From: Sphingopyxis solisilvae
GTDB lineage: Bacteria > Pseudomonadota > Alphaproteobacteria > Sphingomonadales > Sphingomonadaceae
Direction: 5' to 3'
DNA: 64,000 bases
Assembly: GCF_015475875.1 (NCBI RefSeq)
Contig: NZ_JADKYM010000005.1
Coordinates: 62,001 to 126,000, forward strand
Shown: positions 1-64,000 of the stretch, piece by piece
Layout of the letters: each line of letters starts with the position of its first letter
How positions within the stretch are numbered: position 1 is the first letter of the stretch
Made by a program: the position numbers and the translations under genes
Notes under the pieces: generated by a model
What the model saw: the letters and a program-made list of their open reading frames with translations, nothing else
Database searches by the model: none
Told to the model about the DNA's origin: nothing

Positions 1-784
1 GCTTCGCGGGCAGGAAATCGCCGCCAAAGCTGGGGTTCGGCCAGCTCGATTTGACCGTCCAGCGCGTATCGACGCCGCGCGGGATCAGCTTGAAATCGCC
101 CAGCCCGCGCACGCCGATCCGGTAATCGACCTTCATCGGCGCTGCGCCGCTCCAGTCGACAAAGGCGAAGGTGCCGGAATTACCCGTCGAAAGCAGCCCC
201 TTCCCCGGCTGGAGCGCCACCGGCGTGCCGTCGACGGTCAGGCTGTTGCCGTCGACAAGCCCCCGCGCGTCGCTGATCCCGAGCCGCACTTCGGTGCGGT
301 CGAGCATCAGCGCCTCGCGGGCGACACCGTAACGCGCGATGTCGGCGGGCAGGACGAATTCGGCGTTGCCGGCGACCTGGCTTTCATAAACGACCGTTTC
401 GTAAATCGCCTTCTTGCGCTTTTCGGGTTTGATCGTGACGTCGGCCTTGTTGGTTTGCGGCGAGAGGTAAAGATTGCGGATAGTATTGACGGTCCGCGTC
501 ACATCCTTGCCATTTTCGTTGACCGTGGTCGTTTCGGTCGCGCGATAGGGGATGACGATCACCGGCCCGGCGATCGTCTGTTGTCCGCCCCAGCCCTGGC
601 CGATCGACGCCTGCGCCGTTTCGGCCTGCTGCTGCCGATCCCAAAGCAGACCATAGATCATCAACAGCGGCACCATCAGTGCAACCGCGATCAGCACTGC
701 GATCACCAGCTTGACGCCAGGGCTACGCTCGCTGCGCGCAGGCGGGACGGGCGGCACGGAAACATTTTGAGAGGCTTGCGTCAT
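1..784 (-). CDS. creD: Cell-envelope protein CreD, N-terminal part (runs off left edge)
   Basis: Only the first ~261 codons are inside the window; the rest lies left of base 1. The ATG is at 784-782. After a short Pro-rich cytoplasmic start there is one strong membrane segment at about residues 27-45 (VKLVIAVLIAVALMVPLLMI), then a region with the family pattern SIGQGWGGQQTIAGPVIVIPY and a beta-rich periplasmic stretch. CreD is an inner-membrane protein of the CreBC regulon in enterobacteria; its biochemical role is unsettled. The call rests on the TM plus GPVIVIPY block and on length and topology. No creBC genes are visible on this side. Confidence 0.8.
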   Translation of the reverse strand, partial: MTQASQNVSVPPVPPARSERSPGVKLVIAVLIAVALMVPLLMIYGLLWDRQQQAETAQASIGQGWGGQQTIAGPVIVIPYRATETTTVNENGKDVTRTVNTIRNLYLSPQTNKADVTIKPEKRKKAIYETVVYESQVAGNAEFVLPADIARYGVAREALMLDRTEVRLGISDARGLVDGNSLTVDGTPVALQPGKGLLSTGNSGTFAFVDWSGAAPMKVDYRIGVRGLGDFKLIPRGVDTRWTVKSSWPNPSFGGDFLPAK

Positions 785-890
785 GGGGGACAAACTCCGC
801 TGGCTTCAATTCATCGATGAAATTGCACGGTTCGCCGATACGGTCAAGCGACTTGCCATCAACCATCGCCGCCGCCCCGCGCGCACGAAA

Positions 891-922
891 AAGGGGGCGG
901 CCTCCCCCGAAGCCGCCCCCTT
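891..922 (-). terminator. Rho-independent terminator after the porin gene
   Basis: A perfect 11-bp inverted repeat (891-901 with 912-922, 10-nt loop) of G/C-rich sequence, followed on the minus strand by a short run of T. It lies 29 bp after the stop of the TorF-like porin gene and between that gene and creD. Confidence 0.8.
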
Positions 923-950
923 CGCGCGTGGTCGCTGACGCGCTAGCCGA

Positions 951-1697
951 TCAGAAAGAAAAGCCCAGCGTGAAGACCACGGTCGGATCATAAAGCGTAT
1001 CGACGGCCTTGATGCCCGTCTTTTTGACGTCGGTGTCGATATATTGGACCTTGAAGGTTGCCGGACCCGCGGCAAAGGAGGCGCCGATCATCCAGTCGAG
1101 ATATTTGCCGTCGGCCGACACGGCGCCGAGCGAACCGTCGGTATAGCCGAGTGAGGCCAGCAGGGTCACCGGCGAATTCGGAATGCCCGATTCGAGCCCG
1201 AGGTTCAGATAGATATTGTCTTCGCTACCCAGCGACTTCTGGTCGGGCGCATAGGCAACGGTCGCGGTCGCACCGACCGGGCCCAGCGTATGCGACAGTT
1301 TGCCGATAAATTCGACATAATCGCTCGGCCCCGCAAAATCGCGGTTGCCGGGATACATATAATAGGTGACGCCGGCATCGATCGTGGTGCCCGACGCGAT
1401 CTCGGCGGAATAGCCGGCAAACAGGTCAAGCTCGAACTTGCCATAAAGCGGACTGTCGGGGAGCGACGAACCCCAGACCCCGGCATAAAAGCCGCTTTCG
1501 TGGCTGACCGACAAGGTTGGCTGCACGGCGACTTTTTCGTTCGACAGCGAAATGCCGCGGAAGCGATAATCGGAAACGACATCGATGCCGCCTGAAAGCG
1601 TGAACGGACCGCTGGCCTCTTCCTGGGCGAAGGCAGGCGTCGACATCGACGACGCGGCGAGCAGCATGCCGAAACACGCTTTGGTAAGAAACTTCAT
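951..1697 (-). CDS. TorF-like putative outer-membrane porin
   Basis: 248-residue exported protein. The ATG at 1697-1695 gives a classic signal peptide (MKFLTKACFGMLLAASSMST, cleavage after AFA-Q); longer in-frame upstream readings would bury it. The mature part begins FTLSGGIDVVSDYRFRGISL, the signature of the TIGR02001/TorF putative porin family, and shows alternating beta-strand character with a terminal F (LGFSF), typical of barrels assembled by BAM. Expected role: small outer-membrane beta barrel of unknown substrate. Monocistronic, with a terminator directly downstream and divergent from ispG across ~260 bp. Confident of family and location, not of transport specificity. Confidence 0.85.
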   Translation of the reverse strand: MKFLTKACFGMLLAASSMSTPAFAQEEASGPFTLSGGIDVVSDYRFRGISLSNEKVAVQPTLSVSHESGFYAGVWGSSLPDSPLYGKFELDLFAGYSAEIASGTTIDAGVTYYMYPGNRDFAGPSDYVEFIGKLSHTLGPVGATATVAYAPDQKSLGSEDNIYLNLGLESGIPNSPVTLLASLGYTDGSLGAVSADGKYLDWMIGASFAAGPATFKVQYIDTDVKKTGIKAVDTLYDPTVVFTLGFSF

Positions 1698-1956
1698 GGG
1701 TGATCCCCCTAGTAAAAAAACGGATCGTCCCGGCCTGCTGTGCGCGTCCACGCCTCTTCGTGCGGGCTTGTGACGACGAACACCCGGAAAATTGCCGATT
1801 TTGCTGCGCCGCACAAATGAAAATTGCGCCCGTTACCGATTCTGCGACAAACTGTGTCTTTCGCGCAACAGCCCGATGCCGGCGCACAGGCTTTGCCAAG
1901 TCGCGGCGGGGCGGCTAAAGAGCGGCGGCTATCCCCTCTCGATCGAGCCCGAACCC

Positions 1957-3108
1957 ATGAGCGATCATAACCCCGGCCTGCGCCCCTGGCGCGACATTGC
2001 GCGGCGCCAATGCCGCCAGATCATGGTCGGCGACGTCCCCGTCGGCGGCGGCGCGCCGATCACGGTCCAGACGATGACCAACACGCTGACCAGCGACGCG
2101 GTCGCGACGATCGACCAGATCCGCCGCTGCGAAGAGGCGGGCGCGGACCTGATCCGCGTGTCGTGCCCCGACACCGATTCGACCGCGGCACTGGGCAAGA
2201 TTGTGCGCGCCGCACGCGTTCCGATCATCGCCGACATCCATTTCCACTATAAGCGCGCGCTTGAAGCCGCCGACGCGGGCGCCGCGTGCCTGCGCATCAA
2301 TCCCGGCAATATCGGATCGTCGGAGCGCGTCGGCGAAGTCGTGCGCGCCGCCAAGGCAAACGGGTGCGCGATCCGCATCGGCGTCAACGCCGGCTCTTTG
2401 GAAAAGGATCTGCTCGAAAAATACGGCGAACCTTGCCCCGAAGCGCTCGTCGAAAGCGCGCTCGACCATATCAAGCTGCTCCAGGACCACGACTTCCACG
2501 ACTATAAGGTCGCGGTCAAAGCCAGCGACGTCTTTCTCGCCGTCGCCGCCTATATGCAGCTCGCCGACGCGATCGACTGCCCGCTCCACCTCGGCATCAC
2601 CGAAGCGGGCGGGCTGATCGGCGGGACGGTGAAGTCGGCCCTCGGCATCGGCAACCTGCTGTGGGCGGGGATCGGCGACACGATCCGCGTCAGCCTGTCG
2701 GCAGAACCCGAAGAGGAAGTGCGCGTCGGCTACGAAATCCTGAAATCGCTCGGCCTCAGAACCCGCGGCGTCCGTGTCGTGTCGTGCCCCAGCTGCGCGC
2801 GGCAGGGTTTCGATGTCATCCGCACCGTCCAGGCGCTCGAGGAAGCGCTGAGCCACATCAAGACCCCGATGTCGCTCTCGGTGCTCGGCTGCGTCGTCAA
2901 CGGCCCCGGCGAAGCGCGCGAAACCGACATCGGCATCACCGGCGGCGGCAACGGCAAGCATATGGTATACCTCTCGGGCGTCACCGACCACCATGTCGCC
3001 GACGCCGACATGATCGCGCATGTCGTCAAGCTGGTCGAGGCCAAGGCCGCCGAAATCGACGCGGGCCAGTCGGTCAGCATGGACGTCGCCCACGGCAAGG
3101 CGGCGTAA
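1957..3108 (+). CDS. ispG: 4-hydroxy-3-methylbut-2-en-1-yl diphosphate synthase (IspG/GcpE)
   Basis: 383 residues. IspG converts MEcPP to HMBPP in the penultimate step of the non-mevalonate isoprenoid pathway using a [4Fe-4S] cluster. Visible: the N-terminal [20 protein letters not shown] barrel start, the barrel strands ([15 protein letters not shown]), and the C-terminal cluster ligands in [11 protein letters not shown] and [11 protein letters not shown], giving the expected three Cys. It is the short bacterial two-domain form. The ATG at 1957 was chosen because it starts just before the conserved [12 protein letters not shown] block; in-frame sequence upstream to 1792 lacks family similarity. 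Converges with the aminopeptidase gene only 15 bp downstream. Confidence 0.95.
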
Positions 3109-3123
3109 GCGCGGCTCCGCAGC

Positions 3124-4218
3124 CTATGCGCGGGCCAGCGGCGCCAACCCATCCATCACCGCGGTGAGCGCCAGCGCATTTTCGCGCTCCATCGCGCTAT
3201 GCCCCGCATTGGTCACGACATAGGACACCGGCTCCGTCCCCGCCGCGCGCAGCGTATCGACCAGCCGCGACGCCTGGGTCAGCGGGCAGACCTCGTCGAA
3301 CCGCCCGTGAACGATGTGAATCGGGATCGCCGCCAGCACCGCGATATTGTCAAAGAAATGCCCCGCCGGCAGGAACAGGTTGTTCGCGAAATAATGCGCC
3401 TCGATCTGCGCAAAGCTCAACGCGAAATCCGCCTCGCCGAATTTGCCGGTATCGGCGGCCTCGGGGATCATGTTCGAAATCACCCCCTCCCACAGCGACC
3501 AGGTCAGCGCAGCATGCAACTGCCTTTCCTTTTCCGCCGCACTCGTCGGCACCATGTCAAAGATCGCCTTGTACGACGCCATCACATCGGTGCGTTCGGC
3601 AGGGGTCAGTACCTTGAGCAGCGCCGCCCATTCGCCGGGATATTTGATATACGCCCCCGGCGCGGTCAGCCCATAGGGATCCTCCTCCCACGTCGCGGCA
3701 TTGCCTTGGTACAGATAATCCAGGTCCTCCGCCGCACCCAGAAAGATGCCGCGCAGGATCAGGCTGGCGCAATGCCCGGGGTGCGCGATTCCGTAGGCCA
3801 TCGCCAGCGTGCTGCCCCAGCTGCCGCCGAACACGTGCATCGGCCCGGTAATCGCCAGATGGTCGCGCAATTTCGCAATGTCGCCGATCAGGTCCGCGGT
3901 GGTGTTCTTGGCCAGCGCCACCGCCGGTCCCGCCGACGCCACCGTCGGCTCGCTCTTGCCGCACCCGCGCTGGTCGAACAGGATGACGCGATAGCGTTTC
4001 GGATCGAAAAAGCGTGCCATTGCCGGGGCGCAAGCGCCGCCGGGGCCGCCGTGCAGGAACATCACCGGCTCGCCCGCGGGGTTGCCATATTCCTCCCAAT
4101 AGATGCGGTGCGCGGGGTCGCGATCGACCTCCAGCCAGCCAAAATTCAGGCACGGCGGCTGCGGATAGACCCAGTCGTCGCCGATCTTGCTGCTCGCCTG
4201 AAGCCGGGAAAAATCCAT
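3124..4218 (-). CDS. pip: Prolyl aminopeptidase-like alpha/beta hydrolase
   Basis: 364 residues, cytoplasmic. Removes N-terminal proline from peptides. Evidence: oxyanion motif FLHGGPGGACAP, strand VILFDQRGCGKSEP, nucleophile elbow GGSWGSTLAMAYG, acid in HGRFDEVCP and catalytic His in TNAGHSAME, all in the order and spacing of the S33 proline iminopeptidase family. The start MDFSRL (4218) is preferred; a longer reading from 4296 adds an unrelated leader overlapping the end of the next gene's region. It follows the 2OG-oxygenase gene on the same strand by ~78 bp. S33 members can also be epoxide hydrolases or other esterases, but HGGPGG plus DQRGCGKS favours prolyl aminopeptidase. Confidence 0.88.
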   Translation of the reverse strand: MDFSRLQASSKIGDDWVYPQPPCLNFGWLEVDRDPAHRIYWEEYGNPAGEPVMFLHGGPGGACAPAMARFFDPKRYRVILFDQRGCGKSEPTVASAGPAVALAKNTTADLIGDIAKLRDHLAITGPMHVFGGSWGSTLAMAYGIAHPGHCASLILRGIFLGAAEDLDYLYQGNAATWEEDPYGLTAPGAYIKYPGEWAALLKVLTPAERTDVMASYKAIFDMVPTSAAEKERQLHAALTWSLWEGVISNMIPEAADTGKFGEADFALSFAQIEAHYFANNLFLPAGHFFDNIAVLAAIPIHIVHGRFDEVCPLTQASRLVDTLRAAGTEPVSYVVTNAGHSAMERENALALTAVMDGLAPLARA

Positions 4219-4295
4219 CGCCGCTGTCCTCGCTGATGCCTTGGGGAAGCACCGGCTTAACCGCCTGAGTACCCATGTCCACCCGGCGGGCGACA

Positions 4296-5021
4296 TTATG
4301 CGGCGTCGTGAAAGATCACCCCCAGCGTATGCCGCTGTCCCGACCGGATTTCGCTCACCCCGTGACGCATAGCCACGCGGTAAACGCCGCGGCTACCCGT
4401 GACGGGTCGTTCGTTGACGGCAAAGATCACCGCATCGCCCTTGCCCAGCGGCACTACCGCCGCGCGCGACTGCATCCGCGGCCGCTGTTCGGTCAGCACG
4501 AACTCGCCGCCGGTGAAATCGTCACCCGGCGCCGACAGCAGGACCGCGACCTGCAACGGGAACACCTCGGCGCCGTACAGGTCGCGGTGCAGGCAATTAT
4601 AATCGCCCGGTCCATATTGCAGCAGCAGCGGCGTCGGGCGCGTCTGGCCCGCGGCATGGCACCGCGCCAGATAATCGGCGTGATCGGCAGGAAAGCGCCC
4701 CACCCGGCCCGTCCGTTCGTGCCAGCGGTTCGCCAGCGGCGCCAGCCGCGCATACAGATCGGTGCGCAGCTCGGCGACCAGCGGCGGCAACGGATAGGCG
4801 AAATACCGATACGCGCCGCGTCCGAACCCGTGCCGCGCCATCTGGACATGGCTGCGAAATATCCCCTCGTCGCCATAGAGCGCCGCCGTCTCGTCGCACG
4901 CCGCTGCCGACAACAGCCCCGGCAGGACAGCCCATCCCGACACATCGAGCGCCGCGGCGGTGGCGGTCCAATCGGCCGCGCGGACGCGCGCCGAGACAGG
5001 CAGGTCATTCGTTTCGATCAT
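4296..5021 (-). CDS. 2OG-Fe(II) oxygenase, prolyl-4-hydroxylase superfamily
   Basis: 241 residues, soluble. The C-terminal half has the double-stranded beta-helix signature: iron ligands in NCLHRDLYG (H..D) and a distal His in VAMRHGVSEI, followed by basic residues in IRSGQRHTLG that would bind 2-oxoglutarate. The N-terminal half (SGWAVLPGLLSAAACDETAA) matches the entry helix seen in P4H-like enzymes that hydroxylate proteins or small molecules. Substrate unknown; related bacterial proteins are often annotated only as 2OG-Fe(II) oxygenase. It may share a transcript with the aminopeptidase. Family confidence is high, function open. Confidence 0.85.
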   Translation of the reverse strand: MIETNDLPVSARVRAADWTATAAALDVSGWAVLPGLLSAAACDETAALYGDEGIFRSHVQMARHGFGRGAYRYFAYPLPPLVAELRTDLYARLAPLANRWHERTGRVGRFPADHADYLARCHAAGQTRPTPLLLQYGPGDYNCLHRDLYGAEVFPLQVAVLLSAPGDDFTGGEFVLTEQRPRMQSRAAVVPLGKGDAVIFAVNERPVTGSRGVYRVAMRHGVSEIRSGQRHTLGVIFHDAA

Positions 5022-5090
5022 GTGCGCGACCTATCGTTTCGCCCGCCGGGCGGCGCCCCGAATCTTGCGCTCAAACGCGCTCCTTGCGCC

Positions 5091-6194
5091 TCAACAGCCG
5101 GGCGATCCTGCCGTCATGTCGGCGGGCCAGCGCAATTCATACGTCACCAGAAACCCGTCATGGTCCGACAGGCGCGGTCCGCTGGCGCCGCCGTCGAACA
5201 CCGCTTCGACACGGATCGGCCGCACCGCAAGCCGTTCGCCATTGGCGAAAAATTGCAGATCCTGCGTGTCCATCCACGGGGCGTCACCGTCCCACGACAT
5301 CCGGACGTCGCATCCCGATGCCGGGTCGATGCAATGTTCATGGACCAGCGTCAGCGGATGATGCTCCGAAAAGGCTTCCCACCTTATTTCCGAATGGCGC
5401 ATGTTGAAATCGCCGCCAAAGATCAGCGGCACCGCGACATCCTCGGTCGCTGCGATGAACGCCGACGCGATCTCGGCCTGCCGCGCATGGGCTTCGCCAT
5501 TGCGCCGGTCGGAAACCCGCGACGCGCGGCGCGAGTTCATGTGGGTGTTGTAAATGTCAATCGACGTCGGCACCCCCGGCACCGCAACCCGCGCCAGCAT
5601 GACCCCCTTGTTCGACAGGCAGTCGAAACCCGCGCAGGCGCGGCGTCCATAGGCTGCTGCGGCGCTCTCGACGATCGGAAAGCGCGACGCGATCGCCAGT
5701 CCGCCGCCCAGCAGCCTGATCCCGAGCTCGCCCTTCAAAGGCTTGGCGTTGCCCCCCATCGGGTCGACGCCCCGGACGAATGCCCGCGTGGTGCGGCGCG
5801 GGCCCGGCACGATCGCCGGGTAGCCGCTTGCCGCGACGGCGCGCTTGGCCGCGCCGCTGAACATCTCCTGAAACAGGATGATGTCGGCGCCGCTGCCGTC
5901 CTCGCGCGCTGCGTTCAGCCGCTCGCCGATTTCCTTCAGTTCCTTGGCGCGCCCGTTGCGCGCGGGCCAGCCCAGCCCTTCCAGATTATAGGTGAGCACC
6001 GACAGGGTCGTGGTCACCTCGCGGCCGTCGGCCGACCGGGTGACCGTCGCGGCGGGGGCGGCATCGCATGCCATGACGCGCAGCGGCGGTGCCGTACCGC
6101 ACGCCGCAAGTGCCAGCCCGCAAGCACCGGCCCAGCCCGCCAACAAAATCTTCGATCGCGCAAAGCCCTGGGTCACGCCCGCCGCATAACCCAA
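5091..6194 (-). CDS. Endonuclease/exonuclease/phosphatase-family lipoprotein
   Basis: 367 residues. The N-terminus has a hydrophobic segment ending in the lipobox-like LALAAC, so it is probably a lipoprotein. The body is an EEP (DNase I-like/sphingomyelinase) domain: LTYNLEGLG, metal-binding Glu in ILFQEMF, NTHMNSRRAS, GGDFNMRHSE, and the terminal LSDHDGFLV with the catalytic Asp-His. In this superfamily secreted members cleave phosphodiesters in lipids or nucleic acids; an extracytoplasmic phospholipase or nuclease is the best guess. Substrate cannot be read from sequence. It lies beyond the pnp terminator and is transcribed in the same direction. Confidence 0.82.
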   Translation of the reverse strand: MGYAAGVTQGFARSKILLAGWAGACGLALAACGTAPPLRVMACDAAPAATVTRSADGREVTTTLSVLTYNLEGLGWPARNGRAKELKEIGERLNAAREDGSGADIILFQEMFSGAAKRAVAASGYPAIVPGPRRTTRAFVRGVDPMGGNAKPLKGELGIRLLGGGLAIASRFPIVESAAAAYGRRACAGFDCLSNKGVMLARVAVPGVPTSIDIYNTHMNSRRASRVSDRRNGEAHARQAEIASAFIAATEDVAVPLIFGGDFNMRHSEIRWEAFSEHHPLTLVHEHCIDPASGCDVRMSWDGDAPWMDTQDLQFFANGERLAVRPIRVEAVFDGGASGPRLSDHDGFLVTYELRWPADMTAGSPGC

Positions 6195-6254
6195 CCAGCT
6201 ATGGGCGTCACCGGTGATTCACCGGGCGCTCGTCGTCTGCGGCCACGACAATGA

Positions 6255-6282
6255 AAAAGGGGCCGCAGCAGCAGCCCCTTTT
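6255..6282 (-). terminator. Rho-independent terminator after pnp
   Basis: A perfect 9-bp inverted repeat (6255-6263 with 6274-6282, 10-nt loop) starting 23 bp after the pnp stop; the minus-strand transcript ends in a run of five U. Confidence 0.85.
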
Positions 6283-6304
6283 CCTTGTTCGATAAAGCGA
6301 AGGT

Positions 6305-8617
6305 TTAGTCCTTCAGAAAGTCGGGCACATGGCCTTGGTCTTCCGGACCCTCGTTGCGTTCACGGCGCGGACCGCGGTCGCCGCCGCCGTCGCGGCGCGG
6401 GCCACGATCGCGGTCACGGCCACCGCCGCCACGCGGGCCGCGGTCGCCGCGGTCGCCGCCATCACGGCGCGGGCCACGATCGCTGCGGGGTTCGCGCGGC
6501 GGGCGGGTGTCTTCCAGTTCGGCGCCGGTTTCCTGATCGACGACGCGCATCGACAGGCGCACTTTGCCACGCGGGTCGATCTCGAGCACCTTGACCTTGA
6601 CTTCCTGGCCTTCGCTCAGGACGTCCGAGACCTTTTCGACGCGCTCGTTCGCGATTTCGCTGACGTGGACCAGGCCGTCCTTGCCGCCCATGAAGTTCAC
6701 GAACGCCCCGAAATCGACAAGGTTGACGACCTTGCCGTCATAGATTTTGCCGACTTCGGCTTCCTCGACGATGCCCGAAATCCACTTCCGCGCGGCTTCG
6801 ATCTGCGACAGATCGCTCGACGAAATCTTGATCAGACCTTCGTCGTCGATGTCGACCTTGGCGCCGGTGGTCGCGACGATCTCGCGGATCACCTTGCCGC
6901 CGGTGCCGATGATGTCGCGGATCTTTGCCTTGTCGATCTGCATCGTCTCGATGCGCGGCGCGTGCGCCGACAGCTCGGTGCGCGCTTCGCCCAGTGCCTT
7001 GGCCATTTCGCCGAGGATGTGCGCACGGCCTTCCTTGGCCTGGTTCAGCGCGGCTTCAAAGATTTCGCGCGTGATGCCCGCGATCTTGATGTCCATCTGC
7101 ATCGTGGTGATGCCTTCGGACGTGCCAGCGACCTTGAAGTCCATGTCGCCGAGGTGATCCTCGTCGCCAAGGATATCGCTGAGGATCGCATAATCCTTGC
7201 CTTCGAGGATCAGGCCCATGGCGATGCCCGACACCGGCCGCTTGATCGGCACGCCGGCGTCCATCATCGCGAGCGAGCCGCCGCACACCGACGCCATCGA
7301 CGACGAACCGTTCGATTCGGTGATGTCGCTGGTCAGGCGGATCGTATAGGGGAACTCGTCCTTCGTCGGCAGCACGGGGTGCAGCGCGCGCCAGGCGAGC
7401 TTGCCATGGCCGACTTCGCGGCGGCCCGGCGCGCCGAAGCGGCCGACTTCACCGACCGAATAGGGCGGGAAGTTATAGTGCAGCATGAAGTTCTGGTACG
7501 ACAGGCCGTTCAGGCCGTCGATCATCTGCTCCGCATCCTTGGTGCCAAGGGTACAGGTCGCGATCGTCTGCGTCTCGCCGCGGGTGAACAGCGCCGAGCC
7601 ATGCGCGCGCGGCAGGAAGTGCGTTTCGGCGACGATCGGGCGGATCTGCGTCGTGGTGCGACCGTCGATGCGCTTGCCGTCCTTCAGGATAGCGCCGCGG
7701 ACGATTTCGGCTTCCAGCTTCTTGGTCAGCTTGATGCCGGCCATGACGCTCTGCGGGTCGAGCCCGTCGGCGGTGAACTGTTCCTTCGCCTTCGCGCGCG
7801 CTTCATTGAGCGCGTTCGAACGCGCCGACTTGTCGGTCAGCTTGTAGGCGGCAGCAATGTCCTTGCCGATCAGCTTCTTCAGCTTGTCCTTGATCGCGGC
7901 ATTGTCGTCCGACGCAGCCATATCCCAGGGATCCTTGGCGGCCTGTTCGGCGAGCTTGACGATCGCCTTGACGACTTCCTTGCACGCGTCGTGCGCAAAC
8001 AGGACGGCGCCCAGCATGACCTCTTCCGACAGCTCATTGGCTTCGGATTCGACCATCATCACCGCGTCGTAAGTCGCCGCGACGACCAGGTCGAGGTCGC
8101 CTTCGGCAACCTGCGCGTCGGTCGGATTGAGGATATATTCACCGTCGATATAGCCAACGCGCGCGGCGCCGATCGGGCCCATGAAGGGCACGCCCGAAAT
8201 GGTGAGCGCCGCCGACGCGGCGACCATCGCGAGGATGTCGGGCTCGTTGTGGCCGTCATAGCTCAGAACCTGAGCAATGGCGTTGATTTCGTTATAGAAA
8301 CCTTCGGGGAACAGCGGACGGATCGGACGGTCGATCAGGCGGGAAACCAGCGTTTCCTTTTCGGTCGCACCGCGTTCGCGCTTGAAGAAGCCGCCGGGGA
8401 TGCGGCCCGCGGCCGAATATTTTTCCTGATAATGGACGGTGAGCGGGAAGAAGTCCTGCCCGTCCTTCACCGACTTGGCGGCGGTCACGGCGCACAGGAC
8501 GACCGTTTCGCCCAGCGTCGCCATCACGGCGCCGTCGGCCTGGCGGGCAACCTTGCCCGTTTCGAGCGTCAGCGTTTCACCGCCCCACTCGATCGATACT
8601 TTTTTCACGTCAAACAT
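6305..8617 (-). CDS. pnp: Polyribonucleotide nucleotidyltransferase (PNPase)
   Basis: 770 residues. 3'-5' phosphorolytic exoribonuclease of the degradosome. Domain order: first RNase PH core ([20 protein letters not shown] start), helical linker, second RNase PH core with [19 protein letters not shown] and [22 protein letters not shown] domain ([16 protein letters not shown]), S1 domain ([20 protein letters not shown]...GLVHVSEIA), then an Arg/Gly/Asp-rich tail of about 60 residues. The tail is built from repeated RGPRRDGG-like units and is longer than in E. coli PNPase; such tails can bind RNA or partners. The gene lies downstream of rpsO on the same strand, the conserved arrangement, with GC-rich hairpins between them. 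Confidence 0.97.
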
Positions 8618-8775
8618 GTGGTTTCCTTCGCCCGCCGGGCCCTATGCCGGGCGGGGCCTCTGATTCCGGGCAATCCGGCCCGGGGCGGTGTAGGGCGTCT
8701 GTCTGCCCTATGGCGGTCCCGCCGGATGCGGGAGCGGCCCTGTGGCCCGGCATTTTGCGCGGAGCCAATATGACA

Positions 8776-8799
8776 GCGGCCCCGGAAGTCCGGGGCCGC
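8776..8799 (-). terminator. Hairpin between rpsO and pnp (terminator or RNase III site)
   Basis: Perfect 10-bp G/C stem (8776-8785 with 8790-8799) with a 4-nt loop, starting 9 bp after the rpsO stop. No U-run follows, so it may be a weak terminator or a processing/stability hairpin. In E. coli the rpsO-pnp gap holds both a terminator and an RNase III site that autoregulates pnp. The rest of 8618-8775 also contains short GC-rich stems and no gene. Confidence 0.5.
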
Positions 8800-8808
8800 C
8801 AGAAATTC

Positions 8809-9078
8809 TTATTTGCGAAGACCCAGCTTCGCGATCAGCGCCGAATAGCGGGCCTCGTCCTTCTTTTTCAGATAGTCGAGGAGGCTGCGGCGCTTGTTGA
8901 CCATCATCAAAAGGCCGCGGCGGCTGTGGTTGTCCTTGTGGTGCGCCTTGAAATGCTCGGTCAGCGTGTTGATGCGGTCGGTGAGGATCGCAACCTGGAC
9001 TTCCGGCGAACCGGTATCGCCCTTTTCGCGGGCATTGTCCTTGATGACTTCGGCTTTGCGCTCGGCGGTAATCGACAT
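8809..9078 (-). CDS. rpsO: 30S ribosomal protein S15
   Basis: 89 residues, the standard length for S15. Begins [20 protein letters not shown] and carries the family blocks [39 protein letters not shown] and [17 protein letters not shown]15 binds the 16S central domain early in 30S assembly. The start at 9078 matches the universal N-terminus; the upstream in-frame reading belongs to the truB side. Its position between truB and pnp is the classical order. Confidence 0.97.
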
Positions 9079-9104
9079 AAATTTCGTTCCTCGAACATCA
9101 TGGC

Positions 9105-10118
9105 TTACAGATTGAAGCCCCGCACGACCTTCAGCGTTCCCGCCGAAACCTCGATCAGCGCCACGGGCCGGTTTTCGGCGTCGCGTCCCCAATAGAGCCC
9201 GTCCTGCGTGCTTCCCCCGGTCCAGATGCGACCCTGACGGATCGCCCCTGCCGCTTCCGGGGAAAGGTCCAGAGCCGGGATGTCGACCAGCCCTGCCTCG
9301 AGCGGCAGAATTACTTCTGATTGCGCGGCCCCTTGGCCGAACGCATTCAATTTGTCCAGCGAAATCGCGTGTTCGAGCGCGAACGGGCCCGCCTTGGTGC
9401 GGCGAAGCATGGTGACATGGCCGACGGTACCGACGGCATGCGCGATGTCGCGCGCGAGGCTGCGGATGTAAGTACCCTTCGAGACATGGGCGGTAAGGGT
9501 GATTTCCTCCACCCCCTCCCCTTCAGGGGAGGGCAGCGAGACTTGGCGGCTTGCTGGCGTAGTCGCAGCGGGTGGGGGCCATCGGCCTTGCGCAAGGCCG
9601 ATGGCCCCCACCCCAACCCCTCCCCTGAAAGGGAGGGGCTTTAGAGAGTGCACCGTCACCCCCCGCGCCTTCATCTCCACCGCTTCGCCTTTGCGCGCGC
9701 GATCATACGCCCGCTCGCCGTCCACCTTGATCGCCGAATAGGCCGGCGGCACCTGTTCAATCGGCCCGGTAAAGCGCGGCAGCACCGCCTCGATATCGGC
9801 CAGCGTCGGCCGCACATCGCTCACCGCCACCACCTCGCCCTCGGCGTCGAGTCCGGCGGTCTCGGTCCCGAACCGCACCGTAAATTCATAAATCTTGCTC
9901 GCGTCGAGCATCCGCCCGCACAGCTTCGTCGCCTCGCCCAGCGCAATCGGCAGCACCCCGGTCGCCAGCGGGTCGAGCGTTCCGCCATGGCCGACCTTGA
10001 CCTTGCCCAGCCCCGCCTCGCGGCACACGCGCTTGACCGCGCCGACCGCCTGCGTCGATCCTAATCCCAGCGGCTTGTCGAGGATGATCCAGCCGTTCAA
10101 CGCCGTCCGCCCGTCCAT
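9105..10118 (-). CDS. truB: tRNA pseudouridine-55 synthase TruB with an embedded palindromic repeat
   Basis: 337 residues. Isomerises U55 of tRNA T-arms. N-terminal [18 protein letters not shown], catalytic Asp49 in [33 protein letters not shown], then [18 protein letters not shown] and a C-terminal domain. Residues ~160-203 (PLPFRGG to SPEGEGVEE) are not TruB-like: they are the in-frame translation of a 133-bp palindromic element (9512-9644), placed in the loop before the [11 protein letters not shown] strand. The frame is open throughout and flanking motifs are complete, so the enzyme is probably functional with a Gly/Pro-rich insertion. The first 22 bp overlap the end of the upstream GNAT gene, suggesting coupling. 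ATG at 10118. Confidence 0.93.
9512..9644. repeat. Palindromic element family A, copy 1, in frame inside truB
   Basis: About 133 bp containing three inverted repeats: 9515-9533, a nearly perfect 42-bp palindrome 9571-9612 (19-bp arms around gcgc), and 9617-9638. A second copy (49661-49797) is the same element in inverted orientation and nearly identical over its whole length. Here it lies wholly inside the truB reading frame and adds no stop codon. Confidence 0.9.
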
Positions 10119-10642
10119 TCTTCCGCCAGCAGCGACCATAGCGCCGTGTCGCGGACATGGCCGGTCCAGGTGATGCGCTCGGACCGCAATGTCGCTTCCT
10201 TGGTGCAACCCAGTTTGGCGACCGCCGCCTGGCTGCGCGCATTGCGCTCGTCGATACGGAACTCGATCCGGCGGATGCCGACAGCAAACGCATGGTCGAT
10301 CATCAGCCGTTTCAATCGCCCGTTGAACCCGCTGCCGCGCAGGTCGGGGTGGATATAACTGTTGCCGATCTCGACCGTCTGCGCCGTCCAGTCGGGGCGC
10401 AGCCAAGCAGTCATTCCAACTAGGCGGTGGCCGTCGAATATCGCATAGGCCATGCGCCCGCCCGTCCCCGCCAGCGCATCGAAACTCTTGTCGAAATGCC
10501 CGGGGCCAAAGCTTGACGAATAAATGGTCCAGATGTCGGCATCGGCCGCGCAGACGGCGCGCAAAGCCTCGCGATGCGCCTCGCCCAGCTTTTCGAGCCG
10601 CAGGTCACCGTCGATCAGTTCGACATACAGCCGGTCACGCAT
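10097..10642 (-). CDS. GNAT-family N-acetyltransferase
   Basis: 181 residues, starting [13 protein letters not shown]. Resembles the RimJ/RimL-like GNAT branch: [14 protein letters not shown] start, [20 protein letters not shown] with the R-G-S-G acetyl-CoA loop, then [33 protein letters not shown], the typical C-terminal signature in which N-R-S-Q-A-A packs against CoA. Expected to acetylate a protein N-terminus or small amine; the acceptor is unknown. It overlaps tdk (8 bp) upstream and truB (22 bp) downstream, so tdk-GNAT-truB looks like one translationally coupled unit. Confidence 0.85.
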
Positions 10643-11237
10643 CGGCAATCGCTTCCACCGCCTCGCGCCGTTTTGCCATGAAATGCCGCCGGCACATCGC
10701 AACATAGCGGTCGTTGCCGCCGATTTCGGTCTGCGCGCCCTCGACCACCGCGCGGCCGTTTTCGTCGACGCGCAGGTTCATCGTCGCCTTGCGCCCGCAT
10801 TCGCACACCGCCTTCAGTTCGACGAGCGCATCGGCGATACCCAGCAGCGCCGCCGAACCCGGGAACAGCTCGGCCGAAAAATCGGTGCGCAGCCCATAGC
10901 ACAACACCGGGATATTCGCCTCGTCGGCCAGCCGCGCCAGTTGCAACACCTGTTCGCGCGACAAAAATTGCGCCTCGTCCACCAGCACGCAAGCGAGGGG
11001 GCGCCCGGCATGTTCGGCCGTCACCGTCGTCCACAGGTCGCTGTCGGGATCGAACTTGTGCGCGTCGGCCATCAACCCGATGCGGCTGGTCACCTGCCCG
11101 ACGCCGTAGCGGTCGTCGAGCGCGGCGGTCCACAACATTGTTTCCATGCCGCGTTCGCGATAGTTGAAATCCGCCTGCAACAGCGTGGTCGATTTGCCTG
11201 CGTTCATGCTGGCATAATAGAAGTAGAGCTTCGCCAT
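10635..11237 (-). CDS. tdk: Thymidine kinase
   Basis: 200 residues, the size of type II thymidine kinases. P-loop [11 protein letters not shown] near the N-terminus, Walker B/catalytic [14 protein letters not shown], and the lasso/zinc region with [12 protein letters not shown] and a later Cys in MCRRHF. Phosphorylates thymidine in the pyrimidine salvage pathway. The ATG at 11237 ([10 protein letters not shown]) is the conserved family start. Divergent from the AbgT transporter with a 56-bp shared upstream region; first gene of the probable tdk-GNAT-truB unit. Confidence 0.95.
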
Positions 11238-11293
11238 GGACCGGCTATAGTCCGGCGCGAACGAACGACAAGAGTATCAAAGAGGGACGCTGG

Positions 11294-12883
11294 ATGACCG
11301 ACAACGCCGCCGTGGCCGCCGTGCCGCAAAAAGGGTTTCTGGGCTGGATCGAACGCGTCGGCAATCGCTTGCCCGACCCCGTGGTGTTGTTCCTGTGGCT
11401 GGTCGGCATTCTGGTCGTCATCTCGGTGATCGCGTCGGCGGCGGGCTGGTCGGCGCTGCACCCGACCGAGACCGATCCCGAAACCGGGCGGCAAAAGGTG
11501 ATTGCGGCGACCAGCCTGCTCAGCCCCGAAAATATCGCGCGGCTGTGGGTCGATATGCCGACGACCTTCACCCATTTTCACCCGCTCGGCTATGTCCTTG
11601 TCGTCATGCTCGGGGCGGGCGTCGCCGAACGCACCGGGCTGTTCGGTACCGCGATGCGCGCCAGCGTGCGCGGCGCGTCGCCGACGCTGCTCACCCCGAT
11701 CGTCGCGCTGGTCGCGATGATGGGCAATCTGGCCGCCGATGCCGCCTATGTCGTGCTGATCCCGCTCGCCGCGGTGATCTATCACGCCGCCGGTCGCCAT
11801 CCGGTCGCGGGCATTGCCGCGTCCTTCGCCGGGGTTTCGGGCGGCTTTTCGGCGAACCTCCTGCCCGGCCAGCTCGATGCCCTGCTGTTCGGCATCACCC
11901 AGGCCGCGGTCGAAACGGTGTTCGGCACGTGGCAGCCGAATATCGCCGGCAACTGGTATTTTATCGCCGCGATGCTGTTCATCTTCCTGCCCGTGATCTG
12001 GTACGTCACCGACCGCATCATCGAACCGCGCCTCGGCACCTACGTCCCCGCGGGAGCAGCTGCCACGGGCGATGCGGGCGAGCGCGACCGCGCGCTGACC
12101 GATGCCGAGCGCAAGGGGCTGCGCCATGCCGGGCTTGCCATGCTGTTCGTGGTCGCACTGTGGGCGTTCTTCACCCTCGGCCCAGGCACGCCGCTGATCG
12201 ACGAGGCTGGTCCGCCCGAGGCGCGACTGTCGCCCTTTTACCGTTCGCTCGTCGCCGGATTTTTCCTGCTCTTCCTGCTCGCCGGCTGGGCCTATGGCCG
12301 CGCTACCGGCGTCATCGGCAACCACCGCGATCTGGTGAAGATGATGAGCGATTCGATGGGCGACATGGCTTATTATCTTGTCCTCGCCTTTGCCGCGGCG
12401 CATTTCGTCGCGATGTTCGCCTGGTCGAACCTGGGGCTGATCCTCGCCGTGCATGGCGCCGATGGCCTCCGCGCCGCCGACCTTCCCGCGCCGGTCCTGC
12501 TCGCTGCAATCGTCCTGCTTACCGCTGCGCTCAACCTGTTCATCGGGTCGGCGAGCGCCAAATGGGCGCTGCTCGCGCCGGTGCTGGTGCCGATGCTGAT
12601 GCTGCTGGGGATCAGCGCCGAAATGACGACCGCTGCCTATCGCGTCGGCGACGGGGCGACCAACATCATCACCCCGCTGATGGTCTATTTCCCGCTGATC
12701 CTGATCTTTTGCCAGCGCTGGCAACCGAATTTCGGGCTGGGCAGCCTCGCCGCGACGATGCTCCCCTATTCGATCGGCATGTTGATCAGCGGGATCGTCC
12801 TGCTGATGGGCTGGGTCGCGCTCGACCTGCCGCTCGGGCCGGGGGCCGGCGTCCATATCCCGATCCCGACCACCGCGCCATGA
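11294..12883 (+). CDS. AbgT-family transporter
   Basis: 529 residues with about a dozen hydrophobic segments. N-terminal FLGWIERVGNRLPDPVVLFLW is the AbgT start block, followed by GVAERTGLFGTAMR and the paired hairpin regions MGNLAADAAYVVLIPLAAVIYHAAGRHP and NLFIGSASAKWALLAPVLVPMLML, ending VGDGATNIITPLMVYFPLIL. AbgT proteins import p-aminobenzoyl-glutamate or export sulfonamides, driven by the proton gradient. No abgA/B hydrolase lies nearby, so import versus drug/pABA export cannot be decided. Start ATG 11294. Confidence 0.92.
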   Translation: MTDNAAVAAVPQKGFLGWIERVGNRLPDPVVLFLWLVGILVVISVIASAAGWSALHPTETDPETGRQKVIAATSLLSPENIARLWVDMPTTFTHFHPLGYVLVVMLGAGVAERTGLFGTAMRASVRGASPTLLTPIVALVAMMGNLAADAAYVVLIPLAAVIYHAAGRHPVAGIAASFAGVSGGFSANLLPGQLDALLFGITQAAVETVFGTWQPNIAGNWYFIAAMLFIFLPVIWYVTDRIIEPRLGTYVPAGAAATGDAGERDRALTDAERKGLRHAGLAMLFVVALWAFFTLGPGTPLIDEAGPPEARLSPFYRSLVAGFFLLFLLAGWAYGRATGVIGNHRDLVKMMSDSMGDMAYYLVLAFAAAHFVAMFAWSNLGLILAVHGADGLRAADLPAPVLLAAIVLLTAALNLFIGSASAKWALLAPVLVPMLMLLGISAEMTTAAYRVGDGATNIITPLMVYFPLILIFCQRWQPNFGLGSLAATMLPYSIGMLISGIVLLMGWVALDLPLGPGAGVHIPIPTTAP

Positions 12884-12988
12884 CGCCGGGCAGGGCTGCC
12901 GATTGCGGCGGGCTTGCTTGACACGTTTGGGCGCCCCTCCCATGCTGCGCAGCAAAAGTGCAGCATGAAATAGCAAGGGAGGGCTGCC

Positions 12989-14404
12989 ATGCGGCTGATG
13001 CCGGTGACCGACGCGATGTTCCTGTGGGGGGAAAGCCGCGAGATGCCGATGCACATCGGCGGCATCAACCTTTATACGCTGCCCGAAGGCGTTGACGAGA
13101 CCGACTGGCTCAACGAACAGCTGACGTTGCTCCGCCAGTCCGAAGGGCTCCGGCGGCCGTTCAGCGAAGTGCTGAAGCTCACCCCCTTTGGCCAGTACGG
13201 CCCGATCCGCCTCCAGCCCGACCGCGACATCGACATGCACTATCATGTTCGCGCCGCGGCGCTGCCCAAGCCGGGGCGCTATCGCGAGATGTTCGAACTC
13301 GCCTCGCGCCTCCACTCGGGGCTGCTCGACCGCACGCGGCCCTTGTGGGAAATCACGCTGATTTCGGGGCTGCCCAACCGGCAGATCGCAACCTTCAAGA
13401 AAATCCATCACGCGCTGATGGACGGCGCCGCGAGCATCCATTTCTACAACTCGATGCTCTCGCCCGATCCCGAAGAGCGCCGCACCGCGTCGCCGCTGTC
13501 GGTCGAGGCTTACGAAGCGTACAAGCGCAAGTTCCCTGCCCCCAAAAAACCGCCGCGCCCCGACCTGACCGATATCAAGGCGATCGGCGATTTCCTCAAG
13601 GAACAATGGGGCAACAGCGTCGGCGTGACCAAGGCGATGAACCAATATCTCGCTGCGATGTTCGGTATCGGCGGTGACGGGCTGGTCACCCCCTTCACCC
13701 GCGTGCCGCGCACCAGCTTCAACCGCAACATCACCGGCGCGCGACGCTTCGTCGCGCAAAGCTGGTCGCTCGAGCGCGTCCGCGCGATGGGCAAGGCCTA
13801 TGACGGGACGATCAACGACGCGGTGCTCGGCATGTGCGCGGGCGCGATGCGCAAATATCTGCAATCGCTGAACGAACTGCCCGACAAGCCGCTGAAAGCG
13901 ATGGCGCCGGTGTCGATCCGGCCCAAGGACGACGTCGATTCGGGCAATTCGGTCGCGTCGGTGACCGCGAATTTGGCGACGCATATCGACGATCCGGCGG
14001 CGCGCATGGCGGCGATCCAGGAATCGATGAACTCGGCCAAGGCGCAGCTGCGCGCGATGACCGCGCAGCAGATCCAGCTTTACACCGCGATCACCAGCTT
14101 CCCGATGATGCTCACCGCGCTGACGCGCACCGCCGACAAATTTCCGGCCTATTCGGCGACGATCTCGAACGTCCCCGGTCCGCGCGAGCAGATGTACTGG
14201 AACGGTGCGCGCCTCGACGGCATGTATCCCGCGAGCATCCCGGTCGACGGCATGGCGATGAACATCACCCAGGTGTCGAACTTCAAGAATATCGACTTTG
14301 GCATCACCGCCTGCCGCCGCAGCGTCCCCCATGCGCAGCGGATGATCGACTATCTGGAGGATGCACTGGTCGAACTGGAGGACGCGGCGGGGATCAAGCG
14401 CTGA
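12989..14404 (+). CDS. Wax ester synthase/diacylglycerol acyltransferase (WS/DGAT), first paralogue
   Basis: 471 residues. Makes wax esters or triacylglycerol by transferring acyl groups from acyl-CoA to alcohols or diacylglycerol. N-terminal MRLMPVTDAMFLWGESREMP, active site KIHHALMDGAAS (HHxxxDG), then NDAVLGMCAGAMRKYL and the C-terminal ISNVPGPREQMYWNGARLDG block, all in family order and length. A ribosome site (gggagg) lies a few bases before the ATG at 12989. A second WS/DGAT of this window is at 61932-63506; the two are divergent paralogues rather than a recent duplication. Confidence 0.93.
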   Translation: MRLMPVTDAMFLWGESREMPMHIGGINLYTLPEGVDETDWLNEQLTLLRQSEGLRRPFSEVLKLTPFGQYGPIRLQPDRDIDMHYHVRAAALPKPGRYREMFELASRLHSGLLDRTRPLWEITLISGLPNRQIATFKKIHHALMDGAASIHFYNSMLSPDPEERRTASPLSVEAYEAYKRKFPAPKKPPRPDLTDIKAIGDFLKEQWGNSVGVTKAMNQYLAAMFGIGGDGLVTPFTRVPRTSFNRNITGARRFVAQSWSLERVRAMGKAYDGTINDAVLGMCAGAMRKYLQSLNELPDKPLKAMAPVSIRPKDDVDSGNSVASVTANLATHIDDPAARMAAIQESMNSAKAQLRAMTAQQIQLYTAITSFPMMLTALTRTADKFPAYSATISNVPGPREQMYWNGARLDGMYPASIPVDGMAMNITQVSNFKNIDFGITACRRSVPHAQRMIDYLEDALVELEDAAGIKR

Positions 14405-14497
14405 CGGCGCGGTAGTACGCCCGGTACATCTTGGCCTTTTACACCCTCGCCCACCCGGCCTAAACAGCCTGCGCGGCTGATCGGGAGGGGAAACGCC

Positions 14498-15421
14498 ATG
14501 CTGGGCAAATTCGACGCACTGGACCGGCTCGTCCAGCTGCTGCTGCTGATCGCCGCACTCGGCGCGATCGCCAATGGCGGGTTCATGCTCTTCGATCCGC
14601 TTGCCTGGTATGTCTTCATTCCGACCGTCATCACCACCGGACCGCCGAACGCGCATTTTATCCGCGACATCGGGCTTGCCTATGCCGGGTCGGGGCTGAT
14701 CCTGCTCTACGCCGCCGGACATCCGATCCTGCGCTGGCGCGCCGCTGTCGTCGGCGGGCTGTGGCTGACCTTGCACGGTTTGCTGCATATCTATGAAGTG
14801 ATCGCGGGCATCTGCGGCCCCGCGACCTTCTGGGCCGACGCGCCCGGGGTGCTCGGCCACCCCTTGCTCGTCATCGTGGCGCTGACCATCCTGTTCGCGC
14901 GCCAGCGGATCGCCCCCGCGGGCATCCCGGCGCGCCTGTTCGCCCGGGCCGCCAACAAAGCGACCGGCGGCAACAGCCCCTATCTGCCCGACCTCGTCGC
15001 CGCGCCGGGCCACGCGGCCGAAAAGTTCCAGCATTTCATGCCCGTCACCGCGCACCGCCACGCCGCCCCCGCCGACGCCTTCCACGCTGCGCGGATCGGC
15101 GCGACGCTCGCCGCCGATTGCGGCCCCTGCGCGCTGATCGCCGCCGAGAGCGCACGCGGCGACGGCGTCGATCGCGCCACCGTCAACCGCCTGCTCGCCG
15201 GCGACCCGCCCGCCGACCTTGCCGAAGCCTTCGCCTTCGGCGCCGCGGTCGGCGCCCACGACCCCGCCGCCGACGCGCATGGCGCGCAGGTCGAAATGCT
15301 CTACGGGCGCACCATACGCTTCGAAATGGCACTGACCGCCGCGACCGTCACCGCCTATCCGGCGCTCAAACGCGGCCTTGGCTTCGCCAACAGCTGCGCG
15401 CTCCACAAGCTCGAGGTTTGA
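14498..15421 (+). CDS. Membrane protein fused to an AhpD/carboxymuconolactone-decarboxylase-like domain
   Basis: 307 residues. Residues ~10-150 hold four hydrophobic segments (VQLLLLIAALGAIANGGFM, FIRDIGLAYAGSGLILLYAA, AAVVGGLWLTLHGLLHIYEV, LLVIVALTILFA). After a linker, residues ~190-300 look like the all-helical AhpD/CMD fold: DCGPCALIAAESAR carries a C-x-x-C and is followed by VNRLLAGDPP and LAEAFAFGAAVGAHD. AhpD-like CxxC proteins are thiol peroxidase-type antioxidant enzymes. The combination with a membrane domain is unusual and I do not recognise it as a named family. Good RBS (gggagggg) before ATG 14498. Confidence 0.6.
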   Translation: MLGKFDALDRLVQLLLLIAALGAIANGGFMLFDPLAWYVFIPTVITTGPPNAHFIRDIGLAYAGSGLILLYAAGHPILRWRAAVVGGLWLTLHGLLHIYEVIAGICGPATFWADAPGVLGHPLLVIVALTILFARQRIAPAGIPARLFARAANKATGGNSPYLPDLVAAPGHAAEKFQHFMPVTAHRHAAPADAFHAARIGATLAADCGPCALIAAESARGDGVDRATVNRLLAGDPPADLAEAFAFGAAVGAHDPAADAHGAQVEMLYGRTIRFEMALTAATVTAYPALKRGLGFANSCALHKLEV

Positions 15422-15452
15422 CAGCAACGGCAGAGCGCGACACATCGCGCCG

Positions 15453-15932
15453 ATGACCATCGCAATCCGCCCCGCCACATCCGCCGATCTGCCGCTGATC
15501 GCGCAGTTCATCCGCGATCTCGCCGAATATGAAAAGCTCGCGCACGAAGTTCGCTTCGACGAAACCAGGCTTGGCGAAAAGCTGTTCGGTCCGCGGCCTT
15601 ATGCCGAAGTCGTGATCGGTGAAATCGAGAGCACGCCGCAAGGCTTCGCGCTCTTCTTCCACAATTTCTCGACCTTCGAGGGACGCCCCGGCCTCTATCT
15701 GGAGGATCTGTTCGTGCGCCCCGCCGCGCGCGGATCGGGACTCGGCAAGGCGCTGCTCGCGCATCTTGCCCGGCTATGTGTGGACCGCGACTGCGCGCGG
15801 CTCGAATGGAGCGTGCTCGACTGGAACGCCCCGGCGATCGGCTTTTACCAGAGCCTCGGCGCCAGGCTAATGGACGAATGGACGGTCATGCGCGTCGACG
15901 GTGACGCGCTGACCGATCTGGCCGCTGCCTGA
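15453..15932 (+). CDS. GNAT-family N-acetyltransferase
   Basis: 159 residues, starting MTIAIRPATSADLPLIAQFI. Conserved GNAT parts are visible: EYEKLAHEV, GFALFFHNFSTFEGRPGLYLEDLFV, acetyl-CoA loop RPAARGSGLGKALLAHLA, and CARLEWSVLDWNAPAIGFYQSLGA. The YLEDLFVRP...EWSVLDWN pattern is that of the diamine/spermidine acetyltransferase-like branch, so a small amine acceptor is plausible but unproven. The start at 15453 is preferred to the longer reading from 15378, which overlaps the previous gene. Confidence 0.87.
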   Translation: MTIAIRPATSADLPLIAQFIRDLAEYEKLAHEVRFDETRLGEKLFGPRPYAEVVIGEIESTPQGFALFFHNFSTFEGRPGLYLEDLFVRPAARGSGLGKALLAHLARLCVDRDCARLEWSVLDWNAPAIGFYQSLGARLMDEWTVMRVDGDALTDLAAA

Positions 15933-16085
15933 CGTATAAAAAGGACAGCAATTTCAGCCCCGCCTGCGCGCCATTTGCTACTTCCCCCCAATCATGCTCT
16001 CCTGCCCCCGGGCCGCACCGGGCTCGCATGTTTGCGAGCGAGTCGTTCCTCCTCAACGGAGGCCGACGACAACAGGGGAAAGACC

Positions 16086-16553
16086 ATGCACAGCAAGTTG
16101 TATGCCGCTTCGGCGGCCCTTTTCGTGATGGCCATGGCGCCGCTTGCCAGCGCCCAGATGCCGACCTTGTCGGCGGAACAAAGTGAAGCGTGGAAGATCG
16201 TCCAGCAGAGCTGGGTCGACGACGTCGCGCAGAATGGCAAATGGCCCGCCGAATATGCCGATCCGCAGATGGTGGTGTGGTCGGCCGAATTCGCCGCGCC
16301 GCGCGGCAAGGATTCGGCGGTGCGCTGGACCAAGTTCCAGAACACGCAGGGCAAGGTGATCCAATATGAACTGAGCCCGCAGTCGATCTCGCTCAGCGGC
16401 GACACCGCAGTCGTGACCTATGCGCTGACCATCGTCAGCCAGCGCGGTACCGACAAACCCGAATGGGGCAAGGAAGCGATTGTGGAAACGCTGGTGCGCA
16501 CCGCCACCGGCTGGAAATTCCTGTCCTCAACCAGCTTCGCGCTCGGCAAATAG
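16086..16553 (+). CDS. Secreted DUF4440/NTF2-like protein
   Basis: 155 residues with a cleavable signal peptide (MHSKLYAASAALFVMAMAPL, cleavage after ASA-Q). The mature part shows the NTF2-like cone fold pattern of DUF4440: SEAWKIVQQSWVDDVAQ, ending VRTATGWKFLSSTSF. Such proteins are small periplasmic binding or ketosteroid-isomerase-like proteins with few known functions. RBS (ggggaaa) just before ATG 16086; a longer reading from 15975 would hide the signal peptide. The 150 bp upstream contain only a short hairpin (16022-16039). Confidence 0.75.
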   Translation: MHSKLYAASAALFVMAMAPLASAQMPTLSAEQSEAWKIVQQSWVDDVAQNGKWPAEYADPQMVVWSAEFAAPRGKDSAVRWTKFQNTQGKVIQYELSPQSISLSGDTAVVTYALTIVSQRGTDKPEWGKEAIVETLVRTATGWKFLSSTSFALGK

Positions 16554-16560
16554 GGGATTG

Positions 16561-16592
16561 CGGCGGCTACGCCCGCAAGAGCGTAGCCGCCG
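16561..16592. terminator. Bidirectional hairpin between convergent genes
   Basis: Perfect 12-bp inverted repeat (16561-16572 with 16581-16592, 8-nt loop) between two converging genes, 8 bp after the stop of the DUF4440-like gene and 12 bp from the stop of the opposing one. No clear U-run on either side. Confidence 0.6.
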
Positions 16593-16603
16593 TCAGCCGC
16601 ACT

Positions 16604-16801
16604 TCAGCGCTTGCGCGCGAACCAGACCAGAAATATCCCGACCACCATCGTCACGATGCCGTTGCGCGTCCACACCGTGTCGCCCAGCATGAAGCTGCTC
16701 GCCGGCCAGCGCACAATGTCCAGCCCTTGTAGCGCCCACAGGCCGCCAACCAGGATCATCGCGACCCCCACGATCGCCAGAACGCCCTTCAATGCACCCA
16801 T
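16604..16801 (-). CDS. Small two-TM membrane protein
   Basis: 65 residues: MGALKGVLAIVGVAMILVGG forms a first membrane helix, a short loop with ASSFMLGDTVWTRNG follows, then a second helix IVTMVVGIFLVWFARKR with a positively charged end. No enzyme motif. Similar tiny proteins are common in sphingomonads, where they are annotated only as hypothetical. It starts 10 bp after the stop of the acyltransferase gene on the same strand and probably shares its transcript. Confidence 0.7.
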   Translation of the reverse strand: MGALKGVLAIVGVAMILVGGLWALQGLDIVRWPASSFMLGDTVWTRNGIVTMVVGIFLVWFARKR

Positions 16802-16811
16802 GCTGCCCTCC

Positions 16812-17945
16812 CTATCGGCGCTGCAATCCGATCAGCGGTCGCAGCCAGCCGATGCTGCGCCCGATCCGATAGAAAAGCCAGCATCCTGTCACTGTCGCCG
16901 CGAGCAGAATCAGGAACGATGGCAGCGCCGTGACATTGGCGCCGAGCAGACACCAGCCGACAACAACGATGATCGTCTGGTGAATGATGTAGAATGGGAA
17001 CACCGCCTCGGCGAGCATCGCGCGCTTTGGATGGTCGCGGTTCCAATATCGGTCGGCGATCCCCAGCAGCGCGACGATCGTCGCCCATCCCTGCACTTGC
17101 CGCGCGACATGGAACATCGTCACCGCCCAATCGGGCGCCCTGGTGTCGCCGGGCCATGTCCATTCGACCCAGCCGATCGGCATAAAGGCAATGACCGCCA
17201 GGACGGCGGCCGCTTGCCAGCAGCGCGCCACGGCCGCAAACAGCTCCGGCCGCACCCGCAGCAGCCAGCCGACTCCGAACGCCATCAGATAATGAAGGTG
17301 CGACGGCCCGTCGTCGAACAGCGCATGCGTCTCGTCATGCTCGGGGAAGGCCAAGTAGATCGCGATCCACAGCAGCATCGGGACGATGAGCAGACCCCAT
17401 CCGCGCAGCAGCCGCGCTGCACCGTCCGAAATCCGCGCCCGGGCCGGTGCAGGGACAACCGCAATCACCAGCGCCGCCAGCATCGTGTAAACCCACAGAT
17501 ACACGACGAACCACAGATGCTGCCAGGTCGGCAGCGCGATGCCGTCGATGAACTGGAAACCGAAATAATCGTGTAGCCAGAAATGCAGGAAGCCATGCGG
17601 ATAGCCATGCTGCCCCGCCAGATCGATCCACGGCTGCGGCGGAATGATGACGATCACCGCAAAAATCAGCGGGATCAGCAACCGCGTGCTTCGCGACCGC
17701 GCGAACGCACCGCTACCGCCCAGCTTGGCGAACAGGGCGGCGCTCGCATAACCCGAGACGAAGAAAAGCAAAGCCAGCCGCCAGCCATTCGTCGCGAGCA
17801 TCGGGATCGCCACCCAATCGAGCGGCTGCGCGATCTTCACATGCCAGCCCCACGGCACGAAATACATGCCGATATGATAGAGGATCAGCAGCGTAAATGC
17901 CCCGATCCGCAGCCAGTCCATGCCGTAATGGCGCGTGGAATTCAT
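16812..17945 (-). CDS. Acyltransferase-3 family membrane protein
   Basis: 377 residues with roughly ten hydrophobic helices. The N-terminal YGMDWLRIGAFTLLILYHIG carries the family His, followed by NGWRLALLFFVSGYASAALF and RSTRLLIPLIFAVIVIIPP. Acyltransferase-3 (OafA/OpgC-type) proteins transfer acyl or succinyl groups from the cytoplasm onto envelope glycans; the target here is unknown. The start MNSTRHYG (17945) is preferred; extending to 18074 would run through a palindromic element (17963-18039). Confidence 0.85.
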   Translation of the reverse strand: MNSTRHYGMDWLRIGAFTLLILYHIGMYFVPWGWHVKIAQPLDWVAIPMLATNGWRLALLFFVSGYASAALFAKLGGSGAFARSRSTRLLIPLIFAVIVIIPPQPWIDLAGQHGYPHGFLHFWLHDYFGFQFIDGIALPTWQHLWFVVYLWVYTMLAALVIAVVPAPARARISDGAARLLRGWGLLIVPMLLWIAIYLAFPEHDETHALFDDGPSHLHYLMAFGVGWLLRVRPELFAAVARCWQAAAVLAVIAFMPIGWVEWTWPGDTRAPDWAVTMFHVARQVQGWATIVALLGIADRYWNRDHPKRAMLAEAVFPFYIIHQTIIVVVGWCLLGANVTALPSFLILLAATVTGCWLFYRIGRSIGWLRPLIGLQRR

Positions 17946-17962
17946 GCGCTGCCTCCCCATCC

Positions 17963-18039
17963 CGTCATTGCGAGCGCAGCGAAGCAATCCAGAGTGGTTT
18001 ACGCGGGCTCCGGATTGCTTCGCTGCGCTCGCAATGACG
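17963..18039. repeat. Palindromic element family G, copy 1
   Basis: 77 bp with perfect 28-bp arms (17963-17990 and 18012-18039) around a short centre containing ggtttacgcg. A second copy lies at 63528-63611. It sits between the acyltransferase start and the carboxyltransferase stop. Confidence 0.9.
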
Positions 18040-18042
18040 AGG

Positions 18043-19560
18043 TTATTTGAGCACCCGCCACGCCAGCTCGGCAAACTCGCACAACAAAGGCCGCGTATCC
18101 CTTGGATCGATAATATCCTCGACCCCGAACTTCTCCGCCGTCCGGAACGGAGAGCGCACGCGGTTCAATCGCGCGCGGATCGCCTCCAGATGCGCCGCCG
18201 GGTCCGCCGCCGCCTCCAGCTCGCTCTTGTACGCGACCTCGACCCCGCCCTCGATCGGCAGGCTGCCCCAGTCGCCCGACGGCCAGGCGAAGCGATACTG
18301 GAAGCGCTCGGCATTCGACATCGCGCTGCCCGCGATGCCATAGGCGCGCCGCACCACCACCGACGCCAGCGGCACCGTCGCGCGGTAGATAGCGTTCATC
18401 GCCTGCACCCCGTAACGGATCGTCCCCGTCCGCTCGGCCTCGCCGCCGATCATGAAGCCCGGATTGTCGACCAGATGAACGATCGGCAGGCGGAACTGGT
18501 CGGCGAGCTTGACGAAGCGCTCGGCCTTCTCGCTCGTCTTCGCATCCCACGATCCGCCCAGATAGGAGGGATCGCTCGCCAGCACCGCGACCGGCCAGCC
18601 GTCGAGCCGCGCGAACGCCGTAATGACGGCGCGACCCCAACGCGCGCCCATCTCGAAAAAACTGCCCTGGTCGAACACCGCGTCGGCGATCCGCCGCATC
18701 GCATAGACCTGCTTCGCCTCGCGCGGCACCGCCGACAGCAGCGACTCCTCGCGCCGATCGACCGGATCGCTGCATTCGGTGCGGAGCGCCAGGTCATGGA
18801 TGGACGACGGCAGATAGGAGAGGAAGCGCCGCGCTGCCGCAAACGCCTCGGCCTCGCTTGCGACCTCGTCGTCGACGACGCCGTTGCGCGTATGCACGTC
18901 GCTCCCGCCCAGCTCCTCGCGGTCCAATGTGTCGCCGATCGCCGCCGCGACCGCCGGCCCCGCCGCGAACAGCTGCGACAGCCCGCGCACCATCACGCTG
19001 TAATGGCTCGCCACCACCCGCGCCGCGCCCAGCCCGGCGGTCGGCCCCAGCGCGAGCGCCACCACCGGCACGGTATCCAGATTGGCGATAATCTCATGCC
19101 ACCCCGGCACATGCGGAATATAGGTGTAGCCCATATCCTCCAGCGTTTTGACCGACCCGCCCCCGCCGGTGCCGTCGATCATGCGGATCAGCGGCAGGCG
19201 ATATTCATGCGCCATCGCCTCGCACTGCACGAACTTGCGGTGCAGCGCAGCATCGGCCGCGCCGCCGCGCACGGTGAAATCGTCGGCCGAGGCAACGACC
19301 GGCCGCCCGTCGATATTCGCGCGGCCAAAGATGAAATTCGACGCCGCCAGATCCTCCAGTTCGCCATCGGCGCCATATTTGCCGCGCCCCGCGATCTTGC
19401 CGATCTCGCGAAAACTGCCCGCATCCACGATGCCCGCAAGCCGCGCCCGCGCGTCCATCTTGCCGCGCCCATGCTGGCGCGCGACCTTTTCCGCACCGCC
19501 CATCTTCTCAGCCATCGCGCGGCGCGCCGCGAGTTCCTCGGTCTCTTTTTTCCAGCTCAT
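18043..19560 (-). CDS. Acyl-CoA carboxylase carboxyltransferase (beta) subunit
   Basis: 505 residues. Begins MSWKKETEELAARRAMAEKM and shows the twin crotonase-fold arrangement of acetyl/propionyl/methylcrotonyl-CoA carboxylase beta chains: first domain with IDGTGGGGSVKTLEDMG and GPTAGLGAARVVASHY, second with DNPGFMIGGEAERTGTIRYG and the RRAYGIAGSAMSN oxyanion region. It would carboxylate an acyl-CoA from carboxybiotin, but no biotin carboxylase or BCCP gene is adjacent, so substrate and partner are undefined. Start at 19560 rather than 19596 because the conserved block begins there. Confidence 0.88.
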   Translation of the reverse strand: MSWKKETEELAARRAMAEKMGGAEKVARQHGRGKMDARARLAGIVDAGSFREIGKIAGRGKYGADGELEDLAASNFIFGRANIDGRPVVASADDFTVRGGAADAALHRKFVQCEAMAHEYRLPLIRMIDGTGGGGSVKTLEDMGYTYIPHVPGWHEIIANLDTVPVVALALGPTAGLGAARVVASHYSVMVRGLSQLFAAGPAVAAAIGDTLDREELGGSDVHTRNGVVDDEVASEAEAFAAARRFLSYLPSSIHDLALRTECSDPVDRREESLLSAVPREAKQVYAMRRIADAVFDQGSFFEMGARWGRAVITAFARLDGWPVAVLASDPSYLGGSWDAKTSEKAERFVKLADQFRLPIVHLVDNPGFMIGGEAERTGTIRYGVQAMNAIYRATVPLASVVVRRAYGIAGSAMSNAERFQYRFAWPSGDWGSLPIEGGVEVAYKSELEAAADPAAHLEAIRARLNRVRSPFRTAEKFGVEDIIDPRDTRPLLCEFAELAWRVLK

Positions 19561-19638
19561 AGCGCGAAAGCTAACTGACGTTGACGGAAACGTCATGCAA
19601 AACCTTGCCCGCCTCTACCCCGCTGCTATCGTTCTCCG

Positions 19639-20136
19639 ATGACCCGCAAATTCTTCGCCGCCCTCACTGCTTCGCTGCTCCTTACGACGCCTGCGCTGGC
19701 CGGGGACGGCACCACCCCGCGCACCCTCCCCGGCGTCGAAGACGCATATAAAAGCGACGCTTTCAACGCCGACCCAATGCCCGCGATCGACGCCGCGCTC
19801 GCTGCCGCCAAGCAATCGGGCAAGCCCGTCCTCCTCGTCATGGGTACCGGCGGCTGCCATGACAGCGCCTGGTTCGCCAACCTCCTCGCTACCGACCGTT
19901 TCGCCCCGGTCCGCGATCGCTACGAGATCGTCTATGCCGACATCGGGATGCCGCATGTGCGCGGTTTGGGCCGCAATCCCGAGGTCGCCAAACGCTTCCG
20001 CTTCAAGATCAAAGGCACCCCAACCATCGCCGTGCTCGGCGCCGACGGCCATGTGCTCAATCGCAAAGCCGCGCCCAAATGGCGCAACGCCGCCAGCCGC
20101 AGCGACGACGACATCTATAACGAACTGATGAACTAG
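19639..20136 (+). CDS. Secreted thioredoxin-fold protein with a single active-site Cys
   Basis: 165 residues with a signal peptide (MTRKFFAALTASLLLTTPAL, cleavage near LAG). The mature domain looks like a thioredoxin/DUF255-like fold: KPVLLVMGTGGCHDSAWFAN at the redox position, then RFRFKIKGTPTIAVLGADGH with the cis-Pro (GTPT). Instead of CxxC it has GCHDS, so disulfide exchange would need a monothiol mechanism. Divergent from the carboxyltransferase gene with a 78-bp gap; the SDR gene follows after 10 bp. Confidence 0.75.
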   Translation: MTRKFFAALTASLLLTTPALAGDGTTPRTLPGVEDAYKSDAFNADPMPAIDAALAAAKQSGKPVLLVMGTGGCHDSAWFANLLATDRFAPVRDRYEIVYADIGMPHVRGLGRNPEVAKRFRFKIKGTPTIAVLGADGHVLNRKAAPKWRNAASRSDDDIYNELMN

Positions 20137-20146
20137 GGAGAGCGAC

Positions 20147-20926
20147 ATGGCCGACATGAACCTGGCAGGGCGCGTCGCGCTCGTGACCGGCGCCTCGCGC
20201 GGGATCGGGCGCGGCATCGCGATTGGGCTGGCCGAAGCGGGTGCCGACGTCGCGGTCAATTATACCCGCGGCGAACAGGAGGCCGTCGAAACCGTCGCCG
20301 CGATCACCGCCTTGGGCGGCAAGGCAAAAGCCTATCAGGCGTCGGTCACCGACGAAGCCGCCTGCGCCGCGATGGTCGCCGCGGTCGAAGCCGATTTCGG
20401 ACCGATGTCGATTTTGGTCAACAACGCCGGCATCGCCAGCCGCGGCCGGTCGGTCGCCGACACCAGCCCCGAAGAAGTCGACAAACTCTTCGCCGTCCAC
20501 GCCGGTGGCCCGCACCGCCTGTCGCGCCTCGCGCTGCCGCAACTGCGCACCCATGCGCGCAGCGACATCATCATCATTTCCAGCATCGCGACCTATGTGA
20601 ACTCGCCGAACGGCGCTCCCTACACGATGGCCAAGGCGGCGGGCGAAGCCTTTGCCCTGACGCTCGCCAAGGAGGAATTGGCAAACGGCGTGCGCGTCAA
20701 CATCGTCGCCCCCGCGCTCACCGTCAGCGACATGGGCGAAAAACTCTCGCGGGCCATCACCGGCAACGACGACATCCACCACCTCGCCGGAAAAATGCCC
20801 TTCGGCCGCGTCGCCGTCCCCGCCGACGTCGCCGCCGCGGTCGTATGGTTCGTCAGCGACGCGAACAGCTATTGTTCGGGGCAAAAGCTCAATATCGACG
20901 GCGCGGGGCAAGCGACATTTCGGTAG
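20147..20926 (+). CDS. Short-chain dehydrogenase/reductase
   Basis: 259 residues, classical SDR. Rossmann TGASRGIGRGIAIGLAE, NNAGIASRG, catalytic Ser in ISSIATYVNS and YTMAKAAGEAF (Y-x-x-x-K), C-terminal SYCSGQKLNIDGAGQATF. NADPH preference is suggested by a basic residue in NYTRGEQEA after beta-2. FabG-like by sequence, but there is no fatty-acid synthase context, so the substrate is unknown. Strong RBS (agggagag) before ATG 20147; likely cotranscribed with the thioredoxin-fold gene. Confidence 0.9.
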   Translation: MADMNLAGRVALVTGASRGIGRGIAIGLAEAGADVAVNYTRGEQEAVETVAAITALGGKAKAYQASVTDEAACAAMVAAVEADFGPMSILVNNAGIASRGRSVADTSPEEVDKLFAVHAGGPHRLSRLALPQLRTHARSDIIIISSIATYVNSPNGAPYTMAKAAGEAFALTLAKEELANGVRVNIVAPALTVSDMGEKLSRAITGNDDIHHLAGKMPFGRVAVPADVAAAVVWFVSDANSYCSGQKLNIDGAGQATFR

Positions 20927-20931
20927 GGCCA

Positions 20932-21117
20932 ACCCCTCTCCCCTTGAGGGAGAGGGTTGCGAAGACTTGGCAGCTCGCTGCCTAGTCGAAGCTGGGTGAG
21001 GGGTATGCGAGCCAACGGCTCGCGCGAAGCCCCGCTTCGCTCACCCTCATCCAACTTCGCCTAACCGCTTCGCGGTAAGGCTCCATATCCTTCTCCCCCA
21101 AGGGGAGAAGGCAAGGT
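20932..21117. repeat. Palindromic element family C
   Basis: About 186 bp filling the gap between the SDR and DMT genes: several stacked inverted repeats with flanking arms ccctctccccttgaggg and ccttctcccccaaggg, and an internal cgaagc/gcttcg palindrome. No reading frame. Confidence 0.75.
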
Positions 21118-21129
21118 ACAGCCCCTCCC

Positions 21130-22032
21130 ATGCGCCCCGATTCGCCCTCGCCCGTCATCCCCTTCCTGATCGCCTGCGCGGGCATCGCGACCTTTTCGGC
21201 GATGGACGTGCTGATGAAGGGGCTGTCGATCGACATCGGCGCCTATAACGCGGTGCTGTGGCGCACCGGCGCGGGAACGATTCTCAGCGGCGCCATTTAT
21301 TTCGCCAGCCGCCCTGCGATGCCCGATCGGACGACGCTGCGCATCCACGCGATCCGCTCGCTGTTCGTCGCGGGCATGGCGGTCAGCTTTTTCTGGGCGC
21401 TCGCGCGGCTGCCGATGGCGGAGGCGATCGCCATCGCCTTCATCGCCCCGCTCGTCACCCTCTACATGGCCGCCATTTTCCTTGGCGAGAAGATCGGCCC
21501 ACGCTCGATCATCGCGTCGGCCCTCGGTCTTGCCGGAGTATTCGTCATCGTCGCGGGCAAGCTTGGCCGGGGCGATTATGCGCCCGAAGCCTTGTGGGCG
21601 GTCGGCGCGGTCGTCGGCTCGGCGCTGCTTTACGCCTATAACCTCATCCTCGCGCGGCGGCAGGCCAAGATGGCCGAACCGATGGAGATCGCCTTTTTCC
21701 AGAACGGCTTTGTCGCGCTGATCCTGGCGCTTGGCGCTCCCTGGTTCCTCGCGGTTCCGGGCAGCGGCCAGGTGTTGCCAATCGTCGGCGCCGCCTTCCT
21801 CGCGGTCACCTCGCTGCTGCTGCTCAGCTGGGCCTACGCCCGCGCCGAGGCGCAAATCCTGGCGACCACCGAATATACCGGTTTCCTGTGGGCGATGCTG
21901 TTCGGCTGGATGTTCTTCGACGAAGCGGTGACCTGGCCGACGATCGCCGGCGCGGCGTTGATCGTGATCGGCTGCCTGATCGTGGCGCGCAAGACGCCGC
22001 AGCTCGACCCGATCGAGCCAGCGGCGGCGTAA
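21130..22032 (+). CDS. EamA-family (DMT) transporter
   Basis: 300 residues with ten hydrophobic helices in two halves typical of the drug/metabolite transporter superfamily: PFLIACAGIATFSAMDVLMKG at the start, LWRTGAGTILSGAIYF, and the second repeat MAEAIAIAFIAPLVTLYMAA / TTEYTGFLWAMLFGWMFFDEA. Members export amino acids or small metabolites by proton exchange. The substrate cannot be read. Flanked on both sides by palindromic elements. Confidence 0.88.
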   Translation: MRPDSPSPVIPFLIACAGIATFSAMDVLMKGLSIDIGAYNAVLWRTGAGTILSGAIYFASRPAMPDRTTLRIHAIRSLFVAGMAVSFFWALARLPMAEAIAIAFIAPLVTLYMAAIFLGEKIGPRSIIASALGLAGVFVIVAGKLGRGDYAPEALWAVGAVVGSALLYAYNLILARRQAKMAEPMEIAFFQNGFVALILALGAPWFLAVPGSGQVLPIVGAAFLAVTSLLLLSWAYARAEAQILATTEYTGFLWAMLFGWMFFDEAVTWPTIAGAALIVIGCLIVARKTPQLDPIEPAAA

Positions 22033-22039
22033 TCTTCTC

Positions 22040-22136
22040 CCCGCCCATTTGTGGGAGGGGTCGGGGGAGGGCATCTCACGGCGAGAGTTGCCGAAACAGG
22101 CCCTCCCCTAACCCCTCCCGCAAGCGGGAGGGGGAT
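22040..22136. repeat. Palindromic element family D
   Basis: About 97 bp between the convergent DMT and threonylcarbamoyl-AMP synthase genes: two inverted repeats of ccctccc/gggaggg type, flanking a short non-palindromic centre. Related intergenic sequence is at 31421-31486. Confidence 0.7.
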
Positions 22137-23084
22137 TTAAACCGCAGCGCGCGCAAGCCGATCGTTGATCGCCGCACCCAATCCATCGGCCGGAATCGCC
22201 GCTACGGCAATTCGCGTCTTCACGCTCGCCGCCCCGGCGTGCAGCGCATCGAACAGGCGCGCCGCCGCTTCGGTCAAATCGCCCGCTTCGCTCAGGCTAT
22301 AGTCACCCGCAAGAGCGCCAAATCCGATCCCGAACTCGTCATCCGCAAAATCCACCGCGCCCAGTCGCACCGGCTTGCCCGGCGCATAATGGCTCGCCAG
22401 CATCCCCGGCGCGACGATCTCCGATCCCGTCACGCCCATCACCGGCAGCCCGGTCGCGTCGGCTAGCATATCGGCAGTCACCGGCCCCGGTCGCAGCACC
22501 TCCACCGCGCCGTCCCGTACCCGCACAATCGTCGATTCCACCCCCGCCATCGTCGGCCCATCGTCGATCACCAGCGCGATCCGACCGTCCAGCGTCGCCA
22601 GCACATGGCTTGCCCTTGTCGGGCTCACGCCACCGCTCGCATTGGCGCTCGGCGCCGCGAGCGGGGCGCCGGTCGCGGTCAGCAAGGCCTGCATCGCGCG
22701 ATGCCCCGGCACCCGCAGCGCGATCGTACCCAGCCCCGCGGTCGCGATGCTCGCCACCGGGCAGTCCGCGCTGCGCGGCACCACCAAGGTCAGCGGCCCA
22801 GGCCAGAAGCGCACCGCCAGCGCGCGTTCGACCGCGCCGAACACCCCCAGTTGCTCGGCCGCCGCCAGGTTCGCCACATGCACAATCAGCGGGTTGAAAT
22901 CGGGCCGCCCCTTCGCCGCATAGATGCGCGCCACCGCTTGCGGGTTTCGCGCGTCCGCCGCCAGCCCGTACACCGTCTCGGTCGGCACCGCGACCGGCTG
23001 CCCGGCCGCGATCAGCACCGCCGCCTCGGCGGTGGCTGCGCTATCGAACGCGCGAACAAATGTGGACTTGGAGCCTTCGGCCAT
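22137..23084 (-). CDS. L-threonylcarbamoyladenylate synthase (Sua5/TsaC type)
   Basis: 315 residues, the two-domain Sua5 length. YrdC-type catalytic domain: AVPTETVYGLAADARNPQAV, RPDFNPLIVHVA, APSANASGGVSPTRASHV; then a linker and a C-terminal Sua5 domain (residues ~205-315, SHYAPGKPVRLG, GDYSLSEAG, GLGAAINDRLARA). It makes threonylcarbamoyl-AMP from Thr, CO2 and ATP for the t6A37 modification of ANN-reading tRNAs. Start ATG 23084; divergent from the acyl-CoA dehydrogenase gene with ~50 bp between. Confidence 0.93.
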   Translation of the reverse strand: MAEGSKSTFVRAFDSAATAEAAVLIAAGQPVAVPTETVYGLAADARNPQAVARIYAAKGRPDFNPLIVHVANLAAAEQLGVFGAVERALAVRFWPGPLTLVVPRSADCPVASIATAGLGTIALRVPGHRAMQALLTATGAPLAAPSANASGGVSPTRASHVLATLDGRIALVIDDGPTMAGVESTIVRVRDGAVEVLRPGPVTADMLADATGLPVMGVTGSEIVAPGMLASHYAPGKPVRLGAVDFADDEFGIGFGALAGDYSLSEAGDLTEAAARLFDALHAGAASVKTRIAVAAIPADGLGAAINDRLARAAV

Positions 23085-23135
23085 GCCGCGCTATAGCGCC
23101 CGCGCAACGATATTCACCAGCAAAGTACTTAGCCC

Positions 23136-24878
23136 ATGACCTACACGCCGCCCACCACCGAACAGCTCTTCGTCCTCGATCATATCGCGCGCATCGACGC
23201 GATGGCGCAGCACGAGCGGTTCGCCGCCGCGACCCCCGACATGGTCGAGGCGATCGTCAATGGCATCGGCGAGTTCGCCGCCGAGGTCTATGCGCCGCTC
23301 AACCGCGTCGGCGATGTTCAGAACCCCAAGTGGGAAGACGGCAAGGTCACCATGCCCCCGGGCTTCAAGGAAGCCTATCAGGCGTTCGTCGACGCCGGCT
23401 GGGGCAGCATCGACGGCCCCGAAGAATATGGCGGGCAAGGCCTGCCCTTCACGCTCGCCACCGTGGTGATCGAAGCGCTCGGCAGCGCGGACATGGGCTT
23501 TACCCTGTGCAACATCCTGACCCCCGGCGCGATCCACGCGCTGATGGCCTATGGCACCGAGGCGCAGCGGCAGACGTGGCTCCCCAAGCTGGTGTCGGGC
23601 GAATGGAACGGCACGATGAACCTGACCGAACCCGCCGCGGGCAGCGACGTCGGCGCGCTGCGCTCGACCGCGGAGAAGGTCACCGACGGTCCGAATGCCG
23701 GACTCTACAGGGTCAAGGGCCAGAAAATCTTCATCACCTTCGGCGAGCATGACCTCACCGACAATATCGTCCACCTCGTCCTCGCGCGCACCCCCGGCGC
23801 GCCCGAGGGGACGCGCGGCATTTCGCTCTTCCTCGTCCCCAAATATCGCCTCGACGCAGCGGGCAATCCAACGATCAGCAACGGCGTCCATTGCGCTTCG
23901 ATCGAGCACAAGCTCGGTATCCACGGCTCGCCCACCGCCGTCATGGTCTATGGCGAGGGCGAGGATTGCCTCGGCGAAATCGTCGGTGCGGAAATGGGCG
24001 GGATGCGCGCCATGTTCGTGATGATGAACAACGCACGCCTGATGGTCGGTTGTCAGGGTGTCCAGATCGCCGAACGCGCGACGCAGCAAGCGCAGCGCTT
24101 CGCCGCCGAACGCGTCCAGTCGGCGCTCGCAGGCTCGCCCGACCGTACCCCGGTAACGATCGACCGGCACCCCGACGTCCGCCGGATGCTGTGGCGGATG
24201 CGCGCGCAAACCGAAGCGGCGCGCGCGCTGACCTATTACGCGGCGGCGCAGATCGATTTCGGCAAGCTCGGCGACGAAGCCGCCGCGATGCGCGCCGAAA
24301 TCTTGATCCCGCTGGTCAAGGCGCACGCGACGGACATCGGCTGCGAGGTCGCGAGCCTGGGCATTCAGGTTCATGGCGGCATGGGTTTCATCGAGGAAAC
24401 CGGCGCCGCGCAGCATTATCGCGACGCGCGCATCGCGCCGATCTATGAAGGCACCAACGGCATCCAGGCGGCGGACCTTGTGGGCCGCAAGCTCGGCATG
24501 GCGGGCGGCGACCTTGTCCGCGGCCTGATCGACGACATCGCGCACGGCGCCGCCGATTTCCCCGAACTCCAGCAGCTTGTCGATGCGTGCCGCGCGGTCA
24601 CCGACTGGATGGTCGGCGCGAACACCGCCGACCGGCTGGCAGGCAGCTACCCCTATCTGACCATGCTCGCGACCGCGACCTGCGGCTGGCTGATGGCGAT
24701 CGAGCACCAGGCCGCGCGCGCCGCGCTCGATGCGGGCAGCGGCGACCGCGCCTTCCTCGAAACCAAGATCGCCTCGACGCGGTTCTACCTGCAACAGATT
24801 GTCCCCGCGGCAACCGGCCTCGCCGCGTCGGCACTGGCGGGGGACGCTGCGCTCGAACCACTGCCGAAATTCGCCTGA
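23136..24878 (+). CDS. Acyl-CoA dehydrogenase, DmdC-like long form
   Basis: 580 residues, longer than the ~390 of standard acyl-CoA dehydrogenases because of an N-terminal extension and a ~120-residue C-terminal domain, as in 3-(methylthio)propanoyl-CoA dehydrogenase (DmdC) and its homologues. Flavin/substrate blocks: GTMNLTEPAAGSDVGALRS, KIFITFGEHDLTDNIVHLVL, and the catalytic-base region HGGMGFIEETGAAQHYRDAR with IYEGTNGIQAADLVGRKL. FAD-dependent alpha,beta-dehydrogenation of an acyl-CoA. The real substrate is not decidable; no DMSP genes are present. Start ATG 23136. Confidence 0.88.
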   Translation: MTYTPPTTEQLFVLDHIARIDAMAQHERFAAATPDMVEAIVNGIGEFAAEVYAPLNRVGDVQNPKWEDGKVTMPPGFKEAYQAFVDAGWGSIDGPEEYGGQGLPFTLATVVIEALGSADMGFTLCNILTPGAIHALMAYGTEAQRQTWLPKLVSGEWNGTMNLTEPAAGSDVGALRSTAEKVTDGPNAGLYRVKGQKIFITFGEHDLTDNIVHLVLARTPGAPEGTRGISLFLVPKYRLDAAGNPTISNGVHCASIEHKLGIHGSPTAVMVYGEGEDCLGEIVGAEMGGMRAMFVMMNNARLMVGCQGVQIAERATQQAQRFAAERVQSALAGSPDRTPVTIDRHPDVRRMLWRMRAQTEAARALTYYAAAQIDFGKLGDEAAAMRAEILIPLVKAHATDIGCEVASLGIQVHGGMGFIEETGAAQHYRDARIAPIYEGTNGIQAADLVGRKLGMAGGDLVRGLIDDIAHGAADFPELQQLVDACRAVTDWMVGANTADRLAGSYPYLTMLATATCGWLMAIEHQAARAALDAGSGDRAFLETKIASTRFYLQQIVPAATGLAASALAGDAALEPLPKFA

Positions 24879-24993
24879 CACCGGAGGATTTAGGCGGCTT
24901 TTCGGCCTGTCGAGGGCAGCAAGAATTTGTTCATGATTAACGCGATGATAACCATCTGACACTAAGCACGACCAGCAATTGCTGGAGACGTGC

Positions 24994-27285
24994 GTGCCCA
25001 TTCCGGTCGGAGGCTTGATAATCAGTTGGCGAACCATGGCGCTATCGCTGTTGGTGGCGCTTGCTGTCGGCGTCTCGTCAGCAGGCGAAGTTGCCGATCG
25101 CGTTCTCGATGCCTTGGTTGGTCGCTTAGCGACCCGACCGGTCACCGGCGAGATAGTGGTGGTTGCGCTTGACGAACGGACGATGGCGCAGTCGCCAAAT
25201 CGCAACTTTTCGATGACCCAATATGCGAGCGTCGTCAATGCCGTGAACCAAGCAGGCGCCAAACGCTTGCTGATAGACTTCTACTTTGACCGTCGAGAGT
25301 CGGATCGAGATTTCCCCGTGTTTGCAAACGCGGTGAATGATATGGGAAGCCGTGCGGTGCTGGCGGTTTCAACGCGACAAGTACCCGGAAGCGACGAGAA
25401 GATTTCTACCTTCCCCAGCAAGCAATTCGGCCCGGACGTCCGCCTCGCGAGCATCGCGATCGAAAGCGAGTTCTGGCAGGTATGGAGCGCTCCCATCGCT
25501 TATCGTGCCGACGGGCAGTTGCTCCCGTCGTTCGCAGCCATCATAGCTGACCAGTATAGCGATACGCCGAAGAGCTTTCGCCTAGATCTTACCTACGACA
25601 CTCGGACAATTCCGACTTATAGTGCGGCTGATGTGCTGTCAGGACAGGTCGCCAAGTCCGAATTGGCTGGCAAGGACGTGATCTTCGCTCCAACCGCACC
25701 CAGCTTTCAGGACTACTTCTACTTGCCGGGGCACAATCGAATTCCGGGCGGTTTTCTTCACGTCGTGGCCGCTGAAACGCTCAAGCGTGGCAGCCCATTG
25801 GACATTGGTTGGATCCCTCCTTTTGTCTTTGCCGTCGCAGCAATGAGTTTGGCTCTGCGACCGCGTTTTCAGCAGGCGTTCGTTACGATTGCACTCGCTA
25901 CAACCGCCATTCTCATCGGCGGCAAAATAATCCTTGGAACAATGCTTGTTACCTCATGGATAGGTGCTGCACTCGTCTATACTGCGGCGATCGCTGCTAA
26001 CGTATCTCGCAGCCGCCGTCGTAACTCGGCACAGCGCGAGAACCCTGTGTCGGGCCTACCCAATTTCGAAGCGCTACGGAACCAGCCCCCGTTCGGTAGC
26101 GCCACCGTTGTGGCGGCAAAGGTCGTCAATTTTGAAGATCTCGCCGCCTTCATCCCGGGAGACGGGATCGGCAAGCTGGTCGAACAGGTGACGCGCCGAC
26201 TCCAGCTCGCGGCGCAAGGGACGGCGCTGCATCATGATCTGGACGGCACCTTCGCCTGGCTCGTCCCCTATTACCAACACAGCCAGATCGAGGGCCAGCT
26301 TGCCGGACTTGCGGCGCTGTTCAACGCCCCGCTGACGATCGGGGAATTGCGGATCGACGTCGCGATCGCCTTCGGGGTCAACGACGAATTCGAAGGGTCG
26401 AATGCGCAGCGTCTTGCCGCTGCGCTCGTCGCCGCCGAACGCGCGATCCGCACCCGCGCGCTGTGGACAAAATATGTCCCGCGGCAAAAGGACGACGCCG
26501 GCTGGCAGCTTTCCTTCCATTCGCAGCTCGAAGATGCGCTGACCGGCGGCGACATCTGGGTCGCGTTCCAGCCGCAATTTGCGCTCGCGACCGGCCAGCT
26601 GGTCGGGGTCGAGGCGCTGGCGCGCTGGACGCACCCGACGCGCGGCCCGATTCCCCCCGACGAGTTCATCGTCCAGGCCGAAAAGAGCCAGGATATCTAT
26701 CGCCTCACCTTGTTTGTCATGGACCAGGCGATCCGTTCGGCGGCGCAGCTGCACGAACGCGGCCACCGCATCAACATGTCGGTCAACCTGTCGGCGGCGC
26801 TGCTCGACCATAGCGACCTCGTCGGCACGATTCGCGTCATGCTCTCGGCGCATCATTTGCCGCCCGACGCGCTGACGATCGAGATTACTGAAACGGCGCA
26901 GATCGAAAACAGCCGCCAGGCACGCCAGACGCTCGCGCAGCTTCGCCGCACCGGCATCCGGCTGTCGATCGACGATTATGGCACGGGACAGTCGAACCTC
27001 GAATATCTGACCGAGATCGAGGCCGACGAGATCAAGATCGACAAACGATTCGTCATGACCATGCGCGATTCGCAGCGGAACCTGGAAATCGTCAAATCTA
27101 CCATCGACCTGGCACATCGTCTGGGCGCTGTTGCCGTAGCCGAAGGGATCGAAGACGCGGCCACCGTTGCGCTGCTCGGCGAACTCGGTTGCGACGTCGG
27201 CCAAGGCTATCACCTTGGCAAACCGCAATTATTTACCGAACTCGCCGCCATGCTGTCGGCGCCCCCGCAAAACCGCACCGCATAG
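24994..27285 (+). CDS. CHASE2 - degenerate GGDEF - EAL signalling protein
   Basis: 763 residues. A GGAG with 6-bp spacing favours the GTG at 24994. Order: N-terminal TM, CHASE2 sensor (~30-265), three TM helices (~269-339), a GGDEF-like domain lacking the signature (~350-490), and EAL (~505-755). EAL is intact: VEALARW, MSVNLSAALLD, ITETAQ, SIDDYGTGQSN, IKIDKRFV and AVAEGIED, so it should hydrolyse c-di-GMP. The missing GGDEF suggests a regulatory role there. The first ~1050 bp have clearly lower third-position GC and more rare codons than the rest, pointing to a mosaic origin of the sensor half. Confidence 0.88.
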   Translation: MPIPVGGLIISWRTMALSLLVALAVGVSSAGEVADRVLDALVGRLATRPVTGEIVVVALDERTMAQSPNRNFSMTQYASVVNAVNQAGAKRLLIDFYFDRRESDRDFPVFANAVNDMGSRAVLAVSTRQVPGSDEKISTFPSKQFGPDVRLASIAIESEFWQVWSAPIAYRADGQLLPSFAAIIADQYSDTPKSFRLDLTYDTRTIPTYSAADVLSGQVAKSELAGKDVIFAPTAPSFQDYFYLPGHNRIPGGFLHVVAAETLKRGSPLDIGWIPPFVFAVAAMSLALRPRFQQAFVTIALATTAILIGGKIILGTMLVTSWIGAALVYTAAIAANVSRSRRRNSAQRENPVSGLPNFEALRNQPPFGSATVVAAKVVNFEDLAAFIPGDGIGKLVEQVTRRLQLAAQGTALHHDLDGTFAWLVPYYQHSQIEGQLAGLAALFNAPLTIGELRIDVAIAFGVNDEFEGSNAQRLAAALVAAERAIRTRALWTKYVPRQKDDAGWQLSFHSQLEDALTGGDIWVAFQPQFALATGQLVGVEALARWTHPTRGPIPPDEFIVQAEKSQDIYRLTLFVMDQAIRSAAQLHERGHRINMSVNLSAALLDHSDLVGTIRVMLSAHHLPPDALTIEITETAQIENSRQARQTLAQLRRTGIRLSIDDYGTGQSNLEYLTEIEADEIKIDKRFVMTMRDSQRNLEIVKSTIDLAHRLGAVAVAEGIEDAATVALLGELGCDVGQGYHLGKPQLFTELAAMLSAPPQNRTA

Positions 27286-27311
27286 CTGCCAGAATGGCAG
27301 CGTTGCTATGG

Positions 27312-27326
27312 TTAAGACTCGATTTA
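27312..27326 (+). promoter_or_regulatory. Possible CtrA-type half-site pair
   Basis: ttaa, 7 bp, ttta upstream of the 20-residue peptide gene; this differs by one base from the CtrA consensus TTAA-N7-TTAA. Weak evidence alone; a CtrA inhibitor-type gene is present in the same window. Confidence 0.25.
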
Positions 27327-27392
27327 CCTTACCAAAGATGGTATATGCTCCGTTAACTGTTCCTCGTGGGCAGTGTGAACAGGAGACAAGTC

Positions 27393-27455
27393 ATGGGTTG
27401 GTTTTGGCGATTCCTGGGCGGCACCGGTACGGACAGTGCTGGCGGTCAGGCCTGA
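27393..27455 (+). CDS. Putative 20-residue peptide
   Basis: Too short for standard gene calling: ATG at 27393, TGA at 27453-27455, product starting MGWFWRFLGG and ending GGQA. A strong ribosome site (aggag) precedes the ATG by 7 bp and a canonical rho-independent terminator follows 26 bp after the stop, so it is the only frame of a short independent transcript. The aromatic N-terminus with Arg could associate with membranes. Function unknown. Confidence 0.55.
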   Translation: MGWFWRFLGGTGTDSAGGQA

Positions 27456-27481
27456 GTAGGAACATCAGTTTTCAATAAGAG

Positions 27482-27515
27482 AGGGCTTCGGCGATGCCGG
27501 AGCCCTTTCTTTTTG
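27482..27515 (+). terminator. Strong rho-independent terminator
   Basis: 11-bp stem (27482-27492 with 27496-27506, one G-U pair) with a 3-nt loop, followed by ttctttttg. It closes the short transcript carrying the 20-residue peptide. 27516-27814 beyond it holds no gene or structure I can support. Confidence 0.9.
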
Positions 27516-27814
27516 TCTGCGATCCGCACTCCGGCCGACGGTCGGTATCGCCGCACGACGCCCCCGACGCCCCCATCGCTGCAACCTGTGGTGGTCTCCG
27601 CCGCGCGGTGTGATCGACCCGCGCGCTGCCGGTCGCTGCGCGGCGGCAAATTTTCTTCCGATCGCTGTGGCCCACGCCTCCCGCGCGCAATCGCGCGGAA
27701 ACACTGGCGATCCGGCGATACACGCCGTCCCGGCAGCGACGAGCCGAATCAAATTATCGACGAACCGAGTCCCTAATCTGTCATTTACCGTCTTGCATCG
27801 TCGCGCCGACGTGG

Positions 27815-27828
27815 CACTATAGATGGTG
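27815..27828 (+). promoter_or_regulatory. Candidate NrdR box 1 upstream of nrdA
   Basis: cactatagatggtg matches the NrdR consensus CACTATATATAGTG at 12 of 14 positions. Exactly 32 bp, three helical turns, before a second, weaker box. NrdR represses ribonucleotide reductase genes when dATP is high. Confidence 0.6.
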
Positions 27829-27846
27829 GGTAGACCGAGGGGGCAC

Positions 27847-27860
27847 CCCTAGAATTAGTG
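27847..27860 (+). promoter_or_regulatory. Candidate NrdR box 2 upstream of nrdA
   Basis: ccctagaattagtg matches the same consensus at 10 of 14 positions, with the right half (TTAGTG) nearly perfect. Start-to-start distance to box 1 is 32 bp, the spacing usual for NrdR tandem boxes. The nrdA start codon is ~180 bp downstream. Confidence 0.5.
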
Positions 27861-28038
27861 TTTGGCCGAAAATGGCGGATTTCCGTCGCCCCGACGACAT
27901 GGGCGCGGAAAACTGCTTCGTGCGGCCAAAATAAGTGCCCGCTCGGACGATTTGAATGCTAGGATCGGGGCTTCGTCCCGAGTCGAACAAGACAAGAACA
28001 TGTGCGCCGCGGCGCAATGGCAAACAGGGGCGAGTGCA

Positions 28039-29991
28039 ATGGATTTTCGCGAGACGGAACGGGTGGAGACGAGCGACGTGGCGACGGTGGAACTGACGAA
28101 GAATGACGCGCCGACGGCGAGCGAATCGAAGGGCGAATCGCCGCCCGCGGAAGCTCCCGCGGCCAAGCTCAACGACGGCAGCGAGCCCAAGGTCCACGCG
28201 CGCCGCTTCGCCATCGTCACCGACAAAAGCCGCGACGCGCTGCTCACCGATTTCGGCAAGGAAACGCTCGAGGACCGTTACCTCCTCCCCGGCGAATCGT
28301 ACCAGGATCTCTTCGCGCGCGTTGCCGACGCCTATGCCGACGATCAGGACCACGCCCAGCGGCTCTACGACTATATCTCGAAGCTCTGGTTCATGCCCGC
28401 GACCCCCGTGCTGTCGAACGGCGGCACCGGCCGCGGCCTGCCGATCAGCTGCTATCTCAATTCGGTCGACGACAGCCTCGAGGGGATCGTCGGCACGTGG
28501 AACGAGAATGTCTGGCTCGCCAGCCGCGGCGGCGGCATCGGTACCTATTGGGGCGCGGTGCGCGGCATCGGCGAGCCCGTCGGCCTCAACGGCAAGACCA
28601 GCGGCATCATTCCCTTCGTCCGCGTGATGGACTCGCTCACTCTCGCGATCTCGCAGGGCAGCCTGCGCCGCGGCTCGGCCGCCTGCTATCTCGACATCTC
28701 GCACCCCGAGATCGAGGAGTTCCTCGAGGTCCGCAAACCGTCGGGCGACTTCAACCGCAAGGCGCTCAACCTCCACCACGGCGTGCTGATCACCGACGAG
28801 TTCATGGAGGCCGTTCGCGACGGCAAGGAATTCGACCTCCGTTCGCCCAAGGACAACAGCGTCCGCGGCACCGTCGACGCACGCTCGCTGTTCCAGAAGC
28901 TCGTCGAAACGCGCCTCGCGACCGGCGAGCCCTACATCATCTTCATCGACCAGGTGAACCGCATGATGCCCAAGCATCACCGCGACCTGGGGCTGAAGGT
29001 CACCACGTCGAACCTCTGCTCCGAAATCACCCTGCCCACCGGCCGCGACCATCTCGGCAACGATCGCACCGCGGTCTGCTGCCTCTCGAGCCTCAACCTC
29101 GAAACCTGGGACGAGTGGAACGGCGACAAGCGTTTCATCGAGGATGTGATGCGCATGCTCGATAATGTCCTGCAGGACTATATCGACCGCGCCCCGCCCG
29201 AAATGGCGCGCGCCAAATATAGCGCCAGCCGCGAACGCTCGGTCGGCCTCGGCGTCATGGGCTTCCACAGCTTCCTGCAGGCGCGCGGCCTGCCGTTCGA
29301 GGGGGCGATGGCGAAATCGTCGAACCTCCGCATCTTCAAGCATATCCGTGCGCAGGTCGACGCGGCGTCGATGCTGCTCGCCAACGAACGCGGCCCCTGC
29401 CCCGACGCCGCCGATCAGGGGGTGATGGAGCGTTTCAGCTGCAAGATGGCGATCGCGCCGACCGCGTCGATCAGCATCATCTGCGGCGGGACCAGCGCGT
29501 GCATCGAGCCGATCCCGGCGAACATCTACACGCACAAGACGCTTTCGGGCAGCTTCTCGATCCGCAACCCGCATCTGGAAGCGCTGCTCGTCGACAAGGC
29601 GAAGAACAGCGATGCGGTGTGGAACTCGATCCTTGAACGCGGCGGCAGCGTCCAGCACCTCGACTTCCTGACGCAGGACGAAAAGGACTGCTTCAAGACC
29701 AGCTTCGAGATCGACCAGCGCTGGCTGCTCGAACTCGCCGCCGACCGCACGCCGTACATCGACCAGGCCGCGAGCCTGAACCTGTTCATCCCGGCGGACG
29801 TCGAGAAATGGGACCTGCTGATGCTCCACTATCGCGCGTGGGAACTCGGCATCAAATCGCTCTATTATCTCCGCTCGAAATCGGTCCAGCGCGCCGGTTT
29901 CGCAGGCGGGGTCGAAGCCGACAACACGCCCGAAGCGCCGAAGTTCGAGCTGCAGACCACCGATTATGACGAGTGTCTGGCTTGTCAGTAA
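28039..29991 (+). CDS. nrdA: Class Ia ribonucleotide reductase, large subunit
   Basis: 650 residues from the ATG at 28039 (an earlier in-frame start at 27862 gives an unconserved leader overlapping the NrdR boxes). Reduces NDPs to dNDPs. Active-site residues: Cys in PISCYLNSV, N-x-C-x-E in TSNLCSEITLP, Cys pair in AVCCLSSLNL, and a C-terminal redox pair in DECLACQ. The N-terminus is a charged stretch of ~55 residues followed directly by the catalytic barrel; there is no ATP-cone domain, so feedback by dATP at an activity site is not expected. Followed by a membrane-protein gene and nrdB. Confidence 0.95.
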   Translation: MDFRETERVETSDVATVELTKNDAPTASESKGESPPAEAPAAKLNDGSEPKVHARRFAIVTDKSRDALLTDFGKETLEDRYLLPGESYQDLFARVADAYADDQDHAQRLYDYISKLWFMPATPVLSNGGTGRGLPISCYLNSVDDSLEGIVGTWNENVWLASRGGGIGTYWGAVRGIGEPVGLNGKTSGIIPFVRVMDSLTLAISQGSLRRGSAACYLDISHPEIEEFLEVRKPSGDFNRKALNLHHGVLITDEFMEAVRDGKEFDLRSPKDNSVRGTVDARSLFQKLVETRLATGEPYIIFIDQVNRMMPKHHRDLGLKVTTSNLCSEITLPTGRDHLGNDRTAVCCLSSLNLETWDEWNGDKRFIEDVMRMLDNVLQDYIDRAPPEMARAKYSASRERSVGLGVMGFHSFLQARGLPFEGAMAKSSNLRIFKHIRAQVDAASMLLANERGPCPDAADQGVMERFSCKMAIAPTASISIICGGTSACIEPIPANIYTHKTLSGSFSIRNPHLEALLVDKAKNSDAVWNSILERGGSVQHLDFLTQDEKDCFKTSFEIDQRWLLELAADRTPYIDQAASLNLFIPADVEKWDLLMLHYRAWELGIKSLYYLRSKSVQRAGFAGGVEADNTPEAPKFELQTTDYDECLACQ

Positions 29992-30344
29992 AGAGTTTCC
30001 TCGCCGACACTTTTGGCATCACGCAATTGCGGGAAAGCCATGAGGCACTCGGCGCGGGAAAGTTCTGGACACTGATGGGCGCCACGCTGGCCTATCTCGT
30101 GATCGGCATCGCGCTGATGGTATCGGCCGTATGGCCGGGCGATTGCGATCACTCAGGTCGTCGGCTCACAGGGTTGGTGAAGAAATATAACTGCAGCCCC
30201 GATCTGCTTTCCGGGGGCACAGTCGAAATAGGTTTATTTGTCTGGCTATGGTCGATGCCGACGATCGTTGTCGTCGCGGTGGCCTGGTCTTGGATTCATC
30301 ACTTTCGGCGCAAGCGCGCCCGAACGACGCAGTGGAGTAAGTAG
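29973..30344 (+). CDS. Two-TM membrane protein between nrdA and nrdB
   Basis: 123 residues from a GTG at 29973 that overlaps the nrdA end by 19 bp in another frame; its TAG is directly followed by the nrdB ATG, so all three genes look translationally coupled. Two hydrophobic segments (FWTLMGATLAYLVIGIALMV; GLFVWLWSMPTIVVVAVAWS) around a Cys-containing loop (GDCDHSG, KKYNCSPD), with an Arg-rich C-terminus. Base composition is lower in GC than nrdA and nrdB, suggesting insertion into the operon. No family recognised; absent from standard nrdAB operons. Confidence 0.7.
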   Translation: MSGLSVKSFLADTFGITQLRESHEALGAGKFWTLMGATLAYLVIGIALMVSAVWPGDCDHSGRRLTGLVKKYNCSPDLLSGGTVEIGLFVWLWSMPTIVVVAVAWSWIHHFRRKRARTTQWSK

Positions 30345-31409
30345 ATGCCCCTTCTAGAAGCCCGCAAGACCTACAAGCCCTTTGAATATCCCTGGGCGTT
30401 CGATTTCTGGAAGCGCCAGCAGCAGATCCACTGGGTGCCCGAGGAAGTGCCGCTGGGCGAGGATTGCCGCGACTGGGCGCAAAAGATCAGCGACCATGAA
30501 CGCAACCTGCTCACCCAGATTTTCCGCTTCTTCACCCAGGCCGATATCGAGGTGCAGGATTGCTACCACGAAAAATACGGCAGCGTGTTCAAGCCGACCG
30601 AAATCAAGATGATGCTGACCGCGTTCAGCAACATGGAGACCGTCCATATCGCGGCGTACAGCCACCTGCTCGACACGATCGGCATGCCCGAAAGCGAATA
30701 TGGCATGTTCCTCGAATATGACGAGATGCGCGCCAAGCACGACTATATGGGCACCTTCGGGGTCGAGAATGACGAGGATATCGCGCGCACCCTCGCGATG
30801 TTCGGCGGCTTTACCGAGGGGCTTCAGCTCTTCGCCAGCTTCGCGATGCTGATGAACTTCCCGCGCTTCAACAAGATGAAGGGCATGGGCCAGATCGTCA
30901 GCTGGTCGATCCGCGACGAAAGCCTGCATTGCGAAGGCATCATCAAGCTGTTCCACACCTTCACCAAGGAACGCGGCTGCCTGACCAAGGCGGTGAAGGA
31001 AGACATCATCGACACCTGCCAGAAAACGGTGCGGCTCGAGGATGCGTTCATCGACCTGGCGTTCGAACAGGGCGCGGTCCCCGGCATGACGCCCAAGGAG
31101 ATCAAGCGCTACATCCGCTACATCGCCGACTGGCGCCTGGGCCAGCTGGGGTTCCAGCCGATCTACATGATCGACGAACACCCGCTCCCGTGGCTCGCCC
31201 CGCTCCTGAACGGCGTCGAGCACGCCAACTTCTTCGAAACCCGCGCCACCGAGTACAGCAAGGGCGCGACGCGCGGCGACTGGAACACCGTGTGGTCCAG
31301 CTTCGACAACCGCAAGAAGGCCAAGGCAAACGACGACGGCGCCGCGGCCCCGGTCGCCGAAAGTGACGGCGAGGACATGTTCGCCAAAGCGGGGATTGCC
31401 GCGGAGTAA
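30345..31409 (+). CDS. nrdB: Class Ia ribonucleotide reductase, small subunit
   Basis: 354 residues. Houses the di-iron/tyrosyl radical. The E-x-x-H-x-x-x-Y motif METVHIAAYSHLLD keeps the radical Tyr, so it is a tyrosyl (Ia) and not a phenylalanine-type (Ic) R2. Further iron ligands in FTQADIEVQDC and IRDESLHCEGI. The start MPLLEARKTYKPFEYPWAFD matches the short R2 form; no N-terminal ATP-cone is present. Residues after ~335 are an acidic tail. ATG follows immediately after the stop of the membrane-protein gene. Confidence 0.96.
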   Translation: MPLLEARKTYKPFEYPWAFDFWKRQQQIHWVPEEVPLGEDCRDWAQKISDHERNLLTQIFRFFTQADIEVQDCYHEKYGSVFKPTEIKMMLTAFSNMETVHIAAYSHLLDTIGMPESEYGMFLEYDEMRAKHDYMGTFGVENDEDIARTLAMFGGFTEGLQLFASFAMLMNFPRFNKMKGMGQIVSWSIRDESLHCEGIIKLFHTFTKERGCLTKAVKEDIIDTCQKTVRLEDAFIDLAFEQGAVPGMTPKEIKRYIRYIADWRLGQLGFQPIYMIDEHPLPWLAPLLNGVEHANFFETRATEYSKGATRGDWNTVWSSFDNRKKAKANDDGAAAPVAESDGEDMFAKAGIAAE

Positions 31410-31420
31410 GCCAAGCACAA

Positions 31421-31486
31421 CCCCATCCCGCAAGCGGGAGCGGCAGCGAGCCCCGGACCTGATCCGGGGCGCAGCGGGGTGGGCAG
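31421..31486. repeat. Intergenic palindromic element related to family D
   Basis: About 66 bp after nrdB: a first palindrome cccgcaagcggga and a second ccccggacctgatccgggg. It ends just before the start of the DUF4160 gene. Confidence 0.6.
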
Positions 31487-31499
31487 GAAGGAAAGCACA

Positions 31500-31742
31500 T
31501 TGCCCAAAGTCTTCGACTGGAACGGCTATCGCTTCCATTTCTATTCGGACGAGGGCGATCCGCGCGAGCCCGTGCATGTCCATGTGACCCGCGGCCGCGA
31601 CACCGCCAAATTCTGGCTATGGCCTGACGTCAATGTCGCCTATAACCGCGGCTTCTCGCCCCACACGCTGCGGCTTTTGAGCAACGTGATCCTGGAGCGG
31701 CGCAACCAGATTGAAAGGGCGTGGAATGAGCATTTCTCCTGA
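31500..31742 (+). CDS. DUF4160-domain protein (TTG start)
   Basis: 80 residues from a TTG at 31500, chosen because an aggaagg ribosome site precedes it at normal distance and the predicted N-terminus MPKVFDWNGYRFHFYS is the DUF4160 form; a GTG at 31479 would lie before the ribosome site. Conserved VHVHVTRGRDTAKFWLWP and C-terminal LLSNVILERRNQIERAWNEH. DUF4160 is usually found next to DUF2442, a pairing suspected, not proved, to act as a toxin-antitoxin or regulatory module. Overlaps the next gene by 17 bp. Confidence 0.8.
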   Translation: MPKVFDWNGYRFHFYSDEGDPREPVHVHVTRGRDTAKFWLWPDVNVAYNRGFSPHTLRLLSNVILERRNQIERAWNEHFS

Positions 31743-31980
31743 ACCCATCGCCGTTCGTTTTGACGACGACAGTTTCTGGGTGGATCTGGAGGACGGCCGC
31801 ACCCTCGGCATTCCACTCGCCTGGTTCCCGCGCCTCCTCCACGCCACCCCCGCCCAACGCGAAGCGGTATCGCTCAGCCGCGCCGGCCTGCATTGGGAAG
31901 ACATCGACGAAGACATCTCCATCGCCGGCCTGATCGCAGGCCGCGGCGACCAGACCCGCAACCGGAAAGAAGCCGCATGA
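31726..31980 (+). CDS. DUF2442-domain protein
   Basis: 84 residues: VRFDDDSFWVDLEDGRTLGI, PLAWFPRLLHATPAQREAV, GLHWEDIDEDISIAGLI is the DUF2442 signature. Start ATG 31726, inside the end of the DUF4160 gene (17-bp overlap); its stop overlaps the next ATG (ATGA). The tight overlaps on both sides indicate a single translational unit. Likely partner of the DUF4160 protein. Confidence 0.82.
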   Translation: MSISPEPIAVRFDDDSFWVDLEDGRTLGIPLAWFPRLLHATPAQREAVSLSRAGLHWEDIDEDISIAGLIAGRGDQTRNRKEAA

Positions 31981-32180
31981 CAGCATCGCAGCGCTCAAAG
32001 CCTGAACTGGCGCCCGACTGGACGGGGCCGCGCATCGACTTCGCCCGCTTTTCATCCGACCTCGCCGCGCGCCGCGCCGCGCTCGGCAATCCGGAACTGC
32101 CGCGTAAAGCAGGAAAAAACCGCACCAGCAGCAAAAAGGCGCTGCTCAAAGCCATCGACGCCGCGGGCGGGAAATGGTGA
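31977..32180 (+). CDS. Small basic protein, third gene of the DUF4160 cassette
   Basis: 67 residues from an ATG overlapping the previous stop (ATGA). Sequence includes TGPRIDFARFSSDLAARRAA and a basic end KNRTSSKKALLKAIDAAGGK that could bind nucleic acid. No family recognised. The coupling to DUF2442 is the strongest evidence that it is real and part of the same module. Confidence 0.65.
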   Translation: MTASQRSKPELAPDWTGPRIDFARFSSDLAARRAALGNPELPRKAGKNRTSSKKALLKAIDAAGGKW

Positions 32181-32238
32181 AATCTACCCGGTGCATCCAA
32201 TTGCGCCACGGCAAATCAACAGGATCACGAAAAACAAA

Positions 32239-32469
32239 ATGACCGAAGAGAAAAAACAAAAACTCCTGATCCTCAGCCAGCCGCAGCGCGCCTGTCTGGA
32301 GGGCCTGTCGAACCGCCGCCCCCAACTCCCCACCGATCCCGTGCGCGATGAACTCGTGACGCTGGGGCTGGTGGTGCAACAGGGCGCCAAATGGGCGCTG
32401 ACCCCGCAGGGCAAGAAGGTGCTGGCGGCGAGCTCGAACCGGCGGAATGCTGGGGGGTTTTCGGTTTGA
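32239..32469 (+). CDS. Small winged-helix-like protein
   Basis: 76 residues starting MTEEKKQKLLILSQPQ. The pattern VRDELVTLGLVVQQGAKWAL followed by TPQGKKVLAA resembles the recognition helix and wing of small MarR/PadR-like winged-helix proteins, so DNA binding is possible. Start ATG 32239 preferred over a GTG at 32191. It follows the DUF4160 cassette by 58 bp. Family assignment is tentative. Confidence 0.55.
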   Translation: MTEEKKQKLLILSQPQRACLEGLSNRRPQLPTDPVRDELVTLGLVVQQGAKWALTPQGKKVLAASSNRRNAGGFSV

Positions 32470-32528
32470 GATAGCTAGCTTTATTAGAATAAAACACTAA
32501 GCGAGAACGCTCCTAGTGGAGTACAGTA

Positions 32529-32750
32529 ATGAGCGAGCAGCTAAGTTTCGATCAGATATCCCCACGACTTCCTACGCGATATGAAGATCTGGACGAAGTC
32601 TTTCGGGGCAGCTTGCGTCCCAATCAAGATCTCATTACGTTAATAAATTCGGCGTTCAAATCGATACGGATAACGGGCGGGATAACGTCCCAGATTCGAA
32701 TAACATTGACGAAACATGCTCGCTTCGCTGGTTTCATAGAAAGGCAGTAG
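32529..32750 (+). CDS. Orphan low-GC hypothetical protein
   Basis: 73 residues (MSEQLSFDQISPRLPTRYED...). Base composition is visibly lower in GC than everything around it, and A/T-rich DNA continues to ~32830, so it looks like recent acquisition or a remnant of a longer gene. Not recognised. The start has only a weak ribosome site. Confidence 0.4.
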   Translation: MSEQLSFDQISPRLPTRYEDLDEVFRGSLRPNQDLITLINSAFKSIRITGGITSQIRITLTKHARFAGFIERQ

Positions 32751-32972
32751 ATTCTAAATTCTCTATGTGGAACTACGGTAACAAAGTTATGGTGACAGGT
32801 ACGATAATTCGCAATTTGCTAGCTTGATCGGCGACTCATGGGTGCGGGATCAAGTCCGGCATGACGATCGGGAGAAAAGTGTCCAATCCGACCCAATCTT
32901 CGTCACCCGCGGATGAGACCCGTGGCTCGTCTGCCTTGATCCGGGGTCCATCGCAACCCTAGCCTCCACCCC

Positions 32973-33287
32973 ATGCACGCCGACTTTCAGCCCTGCGTCT
33001 ATATCACCGCCAGCGCGCCCTACGGCACGCTCTACACCGGCGTTACCTCGCACCTGATCCAGCGCATCTGCCAGCATCGGGACGGCAGTTTCGACGGCTT
33101 CACCAAAGGCTAAGGCGTCAAAACGCTCGTCTGGTTCGAACTCGCCGGGACGATGCACGCCGCGATCACGCGCGAGAAGCAGATCAAGAATTGGCAGCGC
33201 AAGTGGAAGATCGAGCTGATCGAGGCGGCGAACCCCGATTGGCGCGATCTGGCCGAGGAATTGGGGTTGCCGCCGTTGGGTAGGTGA
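32973..33287 (+). pseudogene. GIY-YIG endonuclease pseudogene (premature TAA)
   Basis: Reads as a small UvrC-type GIY-YIG domain protein of 105 codons: CVYITASAPYGTLYTGVT, LIQRICQHRDGSFDGFTKG, then a stop TAA at 33111-33113, then GVKTLVWFELAGTMHAAITR and EKQIKNWQRKWKIELIE. The stop falls between G and G-V-K, where the family usually has Y (KGYGV), so a single TAY-to-TAA change disabled it. The rest of the frame is open to the TGA at 33285. Confidence 0.85.
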
Positions 33288-33332
33288 CGTCGGCACCCGC
33301 ACCTACCCGCGTCATCCCGCACACCCATCATT

Positions 33333-33405
33333 CGTCATGCCGGACTTGATCCGGCATCCAATCCAGCGGCGCCGCATGGACCCCGGATCAAGTCCGGGGT
33401 GACGA
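33333..33405. repeat. Palindromic element family H
   Basis: 73 bp with two inverted repeats, gccggacttgatccggc (33338-33355) and ccccggatcaagtccgggg; edges cgtcatgcc and ggggtgacg. A degenerate partner lies around 32845-32960. Type common in alphaproteobacterial intergenic DNA. Confidence 0.75.
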
Positions 33406-33420
33406 CTAAAGCACGGTCCT

Positions 33421-33772
33421 TCTCCTTCGCGCCTTTGCGTCTTTGTGTGAGATCAAAATCGCCAGCATCCGGTCCAAACACCCCGCGCCATGTCGCACAA
33501 GGCGCCCAAATCCTCTTTCAAGCCCCCCGCCCCAAAAACCGCTTTCCTACCTCTTTTCGCCGTGCCACCCTCGCGGGCCTCGCTCTTTGACCCGTCCGAA
33601 CCCCCTGCCCCACCGCGCGCCAAAAATCGCGGTCGCGTTCGACCTTTGCGATGTTTCGCGCGGCCGCGGCGATGGATGACCTTGGCGATCTTTGCGCCCA
33701 TCGCCGGCCACTAACCCCTTGTTTCCGGGGTCGATGCGGTGACAAGTTTGACAACTTCCGGCGCCGCCGCCC
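33421..33772 (-). repeat. Long dispersed repeat, copy 1 (inverted relative to copy 2)
   Basis: The minus strand of this gene-free region is clearly related to 45741-46016. Shared blocks in the same order: gaagttgtc, atcgaccccggaaaca, aaacatcgcaaaggtcg, gtcaaagag, taggaaagcggttttt, then a Cgc-rich end of the type cgcagaggcgc. Core 33534-33770; about 75-80% identity by eye. No conserved frame. Confidence 0.75.
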
Positions 33773-33774
33773 GC

Positions 33775-34293
33775 TCAGTTCAGCGCCGACCCCGCCGGAA
33801 ACCCGCGCACCCCGGCGACCGCGAACATCACCCCGCCGCGCACCGCCTCGGGCGTGTCGGCCAGCAGATACAGCTTCACCAGCTCGCGCGTCACCTCGCT
33901 GTCGTCGTCGACCACCAGCCGCAGCGACGCAAGGCCCAGCTCGCCCTTGGCCACCACCACCTCGCGGATCAACGCCAGCGGCCAACGCTCGCCGCCGCCG
34001 CGATACAGCATCGCCCCGTCGTGCCAGATATAGGCGTCGCGCCAGCGCCACGCGCGGTGAAAGGCGGCGAGGCCGACCAGCGCGGCCAGCATCATGCCGC
34101 TGACCAGCAGATTGCCGAACAGCACCGCGCGCAGCATCGCCCCCGCGCCGTCGTCCCACAGCGGCATCGCCTGCCGCAGCATCAGCGCCGCGGCGGCGAG
34201 CGCGCACAGCAATTGCCCCGCCAGCAACGGCTTGGCCTTCAGCCGGCCCAGCACCACCCTTCGCGATCCCACAGGCTTCATCGCCCCGCCCAT
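33775..34293 (-). CDS. Two-TM hypothetical protein
   Basis: 172 residues. Two membrane segments (LLAGQLLCALAAAALMLRQA and VLFGNLLVSGMMLAALVGLA) are followed by a C-terminal cytoplasmic domain with strands YIWHDGAMLYRGG, WPLALIREVVVA and LRLVVDDDSE, reminiscent of small PH-like/STM3941-type membrane proteins. Start uncertain between 34293 and 34281. No operon partner; the stop abuts the long dispersed repeat. Function unknown. Confidence 0.65.
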   Translation of the reverse strand: MGGAMKPVGSRRVVLGRLKAKPLLAGQLLCALAAAALMLRQAMPLWDDGAGAMLRAVLFGNLLVSGMMLAALVGLAAFHRAWRWRDAYIWHDGAMLYRGGGERWPLALIREVVVAKGELGLASLRLVVDDDSEVTRELVKLYLLADTPEAVRGGVMFAVAGVRGFPAGSALN

Positions 34294-34335
34294 AGCAGCC
34301 TTGCCGCCGGGCGCCAGTCGCTATGGCGGCGCGGC

Positions 34336-35112
34336 CTATCGGCAGCGCGGGTGCGTGCCGATGTCGCGGATGTCGTAAACGCGGCCGTCGGCGACCGTCA
34401 TCTGGACGCATTGGCGGCTCGCGCGGCGGTTCCACACGCTATACGCAGTGTTGCCCGATTTGAAGCTGTCGACATTGCTGAATCCGCGGCTGCGCATCGC
34501 ATCGTCGGCGCTCGACGCGCGCGCGCCGTTCAGGTCCATAAACTGCCCGACGTCGGCATAACCGCCGCCGCCATAATGATGGCCCAGGTTCGAACTGCGC
34601 TCGTTCACCCCGGCCTGATAGCCACTCGAATAGGCGTCGGAGCGGCCGTAATTATGATAGGGCGCGTTATACAGGCCGTCGCGGTATCCGCGGTCGAACT
34701 CGCCCGTGCCCTGCGCGTCATATTCCTTGTCCTTGTGATGCTTCTTGCTGGCCAGCGCGGCGATCAGCGCGATCCCGGCGACCGCCGCAACCGCAGCCCC
34801 GGCATTGTCGCCGCCGCCGCCCTGGTTGCAATCGGACTTCGACGCGGTTTCGATCGACTGATATTTGCCGTCCCACGTCGCCACATGCGCGCATTGCTTG
34901 CTGTCGCGGTTCCACCAATAGCTGTGCTTGCGGTCATATTCGCTGTGCGTTTCGATATGGGTATAGCCGCGCATTTCCAGCTGCGTTTCGCCGCTCGACC
35001 CGCGCGCGCCGACCAGATCCTGCAACCCCGGCGCCTGTTTCGCCAGCACCGGCGTCGCCAGCAGCGACGCGGCCGTCAGCGCTGCGACCAACTTCATCAC
35101 ATAATGCGTCAT
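34336..35112 (-). CDS. Secreted hypothetical protein with an internal duplication
   Basis: 258 residues with a signal peptide (KLVAALTAASLLATPVLAK). Two related modules of ~65 residues (about 27-95 and 190-258) share the pattern LxDLxGAR-SS, MRxxGF/Y, YxxWNRxSxQC and DGxxxxI, each ending in Cys; between them is a Gly-rich hydrophobic stretch (GAAVAAVAGIALIAALAS) and a His/Lys/Gly-rich linker. The repeated QC...C pairs suggest disulfides in the periplasm. No named family. Start 35112 or 35097. Confidence 0.75.
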   Translation of the reverse strand: MTHYVMKLVAALTAASLLATPVLAKQAPGLQDLVGARGSSGETQLEMRGYTHIETHSEYDRKHSYWWNRDSKQCAHVATWDGKYQSIETASKSDCNQGGGGDNAGAAVAAVAGIALIAALASKKHHKDKEYDAQGTGEFDRGYRDGLYNAPYHNYGRSDAYSSGYQAGVNERSSNLGHHYGGGGYADVGQFMDLNGARASSADDAMRSRGFSNVDSFKSGNTAYSVWNRRASRQCVQMTVADGRVYDIRDIGTHPRCR

Positions 35113-35290
35113 GATCTATCCCCTGTTGCGATGGCATTGGGGGGATGGCGCGGCGCTTCGCGCCTGTCGCACAGCCCGAACGACCCCGCCGGACGGACCG
35201 CTGCGGCGCGTCCGGCTGTCCGAATCCTGTAGCGTAAAATCCGAGGTGAGTCTTTGACCTTGCACAAAATCCCGAGCACCTAGCCGGCAT

Positions 35291-35325
35291 CAAAAAATGG
35301 CCCGCCCCGGACATCGGGACGGGCC
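35291..35325 (-). terminator. Rho-independent terminator after the DUF2171 gene
   Basis: 10-bp G/C stem (35299-35308 with 35316-35325, one mismatch) followed on the minus strand by attttttg. It ends the DUF2171 transcript. Confidence 0.88.
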
Positions 35326-35348
35326 GTGAACGCCGCGCTCTGTGCCTG

Positions 35349-35588
35349 CTATTCGGCCTCTTCGAACAGATCGACCGCATTCGCGCCCGTCGCCGACAGG
35401 CGGACCGTGTCGCCCTCGACCGCCGCGACCAATCCCGCGGGCAGATAATGATGTTTGCCGTCGACGCTGTCCTGCCTGGTCAGCTTGATGCGCTCGCCGT
35501 CGAGATGGTCGACGGTCCCGACATGGACGCCGTCGGCGCCGATGACATTCATATGTTCCTTGATCGCGCTATGGTCGTGCTCGGCCAT
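35349..35588 (-). CDS. DUF2171-domain protein
   Basis: 79 residues: HMNVIGADGVHVGTVDHLDG, RIKLTRQDSVDGKHHYLPAG, VRLSATGANAVDLF is the DUF2171 pattern, a small beta-barrel (PRC-barrel-like) protein frequent in sphingomonads. ATG 35588 is favoured over 35594 because the aggag ribosome site is 7 bp upstream of the former and only 1-2 bp from the latter. Divergent from the secreted protein at 35734. Function unknown. Confidence 0.82.
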   Translation of the reverse strand: MAEHDHSAIKEHMNVIGADGVHVGTVDHLDGERIKLTRQDSVDGKHHYLPAGLVAAVEGDTVRLSATGANAVDLFEEAE

Positions 35589-35733
35589 CGTCATTCTCCT
35601 TGCTGCTTTACGGGACCGCCCGCAAAGTCTGTCACCGCAACGCCCGGCCGCGGCCTTCGATCCCGCGGCGCTGACGAACCGCCCGAAAGCTGCGCTGCTT
35701 TCCAAGCCGCCGTTCGCGAGCTAGGTTCGTTCG

Positions 35734-36411
35734 ATGAACCGTTTCCCCTTACTCATCGCCGCGACGCTGGCTGCTGCGCCGCTCCCCGCTGCCGCCTGTT
35801 CGGTGGCGTCCGGCTACCGCGTGCCGACCAATATGGAGCTGGTCATGGGGGCCGACCTGATCCTGCTGGCCAGCGTGGCAGATGGAGGGACGGCCGTCGG
35901 TGACCCCGACGAACCGCGGATCGCCATCGAGCCGATCTCCGCCATAAAGGGCGAATTACCGGCGACGCCGCTGACGATGCCGGGATGGATCGCAGCCGGC
36001 GACGATGCGGTGCTCAGCAATCCCTATGAATTGAAGGACGCACATCCGCAAAGCCTGGCGGGGGCGTGCGTGCGCACCAGCTTTCCTCGCGGTTCACGCG
36101 TCCTGTTCTTGCTGGAATGGCAGGGCGATCACTGGCGCGCAGCGGGCGGGCCGTTCAGCCGCTGGGCCGAAGATGTACTGACCGACGAAGCGCCGTGGCT
36201 GCAGTTGGTGCGCCTCTATGCCGAAGCCGGTGGACGGCCCGCCAGCGATCGCGCCGCCTATCTCAACGCCCGCCGCGCTGAATATGGTGCCGAAACCGAC
36301 AAGCCCGTGGCGCAGCTGATCGCCGCCGACATCGCGCGCCAGCTCGCGGGTCCAAACCCGCCGTTGCGCGAGGAATTACCGCCCGTTCCGGATGACAACC
36401 CATATCCTTAA
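35734..36411 (+). CDS. Secreted hypothetical protein
   Basis: 225 residues with a signal peptide (MNRFPLLIAATLAAAPLPAA, cleavage near AAA-C; the Cys may make it a lipoprotein). The mature part has ADLILLASVADGGTAVG, IEPISAIKGELPATPLTMPG and RGSRVLFLLEWQGDHWRAAGGPFSRW, a pattern of small secreted proteins annotated as hypothetical. No catalytic motif seen. The C-terminus is Pro-rich. Confidence 0.65.
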   Translation: MNRFPLLIAATLAAAPLPAAACSVASGYRVPTNMELVMGADLILLASVADGGTAVGDPDEPRIAIEPISAIKGELPATPLTMPGWIAAGDDAVLSNPYELKDAHPQSLAGACVRTSFPRGSRVLFLLEWQGDHWRAAGGPFSRWAEDVLTDEAPWLQLVRLYAEAGGRPASDRAAYLNARRAEYGAETDKPVAQLIAADIARQLAGPNPPLREELPPVPDDNPYP

Positions 36412-36431
36412 ACTTGCGGAGGCCTCGCCCA

Positions 36432-37145
36432 TCAGGCAGCGGCGGCAAGCACTTTTTTCTCGATCACCCGGATGAACACATCAGGATCCTGCGCACCGGG
36501 GATCATCATGCGGCCGCCCAGGATGAAGGCCGGAACACCGGTGATATTCTGGTCGGCCCAATAGGCCTCTTCGCTGCGGACCATCTCGCCGAACTCGCCC
36601 GATGCCAGGATCGCCGCGGCGCGATTGCGGTCGAGACCGACCGACGCAGCGACGTCAGCGAGCACCGCATGGTCGCTGACGTCGCGATTGTCGGTAAAGT
36701 GCGCCGCAAACAGCGCGAGCTTGAGCGCGGTCTGGACGCCGGTCGCCGCCGCCTGATCGGGTTCTTCCAGCGCGCCTGCCCAGGTCAGCAGGCGGTGCGC
36801 ATCGAAACTGTTGCGCATCCGGAAATCGGACCCGCGGTTGAATGCGAAACCAAGATCGGCGGCCAACGCCGCCAACTTGCCGCTGTTGGCGCGGCTCTGG
36901 TCGGCGGTGATGCCATATTTGCGCATGACGTGCGCGGCGGCATCCTCGCCCGCGGGCGGCATGTCAGGGTTCAGCTCGAACGGGTGCCACTGGACACGAA
37001 AATCGACGCGCCCCGCGAAATGCGTCATCACCTTTTGAAACTTCAGCCACCCGATGATGCACCACGGGCACATGATGTCCGAAACGATATCGGCGCTCAG
37101 TCGCGGCAACCCCTGTTCCGTCAACGCCCATCCCCTTGCCGGCAT
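36432..37145 (-). CDS. DsbA-family oxidoreductase, FrnE-like
   Basis: 237 residues, no signal peptide. Thioredoxin-fold with the DsbA helical insertion: SADIVSDIMCPWCIIGWLKF carries CPWC, and NITGVPAFILGGRMMIPG holds the cis-Pro. FrnE-type proteins are cytoplasmic oxidoreductases for thiol stress or polyketide biosynthesis. Preceded 3 bp upstream by a 46-residue charged protein in the same direction, so probably cotranscribed. Confidence 0.85.
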   Translation of the reverse strand: MPARGWALTEQGLPRLSADIVSDIMCPWCIIGWLKFQKVMTHFAGRVDFRVQWHPFELNPDMPPAGEDAAAHVMRKYGITADQSRANSGKLAALAADLGFAFNRGSDFRMRNSFDAHRLLTWAGALEEPDQAAATGVQTALKLALFAAHFTDNRDVSDHAVLADVAASVGLDRNRAAAILASGEFGEMVRSEEAYWADQNITGVPAFILGGRMMIPGAQDPDVFIRVIEKKVLAAAA

Positions 37146-37148
37146 ATT

Positions 37149-37289
37149 TCAGCCGGGTGTCCGACGGTCCTTGCCCGAGCGCCGGTCGGCCTTGCGCCGT
37201 TCCGGACCCTTGTAATCCGGATCGTCATTGACGCGCCGATCGGTTGCCCGTCGATCCGATCGCGCCCGTTTCTCGTCATCGGTTTCCAT
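37149..37289 (-). CDS. Small highly charged protein with RR repeats
   Basis: 46 residues, below usual gene-calling length. Starts METDDEKRARSDRR, ends GPERRKADRRSGKDRRTPG; nearly half is Arg/Asp/Lys, with D-R-R recurring five times. A ggagggg ribosome site precedes the ATG at 37289, and the stop is 3 bp before the FrnE-like start, supporting expression. Similar short DRR-repeat proteins occur in other proteobacteria without assigned function. Confidence 0.6.
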   Translation of the reverse strand: METDDEKRARSDRRATDRRVNDDPDYKGPERRKADRRSGKDRRTPG

Positions 37290-37400
37290 ACGCCCCTCCA
37301 CCCAAAAAGAGAAAAGAAGCGACCCGGAGCGCAGTAACTCATAAACTCACTCAAAACACAACAACGAGGCCGGGCTATGGCGCTCCCCGCCGGGCCGCCA

Positions 37401-37835
37401 TCATTTCAAGTCGCCGGCGGCTCCGGCCGAGTTGCCGGTCGCCGTATCGACGGACACGCGCGACAAGGCCCACCAGCTTGCAAGCATCAAAACCACCGTC
37501 AACGCCTCGATGATCATGCCTTGGATGATGCCCCAATTGGTGGGATCCCCCATGGCTGCGCCGATCAGGCGACCAATCAAGGCGGTGCCGAACAAAGCAG
37601 CGGGAACCAACAAGGCGCGGACCCAGCCCGGCACCAAGGCACCGACGGCCGCCGCGCCCGACGCGACGATGAAGAAGGCCGAAAGGTCGGCCCGCAGCGT
37701 GTTGATCGCCACCCCGGTGATGGAGAACCCGAATGTTTCGGAATAGCTTGCAGGATCGAAAAGGCCGCGCAGTCCGACAATCGCAAAAAATGCCGCCCAC
37801 AACAGCACCGCGCCGCGCCAGATCCAACTGCTCAT
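37401..37835 (-). CDS. DUF4345-like membrane protein
   Basis: 144 residues with four hydrophobic helices: GAVLLWAAFFAIVGLRGLF, LRADLSAFFIVASGAAAVGA, LLVPAALFGTALIGRLIGAA and IIQGMIIEALTVVLMLASWW. The FDPASYSETFGFS block after TM1 resembles the DUF4345 pattern. Function unknown. Separate from mnmA by 66 bp on the same strand. Confidence 0.7.
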   Translation of the reverse strand: MSSWIWRGAVLLWAAFFAIVGLRGLFDPASYSETFGFSITGVAINTLRADLSAFFIVASGAAAVGALVPGWVRALLVPAALFGTALIGRLIGAAMGDPTNWGIIQGMIIEALTVVLMLASWWALSRVSVDTATGNSAGAAGDLK

Positions 37836-37901
37836 TCTCGTCTCCCTTCAGCTTTGCAAGAAGCTGAACCATTGCCAGAAAATGTCAATGCTGGGGCCCG
37901 C

Positions 37902-39053
37902 CTACCCCGCGTCGGCGGCAAAAGTCTCTTCGATCCAGCCGCCGCCAAGGACACGACTGACATCGGCCGCATCATAAAGGACCGCGGCCTGCCCCGGGGC
38001 CACGCCATACTCCGGCGCGGCGAACAACAGCCGGTCACCCTCGACGCGCGCGGGAACGGGCTTGGCCATGCTCCGCACCTTGGCCAGGATTGGGCGCCCT
38101 TCGACAGCGCCCAGCCAGTTGGTTTCCCCAAGCCGTGCCCCGGCAACCGCCAGAGCGCGCCGCGGGCCGACCACGACCTGCTTCGCGGCCGCGTCGAGGC
38201 GCACGACATAGAGCGGTTCGGCCTGTCCGCCGATCTCGATCCCGCGGCGCTGGCCGACGGTATAGTGGATCAGCCCCTTGTGCGCGCCGAGCACGGTGCC
38301 ATCGACATGGACGATCTCGCCCTGGTCGTCGGCTTCGGGGCGCAGCTTGCGTACCAGCGTCGCATAATCGCCGTCGGGGACGAAGCAGATGTCCTGGCTG
38401 TCGGGTTTTGCCGCGACACCGAGGCCGAGATCGCGCGCAATTTCGCGCACCACGCTCTTTTCCAGCCCGCCCAAGGGGAAACGCAGGAAATCGAGTTGCT
38501 CCTGCGTCGTCGCGAACAGAAAATAGCTCTGGTCGCGCGCCGGATCGACGGCGCGGTGCAATTCGGCGCCGTCCGGCCCTTTCACACGCCGGACATAATG
38601 ACCGGTGGCCAGACAATCGGCACCCAGCTCCTTTGCGAGCGCAAACAGGTCGGTGAACTTGACCCCCATGTTGCAGCGGACGCACGGGATCGGCGTCCGC
38701 CCGTTCAGATATTCGTCGGCGAACTGATCGATCACCGTGTCGCGAAAGCGGCTTTCATGATCATAGACATGATGCGCAAAGCCCAGCCGGTCGGCGACCG
38801 CGCGCGCGTCGCGAATATCCTGTCCGGCGCAGCAGGCACCAACGCGCTTTGCCTTGGCGCCATGGTCGTAAAGTTGCAGCGTCACGCCGATGACTTCGGC
38901 GCCCGATCGCGCCGCCAGCGCGGCGACGACGCTCGAGTCGACTCCGCCCGACATCGCGACGACGATTCGCCGATCTTTCAGCGGCATCGCCAACTGGAAG
39001 TCGGCCTGGGCAAGCCCGGCAGGAGAAATCATCGTCGCCATGATGCGCGCCAT
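37902..39053 (-). CDS. mnmA: tRNA 2-thiouridine(34) synthase MnmA
   Basis: 383 residues. Thiolates U34 of Lys, Glu and Gln tRNAs. PP-loop [20 protein letters not shown] near the N-terminus, catalytic Cys in [16 protein letters not shown] and in [18 protein letters not shown] (the two-Cys persulfide mechanism), [15 protein letters not shown] and the C-terminal PILAKVRSM. The N-terminal ~25 residues before [13 protein letters not shown] are not conserved; an internal start at 39041 or 38985 is possible. No neighbour of related function. Confidence 0.95.
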
Positions 39054-39115
39054 CTAGGGATGCGATGGCAAAAATGCCAGCATTTCCGCCGCAGGTGTCA
39101 AGATATTGACGCAGG

Positions 39116-39130
39116 TTAAGTTTCGCTAAC
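39116..39130 (+). promoter_or_regulatory. Possible CtrA-like site upstream of the sciP unit
   Basis: ttaagtttcgctaac resembles the TTAA-N(6-7)-TTAA CtrA motif and lies 56 bp before the first start codon; another ttaa is at 39173. SciP genes are CtrA targets in Caulobacter. Approximate match only. Confidence 0.3.
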
Positions 39131-39185
39131 AAGGCATGAAATGGGCATTTACGCGACCTTAGGCGGTCTACGTTAAACAGGAAAA

Positions 39186-39566
39186 ATGAACTTTGCCCCG
39201 TCCGAATTCCCGTGCCTTGCCGGCGCCGCCAGACTGTCGGAGCCCGGCTTCGACATTCTGCTGGCGGTCGCCGGATCCCGGCAGGCGGCGCAGCCCACGG
39301 TCCGGATGCTCCGCGCGCGCGCGACTCGCCGGATGCACGTCGCAACCGTTAATGCGCTGTGCCAGATGTTCGGTCGCGGGCGCAGCAATGCGGAACAAAA
39401 CGGCCCGCGCGTCGTTCGTTTTTTCGACCTGTCGGACGGGTTGAACGGTTGGCCCGAAACTATGAATGCGGCGTTTACCAGAGGATTTCAGCCGATGTTG
39501 AACCCCTCTGATTTAGAGACGATCGCGTCGGAAAACTTCCCCCCCGACGACGAAACCATGGAATGA
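39186..39566 (+). CDS. Hypothetical protein coupled to sciP
   Basis: 126 residues (MNFAPSEFPCLAGAARLSEP...). Codon use in the first two thirds has high third-position GC, typical of local genes; the end is more mixed. No domain recognised; mid-section Arg-rich (MLRARATRRMHV). The stop TGA at 39564-39566 overlaps the sciP ATG at 39563 as ATGA. If real, it would be translationally coupled to sciP. Alternatively the region is the sciP leader. Confidence 0.45.
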   Translation: MNFAPSEFPCLAGAARLSEPGFDILLAVAGSRQAAQPTVRMLRARATRRMHVATVNALCQMFGRGRSNAEQNGPRVVRFFDLSDGLNGWPETMNAAFTRGFQPMLNPSDLETIASENFPPDDETME

Positions 39567-39868
39567 TTATGATCGAGAACCAGAAAATCCGACCGGCACA
39601 GGTCATCGGCCCCCTCGGCGAACCACTGACGCTGGACTCGCTGCCGCCGCCGTCGACGACGCGCTGGGTCGTGCGCCGCAAGGCCGAGGTTGTGGCCGCG
39701 GTCAACGGAGGGCTGCTGAGCGTCGATGAAGCGTGTGAGCGCTACAGCCTGACGCTGGAAGAATTTGCCAGCTGGCAGCGCTCGATCGACCGCAGCGGCA
39801 TGCCGGGGCTGCGCGTGACGCGCATCCAGCACTACCGCGACCTGTACGAGCGCCAGCAGCGCTTTTGA
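39563..39868 (+). CDS. sciP: CtrA inhibitor SciP (DUF1153)
   Basis: 101 residues. DUF1153 helix-turn-helix: RPAQVIGPLGEPLTLDSLPP, then TRWVVRRKAEVVAAVNGGLL, SVDEACERYSLTLEEFASWQ, and GLRVTRIQHYR. In Caulobacter SciP binds CtrA and blocks its promoters in G1. Start 39563 (ATGATTATG) or 39569; both give the conserved part intact. A strong UUCG-loop terminator follows, so it ends its unit. Confidence 0.88.
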   Translation: MIMIENQKIRPAQVIGPLGEPLTLDSLPPPSTTRWVVRRKAEVVAAVNGGLLSVDEACERYSLTLEEFASWQRSIDRSGMPGLRVTRIQHYRDLYERQQRF

Positions 39869-39890
39869 CGCTGTCGGTCCAAACCAGAGT

Positions 39891-39917
39891 AACGGGCGCT
39901 TCGGCGCCCGTTTTTTT
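39891..39917 (+). terminator. Rho-independent terminator after sciP
   Basis: Perfect 9-bp stem aacgggcgc/gcgcccgtt with a TTCG tetraloop and seven T in the tail, 22 bp after the sciP stop. Confidence 0.95.
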
Positions 39918-40046
39918 GTCACGCGATCGCGAGCGAAAAGGTGTCGCGAAAAAAATCTATCTTGATTCCATGGTTTTACAGATTCTTTGCAACCCTGACG
40001 TTCATCCCGCGTTAAGCCCCGGAGTCAACTTTGGGAGTCACTCAAT

Positions 40047-40319
40047 ATGCGTAAGATGTTCACTGCCCTCGCCGCTGCTTCGGCACTCGCCCTCGGCGCT
40101 TGCCAGAGCCCCGAGGCCGACCGCGTAGAAGATCAGGCAGAAGCCCAAGCCGATGCGATCGACGCTCAGGCCGACGCGATGCCCGAGGGTCCGGCCAAGG
40201 AAGCCATGGAAGACAAGGCCGATGCCGTCGAAGCCGCGGGCGAAGAAAAGGCCAATGCGATGGACGACAATGGCGAGATCGCCCCGTCGGAAGTCGGTGC
40301 GGACCCGGCAAAGAAATAA
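40047..40319 (+). CDS. Small Ala/Glu-rich lipoprotein
   Basis: 90 residues with a lipobox (ALAAASALALGACQ; Cys at residue 19) so likely anchored to a membrane. The rest is acidic and Ala-rich with recurring heptad-like units (EDQAEAQADAIDAQADAM, EAMEDKADAVEAAGEEKA), which would form amphipathic helices as in small periplasmic spacer lipoproteins. A perfect terminator follows. Function unknown. Confidence 0.75.
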   Translation: MRKMFTALAAASALALGACQSPEADRVEDQAEAQADAIDAQADAMPEGPAKEAMEDKADAVEAAGEEKANAMDDNGEIAPSEVGADPAKK

Positions 40320-40344
40320 AAGCCGCTTTCGCTGAAGAATAGCG

Positions 40345-40377
40345 CAAAGGGCGCCGGATCGATTCCGGCGCCCTTTG
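40345..40377 (+). terminator. Rho-independent terminator after the small lipoprotein
   Basis: Perfect 14-bp stem (40345-40358 with 40364-40377) with a 5-nt loop, 25 bp after the lipoprotein stop; short A/T-rich flanks. Confidence 0.85.
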
Positions 40378-40560
40378 TCATGCCCCCAAGTTTATTGTTG
40401 GTGAAAATCACGGGTTGTGACGCGCGTCACCGCTTCGTGGCCGGACCGCCGATAAGAAAGTGGCGTGGCCCGGGAGTTTCCATGCCCCAAGGCCATGGCA
40501 ACCCGCCCGCCGCCGGTCGCGACCCCCGGCGGCGGCGGGGACAATCAGACGAGAGGGCCG

Positions 40561-41211
40561 TCATCGCTGTCGAATGTCCGAACCCGCGGCGAGCGCTCGC
40601 AAGACGTCCTGAACCCCGGGTGCGTCGGCGTCGGCTCGCAACGACGCAAGGCCGGCCGCAACGTCAAGCCTGTACTCGGCCACCCCGGCCGATTCACCTT
40701 TCCATTCCGCATCAAGCGACTTTACCAGTCGCTTTGCAGCGGCATTTTCCGACAATATATGAATATCGAGCACCGTCAGCCCTTCGGCAAGACAATGGAC
40801 CAACAGCGCCGCCGTCATCATCCGCGCCAGACCGCGCCCTTGAAATTCGTCGATAACAGCGACGGAAAATTCACCGACGCGGCCGCCTTCACTGTGCCGT
40901 ACCGCATGAACTGCGCCGATAGCTGGCTGACCGACGCATTCGGCACAAATGGCACCCCACGCAATATGGTCGTGGCCATCGACATCGACCAGCTTTTCGA
41001 TCACCGCGTCGGGAAGTTGCGGCGTCGGCGAAAAAAAGCGCAGGTAACGCGATTCCGCCGACAGTTTGGCGATTCCGTCGCGCAATAATTCTTCGTCGTC
41101 CGGGGTGATCGTCCGCAGGCACACCGATGTTCCGTCGTTCAGCGCGCTGTGCACCACGACATCCTCGATCGCTGTCGATTTTCGCGAACCCTGTCCACCC
41201 GTTGCGGTCAT
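40561..41211 (-). CDS. GNAT-family N-acetyltransferase
   Basis: 216 residues. N-terminal TAIEDVVVHSALNDGTSVCL then RTITPDDEELLRDGIAKLSA; acetyl-CoA loop in VAVIDEFQGRGLARMMTAAL; LDIHILSENAAAKRLVKSLD follows as motif B. The RYLRFFSPTPQLPD block is shared with GNAT proteins of the protein-lysine acetyltransferase type. Acceptor unknown. Standalone; divergent from the XRE regulator. Confidence 0.85.
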   Translation of the reverse strand: MTATGGQGSRKSTAIEDVVVHSALNDGTSVCLRTITPDDEELLRDGIAKLSAESRYLRFFSPTPQLPDAVIEKLVDVDGHDHIAWGAICAECVGQPAIGAVHAVRHSEGGRVGEFSVAVIDEFQGRGLARMMTAALLVHCLAEGLTVLDIHILSENAAAKRLVKSLDAEWKGESAGVAEYRLDVAAGLASLRADADAPGVQDVLRALAAGSDIRQR

Positions 41212-41299
41212 CGCGGCCTCCCGGTTGCCACATGTTAGGGGCAGCGGCGGTCGCTGGCAAATATCGGGTGAAGCGGCGGTTTAGGTGAGATGTTGAAAG

Positions 41300-41716
41300 A
41301 TGTTCGATTCTTGCACTTCTATTACACCTATTCCCTTAACAGCACGGCGAGGCCGACCTTTCGTGATCCACAAGACCATCGAACCAGAAATCCATATCGC
41401 GCAGGGTGCCGAAACTTTCGGCGCGCGGCTGGCGCGGCTACGGCGTGGTCAGGGGCTCAGCAAAACCGACGTCGCCGATCATCTGGGCATCAGCATCACC
41501 GCCATCTGCCATTGGGAACAGGACCGGTCGCGGCCGAAATCGGCTCGCCTGAACGATCTGTCGGAGCTGTTCGGCATATCGACGGCGGAACTGCTGGCCG
41601 ACGACGGCGGACCGGGGCAGCCGAACCTGGCCGATCTGGTGTCGCGCGCGCGTATCGAAATCGCCCGCGCCGCAGGCACCGTCCCGTCCAAGGTCCGGAT
41701 CGTCATCGAAATCTAG
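41300..41716 (+). CDS. XRE-family helix-turn-helix regulator
   Basis: 138 residues from 41300; an in-frame GTG at 41363 (MIHKTIEP...) would give 117 residues and fits the family better. HTH: FGARLARLRRGQGLSKTDVA, DHLGISITAICHWEQDRSRP, KSARLNDLSELFGISTAELL. The C-terminal ~40 residues are helical. It converges with kynU (2-bp gap), so it is unlikely to be cotranscribed with it. Operator unknown. Confidence 0.83.
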   Translation: MFDSCTSITPIPLTARRGRPFVIHKTIEPEIHIAQGAETFGARLARLRRGQGLSKTDVADHLGISITAICHWEQDRSRPKSARLNDLSELFGISTAELLADDGGPGQPNLADLVSRARIEIARAAGTVPSKVRIVIEI

Positions 41717-41718
41717 CG

Positions 41719-42936
41719 TCAGGTCACAGCGGCGCGCACGGTAAATTCAGGGCGCTGCCATTCGCCGCTGGCGATCACCTCGCCAAGCAGGCGCCCGGCG
41801 TGCCAGACATCGACGTGGCTCAGGGTCAACGGGGTGAGGCCCAGACGCAGGACATCCGGATCGCGAAAATCGCCGATCACGCCGCGCGCGATCAGCGCCT
41901 GCGTGATGGCATAGGCGTCATCGTGCCGAAAACTGATGTGGCTGCCACGCGCGACAGGATCGCGCGGCGTGACGCATTCCAGACCGGCAGCCTTTCCTGC
42001 GGCCAGCAACATGTCGAACAGCGTGGCCGATTTCCGTTCGACCATCGCGAAGTCGACGCCATCCCACAGCCCAAGGGCGGCCTCCAGCGCGCCGAGGCCA
42101 AGGACCGGCGGGGTTCCGGTCAGCCAGCGCTTCATCCCGGTGGCCGCGACATAATCGTCGGTGAAGGCAAAGGGGGCGGCATGGCCCATCCACCCCGACA
42201 AGGGATTGCCGAGCGCCGCCTGCCACCGTTCGGCGACGAACAAATAGGCAGGCGCTCCAGGGCCGCCGTTCAGATATTTATAGCCGCATCCGACCGCCAG
42301 ATCGGCATTCGCACCGTTGAGATCGATCGCCACCGCGCCCGCGCTGTGGCTGAGATCCCAAAGCACGAGCGCGCCGACGGCATGGGCGTTGGCGGTCCAC
42401 CGCGCCATGTCGAAGCGCGCGCCGGTTTTGTAATGGACGTGGGTGAGCAGCAGCACGGCGGTATCGTCACCCAGCGCATCGGCGAGATCGTCGCGCGCTA
42501 CGACGCGCAGCTCCGCGCCGGGAACACAGCCGACCGCGCCCGCCGCGATATGCAGGTCGGTCGGGAAATTGCCCGCTTCGCTGACCACCACCGTACGCGC
42601 CGGGTCGCGACGCAAGGCGGCGACGAGCAGCTTGAACAGATTAACGCTGGTCGAATCCGCCGCGATGACCTCGCCCGCATCGGCTCCGATCAGGGGTGCG
42701 ATCTTGCCACCGATCCGGGTCGGCGCGTCGATCCAGCCTTCGTTCCAGCTGCGGATCAGCCGTTCGCCCCACTGCCGCTCCACCATATCGGCACTCGCCG
42801 CCACGCTGGCCTGCGGCAACATCCCGAGCGAGTTTCCATCGAGGTAGATCAAGCCATCGGGGCGCATGAACCGGTCGCGCAGCGGCGCCAGCGGATCGGC
42901 GGCATCCAGCGCTTCTGCCTCGGCGAGCGTCATCAT
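41719..42936 (-). CDS. kynU: Kynureninase
   Basis: 405 residues from the ATG at 42936, which overlaps the stop of the upstream hydrolase as ATGA. PLP enzyme of the tryptophan/kynurenine pathway: LDGNSLGMLPQAS, LLTHVHYKTGARFDM, LWDLSHSAGAVAIDL, and the Schiff-base Lys in GCGYKYLNGGPGAPAYLFV. C-terminal SHISFRHDDAYAITQALIAR. Releases anthranilate and alanine from kynurenine. No kmo or haaO is seen, so the product may simply be anthranilate. Confidence 0.92.
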   Translation of the reverse strand: MMTLAEAEALDAADPLAPLRDRFMRPDGLIYLDGNSLGMLPQASVAASADMVERQWGERLIRSWNEGWIDAPTRIGGKIAPLIGADAGEVIAADSTSVNLFKLLVAALRRDPARTVVVSEAGNFPTDLHIAAGAVGCVPGAELRVVARDDLADALGDDTAVLLLTHVHYKTGARFDMARWTANAHAVGALVLWDLSHSAGAVAIDLNGANADLAVGCGYKYLNGGPGAPAYLFVAERWQAALGNPLSGWMGHAAPFAFTDDYVAATGMKRWLTGTPPVLGLGALEAALGLWDGVDFAMVERKSATLFDMLLAAGKAAGLECVTPRDPVARGSHISFRHDDAYAITQALIARGVIGDFRDPDVLRLGLTPLTLSHVDVWHAGRLLGEVIASGEWQRPEFTVRAAVT

Positions 42937-43850
42937 GGCGCCTTTGTCCTCTTCAAGGCGGCGAGGATCGCGTCGCGTTGTTTGCCCCAACTGACGCTGT
43001 CCGGCGCGATCAGTTCGACATGCCCTTCGCCCGGCGTCACCTCCATCGGCACCGTCACGCCGCGCTTCGCCATCGCGGCGCTGTAAGCGGCGCCGGTCGC
43101 GGGCGGGGTCACATGGTCACGGTCGTTGTTGAATTGCATTTCGCGCGCGGTACCGACCGGCATTTCGGGGGGCGAGGTGCGCGCATAATCGCCGCGCGCC
43201 ATCGCGGCGGGGGCGTCGGCGCCGCAGGCATGGCCGATGCTGGCTGCCCCGGCGCGCAGGTCGGGCAAGCCGCCCTGGCTGATCGCAAGGTCGATGCGGA
43301 TCGGGTCGGCGCCGCGCAGCACATCGTCCGCCGCCAGCGCCGGACGCCGTGCCAGCCACAGCGCCAGATGGCCGCCCGCGCTATGCCCGATCGCAATGCG
43401 GGTGCCGCCGGTGTCGAGGCCGTGCTTTGCGCCCTCGGCGACGAACAGATCGGCGGCGCGACCGACGTCTTCATAGGTTCCCGGCATCCCGCCGCCGCGA
43501 TCGACACCGCGATATTCGATGTTCCACACGCCGACGCCGTGCGACCGCAGATCGTCGGCGATCCAGTTCATGATGTCGCGTTCCGCCACCGAAGTCTGCC
43601 AGCAGCCGCCGTGGATCATGATCACCGCGGGGTGCGGCCCCTGCCCCTTCGGCACCCAGACATCGACGATCTGCAACGCGTCATCGCCATAGCGGATCGT
43701 CGCGTCGGGCGACGGCTTGGCGCGCGTCAGCAAGTCGGGCCAGGTCATGATCGGCTTGTCGTTCACCGCGCCCTCCGTGCTGCCACGCTCTGCCGACGCA
43801 GGGACGCAGGCGGCGAGCATCAGCGCCAACCCCGCGACACCCGCTTTCAT
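42933..43850 (-). CDS. Lipoprotein alpha/beta hydrolase coupled to kynU
   Basis: 305 residues with a lipobox (GLALMLAACVPA). The catalytic part shows the oxyanion HGG in VIMIHGGCWQTS, nucleophile GHSAGGHLALW, Asp in NNDRDHVTPP and His in GEGHVELIAP, the arrangement of HGGxW kynurenine formamidase-like and related esterases. Because it overlaps kynU by 4 bp, an arylformamidase role in the kynurenine pathway is a reasonable inference, but a lipoprotein location would be unusual for it and a general esterase is possible. Confidence 0.75.
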   Translation of the reverse strand: MKAGVAGLALMLAACVPASAERGSTEGAVNDKPIMTWPDLLTRAKPSPDATIRYGDDALQIVDVWVPKGQGPHPAVIMIHGGCWQTSVAERDIMNWIADDLRSHGVGVWNIEYRGVDRGGGMPGTYEDVGRAADLFVAEGAKHGLDTGGTRIAIGHSAGGHLALWLARRPALAADDVLRGADPIRIDLAISQGGLPDLRAGAASIGHACGADAPAAMARGDYARTSPPEMPVGTAREMQFNNDRDHVTPPATGAAYSAAMAKRGVTVPMEVTPGEGHVELIAPDSVSWGKQRDAILAALKRTKAP

Positions 43851-43858
43851 CGCCCCGA

Positions 43859-45682
43859 TCAGGCGTCGTCGCCCATCCGCAGCGCGGCGATGAACGCCTC
43901 CTGCGGGATGTTGACGTTGCCATATTCGCGCATCCGCTTTTTGCCCTCTTTCTGCTTTTCGAGCAGCTTTTTCTTGCGGGTCGCGTCGCCGCCGTAACAT
44001 TTGGCGGTCACGTCCTTGCGCAGCGCGGCGATGGTTTCGCGGGCGATCACCTTGCCGCCGATTGCGGCCTGGATCGGGATCTTGAACATGTGACGCGGGA
44101 TCAGGTCTTTGAGCCGCTCGCACATGCCGCGCCCGCGGCTTTCCGCCGAACCGCGGTGGACGATCATCGACAGCGCATCGACCGGCTCGTTGTTGACGAG
44201 GATGCTCATCTTCACAAGGTCGCCGGGGCGGTGGCCGATCTGGTGATAGTCGAACGACGCATAGCCGCGCGAAATGCTCTTCAAGCGGTCGTAGAAGTCG
44301 AACACGACTTCGTTGAGCGGCAGTTCATAGGTGATCTGCGCGCGGCCGCCCACATAAGTGAGGTTCTTCTGCACCCCGCGGCGATCCTGGCACAGCTTCA
44401 GGATCGGCCCAAGATAGTCGTCGGGAACATAGATCACCGCCTCGATCCACGGTTCCTCGATCTCGTCGATGCGGTTCGGGTCGGGCATGTCGGCGGGATT
44501 GTGGAGCTCGATCTCCTTCGCCGCCTCATTCTTCGTGTGACCCAGCTTGAGCTTGTAGACCACCGACGGCGCCGTCGTGATCAGGTCGAGGTCATATTCG
44601 CGGGTCAGCCGCTCCTGGATGATCTCAAGGTGCAACAACCCCAAAAAGCCGCAGCGGAAGCCGAAGCCGAGCGCCGCACTGCTCTCCATCTCGAACGAAA
44701 AGCTCGCATCGTTCAGCCGCAGCTTCTGAATGCTCTCGCGCAATTTCTCGAAGTCGTTGGCGTCGGTCGGGAACAGGCCGCAGAACACGACCGGCTGGAC
44801 CTCCTTGAACCCCGGCAGCGGCTTCGCGGCGGGTTTCTTCGCGTCGGTCACCGTGTCGCCGACGCGCGCCTGCGCGACATCCTTGATCTGCGCGGTGATG
44901 AAACCGATCTCGCCCGGGCCGATCTCGGTCAATTCCTCGCGCTTGGGCGTGAAACAGCCGACGCGGTCGATCAGATGGGTGGTGCCCGCCTGCATGAACT
45001 TGATCTGCTGGCCCTTTTTCAGCACGCCATCGACGACGCGGACGAGGATGACGACGCCGAGATAGGGGTCGTACCAGCTGTCGACGAGCATCGCGAGCAA
45101 CGGCGCCGCGGCGTCGCCCGTCGGCGGCGGGATCTTCGTCACGATCGCCTCGAGGCATTCCTCGATGCCGATCCCCGACTTGGCGCTGGCGAGGACCGCC
45201 TCGTCGGCGGGCAGGCCGATGATATCCTCGATCTCGGCCTTCACCTTGTCGACGTCGGCGGCGGGCAGGTCGATCTTGTTGATCACCGGCACGATTTCAT
45301 GGTCGTGCTCGATCGACTGATAGACGTTGGCCAGCGTCTGCGCCTCGACCCCCTGCGCCGCGTCGACGACGAGCAGCGCGCCTTCGCACGCCGCGAGCGA
45401 CCGCGACACTTCATAGGCGAAATCGACGTGCCCCGGCGTGTCCATCAGGTTGAGCTGATAGGTTTCGCCGTCATGCGCGGTATAGTTCAGGCGCACCGTC
45501 TGCGCCTTGATGGTGATGCCGCGCTCTTTCTCGATATCCATATTGTCGAGCACCTGCGCCGACATTTCGCGCGCGGTGAGCCCGCCGGTGAACTGGATCA
45601 GCCGGTCGGCGAGCGTCGATTTGCCATGGTCGATATGCGCGATGATCGAAAAATTGCGGATGTGGGACAGGGGCGTGGTCAT
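43859..45682 (-). CDS. lepA: Elongation factor 4 (LepA)
   Basis: 607 residues, the full EF4 length. G domain: [49 protein letters not shown]; domains II and III; then domain V and the EF4-specific C-terminal domain ending [16 protein letters not shown]4 is a conserved translational GTPase that acts on ribosomes under stress. Start [13 protein letters not shown] (45682). Upstream is the gene-free region with repeat copy 2. Confidence 0.97.
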
Positions 45683-45740
45683 GGCGCGCCGTTAGCAGGC
45701 GAAAGCGGCGCTGTCAGCATCCCGTGACGCCCCAGCGCGG

Positions 45741-46016
45741 GCGGCGCGCGGAAGTTGTCGAAGTTGTCACTCTATCGACCCCGGAAACACGGGGGTGGCG
45801 GCGGAGGCTGGCGGTGCGCGAGCGGCCCAAGGTCGCCAAGGTCAGCCACGCGGCGCGGGCGCCAAACATCGCAAAGGTCGCGCGCGGACGCGATGTTCGG
45901 CGCGCGCGGAAAAGGCTGCGGATCGGACGAGTCAAAGAGCCGGAAAAGGAGGCTGGCACAGGAAAAATGGGTAGGAAAGCGGTTTTTCACGCGGAGCCGC
46001 GGAGGGCGCGGAGGGG
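45741..46016 (+). repeat. Long dispersed repeat, copy 2
   Basis: Plus-strand copy of the repeat whose inverse is at 33421-33772 (shared blocks listed there). It fills the lepA - Type ISP gap 45683-46087, which holds no gene. It ends in a cgcggag-type segment followed by ggcgcgg. Confidence 0.75.
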
Positions 46017-46087
46017 ACTTGCCCCGCCCGCCGATGATCGCCACTGTGCCGCCGGTTCACGCGGGGCGAGTGAGGGCGAAAAGACCA

Positions 46088-48591
46088 ATGGATATTGCAG
46101 CTTATCTGGACGAGGTGCGGACGCAGTTCGAAAGCGGGCACGCGACCGAGCATAGCTATCGCCCCGCACTGTACCGGCTGTTCCAGAGCATCGACCCGGC
46201 GATCCGGGTGGTCAATGAGCCGAAGCGCGGCGACGCGGGCATGGTCGATTTCCTGTTCGAGCGCGACGGGGTTCCGTTCGGCTGGGCCGAGGCGAAGGAC
46301 ATCGACAAGGACGTCATCAAGCTGAAAGGCTATTCGGTCGAGCAGCGCAAACGCTATGAGGCGGCCTATCCCAATCTGATCTATACCAACGGCGTCGATT
46401 TCGAGTTTATCCGCGACGGCGCGCAGGTGCATTTCGTGTCGATCGCCGATTTCCTGATGGGATTGCAGGCGGTCCCCGACCGGTTCGAAGAACTGGAACG
46501 CCAGTTGCGGCTGTTCGCCGAGCAAAAGCCGATCAGCATAAGGTCGGCGGCGAAGCTGGCCGAAATGATGGCGGCGAAGGCGGCGATCATCAAGGACGAG
46601 ATCGGCATCGCGCTGGCCGATGACCCCGACTATCGCACCGGATTGGGCGGCCAGTATCAAAGTTTCAAGGCCAATCTGCTGCCCGCGCTGGAACCCGGCG
46701 AATTTGCCGACATTTATGCCGAGACGATCACATACGGCATGTTCGCCGCGCGCTTTCACGACGATACGCCCGACACCTTCAGCCGCGCCGAGGCGCTGGA
46801 AAAACTGCCCGCGTCGAACCCGTTCCTGAAAGGATTGTTCGATTATATCGCCGGCCCGGCACTGCCCAATCGCCTGCGCTATATCGTCGACGATCTGGCG
46901 CAGGTGCTGCGCGCGAGCGACCCGCATTCGCTGTTCAAGGATTTCGGCAAGTTCACTGCGCGCAACGACCCCTTCATCCATTTCTATGAAGACTTTCTGG
47001 CTGCCTATAACCCCAAGAAGCGCAAGAGCCGCGGGGTGTGGTACACGCCCGAGCCGGTGGTCGATTTCATCGTGCGCGCGGTCGACGATGTTCTGAAGAC
47101 CGAGTTCGGGCTGCCCCACGGGTTGGCCGATACGAGCAAAGTCCCCGTCGAATGGGACACCGGGTTGAATAATCCCAAAACCGGGAAACCGCTGACCGAA
47201 AAGCGCGAGGTCCATAAGGTCCAGATTTTGGACCCGGCGACGGGTACGGGCACCTTTCTGGCCAAGGCCGTGCAATTGATTTCGGACCGGGTGAAGGCGC
47301 GCGCGCCGGGCAAATGGTCATCCTATGTCGAACAGGATTTGTTGCCGCGCCTGCACGGTTTCGAACTGCTGATGGCGAGTTACGCCATGTGCCATATGAA
47401 GCTGGACATGCAGCTGACCGAAAGCGGGTACACGCCAAGCGCGAAGCCGCCGCGCCTGTCGGTGTGGCTGACCAATGCGCTGGAACCCGCCGAGCGCGAC
47501 GTGAAGGATTTGTTCTTCCAGCCGCTCGTCGACGAAGCGCGCGGCGCGAGCGAGGTGAAGCGGCAGACGCCGATCATGTGCGTGATCGGGAATCCGCCCT
47601 ATTCGGGCGAGAGCGCCAATAAGGGCGATCACATTATGGCGCTGATGGAGGCTTACAAAAAAGAGCCGGGTGGCAAGGAGCGATTGAACGAGCGCAATCC
47701 CAAGTGGATCAACGACGATTACGTTAAGTTCATCCGCATGGCCGAGGATTTGATCGCCAAGAATCCGTCAGGCGGTGTGCTCGGGTTCATCACTAATCAC
47801 GGTTATCTCGACAACCCGACTTTTCGCGGCATGCGCTGGCACCTGCTCCGGACGTTTGACAAGATATGGGTGATCGACCTTCACGGAAACGCGAAGAAGA
47901 AGGAAGTCAGCCCAGACGGGTCCACCCCGCCGACCAAGCCGGACCCGACGATGATTTCCGCTCCGCCACCGGCGACGCTCGGCCGAGCGAGGTCAAGGTT
48001 TTCGACTATATTTATGGCGTGCTGCATTCGCCCGCCTATCGCGAAACCTTTGCCGAGTTTCTGAAGATCGATTTTCCGCGCATTCCCTATCCCAAATCGC
48101 CGGAGGTGTTTCGCCATGTCAGCGAAAAGGGTGAAGCGCTGCGGCGGTTGCACCTGATGGAAGCCGCGGCGATCGGCGCGACGCCCTATCGTTATGACGG
48201 TGCGGGCGATGATGTGGTGGCGAGCGGGTTTCCGAAGTTTGAAAAATCCTCCCCGTCGCGCAGCGATGGGGAGGGGGACCATGCGGAGCATGGTGGAGGG
48301 GCCAGCGGCGGAAAGGCCCCTCCACCGCCTTCGGCGGTCCCCCTCCCCACGGCTTCGCCGCAGGGAGGATCAACCGGCCGCGTGTTCATCAACAAGGATC
48401 AGTATTTCGACGACGTGCCCGAGATCGCGTGGAACTTCCACATCGGTGGTTATCAGCCCGCGCAGAAATGGCTGAAGGACCGGCGCGGGCGGGCGCTGTC
48501 GTGGGACGACATCGGCCATTATCAGAAGATCGTCAAAATCCTGATCGAGACCGACCGGATCATGAAAGAGATTGATCTGCCGCTGGAGTGA
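46088..48591 (+). pseudogene. Type ISP restriction/modification enzyme, internally deleted
   Basis: N-terminal part (46088-47930, ~615 codons): a PD-(D/E)XK-like region with MVDFLFERDG and GWAEAKDIDK, then an N6-adenine methyltransferase with ILDPATGTGTFLAKAV and CVIGNPPYSGE (NPPY). The product of this frame ends at 48064. The C-terminal specificity region reads in a second frame from ~47935: KVFDYIYGVLHSPAYRETFA, FLKIDFPRIPYP, GGYQPAQKWLKDRRGRALSW, to a TGA at 48589. Full-length relatives have several hundred residues between DLHGNAKKKEVSPDGS and the KVFDYIYG block; here the two are ~20 codons apart and out of frame, so a deletion has removed the middle. A palindromic element also sits in frame in the second part. 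Confidence 0.85.
48245..48371. repeat. Palindromic element family B, copy 1, in frame in the Type ISP remnant
   Basis: 127 bp bounded by aatcctcc and gggaggatc, with inner inverted repeats including accatgcggagcatggt. Translated in frame as a Ser/Gly/Pro-rich stretch of ~42 residues inside the C-terminal remnant. Confidence 0.88.
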
Positions 48592-48602
48592 AGGTCGGCC
48601 GC

Positions 48603-48766
48603 AATCCTCCCTGTGGCGCAGCCATGGGGAGGTGGCAGTGCGAAGCACTGACGGAGGGGCGATTTGCGCTACCATCGTAGCCCCTCCACCATCGCCTACG
48701 GCGACGGTCCCGCTGGCGCTACGCGCCGTCTGCGACTCCCCCATGGCTTCGCCACAGGGAGGATTA
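48603..48766. repeat. Palindromic element family B, copy 2
   Basis: About 164 bp with edges aatcctcc and ggaggatta, several stacked inverted repeats. It ends on the stop codon (tta at 48764-48766) of the HEAT/cupin-like gene on the minus strand. Confidence 0.85.
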
Positions 48767-49648
48767 GCGGGCCAGCCACCGCCTGCAATCGTCCCTGACC
48801 CGCGCATCGCTATCCCGCATTCCCTTCTCCAGCACCGCCGCCCTGCCCTCGCCCTCCGCCACCGCGGCCAGCGCGGCGATGGCGCTCGCGCGGACGCGGG
48901 CGACGGGGTGGGTGGTGGCGAAATGGGCGGCGAGGTCGCGGGCTTCGTCGCTGAGGTGGACGGCAACGCGGAGGAGGATTTCGGTGCTGGTCGTCGTCGG
49001 GCGGCGCGCGATCGTGCGCGTTTCCAGGTCGACGATATATTGGTCGCGCCAGGGGATGTGATCGCCCTCGTCCATGATGTTCAGGCTGACCGAGAGGCCG
49101 GGCGGCGGGTGCTGGCAGTGGAGGTCGCGGTGGGCGCGATAGAGGCGGAGCTGGCCCTCACCCAGCTGGCTGCGCCCGGTGAAGGTCAGGGTCAGCGGTT
49201 CGTTGTGGCGGCCCTCGACGGCCTCCGGGTCGAGCTCATAATCGTCGCTGAGATAGCCGGGGCCGAAATAGCCGATGGTGAGGAAGTTGAAATTATGGTC
49301 GTGCGCGACGCCGTAGGAGAAGGCCGCGGCGCCGCTGGCCCGATAGGCGGCGTCGGTCGCGGCGGGCCAGATATTGGCGCGCAGGTACCAGCCTCGCGGG
49401 CTGCGGTGGAGGAGGATGACCTGCGCCGAATAGCGATTGTCGGGCCGTGGGTCGGCGGTGGTGGATCGGAGCGCGGCGAGGAGGTGGTCGGCGAGGAAGC
49501 TGCGGTTGCGCTGGAGGCCGGCGAGGAGGGTGGCGCAGCGGTGGATGCTGGCTTCGTCGGTGAGGTCGACGCCGTGGTGGTCGAGCCGGGCGGTGACGTC
49601 GGTCAGGGTGAGCGGCGGGCCGGGGGGCGGGGTTATGGCGCGGGGCAT
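48764..49648 (-). CDS. Unknown protein: cupin-like His motifs plus C-terminal HEAT-like helices
   Basis: 294 residues, soluble. The middle has YGVAHDHNFNFLTIGYFGPG and further on RLYRAHRDLHCQHPPP then GLSVSLNIMD; the H-x-H and downstream H spacing is like a cupin or non-haem iron barrel. The last ~70 residues (AVHLSDEARDLAAHFATTHP, VRASAIAALAAVAEGEGRAA) look like HEAT-type helix pairs. I do not recognise the family. It is the third gene of an operon with a 340-residue HEAT-like protein and a 48-residue peptide. Its stop is in the edge of a family B element. Confidence 0.6.
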   Translation of the reverse strand: MPRAITPPPGPPLTLTDVTARLDHHGVDLTDEASIHRCATLLAGLQRNRSFLADHLLAALRSTTADPRPDNRYSAQVILLHRSPRGWYLRANIWPAATDAAYRASGAAAFSYGVAHDHNFNFLTIGYFGPGYLSDDYELDPEAVEGRHNEPLTLTFTGRSQLGEGQLRLYRAHRDLHCQHPPPGLSVSLNIMDEGDHIPWRDQYIVDLETRTIARRPTTTSTEILLRVAVHLSDEARDLAAHFATTHPVARVRASAIAALAAVAEGEGRAAVLEKGMRDSDARVRDDCRRWLAR

Positions 49649-49660
49649 GGGGGGCTTTCC

Positions 49661-49797
49661 TAAAGCCCCTCCCCTTTAGGGGAGGGGTTGGGGTGGGGTC
49701 CATCGGCCTTGCGCAAGGCCGATAGACCCCACCCGCTGCGACTAACCAGCAAGCTGGTAAGTCTCGCTGCCCTCCCCTGAAGGGGAGGGCTTGTTAA
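49661..49797. repeat. Palindromic element family A, copy 2
   Basis: About 137 bp, nearly identical to the truB copy read on the opposite strand; includes cccctcccctttaggggagggg (49666-49687) and the central catcggccttgcgcaaggccgat palindrome. It spans the gap between two minus-strand genes and encodes the last residues of the upstream one. Confidence 0.9.
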
Positions 49798-50764
49798 AAA
49801 GCGCGAGCGTGGCTTTTGCCGCGGCGCGGACTTCGGGGTGCGGGTCATCCGCCGCCATCGCAGCGAGCGGGGCGTGGGCGGCGGTGGGGCTTAGCGCGAT
49901 GAGCTCGCGCATCGCGTGCCAGCGGGCGGCGAAGTCGGGGCTGCGGGTCTCGGCAACGAACAGGGGCGCGGCGTCGCGGTGCTGCATATGGCGGAGCAAG
50001 GTCAATGCCATCGTACGAAAGCTGCTGTCGCGGCTGGACGCGCTGATGTGGAGAAGGCGGCCGGTGACGGGGTCGTAGCTGCGGATCGGGAGCGGCGACG
50101 GCGGCTGGACGGTGAGTTCGAGGAGCAGCGCGTCATGCGCGCCGGGAACGAGGGTGAAGCTTTCGCGCGCGGTGTCGAGGTCGAGCGTCTCGCCGGTTTG
50201 GAGCGGGCGCGGGGGATCGCTGTGGCAGCGCGCGGCGGCGCGGGCGGTGAAGGCGCCGGCCTCCTCGGCGGGGGTGAGCGCGACATGATGTCGGCAGAGC
50301 TGCGCGCCGCCGCTGGCGAGGACATGGATCGCAGCGCGTCCGGGGACGAAGATGGCGGGCGATTCGGGCGGTGCGGCGGAGGCGAAGGGCCAGACGCGCA
50401 AGGTCAGACGGACGTGGCCGCGTTCGGCGAGCACGAGCCCGCCCGGTGCCTGTTCGCCGCCGCCCTCCCCGCCACCAAAGGCGCGCAGCGGCGGGCGCGC
50501 GAAGGGGTCGGTGCGGAGGAGCGCGAGCGCGCTTTCGATCCGCGTTGCGAGCCAGCGCCGGTCGCTGAGCCAGGGGCGCAGCGCGGCGATCACGGCATCG
50601 GGGGCGGCGTTCGCCTGCGCAGTGATCGCGGTCAGCAGGCCGTCGGGTACGGTATCGGCGATCGCCCATGCGGCGGCGACCTCACCCACCGCGGTGCGGA
50701 TCGCGGCGCGGCGGGCGGCGTCGTGGCGCGGGAAATGATCGTGGCGGGAGGCGCTGGCAAGCAT
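49742..50764 (-). CDS. Unknown HEAT-like protein with repeat-derived C-terminus
   Basis: 340 residues, soluble, Ala-rich. The first part (AAIRTAVGEVAAAWAIADTV) is helical; a central beta-rich part has RLLHISASSRDSSFRTMALT; then RHMQHRDAAPLFVAETRSPD and MAADDPHPEVRAAAKATLAL form HEAT-like helices. The last ~17 residues ([17 protein letters not shown]) are translation of element family A copy 2, so the original C-terminus has been replaced. Sits between the 48-residue peptide (54 bp upstream) and the 294-residue protein. Function unknown. Confidence 0.6.
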   Translation of the reverse strand: MLASASRHDHFPRHDAARRAAIRTAVGEVAAAWAIADTVPDGLLTAITAQANAAPDAVIAALRPWLSDRRWLATRIESALALLRTDPFARPPLRAFGGGEGGGEQAPGGLVLAERGHVRLTLRVWPFASAAPPESPAIFVPGRAAIHVLASGGAQLCRHHVALTPAEEAGAFTARAAARCHSDPPRPLQTGETLDLDTARESFTLVPGAHDALLLELTVQPPSPLPIRSYDPVTGRLLHISASSRDSSFRTMALTLLRHMQHRDAAPLFVAETRSPDFAARWHAMRELIALSPTAAHAPLAAMAADDPHPEVRAAAKATLALFNKPSPSGEGSETYQLAG

Positions 50765-50818
50765 CGCGGTGGGGCGGGAAAGCCGGGGCGCGATGCCCCG
50801 CCCCTTCCCGCCGCTCTG

Positions 50819-50965
50819 TCAGTCGTACACGATCAGCGCGATGGTGACCGCAATCTCGAACACCGACGGCCCCGACGACGCGCTCTCCCCGACGAGCGCG
50901 CCGAACAGCCCGACCGCGGTGTCGAGCGCGGGCAGCGCGTCGATGTCGATGGCTGGCAAATCCAT
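50819..50965 (-). CDS. 48-residue peptide, candidate precursor or small regulator
   Basis: Not found by normal length limits. ATG 50965-50963 with a strong ribosome site (aggag, 6-bp spacing). Begins MDLPAIDIDALPALDTAV with a regular L-P/I-D rhythm, followed by GLFGALVGESASSGPS and a hydrophobic end EIAVTIALIVYD. The first ~18 residues look like a leader and the Gly/Ser-rich plus hydrophobic end like a core or membrane part. It heads an operon with two proteins of no known family, the layout of a ribosomally made, modified peptide, but no recognised RiPP enzyme is present. Confidence 0.6.
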   Translation of the reverse strand: MDLPAIDIDALPALDTAVGLFGALVGESASSGPSVFEIAVTIALIVYD

Positions 50966-51128
50966 ATGTTTCTCCTGATGCGACCGGCGGCGCGACCTGC
51001 CGCCGCGGCGCAGGGTTAGGAAGCGGCGCGCCGGGGGCCAGTTAACTTACCGTAATGTCGCTGGTCGAAGGCGGCTTGCCCGCGCGGCGGCGCGGCATAG
51101 GGTGGCGGGAACAAACGGGAGATTTTTC

Positions 51129-52076
51129 ATGCGCCGCACGATTGCCACCGCCCTAGCCCTGCTGCTGGCTACGCCTGCCGCCGCCGAAACGCTGCTGATC
51201 GGCAACAAGGGCGAGGATACGCTGAGCCTGGTCGCGTTGGCGTCGGGCGAAGAGCTGGCGCGGCTGCCGACGGGCCGGATGCCGCACGAGATTGCGGTGT
51301 CGCCCGACGGCAGGCAGGCGGCGGTGGTCGCCTATGGCGGGACGACGATCGACGTGTTCGACGTCGCGGCGCGGCGGAAGGTGAAGACGATCGACCTCAG
51401 CCCGAACCAGCGGCCGCACGGGCTGGTCTGGCTGAGCGACGGGCGGCTGGTCGCGACGGCGGAGGGCAGCGAGTCGGTCGCGGTGGTGGCGGCGGACGGC
51501 GCCGTCACCTCGATTGCGACGGGGCAAAAGGGGACGCATATGGTCGTCGTCGCCCCCGACAACCGCACCGCCTATACCGCCAATATCGGGTCGGGGACGG
51601 TGAGCGTGCTCGACCTGAATGCGGGGACGAAATTGCACGACCTGACCATCGGCGGCAAGCCCGAGGGGCTGGCGCTGGCGAAGGGCGGGCGCGAACTGTG
51701 GGTCGGCGACCTTGACGCGCCGCGGGTGACGGTGTGGGACACCGCGAGCGGTGCGAAGGTCGATGAGCTGCCGGTCGATCCGGTGGCGATCCGGGTGCTG
51801 GCGAGCCCCGACGGCAGACTGATCGCGACGAGCAATATCGGCAAGGGCACGATCAGCCTGTTCGATGCGGAGACACGCGCGCCGGTGCGGACGATCGCGG
51901 TGTCGGAGGGCGACGCGGCGCGGCAGGTGACCTTGCTGTTCAGCGCCGATTCGGCGCGGCTCTATGCGGCCGAGACGGGGGTGGACAAGGTCGCCGAGAT
52001 CGACGTGGCGAGCGGCAAGGTACTGCGCCGGATCGCGGCGGGGAAGCAGGGCGACGGGCTGGCGATTGCGCCCTGA
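51129..52076 (+). CDS. YncE-like periplasmic beta-propeller protein
   Basis: 315 residues with a signal peptide (MRRTIATALALLLATPAAAE). The mature chain is built of ~42-residue repeats: LLIGNKGEDTLSLVALASGE, LPTGRMPHEIAVSPDGRQAA, TIATGQKGTHMVVVAPDNRT..., the seven-bladed YVTN/YncE propeller pattern. Such proteins bind ligands or partners in the periplasm; role unknown. ATG 51129 chosen over 51102 for the signal peptide. Converges with the SnoaL-like gene (6-bp gap). Confidence 0.83.
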   Translation: MRRTIATALALLLATPAAAETLLIGNKGEDTLSLVALASGEELARLPTGRMPHEIAVSPDGRQAAVVAYGGTTIDVFDVAARRKVKTIDLSPNQRPHGLVWLSDGRLVATAEGSESVAVVAADGAVTSIATGQKGTHMVVVAPDNRTAYTANIGSGTVSVLDLNAGTKLHDLTIGGKPEGLALAKGGRELWVGDLDAPRVTVWDTASGAKVDELPVDPVAIRVLASPDGRLIATSNIGKGTISLFDAETRAPVRTIAVSEGDAARQVTLLFSADSARLYAAETGVDKVAEIDVASGKVLRRIAAGKQGDGLAIAP

Positions 52077-52082
52077 CTGCGG

Positions 52083-52499
52083 TCAGCCGAGCGCGTGCGT
52101 CTTGGCGAGTTCTGCAAAGATCGGATGGTCCGAGTGGATGTGGTTCTCGATCACATAGCCGTCCTTGAGCAGCAGCCGGTCGACGCCGACGATCTGGCCG
52201 GGGCCGACCGCGAAGTCACCGCGGACGATCCAGCGGACAAAGGCGGTGTCGCCGTTGAGGGCGTGGTCGGTGACCTCGACGCTGAAATCACCGAGCGCGG
52301 TCAGGAAGTTCGCAATGGCATCGAGATAGGCGGTACGGCCGACAACGGGGGCTGAAGCGGCGGGCCATTGGCCGACGACATCGGGCCAGACCACCGGCGC
52401 GACCATGCGCGCATCGCGGCCGTGCGCCCAGAACAATTCGAAACCCTCGACCGTCCAAGGGCGCAAGGGCGGGGCGTCGGGGGAAGATACGTCGGACAT
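52083..52499 (-). CDS. SnoaL/NTF2-like protein
   Basis: 138 residues: RPWTVEGFELFWAHGRDARM, VVGRTAYLDAIANFLTALGD, FSVEVTDHALNGDTAFVRWI, HIHSDHPIFAEL is the SnoaL-like polyketide-cyclase/NTF2 pattern, a cone that binds small hydrophobic ligands. Start MSDVSSPDAPP chosen because the upstream in-frame reading is unlike the family. No neighbour suggests a substrate. Confidence 0.78.
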   Translation of the reverse strand: MSDVSSPDAPPLRPWTVEGFELFWAHGRDARMVAPVVWPDVVGQWPAASAPVVGRTAYLDAIANFLTALGDFSVEVTDHALNGDTAFVRWIVRGDFAVGPGQIVGVDRLLLKDGYVIENHIHSDHPIFAELAKTHALG

Positions 52500-52590
52500 G
52501 GGCGGCCTTTCCTGCGGTTGCCGGTGGGGGATAGCAGCAGGGGTAATGCCCGCAATTACGCGGCGGGTAATGGGGATGGGGCGGCTATGG

Positions 52591-52692
52591 GGGCTGACGG
52601 AGGGGGTTGGCGTTCTCACGCTAACCTTGCGTCAGGCCGCCAGCCCCCTCCACCACCTTCGGTGGTCCCCCTCCCCGCCAGCGGGGAGGATC
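52591..52692. repeat. Palindromic element family B, copy 3
   Basis: About 102 bp with inner palindromes (caccttcggtg, accttgcgtcaggccg region) and a ggggaggatc edge; a shorter, partly eroded copy upstream of the SnoaL-like gene. Confidence 0.65.
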
Positions 52693-52705
52693 TCGCAACT
52701 AATCG

Positions 52706-53485
52706 CTAGCCGTCGTTCGGCATCGCTAGCCACAACGACAGACCCGCCGGTGCATCGACCGGCGGAGCTTCGACGACATGCCGCACCGCGTCGGCGCGGG
52801 CGCGGGTCAGGATCGCGGGGGGGATGTCGGCGGGGTGGAAGATATGGTCGGCCTCGCCGAGCAGGCGCGCGGCGCGGAGGGTCAGGTCGTCGGGGTCGGG
52901 GCTGGTCAGGTGGATGGTTTCGAGGCGTGACGGCTGCGTTGTGGCGTCGCTGGCCAGCCATTCACCGACCTTGTCCGCCGCGGCGCCGTCGAGCGGGTCG
53001 AGGGCGCCGCCGCTGGCGAGCGCGGCGTCGATCGCGCGGCGGCGGTCGGCGGCGGCGGGCCAGCGCGCCTTCATGGCGTCGCGCGCGGCGGAGAGCGCCG
53101 ATGCCAGTTCTCCGAGGCGTGCGGGGAGCAGTGCCTCGATGCGCTGGCGGACGGCTTTTGCCAGCCCCGCCGAGGCGCCGCCGGTGCCGATGGCGATGGT
53201 AACCGGGGCGCGGTCGACGATCGCGGGGGTGGTGAAATCGCAGAGGTCGGGGCGGTCGACGACGTTGACGAGCAGGCCGTGGGCGCGGAGGGCGGCGGCG
53301 GCGGCGCGCGCTTCGGCTTCGTCGTCGAGCGCGACGAAGGCGATGGTGGCGCCCTCCTCCCACGCGGGGACGATGCGGCCCCCGGCGCGCTCGATCAGGC
53401 GGGCCTTGGCATCGGCGGCTTCCCCCTTACCGTCCAGCACGACGGTGCGGCCGGTGAGGTTCAGGAAGATCGGGAGCTGGTGCAT
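52706..53485 (-). CDS. Precorrin-2 dehydrogenase/ferrochelatase-type siroheme synthase domain
   Basis: 259 residues, corresponding to the N-terminal half of CysG (no methylase half). NAD-binding MHQLPIFLNLTGRTVVLDGK, VVDRPDLCDFTTPAIVDR and APVTIAIGTGGASAGLAKAV are the family blocks; the catalytic Asp region is within DFTTPAIVDR. Makes sirohydrochlorin and inserts iron to give siroheme for sulfite/nitrite reductases. The C-terminal ~80 residues (DDLTLRAARLLGEADHIF) resemble the start of an SAM methyltransferase, which may be a truncated CysG. Confidence 0.85.
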   Translation of the reverse strand: MHQLPIFLNLTGRTVVLDGKGEAADAKARLIERAGGRIVPAWEEGATIAFVALDDEAEARAAAAALRAHGLLVNVVDRPDLCDFTTPAIVDRAPVTIAIGTGGASAGLAKAVRQRIEALLPARLGELASALSAARDAMKARWPAAADRRRAIDAALASGGALDPLDGAAADKVGEWLASDATTQPSRLETIHLTSPDPDDLTLRAARLLGEADHIFHPADIPPAILTRARADAVRHVVEAPPVDAPAGLSLWLAMPNDG

Positions 53486-53512
53486 GGAATCGTCCTAGCA
53501 GAAATGCGGCCA

Positions 53513-53649
53513 AAATCCTCCCCGCATGCGGGGAGGTGGCAGGCCGCAGGCCTGACGGAGGGGGGCGGCGTCCTTACGCCACCTCGCTTGAGGGCGCGGC
53601 CCCCTCCACCACCCTTCGGGCGGTCCCCCTCCCCGTCCCGGGGAGGATC
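53513..53649. repeat. Palindromic element family B, copy 4
   Basis: 137 bp between the siroheme gene and lysA, edges aatcctcc and gggaggatc; nested inverted repeats as in the other copies. Confidence 0.8.
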
Positions 53650-53652
53650 GTA

Positions 53653-54912
53653 TCAGTCGATCCAGTCCGGTACACGCTCCGCCGCCATGATCGTGCTGGC
53701 CGCGATGCGGTCGGCGACCTTGATGTAGCGGTCGCCGTCGACGAGCACTTCGGGGACCAGGCTGCGGCTGTTGTAGGTCGACGCCATCGTCGCGCCATAA
53801 GCGCCTGCGGTGCGGAAGACCGCGAGGTCGCCGGGTTCGACCGCGTCGGTGACGCGGTCGCGCGCGAAGGTGTCGCCGGTTTCGCACACCGGGCCGACGA
53901 TCGACGCGGTCATCTTTTCGCCGCTCGGCTGTACCGCGACGAAGTCGTGATAGGCATCGTAAAGCGCAGGGCGCGCGAGGTCGTTCATTGCGGCATCGAC
54001 GATGACGAAGGGGTTGGTCGCGCCGGGCTTGACCCACAGCACCTCGGTCAGCAGCACCCCGGTGTTGCCCGCGATGACGCGGCCGGGTTCGAACATCAGC
54101 GTGACGTCCCAATCCTTCGTCACCCGCGCGACCATCGCGCCATAATCGGCCATGCTCGGCGGATTATCCTCGGGCCGGTACGACACGCCAAGGCCGCCGC
54201 CGAGATCGACATGGGTGATGCTGTGGCCCGCAGCGCGCAGGTCGGCGACGAGGCGGCCGACGCGTTCGAACGCGGCTTCGAGCGGGTCGAGGCTGGTCAG
54301 CTGGCTGCCGATATGGACCGCGATGCCGCGCATCTGGAGCCCCGGGAGTGCGGCGAGGCGGTCGAACATCGCGGGCGCGACGTCGATGCCGACACCGAAT
54401 TTGTTGTCGGCCTTGCCGGTCGAAATCTTGGCGTGCGTCCCCGCGTCGACATCGGGATTGACGCGCAGCACGGCGCGCGCGGTCATTTCCTTCTTGAGCG
54501 CGATTTCGGCGAGCGCGACGCCTTCGGCCTCATGTTCGATGTTGAACTGGCCGATGCCGCGGTCGAGCCCGAGCGCCAGCTCGGCGCGGGTTTTGCCGAC
54601 CCCCGAAAAGACGATGTCGTCGGGCGCCATGCCCGCCGCCAGTGCGCGTTCGAGCTCGCCGCCCGACACGACGTCGGCGCCATAGCCCTGCCGCGCCAGC
54701 ACGCGCAGCACGCCGAGGTTGGGGTTGCTCTTGATCGCAAAGGCGAGATGCTTCTTCGGCACGTCCTTGAGCGCAGCGCGAAATTCCTGCGCATGCGCTT
54801 CGAGCATCGCGCGCGAATAGACATAGACGGGGGTGCCGATTTCTTCGGCAAGGCGCGGCAGCGGGATATCTTCGGCGTGGAGGACGCCGTCACGAAGGGC
54901 AAATTGATCCAT
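53653..54912 (-). CDS. lysA: Diaminopimelate decarboxylase
   Basis: 419 residues, ATG 54912 (an upstream in-frame reading to 55014 runs into a palindromic element). PLP-dependent last step of lysine synthesis. AFAIKSNPNLGVL has the PLP Lys, HVDLGGGLGVSY, PVCETGDTFARDR and AGAYGATMASTYNSRSLVPE with the C-terminal Tyr contribute to the dimer active site. Located with argH and the LptM-like lipoprotein in an arrangement usual in alphaproteobacteria. Confidence 0.96.
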   Translation of the reverse strand: MDQFALRDGVLHAEDIPLPRLAEEIGTPVYVYSRAMLEAHAQEFRAALKDVPKKHLAFAIKSNPNLGVLRVLARQGYGADVVSGGELERALAAGMAPDDIVFSGVGKTRAELALGLDRGIGQFNIEHEAEGVALAEIALKKEMTARAVLRVNPDVDAGTHAKISTGKADNKFGVGIDVAPAMFDRLAALPGLQMRGIAVHIGSQLTSLDPLEAAFERVGRLVADLRAAGHSITHVDLGGGLGVSYRPEDNPPSMADYGAMVARVTKDWDVTLMFEPGRVIAGNTGVLLTEVLWVKPGATNPFVIVDAAMNDLARPALYDAYHDFVAVQPSGEKMTASIVGPVCETGDTFARDRVTDAVEPGDLAVFRTAGAYGATMASTYNSRSLVPEVLVDGDRYIKVADRIAASTIMAAERVPDWID

Positions 54913-54938
54913 GGAATGAAGTCCTAATCCTAATTCTC

Positions 54939-55020
54939 CCGTTCGCATCGAGCGAAGTCGAGATGCCCCTGAGGATGGAGCGACACCGGAGGGTGTCTCG
55001 ACTTCGCTCGACACGAACGG
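54939..55020. repeat. Palindromic element family F, copy 1
   Basis: 82 bp with arms ccgttcgcatcgagcgaagtcgag / ctcgacttcgctcgacacgaacgg around a 22-bp centre, 26 bp upstream of the lysA start. A second copy is at 59509-59590. Confidence 0.9.
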
Positions 55021-55041
55021 ATAAGATAAGTTCGATCCAGC

Positions 55042-55293
55042 TCAGCCCGGAGGCGGCAGGTCGAAATCGTCGGGTTCGCGGCGTTCGGATCGTTTGAGAA
55101 GTTCGTCGCTGCGCGCGGGGCGGGCCTGCGCGTCAGGCGTCGTGAGCTCCTCCGTGGTCGGGGCGCGCGTGGCGCCGACGGGGACGACCGGCGCGGGCTG
55201 ACCCGCCACGGGCTTCAGATCTTCCTTGCTGCCGCACGCGCCGAGCAGCGCGGATGCGGCGAGCGTTGCGATGATGAGGCGCTTCGTCGCCAT
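55042..55293 (-). CDS. Small LptM-like lipoprotein
   Basis: 83 residues with a lipobox (ASALLGACG, Cys at residue 20) followed by a Pro-rich region and a disordered charged tail (RSDELLKRSERREPDD). In alphaproteobacteria a short lipoprotein is commonly found between argH and lysA; LptM-type lipoproteins assist LptD assembly. The start ATG shares bases with the argH stop (TAATG), so translation is coupled. Confidence 0.7.
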   Translation of the reverse strand: MATKRLIIATLAASALLGACGSKEDLKPVAGQPAPVVPVGATRAPTTEELTTPDAQARPARSDELLKRSERREPDDFDLPPPG

Positions 55294-56696
55294 TAATTAT
55301 GTCCTTCCAGCGCGGCACGGGCCGCGGCGATCGCCTGCCTTACCCGTTCGGGGGCGGTGCCGCCATAGCTGGTGCGACTGGCGACCGATGCCTCGACGGT
55401 CAGCGCCGCGAGCACGTCCGACGTCACCGCCGGGTGGATCGCGGCGGCATCGGCGGCGGGGAGCGCCGACAGTTCTACGCCCAGCTCCTCGGCGCGCTTG
55501 ACGCAGGCGCCGACGACATGATGCGCCTCGCGGAACGGCAGCCCGTTTTCGCGCACCAGCCAGTCGGCGAGATCGGTCGCCGTCGAATAGCCCGACGCGG
55601 CGAGCGCGCGCATGCGGTCGGCGCGGAAGGTCAAGGTTTCGACCATGCCGGTCATCGCGGCGAGCGACAGCGCCAGCGCGTCGAAGGCGCCGAACACGGT
55701 TTCCTTGTCGTCCTGCAGATCCTTCGAATAGGTCAGCGGCAGGCCTTTGACGATCACCGCGAGCCGCTGGAAGGCGCCGAGCAGCAGGCCGGCGCGACCG
55801 CGCACCAGCTCGGCGGCGTCGGGGTTGCGCTTTTGCGGCATGATCGAGCTGCCCGTCGACCAGGCGTCGGGCAGGCTGATGAAGCCGAAGGGCTGGCTGG
55901 CCCAGATGACGATTTCTTCGGCGAGCCGCGACAGGTGGATCGCGGCGATCGACGCCGAGGCGCAAAATTCGAGCGCGAAGTCGCGGTCCGAAACCGCGTC
56001 GATGCTGTTCGCCATCGGGCGGTCGAAACCCAAAGCAGCGGCGGTCGCATGGCGGTCGATCGGAAAGCCGGTGCCCGCGAGCGCGGCGGCGCCGAGCGGC
56101 GATTCGTTGAGGCGGCGGCGCGCGTCGGCAAAACGGCTGCGGTCGCGACCGAGCATCTCGACATAGGCGAGCAGATGATGGCCGAGCGTCACCGGCTGCG
56201 CGACTTGCAGATGGGTGAAGCCGGGCATAATGCTGTCGGCATGCTCGTCGGCGCGCCCCAGCAAGGCGGCCTGCATTGCGGCGAGCCCGGCGTCGATCCG
56301 CTCGCATGCGGTGCGCGTCCACAGGCGGAAATCGGTCGCGACCTGGTCGTTGCGCGAGCGCGCGGTGTGGAGGCGTCCGGCGGCTTCGCCGACAATCTCC
56401 TTCAGCCGCGATTCGACGGTCATGTGGATATCTTCGAGCGCGAGATCGACGGGGACGCCGTTCGCGGCAAATTCTGTGGCGATCTGCGCGAGGCCGCGGT
56501 CAATCTGGACGGCATCGTCGGCGCCGATGATGTCGGCGGCGCCGAGCATCGCGGCGTGGGCGCGGCTGGCGGCGATATCTTCTTCCCACAGGCGCTTGTC
56601 GATCGGGATCGAGGCATTAATTTCTTGCATGATCGCGGCGGGACCGCCACCGAAGCGGCCACCCCACATGCTGCTCTTGTCCGGAGTATCCGTCAT
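55293..56696 (-). CDS. argH: Argininosuccinate lyase
   Basis: 467 residues. Splits argininosuccinate into arginine and fumarate. Begins [18 protein letters not shown], then [38 protein letters not shown] and the family signature [19 protein letters not shown], all at the expected spacing. ATG 56696. Its first 29 bp overlap, on the opposite strand, the start region of the TlpA-like gene. Confidence 0.97.
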
Positions 56697-57255
56697 TCGC
56701 CGCGTCCCAAACCCGTATCTAGCGATCCTCGCCTTCCTGCTGGCCGGATCAATCGCGGGCTGCGATAGGGAAAAGGCGGGCGGCGGGCAACCCGCAGACG
56801 GCCAAGCAAATATTTCGGCGGGCCAAGCGAAGGGCGTCGGCCAGTTCGAATATATGATCGACCGCAGCCACAAGGGCGAAGCCGCGCCGACCGCTGCCTT
56901 CACCGGCCCCGACGATGCGGCGGTGACGCTGGTGGATTTTCGCGGGCGTCCTTTGCTCGTCAACCTGTGGGCGACCTGGTGCGCGCCGTGCGTGGCGGAG
57001 ATGCCAACGCTCGATGCGTTGGCGGCCAAGCGCGGCGAGGCGATGGCGGTGATCGCGGTGGCGCAGGATTTGCAGGGCGCCGAAGTGGTCGATCCCTGGT
57101 TCCAGAAGGCGGGGTTGAAGGCGTTGCAGCCGTATCTCGATCCGCAGAACGGGTTGCTCGATGCCGCGAACAGCGCATTGCCGACGAGCATCTTTTACGA
57201 CGCCGAGGGGCGCGAGTTGTGGCGCGTTATCGGGGCGATTGACTGGCAGGGCTGA
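56668..57255 (+). CDS. TlpA-like thiol:disulfide oxidoreductase (lipoprotein)
   Basis: 195 residues from the ATG at 56668. Lipobox LLAGSIAGC near residue 32, then a linker and a TlpA/ResA thioredoxin domain: [26 protein letters not shown] (CAPC redox motif), [40 protein letters not shown] with the cis-Pro. Such proteins reduce disulfides outside the cytoplasm, e.g. for cytochrome c. It starts inside the argH 5' end on the other strand, so start choice (56668 or a later codon) is uncertain. Confidence 0.78.
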
Positions 57256-57268
57256 CGGTGGCGCCAAA

Positions 57269-57350
57269 GCCCCTCCGTCAGCCCTTCGGTCTGCCACCCC
57301 TCGCTTCGCGAGCGGTCCCCCTCCCCATGGCTTCGCCACAGGGAGGATCA
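57269..57350. repeat. Palindromic element family B, copy 5
   Basis: 82 bp between the TlpA-like gene and gpsA (convergent), with cttcggtctg and gcttcgcgagc palindromes and a gggaggatc edge. Confidence 0.75.
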
Positions 57351-57351
57351 A

Positions 57352-58353
57352 TCAGCCAGGATGCGCCTCGTCGCCGACCGCCGAGCGCAGCAGCCCGCGA
57401 AACACCTCCTGCGCGCTGCGTTTGCCCTGCGTCACGTCATACACGTCGCGCGCAATCGGCATGGCGAGATTGTAGCGTTCGGCGAGCGCGATGACGGTCG
57501 GCGCGCTTTTCACGCCCTCAGCGACCATGTTCATGCCCGCGATGATTTCGTCGATGGAGCGGCCCTTGCCGAGCTCGACCCCGACATGGCGGTTGCGGCT
57601 CAAGGGGCTGGTGCAGGTGGCGATCAAATCGCCCATCCCGGTGAGGCCCGAGAAGGTTTCGGGGCGCCCGCCCATCGCGACGCCGAGCCGGGTAATCTCG
57701 GCCAGCCCGCGCGTCATCAGCGCCGAGCGGGTGTTGTCCCCCGCCCCCAACCCGTCGCCCATGCCGACCGCGATCGCGATGATATTCTTGAGCACCCCGC
57801 CGAGTTCGCAGCCGAGCAGGTCGGTGTTGGTGTAAACGCGGAACAGGCCCGAGTGGAACACCGGCTGGAGCGCGCGGACGACGATGTCGTCCTCCATCGA
57901 CAACACGCTCGCCGCCGCCTGCCCGGTCATGATCTCGCGCGCTAGGTTGGGGCCGGTGAGCACGCCGACGGGGTGGCCGGGGAGGACTTCCTCGATCAGT
58001 TCGGTCATGCGTTTGCCCGAGGAAAGCTCAAGGCCTTTGGTCAGGCTGATGACGGGTACCCACGGGCGGAGGTGCTGGCGTGCTTCCTCGAGCACGGCGC
58101 GGAAGCTGTGCGAGGGGACGCCCATGACGAGGACGTCGGCGCCCGCGACGACTTCGGCCATGTCGCCGGTCGCCCGCAATGCCGTTGGCAATTTGATGCC
58201 GGGGAGATATTTGCGGTTCTCGTTGTCGCGGTTGATGCTGTCTACAGTTTCGGCATCGCGCGCCCACAGCGTGATCGGCGCATTGCGCGACACCACCGCC
58301 GCGACCGTCGTCCCCCAGCTGCCCCCACCGAGCAGGCCGACCTTCAGGCGCAT
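57352..58353 (-). CDS. gpsA: Glycerol-3-phosphate dehydrogenase [NAD(P)+]
   Basis: 333 residues. Reduces DHAP to sn-glycerol-3-phosphate, the backbone of phospholipids and triacylglycerol. NAD site VGLLGGGSWGTTVAAVVSRN; VPSHSFRAVLEEARQH; LTGPNLAREIMTGQAAA; catalytic Lys region ALLTMEDDI...; ENRGIAEITRLGVAMGG-like block and GLTGMGDLIATCTSPLSRN. The stop is 2 bp from a family B element. Fits functionally with the lipid genes downstream. Confidence 0.96.
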   Translation of the reverse strand: MRLKVGLLGGGSWGTTVAAVVSRNAPITLWARDAETVDSINRDNENRKYLPGIKLPTALRATGDMAEVVAGADVLVMGVPSHSFRAVLEEARQHLRPWVPVISLTKGLELSSGKRMTELIEEVLPGHPVGVLTGPNLAREIMTGQAAASVLSMEDDIVVRALQPVFHSGLFRVYTNTDLLGCELGGVLKNIIAIAVGMGDGLGAGDNTRSALMTRGLAEITRLGVAMGGRPETFSGLTGMGDLIATCTSPLSRNRHVGVELGKGRSIDEIIAGMNMVAEGVKSAPTVIALAERYNLAMPIARDVYDVTQGKRSAQEVFRGLLRSAVGDEAHPG

Positions 58354-58411
58354 ATCTCTCTCCCCTGTTTTGTGGGGAGAGTGGCGTGATTATGGGGGGT
58401 TGGCAAGCTTG

Positions 58412-58552
58412 CGATCCTCCCTGTCGCGCAGCGATGGGGAGGTGGCAGCGCGAAGCGCTGACGGAGGGGCATTGACGCTGCCGTTGCAATGCCCCTCCAC
58501 CATCCGCTTCGCGGACGGTCCCCCTCCCCATCGCTGCGCGACAGGGAGGATT
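58412..58552. repeat. Palindromic element family B, copy 6
   Basis: 141 bp with edges gatcctcc and gggaggatt, nested palindromes (gcgcgaagcgctg, gctgcgcgacag region). Located between the next hydrolase and gpsA. Confidence 0.85.
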
Positions 58553-59484
58553 TACAGCTTGGCCAGAAAATCCTTCATCACCGCCGCCGTTGCTTTTGGA
58601 TCCTCGATCATCGGGACATGGCCGACATGTTCGAAGATATGGCTCCGGCTGCCAGCGATGCCCGCTTCGAGCACCGGGACGCAGCTGACGTCGAGCAGGC
58701 GGTCGTGGCGGCCCCAGATGATCAGCGTCGGCGCCTTGACCTCGCCGAGCCGGTCGTTGAGCGGAAAGTCGCGGCCTTCGTTGGCGATGACCCAAAAGAT
58801 GCCGTCGAGCTGGTCGCGATATTTGAGTGCGTCGGCGTAGAGAACGGGCTTCAGCCGCGCCGGGATATAGGGCGGTTTGTGGACGACCATGCCGACCAGC
58901 CGGTCGGCGTCATCGAGGCTGGCGAGGACGAGCGGATTGTAGGTCTCGTCGGCAGCCTGTTTCTGAAGGTCGCTTTCGTTTGCGCCATTGACCCCGGCGT
59001 TGTTGAGCAGGATCAGGCTGGCGAGCGCATCGGGATAGTCGATCGCGTAGCGCAGCGCGATCCAGCCGCCCATGCTGTTGCCGCCGACATGCGGGCGGTG
59101 AAGGCCGAGCGTGTCGGCGAATTGCTTGAGTCGCGCGGTCTGCGCGCCGAGGTCATAGGCGAGATCGGGGTTGCGCTCATTCTCGCCGAAGCCGGGCAGG
59201 TCGGGGGCGATGACATGATAGTCGCGGGTCAGATACGGCGCGATCATCGACCAATTATCCTTGTCTCCGGCAAAGCCGTGGACGAGCAGGAGCAAGGGTT
59301 TCGCGGGGTCGCCGCCCTCCAGATAGGGCCAGTTGCGGCCATCGACTGTGACGCTTTTCTGCAACATCCCGCCGCGCCGCCGCAGCAGCGCGCGCCCGAG
59401 TGCGACGAGGCGGCCGGGGAAGACGAAATATAGCAGCGCCAGCGCGATCAGCGGGGCGAAGAGGAGGATGAGGAGGATTTTCAT
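58552..59484 (-). CDS. Membrane-anchored alpha/beta hydrolase
   Basis: 310 residues from MKILLILL (59484). An N-terminal hydrophobic anchor (LLILLFAPLIALALLYFVFP) is followed by the alpha/beta fold: LLVHGFAGDKDNWSMIAPYL, nucleophile VGGNSMGGWIALRYAID, WGRHDRLLDVSCVPV with the Asp and HVGHVPMIEDP with the His. Closest to the lipase/hydrolase family that includes plant and bacterial lipases; substrate unknown. Its stop is directly at the edge of family B copy 6. Confidence 0.85.
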   Translation of the reverse strand: MKILLILLFAPLIALALLYFVFPGRLVALGRALLRRRGGMLQKSVTVDGRNWPYLEGGDPAKPLLLLVHGFAGDKDNWSMIAPYLTRDYHVIAPDLPGFGENERNPDLAYDLGAQTARLKQFADTLGLHRPHVGGNSMGGWIALRYAIDYPDALASLILLNNAGVNGANESDLQKQAADETYNPLVLASLDDADRLVGMVVHKPPYIPARLKPVLYADALKYRDQLDGIFWVIANEGRDFPLNDRLGEVKAPTLIIWGRHDRLLDVSCVPVLEAGIAGSRSHIFEHVGHVPMIEDPKATAAVMKDFLAKL

Positions 59485-59508
59485 GGTCTGGAACTCGATT
59501 CCCACTTT

Positions 59509-59590
59509 CCGTTCGCATCGAGCGAAGTCGAGATGCCCATCGGCTTGGCGCTACCTTGCGGCGTGTCTCGACTTCGCTCGACACGAACGG
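59509..59590. repeat. Palindromic element family F, copy 2
   Basis: 82 bp, same arms as copy 1 (54939-55020), with a different 22-bp centre. It lies 25 bp upstream of the start of the hydrolase at 58552-59484. Confidence 0.9.
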
Positions 59591-59604
59591 CATTTAAACT
59601 TGGT

Positions 59605-60456
59605 TCAGGATTTCGGCACATGCGCGTCGAACCAGGCGATCAAATCACCCAGCACCGCATCTTGTTCCGGCTCGTTGTAAATTTCGTGGAACAGGCCAGG
59701 ATAGATTTTGAGCGTCTTGTCGGTCGATCCGACATTCTCGAACAGATATTGCGAACCCGCCACCGACGCGAGGCTGTCGGCGCTGCCATGCTGGAACAGG
59801 ATCGGCAGCGTGATCTGTGGCGCGCCCGCCTGCGCCGCGGCCATCGCGTCCATGAACTCCTTGCCCAGCCGCGCGCCGATCTTGCCGGTGTAAACGAGCG
59901 GGTCGGCGAGATAGGCGGCGACCACCGCGGGATCGCGGCTGACGCCGTTGGGGTCGAGCGATAGCACGCCGAGGCGCGGGAAGAAGCGCGACAGGAAGCG
60001 GCTGATCCAGACGGTGAAGCGCGACGGCGGCGCGGCGGGGACGATTGCGGGGCCGGAGAGCGCGGCGGCGGCGAACGCCTGCTGGCGCTCGATCAGGAAC
60101 AAGGTCGAGATCAGCCCGCCCATGCTGTGGCCGAGCAGTAGCCGCGGGGTGGTGCCCTGGTTGACCTCGACCAGGGTCAGCAGCTCCGCCATACCGTCGG
60201 TGAAGGCCGAGAAGCGCGGGACAAAACCGCCCTCGCCGTCGGACAGACCATGGCCCCAATGGTCGATCGCATAGACGGCATAGCCCGCGTCGGTCAGCCG
60301 TTTAGCAACATGTGCGTATCGACCGGCGTGTTCGGCATAGCCGTGCGCGAGCAACACGACGGCCTTGGGCGAGCCTGCGGGAAGCCATTGGGTGACGGGG
60401 AGCCTTGCCCCGGCGCCGGCGGACTCGGCGGGCAGCTGGATCGTACCCGCCGCCAT
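59605..60456 (-). CDS. Monoacylglycerol lipase-like alpha/beta hydrolase
   Basis: 283 residues, no anchor. HGYAEHAGRYAHVAKRL at the start (HG oxyanion), LLGHSMGGLISTLFLIERQQ (nucleophile), then SDGEGGFVPRFSAF upstream; HGSADSLASVAGSQYLF with the acid and LFHEIYNEPEQDAVLG with the His, the serine-hydrolase_4 (MGL) pattern. Hydrolyses monoacylglycerols or lysophospholipids. Starts 1 bp after the stop of the patatin-like gene; the pair is likely cotranscribed. Confidence 0.88.
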   Translation of the reverse strand: MAAGTIQLPAESAGAGARLPVTQWLPAGSPKAVVLLAHGYAEHAGRYAHVAKRLTDAGYAVYAIDHWGHGLSDGEGGFVPRFSAFTDGMAELLTLVEVNQGTTPRLLLGHSMGGLISTLFLIERQQAFAAAALSGPAIVPAAPPSRFTVWISRFLSRFFPRLGVLSLDPNGVSRDPAVVAAYLADPLVYTGKIGARLGKEFMDAMAAAQAGAPQITLPILFQHGSADSLASVAGSQYLFENVGSTDKTLKIYPGLFHEIYNEPEQDAVLGDLIAWFDAHVPKS

Positions 60457-60457
60457 G

Positions 60458-61909
60458 TTAGCGCACAGCCTTCTTCAGCGCGGCGGTGCTGCGGTGGCCG
60501 GGGCCGTCGTCGCCCGCACGGTCGATGCGCGCCAAAATGCCTTCGAGCGCGCGGCTGATCGCGGTCTGGGTGCGCACCATTTCGACCTTGGGCCAGGCGG
60601 TGCGCTCGCCGGTATCGATCAGTTCGTCGATGTCGTCCTGCCCCAGATCGGACAGGATCTTGGTCGGCGACCAGAATTTCGGCGGGCGGATGATGTTGAT
60701 GTCGCCGGTATATTCCTGATTGATCACCGAGCGCGCCATATTCGCGATGCTGTTGAGCGGCGGCACCCATTCGAGCGGTTTCTGGAAAATGATCATATTG
60801 GCGTTCAGCCACGCCTTGAAGGTCGCCATCGACGCATGTTGAATGGCCTCGATCGGCGCCATCTGCTTGCGCGTGTCGGTGGCGAAGGGCAGCGCGATCG
60901 GGTTCGCCTGGCTGACGATATGGTGGTTCACGCCATAGAGGCGTTCGAGCCGCTTGGTCGGGATGTCGTGGGTCACCGATCCGTCGACCCAGCGCCGGTC
61001 GGGCTGATAGGGAACGCGCGCACCGCTGTCGTCGCGTGCCATCAGCATCACCGGCGGGAACACGCCGGGGACCGCGCACGACGCCAGCACCGCCTCGCGG
61101 ATCAGCACATTGGGCGCGGTGATCGCGTTCAGCAGGCGGCCGTTCTGATGCTTTTCGGCGGGCGCGACCGAGACGTTGAGGTGGCGGCCGCTGATCTCAT
61201 AGGCTTCCTGAAAGGTCAGGTCGGGGATCAGGTCGGCGAGCCGGTCGCGCACTTCGTCCGATGCCAACCGCTTTTGTTTCGGATCACGCGCGGGGTTGGC
61301 GAGACGCTCGCTTTCGAGGAGCGCGCCGATCTCGCTGTCCTTGCGGGTGCAGACAACCGCGGCGACGATCGATCCGCCGCTGGCGCCCGACATGATCGCG
61401 GGGAGCACGCCTTCGGACCACAAAGCCTTGACGACGCCGATGTGGAAAAACAGGAAGCTGCCCGAGCCCGAGAGCAATAGCGCCGAGCGGCCGTAGCAAT
61501 GCTGGGCGCGGCGGAAGAAGTCGCGCTTCTCTTCGCGCGGGATACTGCGCGACGCTGCGATCTTGTTCAAGGATGCGACGACCTCGGCGACATAATCCTC
61601 GATGAGCTTTTTGGTGCCGAAGCGCGCTTTTTGATACAGGCGTTCGTGGCCCATGCCGTCGATATTGCCGTGGATGCCTTCGTTGAGGACGAACAGCAGC
61701 CCCTTGACGTCGCCCGCCGCCGACAGCTTGCGCAATTTTTCGAGCCGGGTGCGGATCGCCTTGTAATCGAAATGCTTGCTTTCGTCGGCGTCGCGCCACG
61801 CTTGCAGCCCCGATTTGCGGTCATGTTCGCGCGCGGCCTTGGCCCAGGCGGTGTAATCGGACGCGGTCACGAGATCGCGGTCGGCGCTGAGCGTCGGGGT
61901 GAGAAGCAT
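60458..61909 (-). CDS. Patatin-like lipase with DUF3336 domain
   Basis: 483 residues. N-terminal DUF3336 (YTAWAKAAREHDRKSGLQAW), then a patatin domain: SGSGSFLFFHIGVVKAL (oxyanion), IMSGASGGSIVAAVV (nucleophile Ser) and WVDGSVTHDIPTKRL (catalytic Asp). DUF3336-patatin enzymes of the yeast TGL3/4/5 and bacterial type hydrolyse triacylglycerol and lysophospholipids. It sits between MGL-like and WS/DGAT genes in the same direction, suggesting storage-lipid turnover. Confidence 0.9.
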   Translation of the reverse strand: MLLTPTLSADRDLVTASDYTAWAKAAREHDRKSGLQAWRDADESKHFDYKAIRTRLEKLRKLSAAGDVKGLLFVLNEGIHGNIDGMGHERLYQKARFGTKKLIEDYVAEVVASLNKIAASRSIPREEKRDFFRRAQHCYGRSALLLSGSGSFLFFHIGVVKALWSEGVLPAIMSGASGGSIVAAVVCTRKDSEIGALLESERLANPARDPKQKRLASDEVRDRLADLIPDLTFQEAYEISGRHLNVSVAPAEKHQNGRLLNAITAPNVLIREAVLASCAVPGVFPPVMLMARDDSGARVPYQPDRRWVDGSVTHDIPTKRLERLYGVNHHIVSQANPIALPFATDTRKQMAPIEAIQHASMATFKAWLNANMIIFQKPLEWVPPLNSIANMARSVINQEYTGDINIIRPPKFWSPTKILSDLGQDDIDELIDTGERTAWPKVEMVRTQTAISRALEGILARIDRAGDDGPGHRSTAALKKAVR

Positions 61910-61931
61910 CTAGTCGTCCTGCAGAACATGG

Positions 61932-63506
61932 TTATTTTTTGCGAGTCTTGCCGGTTGCGTTGCCTTTGGCAACCGGTTTCGCCCGGGGTTTGGCGGCAGG
62001 TTTCGGGACGGCTTTCGGCTTCGCCTTGGGCTTGGGCGCCGCTTTCGCCACCGGTTTCGGCGTTGCCGTAGCGGCTTTCGGCTTCTCGGGCTTCGGCGTC
62101 GCGGCCATCAGGTCGGCGAAACTTTCCTCGATACATTCGCGGAAAAAGGCGATGTCGGGCATGATCGCGCGTTCGCAGATGATCGAAAAGGCGATGCGGC
62201 CGTTGTAGCTGGGGGTCGCGACGAACAGCCCCATATTGTTCGCGAGCGGCGCCATGCCGTGCTGCATCACGAGCTGCGCGCCCGCGAGATAGAGCGGCAC
62301 CTGCGCGCCCGGCACGTTCGAGATGAAGAGATTCGTGCCGCGCACCGCGAAGCGTTCGCTGGTCACCAGCCGCGCGACCGCGGCCATCGTGGCACCGGGG
62401 ATATGCTGCGACAGGTCGGTCATGATCCGCGCGCTGACGCCTGCTTTGGCTTCCTTCGCCTCGACCGTATAGTCGCGGATCGCGGCGAGGCGCGCGAGCG
62501 GATCGGCGATGTCGCTGCGCACCGGGACGCTCATGGCCGAGACCTGATTGCCGGGGGTCGAGGCCTTGTCGGCGCCCTTGTCCTTGCCGCGGCGGTTGAT
62601 CGGCGCGACGGCGACCAAGCTGTCCTTTGGCAGTTCTTTATGCTTCGCCAGATATTTGCGCAGCGCGCCGCCGACCGTGGTCAGCACGACGTCGTTGACC
62701 GTCGCGCCCGGTACCTTTTTGCGGACCAGCGCAACATCGGCGAGCGCCACCGACGTCCCGTCGAACATCTTGTGCGGCCCGACGGGGACGTTGAAGCGCG
62801 TTTCGGGAACCCCCGCGGTCATCCCGCCCTCGATCGCCTTGCGCGCCGAAGAGAGGATCGCGGGCGACATCTTCATGAGCGCGTTCATGAATTTGACCGG
62901 CGACTGCATCGACGCCGACCAGGCGCGCGACAGCGCTTCGGCGCTCGACGGCGGATCGCCCAGGTCCTCGACTGGCGGCGGTTCGGCAATCGCGGGCGTG
63001 CCGTTGGCGTCGATGTCGCTCATCGCGATGAAGGCGTGCGCGCCCGAAGCGCCGTCGACCGCGGCGTGGTGGACGCGGTGGAGCATCGCGAAGCTGCCCT
63101 TGGGAATGCCCGGGATGCGGTCGAGCCCCTCGATGATGTAAATGTCCCACAGCGGGCGGTTCATATCCATCGGTTTGGAAAAATAGCGCGCCACCGCGAT
63201 GCAGAACTGCCGCCAGTCGCCGGGTTCGGGCAGGCGCGCATGACTCATATGCGCCTCGATATCGAAATGCTCGTCCTCGACCCAATAGGGATGGTCCATG
63301 TCGAACGGCAGGCGGTGGAGGCGGCGCTTGAACAAAGGCGAGGTGTGGACGCGGCTTTCGACGTGGCGGATGATGTCCTTGAACCGCACGAAACCGCCGG
63401 GCGCGGTCGAGGGGTCGTAGATATAGACCCCCATGATGTGGGTCAGATTGTTCGCGGTCTGGGTGTAGAGGAACTGGGCGTCCTGTGCGCTGAGCTGTTT
63501 TAGCAT
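61932..63506 (-). CDS. WS/DGAT acyltransferase, second paralogue, with Pro/Ala/Lys-rich tail
   Basis: 524 residues from MLKQLSAQD (63506), the start with an aagga ribosome site. Active site MLHRVHHAAVDGASGAHAF (HHxxxDG) and LFISNVPGAQVPLYLAGAQL near the C-terminal end; other blocks as in the first paralogue at 12989. About 55 residues at the end are built from K-P-A-A-K-P-type units and are extra to the family; such tails can bind membranes or partners. Starts 22 bp after the patatin-like gene on the same strand, next to the lipase genes. Confidence 0.92.
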   Translation of the reverse strand: MLKQLSAQDAQFLYTQTANNLTHIMGVYIYDPSTAPGGFVRFKDIIRHVESRVHTSPLFKRRLHRLPFDMDHPYWVEDEHFDIEAHMSHARLPEPGDWRQFCIAVARYFSKPMDMNRPLWDIYIIEGLDRIPGIPKGSFAMLHRVHHAAVDGASGAHAFIAMSDIDANGTPAIAEPPPVEDLGDPPSSAEALSRAWSASMQSPVKFMNALMKMSPAILSSARKAIEGGMTAGVPETRFNVPVGPHKMFDGTSVALADVALVRKKVPGATVNDVVLTTVGGALRKYLAKHKELPKDSLVAVAPINRRGKDKGADKASTPGNQVSAMSVPVRSDIADPLARLAAIRDYTVEAKEAKAGVSARIMTDLSQHIPGATMAAVARLVTSERFAVRGTNLFISNVPGAQVPLYLAGAQLVMQHGMAPLANNMGLFVATPSYNGRIAFSIICERAIMPDIAFFRECIEESFADLMAATPKPEKPKAATATPKPVAKAAPKPKAKPKAVPKPAAKPRAKPVAKGNATGKTRKK

Positions 63507-63527
63507 GTTAGGTTCCTTTACAGACAT

Positions 63528-63611
63528 CGTCATTGCGAGCGAAGCGAAGCAATCCAGGGCGGTTTACGCGACTCTGGATTGCCGCGTCGCCTTCGGCTCC
63601 TCGCAATGACG
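63528..63611. repeat. Palindromic element family G, copy 2
   Basis: 84 bp with the same outer arms as 17963-18039 (cgtcattgcgagc ... gcaatgacg) and the ggtttacgcg centre, 22 bp upstream of the second WS/DGAT start. Confidence 0.88.
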
Positions 63612-63623
63612 GAAGCGGGCAAG

Positions 63624-64000
63624 TCATTGCTGCTCCCCCGCCCCCGGCAACCGATCCGCCAGCGCCACCGTCGACAGCCGCATCGTTTCCATCACGTTCG
63701 CCAGCCCGCGCAGTTCCGCCAGCAGCGCGCGGCGCGCAGCGAGGACGTCGGGGGTCGCTTCTTCGGCCAGCCCCATATGGCGCATCAGCGACAGGCCGTT
63801 GGCGAACAGCAACTTGCCGATCGCCGACTCGCTGCTGATCCGGCGGAGCAGATACGCCTGCTTGCCTTCGGTCAGCGCGGCGTCCAGCAGCGCCTTGTCA
63901 TCGACCGGGTCTCCCGGTTTTGCGCGGGCAAGCAGGTCGGCGACGACCGAATAGGCCTCTGCAAAGGGCAGCAGGATCGCGTGGCCGACGACGGGCTGGC
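63624..64000 (-). CDS. plsB: C-terminal part of a PlsB-like glycerol-3-phosphate acyltransferase (runs off right edge)
   Basis: About 125 residues, the start lies beyond base 64000. The visible end reads VVGHAILLPFAEAYSVVADL, then AYLLRRISSESAIGKLLFAN and LAELRGLANVMETMRLSTVA. The LLPFAEAYSVVADLL block resembles the C-terminal helices of PlsB, which acylates glycerol-3-phosphate at the inner membrane. Given gpsA, WS/DGAT and lipases in the neighbourhood this fits lipid synthesis, but with only the C-terminus the call is tentative. Confidence 0.5.
   Translation of the reverse strand, partial: QPVVGHAILLPFAEAYSVVADLLARAKPGDPVDDKALLDAALTEGKQAYLLRRISSESAIGKLLFANGLSLMRHMGLAEEATPDVLAARRALLAELRGLANVMETMRLSTVALADRLPGAGEQQ

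Follow-up and report, generated by a model that had tools for sequence, protein, structure and literature searches.

A 48-residue peptide and two cupin-HEAT proteins as a candidate peptide-maturation unit of Sphingomonadaceae

A gene for a 48-residue peptide, followed by genes for two larger proteins referred to as A and B, lies in the window (the whole 64,000-nt stretch of Sphingopyxis solisilvae DNA analysed here). We read the three as one functional unit, a RiPP-like peptide-maturation module, and give this reading, together with its full mechanism, a probability of about 55%. The conserved N-terminal half of the peptide would serve as a leader that docks on the HEAT and helical parts of an A-B heteromer; B would bind a metal, probably Fe(II), via His116, His118 and His177 and use O2 to oxidize a residue in the variable, hydrophobic C-terminal half of the peptide; A, a putative pseudoenzyme sharing the fold of B, would help to bind or present the peptide; and the product would leave the cell, in this genome through an unlinked exporter and in some relatives through a MacAB-type or C39-peptidase ABC transporter encoded nearby. 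With a constrained leader, a divergent core, gene multiplication and links to exporters, the peptide behaves as a precursor, and with a near-invariant site in an oxygenase-like predicted fold, B behaves as an enzyme. Judging from sequences and models, an A-B complex that binds the leader and oxidizes the core would be the most economical mechanism.

Gene layout and conservation of the peptide

All three open reading frames reported in the first-pass annotation were found at their positions on the minus strand, as was the strong ribosome binding site that it had placed before the peptide gene (Table 1). The order peptide-A-B holds across the loci compared, with A and B mostly overlapping. An A gene precedes B in 86 of the 90 systems; contig ends truncate three of the remaining four, and in L114 BLAST found no match. 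The two genes overlap in 64 of these 86 and are 0-20 nt apart in 13 more. The corresponding spacing in the window is 93 nt, with a repeat element in between. The distance from peptide to A has a median of 13.5 nt (n = 76), being 0-30 nt in 48 loci and 31-120 nt in 21, and the genes overlap in six, of which at least one (L046) has a misplaced A start.

Table 1. Coordinates of the peptide-A-B unit and its features in the window
Feature	Position	Strand	Description
Peptide gene	50819..50965	-	48 aa; conserved N-terminal half, variable linker, V/I-rich C-terminus
Protein A gene	49742..50764	-	340 aa; helices at the N-terminus, a cupin-like domain lacking HxH, HEAT repeats at the C-terminus
Protein B gene	48764..49648	-	294 aa; helices at the N-terminus, a 3-His cupin predicted to fold like thiol dioxygenases, HEAT repeats at the C-terminus
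Shine-Dalgarno AGGAG of the peptide gene	50972..50976	-	6 nt before the peptide ATG
Conserved upstream element ATTACGGTAAGTTAACT	51040..51056	-	75-91 nt 5' of the peptide start
A cupin-like domain	50042..50485	-	About residues 94-241
A HEAT repeats	49796..50041	-	About residues 242-323; HEAT_2, E 7.7e-8
B cupin domain	49004..49426	-	About residues 75-215; conserved R90, W94, H116, H118, T124, D175, H177, Q179
B His116-Asp117-His118	49295..49303	-	From sequence and conservation
B His177, third candidate metal ligand	49118..49120	-	From sequence and conservation
B HEAT repeats	48767..48994	-	About residues 219-294

Alignment of 81 peptides (five of them placed by position, and the start of L054 corrected for the Cys and GGxxC counts) showed that the N-terminal half is conserved, with the approximate pattern (I/L)D(I/L)xx(L/I)P(D/E)L(D/E)TxVGxxGS, that the linker after it differs in length between peptides and that V, I and L abound in the C-terminal half. 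The window peptide carries an N-terminal half of the LPxIDIxxLPxLDTxVGLFG type and ends in SVFEIAVTIALIVYD; the C-terminal type common elsewhere in Sphingomonadaceae is DDRxVIxMVYxYE. Cys occurs in 19 of the 81 peptides and is absent from 62, the window peptide among them, and a GGxxC motif stands ahead of a short, mostly hydrophobic C-terminus in 12. The peptide matched no model in Pfam or NCBIfam, where no bacteriocin model matched any of the tested peptides either. By its sequence, it appears to have the build of a short ribosomal RiPP precursor, with a conserved leader and a variable core.

Selection and position both mark the peptide as a genuine gene. Among 11 Sphingopyxis-type copies it is under purifying selection (pN/pS 0.40 overall), with values of 0.30 for residues 2-24, 0.50 for residues 25-34 and 0.51 for residues 35-48; the C-terminal half is still constrained within Sphingopyxis, unlike a fast-diverging antimicrobial core. 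In 90 B-bearing loci, searched as 22,221 six-frame segments, a profile built from 15 peptides returned 78 matches at E<=10 and matched 72 of the 90 loci at E<=0.05, every one on the strand of B, a result that is partly circular since 15 of the 72 supplied seeds, the other 57 being non-seeds. The peptide ends 851-1199 nt ahead of B in all 72, and the only two off-position matches had E values of 4.6 and 4.9. As for the loci without a match at E<=0.05, five run into a contig end (L031, L032, L035, L040 and L042), four have weak matches at the correct place (L048, L085, L091 and L131; E 0.78-6.3), five have a small ORF assigned by position only, their peptides being less certain (L089, L090, L113, L114 and L115), and one is split (L056); neither profile nor position gave a peptide upstream of B in L050, L051 and L053.

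Co-occurrence was assessed with a second peptide profile, A3 (40 peptides), run on the same 298 Sphingomonadaceae genomes as B. Peptide and B were found together in 101 genomes, B only in five, the peptide only in two and neither in 190 (separate totals: B 106, peptide 103). The five genomes with B and no peptide match are G076, G155, G199, G258 and G288, all but G258 having small ORFs at the expected place, and the peptide-only genomes are G018 and G232; the matches in G258 (E 3.7e-4) and G018 (E 3.4e-4) are weak. G232 keeps its peptide beside an apparent broken A start, BLAST finding neither A nor B there. Further signs of decay are the B fragments retained in G191 and G293, and the interrupted A of G162, where B lies 40 kb away. 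The peptide is present in 56 of 80 genomes of the genus. The first-pass annotation would have been refuted by a peptide not conserved beside homologues of the two proteins; this outcome did not arise, the peptide lying just before A in the loci read, and selection together with co-occurrence rules out a chance ORF.

Two proteins of one cupin-HEAT build

The AlphaFold model of B (mean pLDDT 89.5, from 18 sequences) begins with helices, has a beta domain in its centre and ends in HEAT helices. Its best Foldseek match in the PDB is 4tlf (E 7.7e-8), followed by 3-mercaptopropionate, cysteine and cysteamine dioxygenases, with TM-scores near 0.4 when normalized to the length of the query and mostly 0.5-0.6 when normalized to that of the target, values that indicate a fold match to thiol dioxygenases and not close homology. 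Among 90 sequences, the candidate metal ligands His116 and His118 are invariant (90/90 each) and His177 is nearly so (89/90); Asp175, Thr124 and Trp94 are likewise found in all 90, and Arg90 and Gln179 in 89 each. We take Arg90 to be reminiscent of the substrate-binding Arg in CDO. The HxH...H motif and HEAT-like end that the first-pass annotation had seen in B were both correct, and the structure prediction it had proposed gave a thiol-dioxygenase-like cupin with three near-invariant candidate metal His; on the model, B would thus share both the cupin fold and the three-His site of thiol dioxygenases. By sequence, B belongs neither to PF05995 nor to a related Pfam family: the cupin and CDO models of Pfam matched none of 18 aligned members, NCBIfam gave no match to B, and HEAT was found in it only below the Pfam threshold. 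PF05995 (CDO_I) had no match in the own genome or in 20 relatives, and the B profile, compared with two proteins found by PF05995, one of which scored below the cut-off of the family, aligned HDH to HDH weakly (prob 14, E 0.002).

Protein A, modelled with a pLDDT of 88.4, has helices, a cupin-like domain and HEAT repeats ordered as in B. Its best PDB matches are auxin-binding protein (1.5e-5) and thiol dioxygenases, Pfam detects HEAT_2 in it, and its best NCBIfam score has an E value of 0.14. The cupin domain of A contains no HxH; Sphingopyxis A does have an HDH in its N-terminus, where model confidence is low, but distant members do not share it. Profiles of A and B align over 254 columns (prob 78, E 1.8e-5), and sequence and model together suggest that A is likely a pseudoenzyme paralogue of B. 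The earlier description of A as a HEAT-like protein therefore holds for the repeats, which are present, and falls short in that A is not HEAT alone and has the same cupin-plus-HEAT build as B.

Distribution and gene neighbourhoods in relatives

Homologues of B place the unit as common in Sphingomonadaceae and, as far as these matches indicate, scattered in Gammaproteobacteria. B matched 6 of 385 genomes across the class (four Sphingomonadaceae, one weak HEAT-only match and one remaining) and 16 of 398 across the phylum (13 Sphingomonadaceae, one weak HEAT-only match and two remaining). Outside Sphingomonadaceae, a full-length, high-score B was found in a single one of the 398 phylum genomes, the match in G785 being partial, and the system is therefore sparse there. 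B was found in 10 of 198 genomes of the family of G941, which is probably Lysobacter-like, since the B proteins of L157 and of L053, the latter from Lysobacter, share 81% identity. One of 72,556 plasmid records contains B (Alteromonas pASTE61-200), which rules out that the unit is plasmid-borne in general; A as a query found nothing in the plasmid records at E<=0.01. A phage or prophage origin was likewise rejected: no relative was among the 16 stretches that a pattern-based scan picked out of viral contigs. The Alteromonas B had no match in phage records.

Some neighbourhoods in relatives appear, by their gene content, to speak of secretion. Plasmid pASTE61-200 (L142) has the order HlyD, MacB-type ATPase, permease, two small ORFs, A, B, ABC ATPase and ABC-2 permease; L156 shares this order as far as the ABC ATPase, the ABC-2 permease query being unmatched, and has two precursors. 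The two small peptides before A are dissimilar in both loci. HlyD/MacA-like genes occur in 5 of the 10 loci of the family of G941, those of L158, L159, L160 and L161 being near A-B, and L158, L159 and L161 additionally encode a MacB-type ATPase (E<1e-56) and, 3' of B, a peptide of VGGPxC type. L163 carries three tandem precursors 3' of B with a common leader and a GGNVxG stretch, and a small ORF of L162 contains two FIFAA segments that resemble each other. No HlyD/MacA homologue was found in the stretch searched in L157, L162, L163, L164 and L165; L164 gave no A match and L157 no peptide. Within Sphingomonadaceae, G286 (L083) has on one strand the peptide-A-B set twice, followed by HlyD, an ABC ATPase, two FtsX/MacB-type permeases and an ABC exporter, and is the only one of 90 systems with a close MacB-type ATPase (E 2e-49); weaker ABC matches were found in L058, L078, L092, L048 and L090. 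L090 is also the only one of the 90 with a C39 transporter, a C39-peptidase ABC exporter located divergently upstream (Peptidase_C39 E 2.6e-30). These searches covered homologues of a few transporters, without a matched control, and found no such exporter near most Sphingomonadaceae loci, the window included.

Other recurrent neighbours in Sphingomonadaceae are thioesterase-like (clusters 2 and 3) and RuvX-like (cluster 13) genes on the opposite strand, and a LepA-like gene (cluster 8) on the same strand about 4 kb downstream; we take them to be genus synteny. The sole cluster of neighbour genes that recurs directly after B encodes winged-helix proteins.

Rival readings and relation to known systems

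The proposal of the first-pass annotation that the peptide is modified or matured gains from its co-occurrence with B, from exporters and from multiple precursors. It is only partly supported, because few peptides have GGxxC, few have Cys and non-catalytic binding of the peptide by A and B is conceivable. Several observations also count against a maturation module: exporter linkage in a minority of loci, the missing Pfam cupin or CDO match for B, the constraint on the C-terminal half of the peptide within Sphingopyxis, the absence of a Peptidase_C39 match from the own genome, and the sparse occurrence outside Sphingomonadaceae. With Cys absent from 62 of 81 peptides, thiol oxidation of the peptide cannot be general, and general sulfinylation of peptide Cys is ruled out; by analogy, thiol dioxygenation would suit the GGxxC subclass and not the Cys-less majority. 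The site of B is unchanged in spite of this, and known thiol chemistry does not fit most members. The main uncertainty is thus that either the chemistry of B has changed, or its substrate, which may be a small-molecule thiol, differs and the peptide has another role. In a first rival reading, A and B would bind a hydrophobic, secreted or membrane-active peptide unmodified, as a chaperone, escort or immunity pair, the cupin site holding a ligand or a structural metal. The V/I-rich C-termini of the peptides, the binding nature of HEAT repeats, the retention of A without HxH in 86 of the 90 systems (contig ends cut off three of the four exceptions), and the exporters and ABC-2-type pairs at some loci would all suit such a pair, but the HDH...H, Arg, Asp and Gln of B, near-invariant over 90 loci, are more typical of catalysis, and we consider the reading unlikely, although it comes closest to the maturation module among its rivals.

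Less probable still is a regulatory circuit in which the peptide would be a signal or a redox or oxygen sensor, changed by B with O2, its state being read by a winged-helix regulator at an upstream element. An AT-rich element, TTAC-N6-(T/G)TAA, does recur 70-100 nt 5' of the peptide start in many loci. With a consensus of 16 fixed positions, it scored >=12 in 26 of 75 upstream regions, compared with about 1% of shuffled ones, and <=9 in 29, a scoring that is partly circular because the consensus was drawn from loci already seen. The Sphingopyxis element is a variant form, near ATTACGATAAGTTAACT in 12 Sphingopyxis-type loci; the own genome has one exact match, that of this operon, and a single copy with two mismatches, which lies within a neighbouring gene, and a control pattern likewise gave one match. 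A motif search placed an OmpR-type winged-helix gene directly 3' of B in 13 of 88 loci, two of them checked with Pfam, and regulators occur in L048 too, a LytS/LytTR pair and one of LuxR type, as does an ABC ATPase next to an unassigned protein. That the winged-helix protein binds the element is a guess, however; the motif search found no such gene directly after B in the other 75 loci, and a biosynthetic operon would equally show co-regulation. As a small ORF that opens the operon a short gap ahead of A, the peptide gene would also fit a translated leader or attenuator that sets the expression of A and B and has no product of its own. This is highly improbable, given the amino-acid-level constraint on the peptide, precursors in tandem and downstream of B, two different peptides before A in some loci, and the persistence of the peptide in decayed loci without intact A or B.

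Under the preferred reading of a maturation module, the unit resembles RiPP systems in pairing a short precursor, conserved in its N-terminal and divergent in its C-terminal half, with a dedicated putative tailoring enzyme, and in having multiple precursors and exporters at some loci. It differs in that the operon holds no known RiPP enzyme, as the first-pass annotation had noted, and the modification itself is putative; no named precursor model matched either. B is like the thiol dioxygenases acting on cysteine, 3-mercaptopropionate or cysteamine in its cupin fold with HxH...H, but unlike them it has C-terminal HEAT repeats, no Pfam cupin or CDO match, a degenerate paralogue as its pair and partner peptides mostly without Cys. 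The GGxxC motif of the 12 peptides and the single locus with a C39 ABC exporter recall double-glycine (class II type) bacteriocins, whereas the window peptide has no GG site and its genome no Peptidase_C39 match.

Cupins are known from RiPP clusters. PbsQ and BpmG are described as JmjC-related cupin hydroxylases that stand beside MNIO and B12-radical-SAM enzymes (PMC12257519); as cupin-fold hydroxylases working on a ribosomal precursor they resemble the role proposed for B, which differs from them, as they are portrayed there, in its three His, HEAT repeats and pseudoenzyme partner. Two further sources add a Nif11/cupin cluster (PMC10783134) and cupin-4 proteins with NHLP precursors (PMC9426513), and the open-access literature searched, to the extent that its text was available, describes RiPP-cluster cupins of other types only and not the A-B pair. 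Pfam, NCBIfam and PADLOC hold no model for the peptide, the B cupin or the A-B pair. An anti-phage defence system was rejected, PADLOC giving 0 families for the peptide, A and B.

We tentatively suggest, at somewhat less than even odds, that the unit makes a new class of ribosomal natural product by means of a heteromeric cupin-HEAT oxygenase, in which a thiol-dioxygenase fold would have moved from small thiols to mostly non-Cys residues of a hydrophobic peptide bound by its leader, alongside a partner that is a pseudoenzyme paralogue. If so, a RiPP-like class would escape miners that rely on known family models, the three-His thiol-dioxygenase fold would extend to peptide substrates without cysteine, and HEAT repeats would be a possible means of leader recognition. 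The set of three genes is small, which would make reconstitution simple.

Genes and repeats flanking the operon

The restriction-methyltransferase-like gene beside B, the 294-residue three-histidine cupin and HEAT protein, matches PADLOC REase_MTase_IIG in both of its frames (3.4e-167 and 4.4e-44, respectively), and the overlap of these frames suggests that the gene is probably broken. REP-like elements lie nearby, and the one between B and A, the 340-residue cupin-like and HEAT protein, overlaps the 3' end of A, such that the codons of the last A residues fall inside the repeat. Upstream of the operon, the divergent YncE-like gene probably corresponds to gene cluster 14, which is represented by a minus-strand gene at a similar distance in nine Sphingopyxis-type loci.

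Features in the window and in two related loci
Feature	Locus	Coordinates	Strand	Remark
Type IIG restriction-methyltransferase-like gene	window	45755-48064 and 47866-48591	+	two overlapping frames; adjoins B
REP-like inverted-repeat element	window	48245-48370		within second part of restriction gene
REP-like inverted-repeat element	window	48603-48765		after B
REP-like inverted-repeat element	window	49654-49802		between A and B
YncE-like beta-propeller gene	window	51102-52076	+	divergent
43-aa ORF	L162	7710-7838	+	upstream of shorter B-like protein
Small ORF	L162	10002-10190	+	peptide-like start; two similar STxFIFAAxR segments
43-aa ORF	L164	2601-2729	+	upstream of shorter B-like protein

Split and decayed operons

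In one Sphingomonadaceae genome (G162; loci L056 and L135), the operon occupies two places, with the peptide and most of A together and B about 40 kb away, apparently owing to an insertion within A. Decayed loci that keep the peptide but have lost or truncated A and/or B occur in three others (L132 in G232, L133 in G293 and L134 in G191).

Other related loci

The near-identical 43-residue ORFs of L162 and L164 come from two genomes of one genus, and the B-like proteins downstream have an open frame of 251 residues. The paired segments of the other small ORF in L162 resemble the layout of a multi-core precursor. A-B is also found on a contig labelled Blastopirellula (L048), which may point to a wrong label or to a transfer. 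Its companions there are LytS/LytTR, a regulator of the LuxR autoinducer type, an ABC ATPase and, downstream, a gene judged by eye to be ketosynthase-like.
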